Shown here one piece after another: positions 1-24,209 of a stretch of DNA of 24,209 bases. The stretch is from a virus. Where the stretch lies: positions 1-24,209 of the IMG/VR virus record IMGVR_UViG_3300025840_000240; one strand, 5' to 3'. The notes beneath the pieces were generated by a model. The model was not told the DNA's origin and did not search any database. It was given only the letters and a program-made list of their open reading frames with translations. Positions within the stretch are counted from its first letter, which is position 1; every line of letters begins with the position of its first letter. The position numbers and the translations under genes were made by a program.

Positions 1-2
1 AC

Positions 3-221
3 CCGTTTGACATTTTTGTCTTAGTCACAGGTAAGTGCCCCAGCTATACCGTTCGAGGCTTCATCCACGGTCACGACGCTCGGGACCCCGAATGGCTACA
101 CAACGAGGGCATCGGCTTCCGTCCAGATGCGTACTTTGTTCCTCAGTGGGCTCTCAAGCCCATTGAGAACCTCAAGGAGGTTGCACTCGCCATCTCCGAT
201 TCATATAATAAGGAAACCTAA
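3..221 (+). CDS. C-terminal part of an unidentified phage protein
   Basis: An open frame enters from the left edge and gives 72 residues before TAA at 219-221. It contains the stretches FVLVTGKCPSYTVRGFIHGH and a later YFVPQWALKPIENL. The alternation of hydrophobic strands followed by a helix-like end reminds me of the last part of PD-(D/E)XK-type nucleases and related phage proteins, where a strand, a VRG turn and a PxxxL region occur. That likeness is from memory, and the catalytic part would lie outside the window, so no function is assigned. The stop codon overlaps the Shine-Dalgarno sequence of the next gene, so the two are probably co-transcribed. Confidence 0.6.
   Translation, partial: PFDIFVLVTGKCPSYTVRGFIHGHDARDPEWLHNEGIGFRPDAYFVPQWALKPIENLKEVALAISDSYNKET
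181..209 (+). promoter_or_regulatory. Candidate sigma70-type promoter inside the end of the first gene
   Basis: TTGCAC (181-186) is followed after exactly 17 bases by a perfect TATAAT (204-209), 24 bases before the ATG of the small membrane protein. The -35 matches the consensus only in TTG. It would drive the cluster from 234 onward even if the upstream gene is silent. Chance occurrence in AT-rich codons is possible. Confidence 0.4.
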
Positions 222-233
222 GGAGGTAATGAC

Positions 234-428
234 ATGAGTTGGACTACACCGTTTGAGTGGGCGTTCCAGATTGCTATGTGGGGGATTGGTATTTTCCTTC
301 TGGCAACGTTGGTCGCTTTTCTGATTCTTGTTCTCTATGCGCTAGGCAAGGCGTTCACCGTGGCATTCAAGAATGTCCGTGGGAACATCGAGGACAAGAA
401 GAAGCCAAATCTCACCGCAGTCGAGTAA
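234..428 (+). CDS. Small single-pass membrane protein
   Basis: A 64-residue protein starting at ATG, preceded by a strong Shine-Dalgarno AGGAGG at 221-226. After a short N-terminus (MSWTTPFEWAFQ) there is one long hydrophobic segment, about residues 13-40, followed by a basic tail (AFKNVRG, DKKKPN). This predicts an N-out/C-in single-span inner membrane protein by the positive-inside rule. I do not recognise a family. A role as a holin-like or host-membrane-modifying factor cannot be told from sequence. It ends four bases before the next possible GTG start. Confidence 0.7.
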   Translation: MSWTTPFEWAFQIAMWGIGIFLLATLVAFLILVLYALGKAFTVAFKNVRGNIEDKKKPNLTAVE

Positions 429-431
429 TCA

Positions 432-710
432 GTGGGTAGCCCGAACAGGGAGCCTCAACCGGGGAATCCAGAACGGATTTCTCTTTTGAAGTTCGAGTCT
501 TCTGGTTTTAGCGATGATGGCACGGTTCTGATAACAGCGACTTTTCGGTACGACCCGTGGTGTTGCAATGAGAGCCACGAAGTTGTTGATGGGATAAACG
601 CTCTATCCAGAGCAATCGAGCAGTCTTACGAGTCTGAGCAGTCAGAACGACTCGCAAGACTTGAAGACGAGTACAGAGGGATTCTAAATAGTGACCAAGA
701 TTCGGTTTAA
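432..710 (+). CDS. Unrecognised 92-aa acidic protein
   Basis: The frame opens at GTG 432, just after the stop of the membrane protein, and ends at 710, overlapping the thyX start by 20 bases. No clear Shine-Dalgarno precedes the GTG, so translation may depend on coupling to the gene before it. The product is acidic, with a beta-rich first half (ISLLKFESSGFSDDG, VLITATFRY), a Cys-Cys pair (WCCNE) and a helical C-terminus rich in Glu and Arg (ESEQSERLARLEDEY). No family is recognised. Its tight packing on the same strand supports it as real, but the start codon is uncertain. Confidence 0.6.
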   Translation: MGSPNREPQPGNPERISLLKFESSGFSDDGTVLITATFRYDPWCCNESHEVVDGINALSRAIEQSYESEQSERLARLEDEYRGILNSDQDSV

Positions 711-1419
711 GTCCGATGTCGATGTCGAGCTGGTCAAGTGCAGTGCCGAAGACATGGATGTCGTCTTTTCCGCTCGGGTAAGCACTGAGGGGGAGCGCAC
801 TCTTGACTTCGCAGGACTTGAGAACAACGAGCTTCCACAAAAAGACAAAGGTCTCATCAACTTTCTGATGAGGGAGCGCCACGGGACTCCGTTTGAGCAC
901 TCCTACTTCACCTTCTACGTCAACGCACCTATCTTCGTCTGGCGTGAGCACATGCGTCATCGCATCGCTTCCTACAACGAAGAGTCAGGTCGCTATCGGC
1001 AGTTGGACCCTGTGTTCTACATGCCAGACCGTCAGCGGAAGTTGGTTCAGACAGGCAAGACGGGTGCATACATCTTTGAAGACGGGGATGACTTTCAGTA
1101 CGCCATGACCATCCAGAAGGTTCGTCAAAGTTGCGAGACTGCATACACGAACTACGAAAACATTCTCTCTACTGGTGTAGCCCGTGAAGTTGCTCGGGTA
1201 GTTCTCCCTGTCAGCATCTACTCGTCTGCCTACGTCACGATGAACGCTAGAGCTTTGATGAACTTCCTCTCACTACGTCGGATTGCCGAAGGTTCTCACT
1301 TCCCCTCCTACCCCCAGCGAGAGATTGAGATGGTGGCAGAGAGGTATGAGGAAATCTTTGAGTATCACATGCCCGTTACTCACGCTGCTTTTGTAAAGAA
1401 CGGCAGAGTTGCACCGTGA
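691..1419 (+). CDS. thyX: Flavin-dependent thymidylate synthase ThyX
   Basis: ThyX methylates dUMP to dTMP using methylene-tetrahydrofolate, with FAD and NADPH as reductant. It acts in the cytoplasm to feed phage DNA synthesis. The 242-residue length is normal for the family. The signature RHR-x7-S is at residues 89-99 (RHRIASYNEES), preceded by the conserved region ERHGTPFEHSYFTF (62-75). The substrate-binding segment ARVVLP (168-173, with R169) is followed by NARALMNFLSLR (185-196). The start is GTG 691, with AGAGGG at 675-680 about 10 bases upstream. The stop (TGA 1417-1419) overlaps the GTG of the next small gene, so the pair is translationally coupled. Phages often carry thyX to bypass host dTMP limits. 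Confidence 0.96.
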   Translation: MTKIRFKSDVDVELVKCSAEDMDVVFSARVSTEGERTLDFAGLENNELPQKDKGLINFLMRERHGTPFEHSYFTFYVNAPIFVWREHMRHRIASYNEESGRYRQLDPVFYMPDRQRKLVQTGKTGAYIFEDGDDFQYAMTIQKVRQSCETAYTNYENILSTGVAREVARVVLPVSIYSSAYVTMNARALMNFLSLRRIAEGSHFPSYPQREIEMVAERYEEIFEYHMPVTHAAFVKNGRVAP

Positions 1420-1586
1420 GCGTTCAGTATGCGCAGGGGTACTTGCAGGGATTAAAAGACACCACTTGGAAGTGTTTTGACTGCGGCAACACTTACGAGA
1501 GTTCAGTAGAGGAGTGCCCAAACCTATTGATTGACGAGGCAGAGGCAAAGCTTCGATACGAAAAGAACAGGACCGACAATGAGTGA
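1416..1586 (+). CDS. 56-aa protein with Cys-knuckle
   Basis: This short gene begins with GTG sharing bases with the thyX stop (GTGA at 1416-1419) and ends with TGA 1584-1586. The 56-residue product contains WKCFDCGNTYESSVEECP (residues 18-35). That is a C-x2-C knuckle (C20, C23) plus a third Cys (C34) next to a proline, like half of a zinc ribbon or rubredoxin knuckle. The C-terminal half is a charged helix (LIDEAEAKLRYEKNRTDNE). The recombinase ATG lies inside its last codons, so the three genes form a coupled series. The function is unknown; a zinc-binding adaptor is possible. Four ligands would need the partner Cys or another residue. Confidence 0.65.
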   Translation: MSVQYAQGYLQGLKDTTWKCFDCGNTYESSVEECPNLLIDEAEAKLRYEKNRTDNE

Positions 1587-2256
1587 GGGAATCGCTTACT
1601 GCTACGCACGAGTTTCTACTCAGATGCAAGCAGAAGATGGAATCAGTTTGGGGGCACAAGAAAAGCAGTTGATTGCAGCTGCTGAGGCTGCTGGTTATGA
1701 AGCAGTCATCCTTCGTGAAGAGGGTCGCTCAGGTAAGAACATCACCGGTAGACCGGTACTTACAAAAGCACTTTCTGAACTAGACGAAGGCAAGGCGCAA
1801 GCACTTTACGTAACCCGCCTTGACCGACTTGCCCGTTCAACCCGTGACTTCCTCAGCATCGTTGACCGTTCACATAAAAACGGATGGCGTTTATCAATGC
1901 TCGACCTCGGGCTCGACACCGCTACTTATCAAGGTCGGTTTGTTGTGACTGTCATGTCTGCCATGGCAGAGATGGAACGAGGCATGATTTCCCTGCGCCA
2001 AAAGGATGTTCACAAGGACAGACGGGACTCGGGGAAGGTTTGGGGCGTTGATGTTGGTCCCAAGTCAAAGGTGTCAGAAGAAACTAAGCAAATGATTTAC
2101 GACAGACGGCAAGCAGGTGTCTCGTACAAGTCAATTGCGGACGAACTGAACGCTCATAAAGTTCAGACATCGCAGGGGGGAAAGCAGTGGTATCCCTCGA
2201 CTGTTTCTAGTGTTTACGCTGCTATCTGCAGGGAAATCGACGCTACAAAGAAATAA
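1579..2256 (+). CDS. Serine recombinase of resolvase/invertase type with short recombinase-domain tail
   Basis: A 225-residue protein. I start it at ATG 1579, because the catalytic fold begins immediately (EGIAYCYARVST) and this ATG overlaps the preceding stop as ATGAGTGA; an upstream in-frame ATG at 1531 would add 16 unlikely residues. The nucleophile is S13 within YARVST. The active-site arginine region is LDRLARSTRD (81-90), and the long dimer helix follows (VMSAMAEMERGMISLRQKD). Residues 165-215 (SEETKQ, SIADELNAHKV, WYPSTVSSV) match the start of the Recombinase domain of large serine recombinases, rather than the small helix-turn-helix of Gin/Hin. The zinc ribbon and coiled coil of 450-550-aa integrases are missing. 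It could act as a resolvase, an invertase or a reduced integrase. The partner sites are not known. Confidence 0.88.
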   Translation: MSEGIAYCYARVSTQMQAEDGISLGAQEKQLIAAAEAAGYEAVILREEGRSGKNITGRPVLTKALSELDEGKAQALYVTRLDRLARSTRDFLSIVDRSHKNGWRLSMLDLGLDTATYQGRFVVTVMSAMAEMERGMISLRQKDVHKDRRDSGKVWGVDVGPKSKVSEETKQMIYDRRQAGVSYKSIADELNAHKVQTSQGGKQWYPSTVSSVYAAICREIDATKK

Positions 2257-2264
2257 TAAAATGT

Positions 2265-2306
2265 AACTAGCCGCACTCTGCCCATGTGAGTGCGCAGGGG
2301 CTAGTT
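2265..2306. promoter_or_regulatory. Imperfect inverted repeat ending at the start codon of the surface protein
   Basis: AACTAGCC (2265-2272) pairs with GGCTAGTT (2299-2306), and GCACTC (2273-2278) pairs with GAGTGC (2288-2293). A 5-base bulge lies on the right side (2294-2298) and the loop is 9 bases. The right arm ends one base before ATG 2307 and includes the candidate Shine-Dalgarno (AGGGG 2296-2300). As RNA it could hide the ribosome binding site. As DNA, lying 9 bases after the recombinase stop, it could be a recombinase site. No T-run follows, so it is not a typical intrinsic terminator. Confidence 0.5.
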
Positions 2307-4520
2307 ATGGTACGTCGGCATCTCTATATTTATAAACGCCGACTTCTGTCGTACCTATTTTCGACTGCTGCAGGGTCGATTATAATTTTCGTGTACGGAG
2401 TTCTTTCTCCTACAACTGCATATGCCGCTGACTCCCCAGCAGAGGAGGTTCAACTCGAACAAGAACCCAGTATCCAAGATTCCAGTCCGGATGCGTCTGA
2501 GGAGGTGGTCCAAGATGCGGCATCGCTTGAGTCAACGCAAGACTCTCTCGGTGATGTTGCAACCGCAGCAGCAGCAGCGGAATCTGATATTCAATCCACA
2601 AATGAGTCTTTGCAGGAGGTTGTCAACCTAGAGCAAACAATTACGTCAACTGACGAAACCGCCGAGGCGATTGCTAGTGCAACTCAGGATGTGGAAAGCG
2701 CAGAGGCTTCGATTGCAGTAGTCAACGAAGCAATCCAAAACGCCGAAACTGCACTCTCAGACTGGGAGCAATCAATATCAGATGTTGAGTCACAACAAGC
2801 GGTTGTAGCAGACAAGCAAACAGTTCTAGAAGAAGCTGAGTCTGCACTAGCAAACGCCGAGGCTGATTACCCCGTAGAGACGACAGTGACGGAGGACTTC
2901 GAGGACGAAGACCTTTCAGATTCAGAAATTGTTATCACCGTTGGTGATACACCAGTTTCATCTTCTCCGGTCGCAGGTGTGTCAATCGTAGACATTCCGG
3001 ATGACGACCCTTTCGTAGACAACGGCTTCACGCTCAACCTAGAAGAAGCAACTGATGATGTCTACATCTACATGCCAGAGAGCATCAGGGTTTATGAAGT
3101 TGGGTTCGATGTTTTTGCCAAAAACGGCGACGAGCCTTACTTAGTAATCGAGTACGACGCAGAAGGAACAACTTCTGTTGTAGAAAACACCCTCCCCGAC
3201 TACAGCACCGCTGAGCCCAAAGAAGGCACTGGTGGCATCGGGTATGTCGTTAGTTACACAGCAACTGAGGGTTTGTCGATTGGGTACTTGAAAATCCCAG
3301 CCACTCCAGAATACGACTGGTATACCCTCGACAACTTTTACTACAAGTATTTTGATTACATCATCAACCCTTCCTACCAACAGGAGGTTGACGATGCAAC
3401 AGCCAATCTTGGGTCCGCCCAAACTGACTTGACCAGCTATGAAGAAGTTCAGTCAGCCAATCAATCTTTGGCTTTGGAAGCGTTGGAGACAGCACAGAGC
3501 GCAGAGTCTTCAATGCAAGAAGCCATTAGCGCAGCGCAAACTTCAGTTGCTACGGCAAGTTCTGTCGTTCAGGAAGAAGTAGAAAATCAAACTCCAGAGC
3601 CAGAACCTGAGCCTAAACCTAGTTCCCCAGCTCCTGCTCCCACCCCGGAGGTAGAACCTCAACCGACTCCTCAACCTGAGCCAACCCCCGAGCCTGCTCC
3701 TGAGCCCGAGCCTGCTCCTGAGCCCGAGCCCGAGCCCGTCGCCCCCGAACCCGAACCTGAGCCTGAGCCTGTTCCCGAACCTGAGCCTGAAGTTGTTGAC
3801 CCTCCTGCTGAAGAGCCCGTAGCTCAGCCTGTTCCTGAGCCTCAACCTGAAGCATCCTCTGAAACCCCAGAACCAGAGATATCAGAGCCAGACCAAGAAG
3901 AACCCCAGCCAGAGTCAACACCAGACCCAGAACCACCCAAAGAATCTTCACAAGATAATTTTGACACAATAATAGAAGAGCCAGAGCCCACTCTTGAGCG
4001 TGTCGCTGAAGAATTGATGGCTGACGGTGAGCTGACTGAAGAAGAAAAAGAAGTTGTTGTCGAGTTGCTGGTCGAGACAGCTGCGAAGTCCGGCACAGTT
4101 ATCACATCCGATAATCTTGAGGAACTCGGTCTCGACTACTCAGACCTCCCGGATGAAACGCCGGTTGAGGTCAGAACAGACTCGTCTGGAAACCCAGTTG
4201 TTATATCGGCAGAAGTTGCTGAGTCTTTAGAAGTTTTTGATGACCCCGGGAAGCTTCTCACCGAAGCTTTTACTGACCCCGGAAAAGTTTTGACCTCTTT
4301 CTCCTCAATCGGTATGGACATGACCGAAGAGGAGCGGGAGGAGTCCCAAGAAGTCGTGGTTGCCGCAGTCATTGTGGCTCAAGTTGCTCAAGTGGCTTCT
4401 CTGGCAACCGGACTCGCTGGTGGAGGCGCACCTCCAGCACCGCCAACCCCAAAGACCCCGAGTGGAAGCGGTGGCGCACCCGCCTCTGACTCCCCAAAAT
4501 CTAGAAGGAATAAGAAATGA
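2307..4520 (+). CDS. Secreted or membrane-anchored coiled-coil protein with Pro-Glu stalk
   Basis: I choose ATG 2307, preceded by AGGGG at 2296-2300, giving 737 residues; GTG 2286 would add seven residues without a good ribosome site. The N-terminus is a clear signal peptide: basic [10 protein letters not shown], a hydrophobic core, then AYA|AD near residues 40/41. After it come a coiled-coil region (about 60-187, Ala/Glu/Gln/Ser-rich), an all-beta domain (about 188-355, with tracts like [16 protein letters not shown]), a second coiled coil (about 359-425) and a Pro-Glu repeat stalk (about 429-545, PEPEPEP). An acidic domain follows, then a hydrophobic segment (about 683-708) and a Pro/Ser tail ending RRNKK. 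There is no LPxTG sorting motif. It looks like an envelope-spanning or surface protein made in the infected cell, not a standard virion part. It is coupled to the next gene by an ATGA overlap. Family not recognised. Confidence 0.8.
3591..3941 (+). repeat. Pro-Glu (PEP) repeat stalk coding region
   Basis: Low-complexity sequence built from GAGCCC/GAACCT-type codons encodes alternating Pro-Glu with a few Val, Ala and Gln. Pro-Glu tracts of this kind form stiff extended rods in TonB-like and Gram-positive wall-spanning proteins. The DNA repeat is imperfect through synonymous codon change, so it is kept by selection on protein rather than being a recent expansion. Confidence 0.75.
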
Positions 4521-4702
4521 AAAAATTCATTAGAGGCTTTATAAAAGACATGTTGGACCAAGTGTGGACTCTGCTAGGAATGTTTATCGCATGGTTCGTG
4601 CTAGATGGCTCTGCTAGAACGGTCGTTGGCTGGGCTATTTTGTGGTCTCTGTTGGTCTGGATGGGTACATATCCCTTCCGTTCTAAGCATTCTGACGATT
4701 AG
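4517..4702 (+). CDS. Small two-helix membrane protein coupled to the surface protein
   Basis: A 61-residue protein whose ATG overlaps the previous stop (ATGA at 4517-4520), with AGAAGGA upstream. A basic N-terminus (KKFIRGFIK) leads to two hydrophobic segments at about residues 15-31 and 36-53, separated by the short turn DGSART. The tail PFRSKHSDD is hydrophilic. By topology both ends are probably cytoplasmic. Size and hairpin topology fit small phage membrane proteins, including class II-type holins, but there is no endolysin beside it. The coupling to a secreted stalk protein suggests instead a partner that anchors or exports it. The function is not assigned. Confidence 0.75.
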
Positions 4703-4723
4703 TACTAAATGTCCGACTTTGGG

Positions 4724-4752
4724 TTGGATATTTTGCAGAGGTGTGATAGATT
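4724..4752 (+). promoter_or_regulatory. Candidate promoter before the packaging genes
   Basis: The 99-base gap 4703-4801 contains TTGGAT (4724-4729), a 17-base spacer and TAGATT (4747-4752) preceded by an extended -10 TGA (4744-4746). The -10 matches 4 of 6 and the -35 only 3 of 6. Its position, 50 bases before the small terminase candidate, is sensible. The rest of the gap shows no terminator hairpin. Confidence 0.3.
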
Positions 4753-4801
4753 TTTCTTCCTAGGGACAGGCGTTGGACTAAAGACATAAATGGAGAGATA
4801 A

Positions 4802-5263
4802 ATGAGCCAAGAGCTCGTAGAAGAATACGCTGCCAAGATTGAGCCAATCTTGCCACTGGCAAAGAAGGCTTACGGTCGGCGCAACCAAGACACACCTGCC
4901 CACCGAGCAAGTAAGCAGTACACCGACCTCCTCAAGGAGTTTCAGGAGAAGGGCGGAAGTCTTCCTAAGCTCGCTGAGCGCATCAATGTCGCCTACGCAG
5001 GTGTTCGCCGCCGTGTTGCAATGAGCAATGTTGTTGTCAGCGAATACAAGCCAAAGATTCGCCTCAAGGAACAAAACATTGAGGCCGCTGCTGAGCGTGT
5101 TCGCTCTGCCAAGGAAAAGGGAACTGACCTTTATCACGACCAACTTCGGTCGGAGTACATGTCTGGTATCTCACTTTCCAACTTGGCGAAGCACATGGGT
5201 CTCAGTTCTGCTGCTCCGCTCTATTATGGAGTGCAGAGGAGTCTTCAGCGTCAGACTAGGTAA
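4802..5263 (+). CDS. DNA-binding-type protein, candidate small terminase subunit
   Basis: A 153-residue basic, mostly helical protein with GGAGAG at 4793-4798 just before the ATG. Two stretches have helix-turn-helix character: residues about 52-72 (SLPKLAERINVAYAGVRRRV) and about 121-145 (GISLSNLAKHMGLSSAAPLYYG). Both have the pattern of helix, Gly/Ala-containing turn and recognition helix, and the ends are rich in Arg/Lys. It sits 14 bases before the large terminase on the same strand, the usual place of TerS. TerS recognises the packaging site on phage DNA and regulates the large subunit. The sequence does not match a TerS family that I can name, so the assignment rests on position and DNA-binding features. 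Confidence 0.6.
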   Translation: MSQELVEEYAAKIEPILPLAKKAYGRRNQDTPAHRASKQYTDLLKEFQEKGGSLPKLAERINVAYAGVRRRVAMSNVVVSEYKPKIRLKEQNIEAAAERVRSAKEKGTDLYHDQLRSEYMSGISLSNLAKHMGLSSAAPLYYGVQRSLQRQTR

Positions 5264-5277
5264 GGCAGGTTTTCCCT

Positions 5278-6690
5278 ATGGGTAAGAGTTTGATGGAACA
5301 AATAGCCCTCTTACCCGAGGACGAGAAGCAGCAGGTCCTTGCTGGTCTAGACATGGACAGTCTCGTTTGGGACTGGTCTGCATGGGCCAGACCCGAACAA
5401 AGACCCCCCGATAACACCAACTGGAGTATCTGGTTATACCTAGCTGGTCGTGGTGCGGGCAAGACGAGGAGCGCAGCGGAGTGGATTCGAGAGAAGGCTA
5501 AGGATACTTCTCAAGGTCAACTTCGCTTCGCCCTCGTCGCCCGTACCGCAGCAGACGTTCGTGACGTTGTAGTTGAGGGTGAGTCAGGTGTTATGAACAT
5601 CTGCCCACCATCTGAAAGACCACACTATGAGCCATCTAAAAGAAGGCTCACATGGCCTAACGGGAACACAGCCACTCTTTTGACCGCTGATGAGCCAGAT
5701 GGTCTTCGTGGTATTCAGGCTCACTACGCTTGGGCCGACGAGTTGGCTGCTTGGCGTCAAACTCCCGATGCTGCTGGCATGACTTCGTGGGACAACCTTC
5801 GAGTTGCGACTCGACTCGGGTCAAACCCACAAATTATTGCGACCACGACTCCAAAACGAGTTCCAGTTCTGTACTCGTTGATTGAAGAATCGAAAAAAGG
5901 TCGAGTTGTTATCTCGAAAGGTTCAACTCTAGACAACGCTGGCAACTTGTCGAACACATACTTGCAAGCCATTACCGGAGTGTATGAGGGAACCCGTCTT
6001 GCTCAGCAGGAGCTTTACGGTGAAATGCTTGATGACGTTGAGGGCGCTCTTTGGACAATCGAAATGATTGAAGCAGCCAGAGAAATGATTCTCCCTCCGA
6101 GCACGCCACTTCGTTGTATTGGGGTTGACCCATCAGTTGCAGAAAATCCACGAGACGAGTGCGGCATCGTTGTTTGCGCTTCCACTGCCGACCGAGACCT
6201 CTACAAGCGACATGCTTGGGTTCTTGAGGATGCAACTATCCACGGTTCTCCGGAGGTGTGGGCCAACAAAGTTGTTGAGATGGCTCGACGTTGGGGTTGC
6301 CCAGTTGTAGCCGAAGTCAATCAAGGTGGAGCACTAGTTCGTAACGCAATCAATGCGATTGACCCCAATGTAAAAGTTTTAGAAGTTCACTCAAAACACG
6401 GGAAAGCTTTGCGAGCAGAGCCTGTTGTTCTTGCCTACGAGCAGAGCAGGGTCCACCACGTTAACTACCTTCCAGACCTTGAGTCTCAGATGACAGCATG
6501 GATTCCGGGAGAAACCAAAAACTCACCTGACCGAGTAGACGCTTTGGTCCATGCAATGACTGCCTTGCTTATCAAACCACCGTCAGGTTTCTCTGGAGGA
6601 AAGTTGAAGGCAAAATCTCCAGCAGCCAGACGGCTCCCCTCACATCGGGGTATGCAGGGTGGTGGCGGAAGAGTGTTTACCGTTCGCTAA
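5278..6690 (+). CDS. Terminase large subunit (packaging ATPase and nuclease)
   Basis: This is the motor that threads phage DNA into the procapsid and cuts it. It is a full-length 470 residues. The Walker A motif is LAGRGAGKT at 55-63, the Walker B is YAWADE at 150-155 (D154, E155), and the ATPase coupling motif IIATTTPK is at 186-193. The RNase H-like nuclease domain shows D284 in IGVDPS, E346 in VVAEVNQGG, and the late acidic pair D418/D421 in SPDRVDALVHA. This arrangement fits the Terminase_6 type family. The start is ATG 5278, with weak AAGG/AGG upstream; ATG 5293 is an alternative five codons in. No portal gene follows. The next gene is convergent and its stop touches this one at 6690/6691. 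Confidence 0.95.
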   Translation: MGKSLMEQIALLPEDEKQQVLAGLDMDSLVWDWSAWARPEQRPPDNTNWSIWLYLAGRGAGKTRSAAEWIREKAKDTSQGQLRFALVARTAADVRDVVVEGESGVMNICPPSERPHYEPSKRRLTWPNGNTATLLTADEPDGLRGIQAHYAWADELAAWRQTPDAAGMTSWDNLRVATRLGSNPQIIATTTPKRVPVLYSLIEESKKGRVVISKGSTLDNAGNLSNTYLQAITGVYEGTRLAQQELYGEMLDDVEGALWTIEMIEAAREMILPPSTPLRCIGVDPSVAENPRDECGIVVCASTADRDLYKRHAWVLEDATIHGSPEVWANKVVEMARRWGCPVVAEVNQGGALVRNAINAIDPNVKVLEVHSKHGKALRAEPVVLAYEQSRVHHVNYLPDLESQMTAWIPGETKNSPDRVDALVHAMTALLIKPPSGFSGGKLKAKSPAARRLPSHRGMQGGGGRVFTVR

Positions 6691-9276
6691 TTATCTAGCT
6701 AGGTTGCTGGCTGAGTACCAGTCAACTTCTGTAGAGACAGATACAGACCTCATCACGATTTTTCTTCCGTGGACTTCTGCCTTTGCTCCAAGACCTTCTA
6801 CCTTTAGGTTTCGGTCAACTAGCTTTCTGTGAAAAGCAATCTGAGTCATTGCTTTCTCTCCACGGTCTTCTGACCACTTTCGATAGAGACCGTATAGAGA
6901 TTTGACCGGAGTCTTCTCCCCCTCAACTTCTTCTGTCTCTTCTGATAAGAAAATTCCGATTCGGTCTTCGTTCTTTCGATAGACCTCTGCTGCTTCTGCC
7001 ACGACCTTGCACCAACCGAGCGCATCTTTAGAAGTCGAGTTGAGAATCTGCATTGCTCCTTCGACCGCCCAAGCAAGAACTGCAGGGAGTGCACCCTCCG
7101 GGTCAAAGATGTAGTCCTTGAGGTCGGGGTCTGGCTCTTCTGGAACTCGAAGGAATGGGATAGGTCGGATGCGTCGCCACATAGCGTCATCGGTGATGAT
7201 GGGTCGGTGGTTAGTCGAGACCCACAGTTTCGCTTGCGACTGGAACGTGAACGGTTGTTCACCCGGAGAACGTGCTGAGATTTCGGAGGAACCCGTCAGC
7301 TTCTTGACCGAGTTTTCTTTGAGTCGCTCAGAGTCTGGTAGCTCGTCCACCCAAACAACACGACGACCACGCAATTGAGCCCAGTGGTAAAGGTCGGAAC
7401 CGCTTGCCTGACCGTCTCCTTGAGCAAGAATGCTTGAGTCAAGAGGCCATGCGTACTGCTGTGTGCCTAGTGCTTTTACAAGAGCCTCAACAAAAGTGTT
7501 TTTACCAGAACCCGCAGGTCCATAAACCAAGAACATCAAGTCATACTTGCTCGAACCAGTCAACGAATAACCGGCTGCTCTCTGTAGCCAACCTTGGAAT
7601 TCTTTATCTCCACCAGTTGCAAAGTTAAGGAACTCTTCCCATCTGGCGTTCCTGTGACCTGCGGTGTAAGCAACAGGAGCACGACGAGTGATGTACAAGT
7701 CCGGACGACCCTTGAGAAGTTCTCCGGTTTTGAGATTGATTACCCCGTTGGCAACACCCAAAAGGTTTTGGTCTTTATCCCAGCCTTCGACAGATACCTC
7801 AACACGAGGGTCTGACTTTGCGCTCTCAATCGCTCCATGAAGTCTGGCGTTGGAACGAGATTGATGAGCCCACCTAATCACATCGGTCTGCTGCGATTCG
7901 GGATAGCTACCTACGTCAGTCGAGATGATTGACCCCAACCTCTTGGCTAGTTCTTGAACTTCGAGGTCTTCACGGTCTGGCTTCCAGTAACCCTCTTTCC
8001 AAACGAACCAACCGAGACCTGTGGTGTATCGAATACCCGTACCAAAAACATCGACAAGACGACGACCGTTACCGGTGTCCGACAGCGAGCGTCGTCTTTC
8101 GTCCCCACCATCCTGAGGGCTCAGAGAATCCGGGTCTTTAGGGATATCCATGTTGGAAATGCTTGCTGCATCCGAAATGGAATCTCCATCTTCAATAGAA
8201 GCGAGAATGGCTTCTTTGCCATAACGCATTGCGCCTTCACCTTGCACTGGAGCGACAACTCCAGTCATAGCCTTAGGTTGCTCGTCGGGAGAGAGGCTTT
8301 TTGCTTGCTTCTGCATCCACTCGGCTGTCTCCGGAGAGATGATGCCAACCTTCGGGTTATCTGCAACAAAGTCGATAGCACGGTGAACGTGATGGAGAAG
8401 ACCGTTGGTTCCCTCGATGTGAAGCGGTGGACGCACCTTCTCGGTGTTGAAACGAATCATCATCGTCTCAATCATCTGCCGAGCCATGGGGTCGGTCCCG
8501 TACTTGTTCGCCAAAGAGCAGGTGGCCTTGTAGATGTCTACGGCACGGGAGCCTTCATCAATGCCCTCTTCAAGAATCTTGTCAACATCTACTGTTGGCT
8601 CGTAGTCCAACCAGTCCCAGTTGCCCTCATCAAGAGTGAAACTGGTCTTGCGAGCTCGCTTGCGAAGAACGGCGAGGAGTTCCTCGGGAGCCTCTGCCAT
8701 TTCCATCTCCCATGGAGCGTGACCCTCAACCCACTCGTAGTCCACTCCGGAGAAGTGCTTGCTCGGGGCAATCAGCACATAACCGTTGTGCTTGATGTCA
8801 ATACCCTTGAGCCCCATCTTCGTGAGGTTGCCAACCAGACCTTCTGAGTTGTCGCATCGGTAGAAGATGTGACGACCCCGCTGGGGCTGACCGTTGTCTC
8901 CGGTGTAGGTTCCGGTAATCGCTTCGATGGTTGGAGGGAGTGCTCCTTCGACCATCTCTTCAAACTTTTGGAAAGACTGAGGACCACCCGAACGGGGGTC
9001 AATGTCAATGACGAAGAACCCGGACTTGGAGCAGTGAACTCCTACGTTGTAGTTGGGGTCTGTCTCCCACCACTTTGTGATAGTTGAAAGGTCGCTAGTG
9101 GATTGAATGTTCCACTCGGACAGGGCGGGGTGCTTACCTACCTCTTTAGGCTCGCCGTGAGCTTTGTCACAGGTACACCTTCCCCCCACGATTCCGTAGC
9201 AGGGCAGGATGTTCCAGTCGATGCTCCCATAGAACGCTGCTGCTTTGGCTTGCCTCGTCGTTTCGTCGTTAGACAC
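6691..9276 (-). CDS. Bifunctional primase-polymerase / SF3 (D5-type) helicase
   Basis: An 861-residue replication protein and the only minus-strand gene. The N-terminal prim-pol domain has an early Cys/His set (C34, C36, H40, H49 ahead of GKHP), the metal-binding DID at 91-93, GRHIFY (H136) and IDIKHNGYVLIAPS (159-172). It would lay down primers. A linker (about 205-420) leads to a D5_N-like region. Then comes the helicase: Walker A GPAGSGKNT (586-594), Walker B VVWVDELP (640-647), motif C LWVSTNHRP (684-692) and arginine finger WRRIRPIPF (700-708). A winged-helix-like end follows. The start is GTG 9276 with GAGG upstream. The protein would unwind and prime phage DNA at an origin. Its stop abuts the terminase stop with no space between. 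Confidence 0.93.
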   Translation of the reverse strand: MSNDETTRQAKAAAFYGSIDWNILPCYGIVGGRCTCDKAHGEPKEVGKHPALSEWNIQSTSDLSTITKWWETDPNYNVGVHCSKSGFFVIDIDPRSGGPQSFQKFEEMVEGALPPTIEAITGTYTGDNGQPQRGRHIFYRCDNSEGLVGNLTKMGLKGIDIKHNGYVLIAPSKHFSGVDYEWVEGHAPWEMEMAEAPEELLAVLRKRARKTSFTLDEGNWDWLDYEPTVDVDKILEEGIDEGSRAVDIYKATCSLANKYGTDPMARQMIETMMIRFNTEKVRPPLHIEGTNGLLHHVHRAIDFVADNPKVGIISPETAEWMQKQAKSLSPDEQPKAMTGVVAPVQGEGAMRYGKEAILASIEDGDSISDAASISNMDIPKDPDSLSPQDGGDERRRSLSDTGNGRRLVDVFGTGIRYTTGLGWFVWKEGYWKPDREDLEVQELAKRLGSIISTDVGSYPESQQTDVIRWAHQSRSNARLHGAIESAKSDPRVEVSVEGWDKDQNLLGVANGVINLKTGELLKGRPDLYITRRAPVAYTAGHRNARWEEFLNFATGGDKEFQGWLQRAAGYSLTGSSKYDLMFLVYGPAGSGKNTFVEALVKALGTQQYAWPLDSSILAQGDGQASGSDLYHWAQLRGRRVVWVDELPDSERLKENSVKKLTGSSEISARSPGEQPFTFQSQAKLWVSTNHRPIITDDAMWRRIRPIPFLRVPEEPDPDLKDYIFDPEGALPAVLAWAVEGAMQILNSTSKDALGWCKVVAEAAEVYRKNEDRIGIFLSEETEEVEGEKTPVKSLYGLYRKWSEDRGEKAMTQIAFHRKLVDRNLKVEGLGAKAEVHGRKIVMRSVSVSTEVDWYSASNLAR

Positions 9277-9470
9277 CTACACCTCGATTCCTCTAGAAAG
9301 AACAGTACCGCTAGTCCGTCTAGCCAGTCAAGGGTCTTACAGAACGGAGTAGAAGTCTTCCGACTATACACCTATCGACACCTTCCGTGTCGGACTCGCT
9401 AGAAGAAAAGTAATATAAACTAGTTCAGTATTCGCAGAGACAAGACCAGTCGAGTAGCTAGGAAGGTTAT
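9277..9470. promoter_or_regulatory. Divergent control region between primase-helicase and the rightward genes
   Basis: This 194-base gap is the only divergent junction. On the minus strand a TATAGT hexamer (plus coordinates 9363-9368) points toward the primase gene. On the plus strand TATAAA (9414-9419) points toward the gene at 9471. Between them lies a hairpin-capable repeat, CGACAC (9376-9381) with GTGTCG (9387-9392). The tetramer CTAG occurs six times (9293, 9311, 9320, 9399, 9420, 9458). It may serve as promoter pair, operator or replication origin; no DnaA-box-like or iteron array is evident. No tRNA or open frame was found. Confidence 0.45.
9376..9392. repeat. Short inverted repeat in the divergent region
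   Basis: A 6-base perfect stem CGACAC/GTGTCG with 5-base loop CTTCC, overlapping the spacer of the candidate leftward promoter. No T-run lies on either side, so an operator or RNA leader hairpin is likelier than a terminator. Confidence 0.45.
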
Positions 9471-9929
9471 ATGTCTCTCATCACGCTCATGGCAGCCGCC
9501 GCCGATGAGACCGGTAATTGGTGGGAACCCGGTACGCCAAACTTTCTTGACGTTGGCGACGTTGCTGCCGTGATAGGTCTTGCTATCACCGTCGGAGGTC
9601 TCATCTTCGGAGTCACTAAGTGGTGGATGAAACTGATGCGAACCATGATGCGTGAAGAAATCGAAGTCGCAACTGAGCCAATCCATCCAAATTCAAATGG
9701 CGGACTTAGCCTTGCAGATGTTGCAAGAAGGACTGAAGCTCTTGATGAAGAGATGAAGTCGATGGGCAGGAAGGTAGACCGTCTCAGCAAGTCGGTAAAT
9801 GAATCCAACACATTGCTGATTAGGTTCCTGAACGAGACTTCCGGGTCGGCGGAGTTCGACAAAGTGATGAAGCAAGACGAAGCAAAAAAAGCATCAAGCC
9901 CGAGGCGCTCCCGGTCCACAGATAAGTAA
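9471..9929 (+). CDS. Membrane-anchored coiled-coil protein
   Basis: A 152-residue protein with a clean Shine-Dalgarno GGAAGG (9461-9466) five bases... before ATG 9471. A short N-terminal region (MSLITLMAAAADETGNWWEP) precedes one membrane span at about residues 30-50 (VAAVIGLAITVGGLIFGV). Then come basic residues and a long heptad-like helix at about 85-118 (RRTEALDEEMKSMGRKVDRLSKSV), ending in a Ser/Arg/Lys tail. This predicts N-out/C-in topology with a cytoplasmic coiled coil. Proteins of this plan occur among phage holin or lysis accessory proteins and among phage proteins that recruit replication complexes to the membrane. Neither is provable here. It is the first rightward gene after the divergent region. 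Confidence 0.75.
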   Translation: MSLITLMAAAADETGNWWEPGTPNFLDVGDVAAVIGLAITVGGLIFGVTKWWMKLMRTMMREEIEVATEPIHPNSNGGLSLADVARRTEALDEEMKSMGRKVDRLSKSVNESNTLLIRFLNETSGSAEFDKVMKQDEAKKASSPRRSRSTDK

Positions 9930-10111
9930 TTTGTATCATACCTCCGGTTCCTGACCGTTTTCGGGCACTTTTTTCGACACGCCGTTCAGCGTTTATCTCT
10001 TGATATCCCCCTACGCCTAGCCCTCTGGTGCTAATGTTACTGCTGATGTAATCAATGGTCTTACATAGAGACTTTCGATTACGGTAGGACAAAAGGTGAC
10101 TGGAGGAAATC
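9930..10111 (+). promoter_or_regulatory. 182-base gap with possible terminator-like and operator-like repeats
   Basis: After the stop, CGGT (9945-9948) can pair with ACCG (9954-9957), or CCG (9955-9957) with CGG (9962-9964), shortly before six T (9969-9974); this is at best a weak terminator. Further right, ATGTAA (10046-10051) pairs with TTACAT (10061-10066), and the overlapping GTAATC (10048-10053) pairs with GATTAC (10077-10082), giving two mutually exclusive stems. An extended -10-like TGCTAATGT lies at 10029-10037. No coding frame or tRNA was seen. Confidence 0.3.
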
Positions 10112-10402
10112 TTGAGTCTCGCAGACAAATTAAAAAACGCACAACGAAGTGAAACTGGTCTCCCTTGCGGGGTAGCAAAGCTGCTCTCTGAGGTTGAGGG
10201 AGAAGATAAGGAAGCCCTAGAGCTGGTGTTTAAATCACGCTCTGTCTCGGGCACCATTTCCAATCGACAGATTCACGACATTCTTCTGGGTGAAGGACAC
10301 GACATCTCGTATTCTTCGATTGCTCTTCACCGTAGGCAGCAGTGCCGTTGCTTTGTCGGGAAGAACAGCCAGATTCGACAAGAGTTGAGCGGAAAGGTCT
10401 GA
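10112..10402 (+). CDS. Small helix-turn-helix-like protein
   Basis: This 96-residue protein starts at TTG 10112. The choice is supported by a strong GGAGG at 10102-10106, five bases upstream. The N-terminus SLADKLKNAQ and the segment GLPCGVAKLLSEVEGEDKEALE resemble a group of small phage proteins often found near replication or packaging genes that begin with a helix, carry a Cys-containing turn and end with a winged DNA-binding segment. Here that segment would be SNRQIHDILLGEGHDISYSSIALHRR (residues 50-75). It is probably a DNA-binding regulator, or possibly another terminase small subunit candidate. It ends one base before the ATG of the next gene, so the two are coupled. Confidence 0.65.
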   Translation: MSLADKLKNAQRSETGLPCGVAKLLSEVEGEDKEALELVFKSRSVSGTISNRQIHDILLGEGHDISYSSIALHRRQQCRCFVGKNSQIRQELSGKV

Positions 10403-10403
10403 T

Positions 10404-11606
10404 ATGTCGGAGCTCACAGACCGCTTAGCGGCTTTGGTATCACCGGGGCCAAGCGGCTCTGATGTGAAAGCTCTCAATACCCCCGAATCTTGGAAGCCTC
10501 GACTTGAGGTTGACCCAGACGGCGGGTATCTCATTTCTACTCCTCGACCAGCCGGGGAAATCCCCGATGCGGAACAACTCCTTCACGAGTTTGACTTAGA
10601 CCCAATGATGTGGTCAATCACATCGCTTCGTAAGTCAAGATGGCAAAACCACGCTGGTGAATGGCTTGAGGCATACCGAGCCAGCCTTGCTCCGGTTCAA
10701 CCAGAGAACACCGAGCTGGATTTTGACTTGGAACAACTTATCCACGAAGTTTCGAAGTGGAGACCGTCAAAAGGCCAGAAAAAGCAGACAGGAGAACTGG
10801 CTTACGTCTTTGTGCCAAGCGACCAGCAGATTGGTAAGAAGCAGGGAGATGATGGCACTGAGACCACCATCTCCCGTTTGCTTTCTATGACCGACGAGGC
10901 AGTTCAAAGGCTTAAAGACCTCAGAAAAATCGGAAGAAGCATTGGCACGGTAGTCATTGCACTGCCCGGAGACCATGTAGAAGGTAATACTTCTCAGGGG
11001 GGCAAGCTTCAGAGCCCAGCGGCATCAGATTTGGGCCTTACGGAACAAACCCGGGTGGCTAGAAGGCTGTTGCTCGCTCAAATCAAGGCTTTTGCACCTC
11101 TCTGCGACCGTCTTGTTGTCCCCGTGGTCAACGGAAACCACGATGAAGTGACTAGACAAGTCCATGCTGACCCATCAGATGGGTGGAATGTCGAGATTGC
11201 TTCTGCAGTTCAAGACGCCTGTGCAGAGAACGAAAATCTTTCACATGTTGAGTTCAGGTTCCCCGAAAAGTCACATCAAACCCTTGCTGTAGATGTTTGC
11301 GGAACCATGTTGGGGCTCTTTCACGGTCATCAGACTGGTTCAAACGTGATGAAGTATCTGCAAGAGCAATCAGCAGGTCAAACTGCCTTGGGGCTCTGCG
11401 ATGTGTGGATTTCTGGTCACTACCACAACTTCAAATGCATGGATATTGGAGAACGTCTATGGCTTCAAGCCCCCACAACAGATGTCGGGAGTGCTTGGTT
11501 TAGGGACCGTCATGGTCTTGAATCGCCTCCGGGCATCCTAACAATGGTGATAGGAGAGGGCTATAATCCAAGAAAGGATATTAGCGTTATTTCGGGCACT
11601 CGTTAG
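10404..11606 (+). CDS. Calcineurin-like metallophosphoesterase
   Basis: A 400-residue protein with the five metal-binding motifs of the Mre11/calcineurin-like fold in order. They are D140-x-Q142 (SDQQIG), GDH (189-191), GNHDE (244-248), FHGH (306-309) and GHYH (338-341). Binuclear-metal enzymes of this fold act as nucleases or phosphatases, and actinophages often carry one near replication genes. The first motif has Gln where His is usual, which could change metal choice. The first 130 residues (with EVDPDGGYLIST and a Trp-rich helix) are an extra N-terminal region, possibly DNA-binding. Processing of phage DNA ends is likely but not shown. Confidence 0.88.
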   Translation: MSELTDRLAALVSPGPSGSDVKALNTPESWKPRLEVDPDGGYLISTPRPAGEIPDAEQLLHEFDLDPMMWSITSLRKSRWQNHAGEWLEAYRASLAPVQPENTELDFDLEQLIHEVSKWRPSKGQKKQTGELAYVFVPSDQQIGKKQGDDGTETTISRLLSMTDEAVQRLKDLRKIGRSIGTVVIALPGDHVEGNTSQGGKLQSPAASDLGLTEQTRVARRLLLAQIKAFAPLCDRLVVPVVNGNHDEVTRQVHADPSDGWNVEIASAVQDACAENENLSHVEFRFPEKSHQTLAVDVCGTMLGLFHGHQTGSNVMKYLQEQSAGQTALGLCDVWISGHYHNFKCMDIGERLWLQAPTTDVGSAWFRDRHGLESPPGILTMVIGEGYNPRKDISVISGTR

Positions 11607-11616
11607 GCAGCAATTC

Positions 11617-11647
11617 CCGACTCGGGCTCCTAATAACAGCGTACAAT
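11617..11647 (+). promoter_or_regulatory. Candidate promoter for the fibre cassette with a dyad at the -35 position
   Basis: In the gap 11607-11717, TACAAT (11642-11647; 5 of 6 matches to a -10) lies 19 bases after CCGACT. That hexamer is part of the near-palindrome CCCGACTCGGG (11616-11626). The same arrangement occurs before the primase gene on the minus strand. A second dyad, GCCTG-TG-CAGGC (11670-11681), lies in the leader before the fibre gene. Confidence 0.4.
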
Positions 11648-11705
11648 ATAAAAGGTCGAGAGGTCTGTTGCCTGTGCAGGCTTCTCTAGGATGCCTTTAT
11701 AGCTT

Positions 11706-11717
11706 GGAGTGCCGCAC

Positions 11718-11720
<3 letters not shown>
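11706..11720 (+). promoter_or_regulatory. Ribosome binding site deciding the fibre start
   Basis: GGAG at 11706-11709 lies eight bases before ATG 11718. The in-frame GTG at 11709 overlaps this site and would have none of its own, so ATG 11718 is the start. Confidence 0.65.
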
Positions 11721-16583
<4,863 letters not shown>

Positions 16584-16590
16584 GTGAAAA

Positions 16591-17298
16591 ATGGCAGCGA
16601 TTGATTTTCCAGAAAGCCCACAGGTAGGAGATACCTATACAAACGGTATTAACGTTTATCAGTGGGACGGAACAGCATGGCGTCTGGTTCGCACTAGCGC
16701 TGTTGGACCCACCGGTCCAGCAGGTCCAGCAGGTGCTGATTCAAATGTCACTGGGCCTACAGGACCTACCGGCCCCTCTGTAACAGGACCTACTGGACCT
16801 GCTTCAACAGAGGTCGGACCAACCGGTCCTACAGGGCCTACTGGAACGTTTGCTATCTCTGCTTGGACTACGTACACACCTCAGTGGACTGCTGCTACAA
16901 CTAACCCAACAGTTGGAGATGCCAGTGTTACCGCTCGATACGTTGCAATTGGTGCAACTGTTATCGGGGAAATTCGAATTACTGGTGGAAGCTCTGTTAA
17001 CGGGTTTAACAGAGGTTCTGGTGCTTACAGTTTTTCGCTACCGACTGACGCTGTTGCTGCTACATATCAGCCAGTTGGTCAAGTGGTCATGCGTAACGAA
17101 GGACCGGGAAATCAGTTCTTCGGGACAGCGATTTTTACTAGCGTAACTAATGGAATTGCCAACACAATTCAGTGTTACATGCATAGCCAGACAGCAACAA
17201 TTGACGAAGGTGTTGCAGCCACCGAGTCAACTCCGTTCCTTTTCGATGTGAACGACAAGATTCTGATTCAGTTCATCTACGAAGCAGATTTGACGTAA
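16591..17298 (+). CDS. Short collagen-like fibre with C-terminal receptor-binding head
   Basis: A 235-residue protein. Residues 1-38 form the shared head module (MAAIDFPESPQVGDTYTNG, YQWDGTAW) found at the start of three genes here. A 47-residue collagen tract (39-85) follows, then a C-terminal beta head (86-235) starting WTTYTPQWTAATTNPTVGDA, with GEIRITGGSS and YSFSLPTDAVAAT. This start resembles the YTPxWT heads common at the ends of phage fibres. It begins seven bases after the giant fibre with only a weak GGTG ribosome site, so it is probably translated by coupling. It is likely a tip or side fibre that binds host surface glycans. Confidence 0.85.
   Translation: MAAIDFPESPQVGDTYTNGINVYQWDGTAWRLVRTSAVGPTGPAGPAGADSNVTGPTGPTGPSVTGPTGPASTEVGPTGPTGPTGTFAISAWTTYTPQWTAATTNPTVGDASVTARYVAIGATVIGEIRITGGSSVNGFNRGSGAYSFSLPTDAVAATYQPVGQVVMRNEGPGNQFFGTAIFTSVTNGIANTIQCYMHSQTATIDEGVAATESTPFLFDVNDKILIQFIYEADLT
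16705..16845 (+). repeat. Short collagen-like tract
   Basis: About 15 triplets, GPTG and GPAG units with SNV/SVT inserts, linking the attachment head to the C-terminal head of the 16591 gene. Confidence 0.8.
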
Positions 17299-17307
17299 GG
17301 GTAGATA

Positions 17308-19191
17308 ATGGCAGCGATTGACTTTCCCGATAGTCCAAATGTAAACGACACGTTTACAGTTGGTCCGCAGACTTGGATTTGGACAGGCACTGCGTGGGAC
17401 TTGACTGTAGCGCCAGTGATTGGACCTACTGGTCCCACCGGTCCGCAGGGTGCTGCTTCAAACGTAACTGGGCCCACTGGTCCGACAGGTGCTTTCACCA
17501 TTTCGGAAGACACTCCTCCATCTAATCCAGATGAAGGAGATGCTTGGTTCAATTCCTCTACCGGTCAAATCTACGTTTATTACGACAGCTACTGGGTTGA
17601 GTCTGCTTCTAGCAATGTTGGCCCTGCTGGAGCAACTGGCCCGACTGGAGCAACTGGTCCACAGAACATCACCCCGGGACCTACAGGTTCAACCGGACCA
17701 ACAGGTGCAACTGGTTCTCAAGGAAACACCGGACCTACTGGTCCCCAAGGTCTTTACGTAGAAGGACCTACTGGACCTCAGGGTCCAACAGGACGACAGG
17801 GCCCGACCGGTGCTCAGGGAGAGCGTGGCGTTGAGGGACCAATTGGTCCTATCGGACCTACAGGTCCACTAGGCCCGACCGGAGCAGACGGCCTTCTTGG
17901 TGCTACTGGTTCCCCGGGGCCTACTGGTCCGACTGGTCCTCGTGGATTCCAAGGTGCAACAGGTGCTCAAGGACCGACTGGTGCAACTGGTGCTTCGGTA
18001 ACTGGTGCAACAGGTTCAACTGGACCGACTGGTCCCTCGGGTGGCCCCACGGGAGCGACCGGCCCGACAGGACCAACTGGTGCGACGGGTGCTCAAGGCG
18101 AGCTTGGTCTTCGTGGAGCAACTGGCCCTACCGGTGCGACGGGTGCCGCTTCAACGGTTGCTGGACCTACAGGTCCGACAGGTGCATCTATTACTGGACC
18201 CACGGGACCCACGGGTGCCATTGGAATCACCGGTCCTACAGGACCTTCGGTAACTGGTGCAACAGGCCCAACTGGCGCTGAGGGTCTCGGTTATGGAGGC
18301 ATTACCTCTACAACGAACATCATTATTGGTGCCGGTAATAAAACATTTACAGTCAACGACCCGGGTGCCTTTGCTATCGGTGGTCGTATTCGATTTGCCG
18401 CTCTTTCCCAGCCGCAGGATTACATGGAAGGTGTTATTACTGGTGTTGCTGGCCTCAGCATCACATTTGTTTCTGATATCTACAACGGAACTGGTAACAC
18501 TTACAACTCTTGGTTGGCAAGCATTGGTAGTGGCCCTACAGGACCAGCTGGCGCTACAGGACCCGTTGGACCATCAATCAACATTAAGGGAACAGTTGCC
18601 AACTTTGCGTCACTTCCCTCTTCAGGCAACGTTATTAACGATGGTTGGATTACCGAAGACACAGGAAGTCTCTATGTGTGGTCTGACCAGTCAACGTGGG
18701 TTGATGCTGGACAAATTGTTGGAGCAACGGGGCCGACAGGAGCAACTGGTCCATCAATCACAGGACCAACCGGACCAACTGGCGCAGCTTCTACAGAAGT
18801 TGGGCCCACCGGTCCGACCGGCCCATCCGTCACTGGTGCAACAGGCCCAGCCGGTCCTACTGGTCCCGCTTATTACGAGCTCGTTGGTAATCAGTATCTA
18901 GAGAACACGGTTCTTGACGAAGAAGATGGAGCCAGCATCGTCAAGATAAACAGCTCCGTGTCCACGACAGTGACTGTTCCAGCAGACGGGGCAAACGGTT
19001 ACACGTTCCCGACAGGAACTCAAATTGTTATTACCCAGCTTGGTGTCGGTCAGGTAACTATCCAAGGAGACACCGGAGTTGTTGTGTTGAGCGAGGGAGC
19101 CAGATACACAACCAAAGCTCGATACGCAATTGCTTCTCTCATCAAACTATCCAGCAACTCTTGGCTACTGAGCGGAAACTTGTCGGCGTAA
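17308..19191 (+). CDS. Mosaic collagen-like fibre
   Basis: A 627-residue fibre with AAGGG upstream of the ATG. It opens with the same head ([27 protein letters not shown]). The order is then a short collagen link, a type B module (63-104), a long collagen tract (about 105-328), and an insert at 329-410 ([20 protein letters not shown], later [18 protein letters not shown]). That insert matches a module widespread in phage fibres, which I recall as beginning TSTTSxTIGxGxKTFTV. Next come a type A module (424-471), more collagen, and a C-terminal beta domain (522-627; [20 protein letters not shown], then [12 protein letters not shown]) also familiar from phage fibre ends. The gene is a clear mosaic of parts shared with the giant fibre. 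Confidence 0.88.
17494..17619 (+). repeat. Type B beta module, copy 3 (mosaic fibre)
   Basis: [18 protein letters not shown] and [12 protein letters not shown]. It is identical to copy 1 over [16 protein letters not shown], which is the clearest sharing of a module between the two genes. Confidence 0.85.
18292..18530 (+). other. Phage-fibre insert module in the mosaic fibre
   Basis: About 80 residues: a strand with Ser/Thr repeats, the core [33 protein letters not shown] and a final Trp strand. I recognise it as a frequently met phage-fibre module of unknown function. Confidence 0.7.
18577..18720 (+). repeat. Type A beta module, copy 5 (mosaic fibre)
   Basis: [32 protein letters not shown] and WVDAGQIVG. 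It is the most diverged type A copy, closest in its INDxx segment to copy 4. Confidence 0.75.
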
Positions 19192-19193
19192 TC

Positions 19194-20111
19194 ATGCTTA
19201 TTTCAACCCATGCGATGCACGCAACCCTCCCCGTGCCCTTTGTGGCAGCGGGGTGGACTTTGGTTGCCGATTCGACTTTTGGGACGACAACTATAAACAC
19301 AATTACATCCAACAGTTTTGGTCAATACATTGTTGCCGGGAACTCAGGCAAAGTAGCCACTTCCACTGACAGCGGGTTTAGTTGGGTTGCTCGAACATCG
19401 AACTTCAGTACGAGCAATATTTACTCTTCTGCGTACTACGACGGTCTTTACATGATTGGCGGAAGTTCTGGAAAAATTGCTACATCAACTGATGGAATTA
19501 CGTGGACTTTAAGAGCTTCTGGTTTCGGAGCTAGCGCTGTTTTAGGAATAACTTATGCACCATCTGCTTCGCTTTGGATTGCTGTTGGAGGCTCCGGAAA
19601 ACTAGCAACCTCGATTGATGGCATTGAGTGGGTACTGAGAACTTCTTCTTTTGGAACTTCTTTTATAAATGAGGTCTACGCAACCGAAACTTTTATTATC
19701 GCTGTTGGCTACGACGGAAAACTTGCTACATCAACAAACGGTCTTGATTGGACGCAGAGAACTTCTTCGTTTGTTTATGACACCATCAACGATGTTGTAG
19801 CCAACGAAAGCAGGACTCAGTTTGTTGCTGTTGGTGACTCCGGAAAGATTGCTACATCATCTAACGGAACCTCGTGGACTCAGGTGTACCCACCTCCTTC
19901 TTTTGGTGCTTTTAGAATTACTTCGGTAGACGCAAACTCAGAAAGTTATGTTGCTGGCGGTACAGCCGGGAAGCTAGCAACTTCTCTTAGCGGAGTTGGG
20001 TGGACCCAGCGGCCTTCAAATTTCGGTCTCGACAACATCAATGCTGTTTTGCTGCAAGACAGTATCGGTATTGCTGTCGGGGGCTCCGGAAAGATTGCGT
20101 ATTCGGTATAG
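19194..20111 (+). CDS. Seven-repeat beta-propeller protein
   Basis: I choose ATG 19194, two bases after the previous stop; a TTG at 19161 would extend it into the other gene. The 305-residue product contains seven repeats of about 40 residues, each with the core GK[VIL]A[TY]S. In the first six the core is followed by an Asp-box-like turn and tryptophan (TDSGFSW, TDGITW, IDGIEW, TNGLDW, SNGTSW, LSGVGW); the seventh ends the protein. This predicts a seven-bladed propeller. Propellers on phage tails usually bind surface polysaccharide. Sialidase-type Asp-boxes are structural, so no enzyme activity is claimed, and I see no catalytic set. Its place among the fibre genes suggests a tail-tip receptor-binding component. 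There is no signal peptide of standard type. Confidence 0.82.
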   Translation: MLISTHAMHATLPVPFVAAGWTLVADSTFGTTTINTITSNSFGQYIVAGNSGKVATSTDSGFSWVARTSNFSTSNIYSSAYYDGLYMIGGSSGKIATSTDGITWTLRASGFGASAVLGITYAPSASLWIAVGGSGKLATSIDGIEWVLRTSSFGTSFINEVYATETFIIAVGYDGKLATSTNGLDWTQRTSSFVYDTINDVVANESRTQFVAVGDSGKIATSSNGTSWTQVYPPPSFGAFRITSVDANSESYVAGGTAGKLATSLSGVGWTQRPSNFGLDNINAVLLQDSIGIAVGGSGKIAYSV

Positions 20112-20122
20112 GAGATATAAAG

Positions 20123-20290
20123 ATGTTTAAATATGTAATCATTCCAGATGGCCCACTTGTACAGATTATGTACGGTGACAACGTTATTGACGAGTGCGGT
20201 CCTTGGGAAAGTCTTGAAGCAGCAATCAATTGGGCAGAGGCTTATGTTGCGAGAAAAAATGCAGGAATCCCAGAACCAGTTATTCCATAA
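20123..20290 (+). CDS. 55-aa protein between fibre genes
   Basis: It starts at ATG 20123 with AGGAGA at 20110-20115. The product begins with strands (MFKYVIIPDGPLVQIMYGD) and ends with a helix (WESLEAAINWAEAYVARKNAG). There is one Cys and no membrane span. No family is recognised. Small genes like this between fibre genes are often assembly chaperones or tiny structural adaptors, which is inference from position only. Confidence 0.7.
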   Translation: MFKYVIIPDGPLVQIMYGDNVIDECGPWESLEAAINWAEAYVARKNAGIPEPVIP

Positions 20291-20293
20291 AAG

Positions 20294-20324
20294 TACAATA
20301 ATTATTTAGAGGATAGAAAGGAGG
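20294..20324 (+). promoter_or_regulatory. Candidate -10 and strong ribosome binding site before the third collagen fibre
   Basis: TACAAT (20294-20299) lies in the 40-base gap with no clear -35. A near-ideal Shine-Dalgarno AAGGAGG (20318-20324) sits six bases before GTG 20331, which decides that start. It is the strongest ribosome site in the fibre cassette. Confidence 0.5.
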
Positions 20325-20330
20325 AGTACA

Positions 20331-20981
20331 GTGGCAGCAATTGATTTCCCAACCCCCACAGTTGTAGGTGAAGAGTTCACCGCTGGAAACAGCACTTGGG
20401 TGTGGACAGGCACTGTTTGGGAGCTAAAGCGCACTGCTCCCACTGGTCCTCAGGGTCCACAAGGTATTCAAGGACCAACAGGTGCAACTGGTGCTAAGGG
20501 TGACACAGGTCCTCAAGGTATTCAAGGTGCTACAGGACCCGTTTCTGACGTTGCTGGTCCGCAGGGACCCACAGGTCCAACTGGTGTTCAAGGACCCACT
20601 GGACCTCAAGGTATTCAGGGTGAACTTGGTACTCAGGGTCCAACAGGTCCCACAGGTGCTGACTCGAACGTAACCGGGCCTCAAGGTCCCACGGGTCCTC
20701 GTGGGCAAACTGGTCCTACCGGTTCGACTGGCCCTCAGTCTGAAGTTCCCGGTCCAACGGGTCCAACGGGTCCGGTAGGTAAGTTCATTGCTAGTCCGGT
20801 TCAGCCAGACATTGGATTGGCTACTGATGGAGATACTTGGTTCGATACCGGAACTGCCATTACATATGTTTTCTATAACGGTGTTTTCGTTAGAACTCAG
20901 GGCGGGCAAACCGGACCGACTGGCCCCCGGGGCTTGCAGAGTACCTACGCAGTCTCGACTGCGTGGTGGTTAGGCGTATAA
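20331..20981 (+). CDS. Collagen-like fibre without a C-terminal head
   Basis: A 216-residue protein with GTG start and very strong ribosome site. It opens with the shared head ([27 protein letters not shown]). Collagen triplets follow (39-150; unusually rich in GPQGIQG), then a diverged type B module (151-193; [21 protein letters not shown]). It ends about 23 residues later in [16 protein letters not shown]. Unlike the other two genes with this head, it has no large C-terminal domain. It may be naturally short or may have lost its head. The end ([11 protein letters not shown]) is hydrophobic and aromatic and could be a capping or docking peptide. A candidate promoter overlaps its stop codon. 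Confidence 0.85.
20445..20780 (+). repeat. Collagen-like tract of the headless fibre
   Basis: About 37 triplets, GPQG/GIQG/GPTG type. The higher Gln content sets it apart from the Thr/Ala-rich tracts of the giant fibre. Confidence 0.8.
20781..20909 (+). repeat. Type B beta module, copy 4 (headless fibre)
   Basis: DGDTWFDTG and [14 protein letters not shown]. Diverged: Val-Phe-Val replaces the usual Tyr-Trp-Val-Glu end, and the PP-x2-P start is reduced. Confidence 0.65.
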
Positions 20982-20982
20982 T
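20955..20982 (+). promoter_or_regulatory. Candidate promoter overlapping the stop of the headless fibre
   Basis: TCGACT (20955-20960; 4 of 6) is followed after 16 bases by a perfect TATAAT (20977-20982) that includes the TAA stop. It points at the 823-aa structural gene 92 bases downstream, whose long leader holds two hairpins. Confidence 0.45.
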
Positions 20983-20986
20983 ATGC

Positions 20987-21029
20987 TGATTTCTTCGATT
21001 TCTACGAAATCACACCGTACTTCCGGTGT
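20987..21029 (+). promoter_or_regulatory. Tandem hairpins in the leader of the structural gene
   Basis: GATTTC occurs twice (20988-20993, 20997-21002) and can pair with GAAATC (21006-21011); the first copy extends to TGATTTC/GAAATCA. Directly after, ACACCG (21012-21017) pairs with CGGTGT (21024-21029) with a 6-base loop. No T-run follows at once, so a termination role is uncertain. A structured leader or RNA end-protecting stem is an alternative. Confidence 0.5.
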
Positions 21030-21074
21030 TATCCTATTTGTTGGGCTGTCTTGGTGTGAAAGAGGTAATGAATA

Positions 21075-23546
21075 ATGCCCGGTTTTCTTGGCGGTAGCAG
21101 CGGCACTGGTGGCGGCACTGGTGGCGAAATCTCATTCCCGAAAGAGTTCATCGACCCAGTAACTAAGCTGCGTGTATCCACACCAGCCAACCTTATTGAC
21201 ACCGACTTTGAGTACGGTCTTCAGCCCACCAAGTGGGAGACACTAGAGCTAATTAACAACACCCCTTCGTTCTTCTCGAAGTCGGGTGACACGACCATCC
21301 CCAACATCAGTGCAATTAACACGATTCAGGGTTCTCGTGAAGTTACCGTCACAACAAGTCTGGACCACGGGCTTTCCGTCGGTATTCCCATCAACGTAAA
21401 CGGTACAAAGTCCATCACTGCAGATGGCGCTTACATCATCAACTCGGTACCTACCGCCAGAACCTTCACATATCTAGCCAAGGAAAATCAGTTTTTTACA
21501 GCCGCCATCGAAGACCTCTATACCTCGATTGTGACTGGCGAGTTCTTCCAAGGCTCGCAGATTCGTATTGCTGATTCGCACGGTTTGGTGACTGATGCAG
21601 CGACTCCCTCAACTCTGACTGTTACAACAGAGAGTCCTCATGGTTTTGGTATCAATACACCTTTCTACTTTCTGAATCTGAACTCCACTATTTCTCAGGA
21701 GTTTGATTCGACTAATACCGCCGCTAAAACTTTTGATTCCAGTAACAACTCAACAGCTCGTGTTTTTGATGCATCGAACACGGTGACATCAGCTAACTAC
21801 GACTTTTCTAATAGAACTGCAAGCCTTCCGGCTAGCGTTGCGGGAAGTCCAATCGCAGGTGTCAGCGTCGAAAATAATACAATTACTGTTGGTCATACAA
21901 CAGAGACGTTTGAGAATCGAGCTATTGGCACTCCTCTTTACTACGACGTAGTTGCGTCTAGTGGCTACTTTGCCAACAAACCTCGTGGAGTTGTCTTCCT
22001 CAAGGGGACCGACTCTCTAGGGGCTTCCCTTTCCACATTTACGGTTAGTGAAATCCCCAACGGAGATGTAATCGACATTACGTCAGCAATGACTGGAACT
22101 TTCCAAGTTGCAGACTTGGTTGCGGAGTTTGCTGGTAATAACCAAGATTTCGACAGTCAAATCTCTTTAACCATTTCAAGAGGAACAGCTCACGAATTTG
22201 ACGGAGACAACTCCGAGGGAGCTACCTACACGATAAACAGTATTAGTGGCCTTGGAAATATTGCCCTAAGCGGTGATAGCAACTGGTCTACCGGTCAGAT
22301 GGTGTACTACAGCACAGACGGTGCGGCTGCTACAGGTCTCACAAACAACACCACATACTGGGTTACAGCAGGTAACCCATCAGCCAGTGTTATTAACATT
22401 ACAGACACCCCCGACGGAGCAACCCTGACTGCCATTTCTGGCGGTACTGGAACCCAGACTCTGACCGCTACTTCTGTGTCTTTGGACAAAGATATTTTGG
22501 CTGTTCCCGGTCACGATTTTGAAGAATCAGACATGGTTTTGTACTCGTACCCAGCCGGTGGAGCGATTACAACATCAGAAGCCGCTCAGAACTATTACTA
22601 CGTTCAGAATGTCTACCCAGACGGAACCCACATTCGTCTAACAACCACTAAAGGCTTTGTTCTCGATGGAACCACTGAAGCCCGTGCTGCTTCGAGTGGT
22701 CAACAGATTCTGAACGACAACCCGGCTGCAACTAGTGGCACTTACTGGATTAAGCCCCCCGGTGGAACAGTTGCATACCCGACTTATGTTGATATGGACC
22801 TTGAAGGTGGTGGTTGGACGCAGATTATGAAGCTGTCCTACAACACACTGCTCAGTCCATACATCGGTCGCCCCGGTGGGGCAACCCATGCTGGTGCTGG
22901 CTACACCTACGGCCCAACTTGGGACGGCTGGGCGTGGAACCAAGACTCCGACTTCGACACCCTGTTTAACGACAGTTCGAATTCCGACTTCAGCGATGTT
23001 GACTCTTTCTCCAAGCTGTTTTACCAGCTCCCATTCAATGATGTGATGGTTGTGTCTATTGCCGACACAACTAAGCGTCTCGGATGGAGGCACAACGCTC
23101 AGATTGCAAACATGAGAGCCGTTACTGGTGGGACCGACCTATCTACATACGGAGATGAGTGGTTGTTCCCGGCAGTGGCGCAGTTGGAGTACTCGTGGAC
23201 CCGTCAGTTGGAGCTTTTCCCGAGTGCAAGGAACTACCAAGCTCAGACTCCAACAGTTTTTGGGTTCAAAGTTCTTTCCGACCGAGCAAATAACTTCAGC
23301 TCTATCAACAGTTATATGACCGGTGGTTACGACCCAGTTACATCAAACAACGTAACCGGTCACGGTGCATCTATGATTGGTATGGGCGGTACTGGCGGCA
23401 TTAGCGGGCGATTTGGTGGCGGTATCGGGTTTGCTTACACCTCCAACTATGCCTTCCGTGTTGGTGGTCACTTCTGGAATTCCAGCTTCAACACAAACGT
23501 CACTAACTACCGACTTTTCACTGGTTTGGCAGTGTTCGTCAGGTAA
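21075..23546 (+). CDS. Large virion structural protein with fibrinogen-like C-terminal domain
   Basis: An 823-residue protein. Its Gly-rich start (MPGFLGGSSGTGGGTGGEIS) and the following region (LIDTDFEYGLQPTKWETLEL) resemble the N-terminal part of large structural proteins of marine tailed phages. The middle is a string of beta repeats (for example GLTNNTTYWVTAGNPSA and NYYYVQNVYPDGTHIRL). The C-terminal portion, from about residue 553, opens with TSGTYWIKPPGGTVAYPTYV and DMDLEGGGWTQIMKL. This is the characteristic opening of fibrinogen-related domains (SGxYxIxP ... GGGWT). The end reads AFRVGGHFWNSSF and LFTGLAVFVR. Such domains bind acetylated sugars in animals. A glycan-binding role for a phage adhesin is inferred. 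The canonical disulfide cysteines are absent. Confidence 0.82.
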   Translation: MPGFLGGSSGTGGGTGGEISFPKEFIDPVTKLRVSTPANLIDTDFEYGLQPTKWETLELINNTPSFFSKSGDTTIPNISAINTIQGSREVTVTTSLDHGLSVGIPINVNGTKSITADGAYIINSVPTARTFTYLAKENQFFTAAIEDLYTSIVTGEFFQGSQIRIADSHGLVTDAATPSTLTVTTESPHGFGINTPFYFLNLNSTISQEFDSTNTAAKTFDSSNNSTARVFDASNTVTSANYDFSNRTASLPASVAGSPIAGVSVENNTITVGHTTETFENRAIGTPLYYDVVASSGYFANKPRGVVFLKGTDSLGASLSTFTVSEIPNGDVIDITSAMTGTFQVADLVAEFAGNNQDFDSQISLTISRGTAHEFDGDNSEGATYTINSISGLGNIALSGDSNWSTGQMVYYSTDGAAATGLTNNTTYWVTAGNPSASVINITDTPDGATLTAISGGTGTQTLTATSVSLDKDILAVPGHDFEESDMVLYSYPAGGAITTSEAAQNYYYVQNVYPDGTHIRLTTTKGFVLDGTTEARAASSGQQILNDNPAATSGTYWIKPPGGTVAYPTYVDMDLEGGGWTQIMKLSYNTLLSPYIGRPGGATHAGAGYTYGPTWDGWAWNQDSDFDTLFNDSSNSDFSDVDSFSKLFYQLPFNDVMVVSIADTTKRLGWRHNAQIANMRAVTGGTDLSTYGDEWLFPAVAQLEYSWTRQLELFPSARNYQAQTPTVFGFKVLSDRANNFSSINSYMTGGYDPVTSNNVTGHGASMIGMGGTGGISGRFGGGIGFAYTSNYAFRVGGHFWNSSFNTNVTNYRLFTGLAVFVR

Positions 23547-23555
23547 CCCCAGTTG

Positions 23556-23561
23556 TATAAT
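23556..23561 (+). promoter_or_regulatory. Perfect -10 hexamer before the last gene
   Basis: TATAAT at 23556-23561 lies in the 48-base gap before ATG 23595, but the base at 17 spacing upstream (TGTTCG) is a poor -35. A promoter without a good -35, or chance. Confidence 0.3.
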
Positions 23562-23594
23562 AAGAGAAGGTCTAAGAAGAGGAGCTGCTAGCAA

Positions 23595-24209
23595 ATGGCA
23601 CTGCTAAACATCACCGCTGTGGGTGGAGCGGGAACGCACACTCTCCAGAAGACAAATGTCAATCTGGATGAAGATTTTGTGTACTTCCCCGGGCGTGACA
23701 GCGCTACTACGCTTTCCTCTCAAGTCACTGATGAGAGCGCTTGGGTCTTTCGTGAGGGGACGGGAGACCTAGTTGGTATTGACTCTGACAGTGTTTATTT
23801 TCTAAATGCTGACGATTTTAGCGTTGGGTTTTCCGCCACAGCAGGTGGTTCCAATATTGACATCACAAACTTTGCCGCAGGAACTGTAACTTTCAACTTC
23901 CCGAACGTTTACAACCAACAGTTCAACCTTTCTCAGGTCAAGTACGAAGACCAGCAAGCCGTCAAGTATGTAACAGACGGAGACGCAATTACTGGGCTTG
24001 TCTCTGGAAATGTTTACTACGTCAAAAATCTACTCACCGGTCTTGGCGGCTCTAGTACATACAACTTCACTACACACACCTTCACAACCGGCGGGGCAGA
24101 GGGTCGTTATGGCCCGACAATCAGCCAACTTCGCACAGAGTACGAGGGTGCGGGCGCTACTTGGGCCTCTCAGTACCTTTCTCAGGGGGACTATCAGGGG
24201 TATCAGGAC
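23595..24209 (+). CDS. Start of another virion/adhesin protein, cut by the window end
   Basis: ATG 23595 with AGGAG at 23580-23584 opens a frame of 205 codons that runs off the end without a stop. The N-terminus (MALLNITAVGGAGTHTLQKT) and a strand-rich middle (SDSVYFLNADDFSVGFSAT) are followed by a unit YVTDGDAITGLVSGNVYYVKN. That unit recalls YYSTDGAAATGLTNNTTYWV in the 823-aa protein before it, so the two share a repeat. The last part, HTFTTGGAEGRYGPTISQLR then ATWASQYLSQGDYQG, matches a segment I recall from phage and bacterial adhesins just upstream of glycine-rich beta domains. It is probably a receptor-binding structural protein. Confidence 0.75.
   Translation, partial: MALLNITAVGGAGTHTLQKTNVNLDEDFVYFPGRDSATTLSSQVTDESAWVFREGTGDLVGIDSDSVYFLNADDFSVGFSATAGGSNIDITNFAAGTVTFNFPNVYNQQFNLSQVKYEDQQAVKYVTDGDAITGLVSGNVYYVKNLLTGLGGSSTYNFTTHTFTTGGAEGRYGPTISQLRTEYEGAGATWASQYLSQGDYQGYQD

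Follow-up and report, generated by a model that had tools for sequence, protein, structure and literature searches.

This locus raises the question of why a phage should carry, between a recombinase and its packaging genes, a large protein with the features of a surface stalk together with a very small membrane protein encoded by an overlapping gene. The locus lies in the IMG/VR virus record IMGVR_UViG_3300025840_000240, and the window is the whole stretch of 24,209 bases that was analysed. The gene order in the window's lineage is ThyX, resolvase, pair, HTH, TerL, and primase. A resolvase (1576-2256) precedes the stalk gene, and an HTH protein (4802-5263) and TerL (5278-6690) lie downstream of the pair, so that the neighbours named in a first, sequence-only reading of this DNA (a recombinase on one side, packaging on the other) are borne out. 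The ThyX gene (691-1419) encodes a flavin-dependent thymidylate synthase (PF02511, E = 5.7e-47). The window also carries a run of collagen-like (G-x-y repeat) fibre genes (11709-19191 and 20331-20981), with counterparts in phage DSL-LC01 and in the related genomes G009 and G012, and a putative tail fibre protein (21075-23546) whose C-terminal part (GTYWIKPPGGTVAYPTYVDMDLEGGGWTQIMKLSYN) may be a fibrinogen-like domain, judging from its sequence. In many phages, an HslV/proteasome-like protein is encoded near the pair, at a median of 0.8 kb downstream (e.g. L092:10299-10853). The stalk gene starts at ATG 2307, with an RBS-like AGGGG 5' of it and an in-frame GTG ahead of it at 2286. The features of the pair are the following:

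2307..4520, + strand: stalk gene, an ORF of 737 aa (last coding base 4517, stop 4518-4520)
2307..2426, + strand: predicted signal peptide, with a basic n-region, a hydrophobic core (2.33 over 11 aa), and an AXA motif
2484..2870, + strand: first coiled-coil segment (aa 60-188), heptad-rich helical sequence that relatives also have around the head
2874..3356, + strand: beta head domain (aa 190-350), all-beta in a low-confidence AF2 model and probably CBM-like by Foldseek
3360..3581, + strand: second coiled-coil segment (aa 352-425), also heptad-rich helical sequence
3582..3950, + strand: Pro/Glu rod (aa 426-548), with 48 P and 36 E in 135 residues
3984..4346, + strand: conserved, putatively membrane-proximal anchor domain (aa 560-680), with residues invariant across 43 relatives and an AF2 model of pLDDT 76
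4353..4421, + strand: C-terminal transmembrane-like helix (aa 683-705) by hydropathy, forming the last part of a helix of 30 residues in the AF2 model
4422..4517, + strand: Gly/Pro/Ser linker and basic tail, net charge +5, whose basic codons overlap the Shine-Dalgarno of the next gene
4503..4509, + strand: AGAAGGA, Shine-Dalgarno-like site of the two-TM gene, inside the last codons of the stalk gene
4517..4702, + strand: two-TM partner gene, 61 aa, of a family found in at least 596 contigs

The stalk features and the ATGA overlap with the 61-aa two-helix gene were thus confirmed in the sequence. The start of the two-TM gene lies inside the stalk stop (AAATGA), and the genes of the pair overlap in 53 of 61 relatives, 32 of them with the identical 4-nt ATGA overlap, which argues that this arrangement is not due to chance. 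An alignment of three two-TM members retrieved at least 596 IMG/VR contigs, and the stalk anchor alone retrieved at least 560. A stalk is encoded directly upstream in 61/61 two-TM loci with usable upstream DNA. Conversely, among the best 80 of the at least 560 stalk loci, 76 passed the adjacency filter for the two-TM gene, two more carry the gene with an overlap longer than the filter allowed (L187 and L194), and two are incomplete, which gives 78/78 assessable loci, counting near-identical contigs that are not independent. By these sequence counts the pairing is obligate, and the co-occurrence of both genes in other phages at such loci is answered affirmatively. The two-TM protein is itself conserved, with 16 invariant positions among 38 members, and is under purifying selection (median dN/dS of 0.12 over 236 pairs). 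Moreover, the family spans phages with unrelated terminases.

Further evidence comes from a second subfamily. The nearest annotated genome by terminase is that of Actinomycetia phage DSL-LC01 (OQ999401; TerL 80% identical), which encodes a hypothetical protein of 944 aa (WJZ48438.1) whose C-terminus is a two-TM segment and whose gene sits before the homologous HTH gene. This DSL-type subfamily was examined in 27 loci and is mostly fused: the two-TM part is joined to the stalk in DSL-LC01, L126, L133, L136, and L139-L142, and the stalk and an overlapping two-TM gene of 58 aa are separate in L146-L149. When the two-TM profile was compared with DSL-LC01 by single-sequence hmmsearch, the fused segment came only second (E = 0.06), and homology was therefore accepted only after a profile-profile test with controls, in which hhalign gave 94.2% for the two two-TM families and no more than 2.7% for 11 control small-membrane families from the same neighbourhoods. 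WJZ48438.1 resembles the window stalk in its slot before the HTH gene, its signal peptide, a similar head, rods, a TM-like helix, and the two-TM domain; it differs in that the two-TM part is fused and the anchor shows no homology to the window anchor detectable by sequence (hhalign 0.3%). This protein is uncharacterised and its genome is metagenome-assembled. In the cultivated Microbacterium phages that carry the HTH gene (Pumpernickel, Zooman, and Cece) no stalk gene is annotated beside it. The fusion and fission of the stalk and two-TM parts are good evidence that both work together. Together with the co-occurrence found in both search directions, they uphold the earlier suggestion that the two genes act as one unit, and the co-occurrence and physical coupling of the stalk and the two-TM protein are well supported at the sequence level.

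Regarding the conserved part of the stalk, the AF2 model of the anchor (pLDDT 76) consists of helices, a beta hairpin, and a final 30-residue helix containing the hydrophobic segment. A C-terminal signature is common to the stalks upstream of all 61 two-TM loci (DLPxxTPVEVRxDENGNxVVITAEVA...IGADMSxEEREE); because some of its motifs had been used for searching, part of their conservation comes from that selection, which does not apply to the remaining alignment. No PDB match to the anchor was obtained with Foldseek. Among the BFVD models, the anchor matches three uncharacterised proteins of uncultured Caudovirales phages, A0A6J5NEV5, A0A6J5NGG5, and A0A6J5P6J9 (28-46% identity, E = 1e-13 to 2.5e-6), which have the anchor in common with the window and differ in their heads. 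Nothing characterised in Pfam, PHROGs, or the PDB matched the anchor or the two-TM protein, and neither showed similarity in Pfam, PHROGs, PADLOC, or the PDB to superinfection-exclusion surface proteins of the T5 Llp type. Hits to LmuB (PADLOC), DUF6585, and the tape-measure profiles TMP_4 and phrog_167 were judged to be coiled-coil, membrane-composition, or labelling artefacts.

The stalk could in principle be a head or tail decoration, or a fibre, that passes through the membrane. The adhesins of phages usually belong to the virion (PMC13370021), and these phages often carry fibre genes, both collagen-like and other. However, none of the signal peptide, the C-terminal TM-like helix, and the overlapping two-TM gene is a feature of virion proteins; in G009 and G012 the gene is located outside the structural head-tail clusters, and one copy resides in a chromosome without virion genes (see below). 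The coiled-coil similarity to the two tape-measure profiles (E = 0.0036 and 0.021) was the sole structural-family match of the stalk. A virion role is thus very improbable, and the first impression that this is not a standard virion protein holds, since neither gene resembles a known virion protein and no homologue was found to be a known virion or lysis protein.

The predicted topology of the stalk is that of an exported and membrane-held protein. Cleavage of the signal peptide is predicted after AYA (aa 40), in an N-terminus ending SPTTAYA|AD. A simple signal-peptide test was passed by 51/61 family members, and the 10/61 that failed this crude test did so mostly through uncertain start codons. 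The C-terminal hydrophobic segment has a best 19-residue Kyte-Doolittle mean of 2.11; both the signal-peptide and the TM calls rest on simple hydropathy and pattern tests. The charge after the TM helix is positive in 61/65 relatives, so that the stalk combines a signal peptide with an N-out/C-in charge pattern. In the window, the codons of the basic tail (AGAAGGAG) double as the Shine-Dalgarno of the two-TM gene. Because of this embedded site, the charge of the tail is ambiguous as evidence of topology, and the conserved basic tail may reflect the Shine-Dalgarno (AGAAGGAGA encodes RRR) instead. An LPXTG motif, sought before the C-terminal helix, was absent from the C-terminal stalk sequences inspected. 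Concerning the outer part, the second coiled coil may pair with the first, which would put the head at the tip. The Pro/Glu rod of about 120 residues would measure some 35-40 nm if extended (at about 0.3 nm per residue), long enough to span a monoderm wall; its length differs between otherwise identical relatives (L020, 1263 aa, versus L021, 1147 aa).

The head is the variable part. Stalk pairs with anchors 87-98% identical have middles that are 6-48% identical, so the conserved anchor carries swapped heads, some of which are lectin-type by sequence. PA14 heads occur in 18/47 and 15/53 stalks of two sets, the head of L136 is an L-type (legume-type) lectin (E = 1.6e-40), fn3 is also among the recognised heads, and one BFVD relative of the anchor bears a SUEL lectin name in its annotation. 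The head of the window was found only in its own close population, and it matches a domain of the DSL-LC01 stalk by BLASTP (E = 2e-5). Its AF2 model is all-beta with a low confidence (pLDDT 43.6); in the Foldseek search of the PDB with this model CBM32, CBM29, CBM86, and GnT-IV lectin predominate (E = 0.009-0.1), and of the first 50 matches about 40 fall on carbohydrate-binding modules or on lectin or discoidin-like domains, the best with E = 0.009. The head is likely, not proven, to be a CBM-like jelly roll. What had been called an unfamiliar beta domain thus looks like a carbohydrate-binding module, a resemblance resting on that low-confidence model.

A lysis-related role had to be weighed since a CHAP endolysin cassette adjoins the pair in several lineages. 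In aquatic actinophages this cassette (G012:25238-26605, G009:123075-124048) comprises the lipoprotein LP73 (seen in G012), the 2-3 TM protein TM136, and the CHAP endolysin. In a large phage set with a 594-aa TerL, and in others, the pair is followed by the holin-like M96 or by LP73, TM136, and the endolysin. The nuclease label of phrog_26427 on M96 was among the matches set aside as artefacts. According to this explanation, a holin-like two-TM protein and a wall-bound stalk would help to time or complete actinobacterial lysis. A CHAP endolysin gene lies at most 2.5 kb downstream in 11/42 loci and within about 7 kb in 27/53, counts that are correlated by lineage, and M96 directly follows the pair in about 20 loci. 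In actinophages, a lysis cassette often contains more than one holin-like protein, and Girr pairs an N-in/C-in two-TMD protein with an N-out/C-in single-TMD protein (PMC13056207). The mycobacteriophage lysis proteins LysF1a/LysF1b are similar to the pair in that a protein with two TMDs (N-in/C-in) is encoded alongside one with a single TMD (N-out/C-in); unlike the stalk, their single TMD is N-terminal and there is no large ectodomain, and the pair is not tied to a lysis cassette. Indeed, in the window's lineage the cassette, which has membrane proteins of its own, is separated from the pair by 7 kb in G012 and by about 20 kb in G009, whereas the pair itself is never split, and no related CHAP gene is found near DSL-type loci. 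No holin family was among the matches of the 38 two-TM members, and the profile comparison with M96 and other small membrane families gave no more than 2.7%, so the two-TM protein was rejected as a holin. Moreover, lysis has no need of swapped lectin heads. An accessory lysis role is hence unlikely; the pair is a separate unit, often but not always beside lysis genes.

The sole cellular copy was found in a MAG of the freshwater actinobacterium acMicro-4, on a 292-kb contig of ordinary chromosomal genes without virion genes. This mini copy (L118:7018-8177) has a signal peptide, a short rod, the anchor, the two-TM protein, and a possible lipobox (TAGC), and it lies about 270 bp from a tRNA-Thr gene at 6760-6833, or about 185 bp when measured from the ORF start as called. 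Its existence shows that retention of the pair does not require a virion. It is the one match among 84,980 genomes, present in 1/400 family and 1/19 genus genomes; an origin of the pair as a host gene was rejected because only 1/400 family genomes has it. TerL kinship, nearby WhiB genes, and the acMicro-4 copy point to actinobacterial hosts. The tRNA-proximal copy, the serine recombinase adjoining the pair in the window, and the prediction of DSL-LC01 as temperate by BACPHLIP (PMC10611076) would also fit lysogenic or pseudolysogenic conversion, in which a host-surface gene on temperate phages benefits the carrier cell. Nevertheless, prophage carriage is as rare as these counts indicate and the window recombinase is a short resolvase-type protein, which leaves conversion with little probability.

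Considering all these data, the architecture of the pair is best read as a phage-encoded surface-display system, with a probability of roughly 0.75. The stalk would be exported, with its C-terminal helix keeping it in the host membrane, the Pro/Glu rod would carry the carbohydrate-binding head through the monoderm cell wall, and the head would face outside at the tip of a coiled-coil hairpin. The two-TM protein could be a dedicated membrane partner (an anchor, export, or assembly subunit) that stabilises or exports the weakly hydrophobic C-terminal helix. Heads are exchanged between phages on an anchor that stays, and the head would thus be what is fitted to the local sugar. By occupying or masking receptor glycans of the host surface, the stalk might leave the infected cell and the post-lysis debris unable to adsorb further phage. 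Since the pair is among late genes in many lineages, protection from debris fits better than early exclusion. The whole statement, adsorption blocking included, is tentative and falls somewhat short of an even chance.

The closest rival to this benefit is adhesion or aggregation, in which the displayed lectin would attach the infected cell to other cells nearby, to particles, or to grazers; lysis would then occur close to new hosts, or the infected cell would be kept in place or protected. The stalked-adhesin architecture speaks for it, as do the swapped heads with their adhesin-type domains (PA14, L-type lectin, CBM-like), and aquatic phages have been proposed to carry genes acting on grazer encounters (PMC6802176), but the planktonic, lytic context offers no direct support. 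Adhesion is possible, if rather doubtful; receptor blocking appears the most likely benefit, and the choice depends on the ligand.

The pair is a large family not described before, in viruses of freshwater and estuarine actinobacteria. It occurs in at least about 600 viral contigs and is missing from 50,697 phage records apart from one distant metagenome-assembled relative, which makes it a common strategy that cultured phages do not show. It may represent a new class of two-component phage system, in which a wall-spanning rod with an exchangeable lectin head is held by a conserved anchor and a dedicated two-TM protein; it would re-coat infected cells of abundant aquatic actinobacteria and would once have been captured, and stripped, by a host lineage, a proposal put forward with less than even confidence. 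If the surface of the infected cell is indeed masked or re-targeted, this would connect competition between phages with the surface glycans of bacteria that are among the most abundant in aquatic habitats, and the relevant glycans could be read from the head sequences. Fused and split forms, both of which occur naturally, are clean starting material for experiments.

Among known systems, T5 Llp is a host-surface protein encoded by a phage and proposed to prevent both superinfection and adsorption to the fragments of lysed cells (PMC9586334), a role like the one suggested here. However, Llp is a small lipoprotein that jams one outer-membrane receptor and an early protein (PMC9586334), with no lectin, rod, or partner. 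In architecture, the stalk is like the wall-spanning adhesins of Gram-positive bacteria, which have a signal peptide, a distal ligand head, a Pro-rich stalk, and a C-terminal anchor; these adhesins use LPXTG sortase anchoring, whereas the phage-encoded pair would use a TM helix and a two-TM partner.
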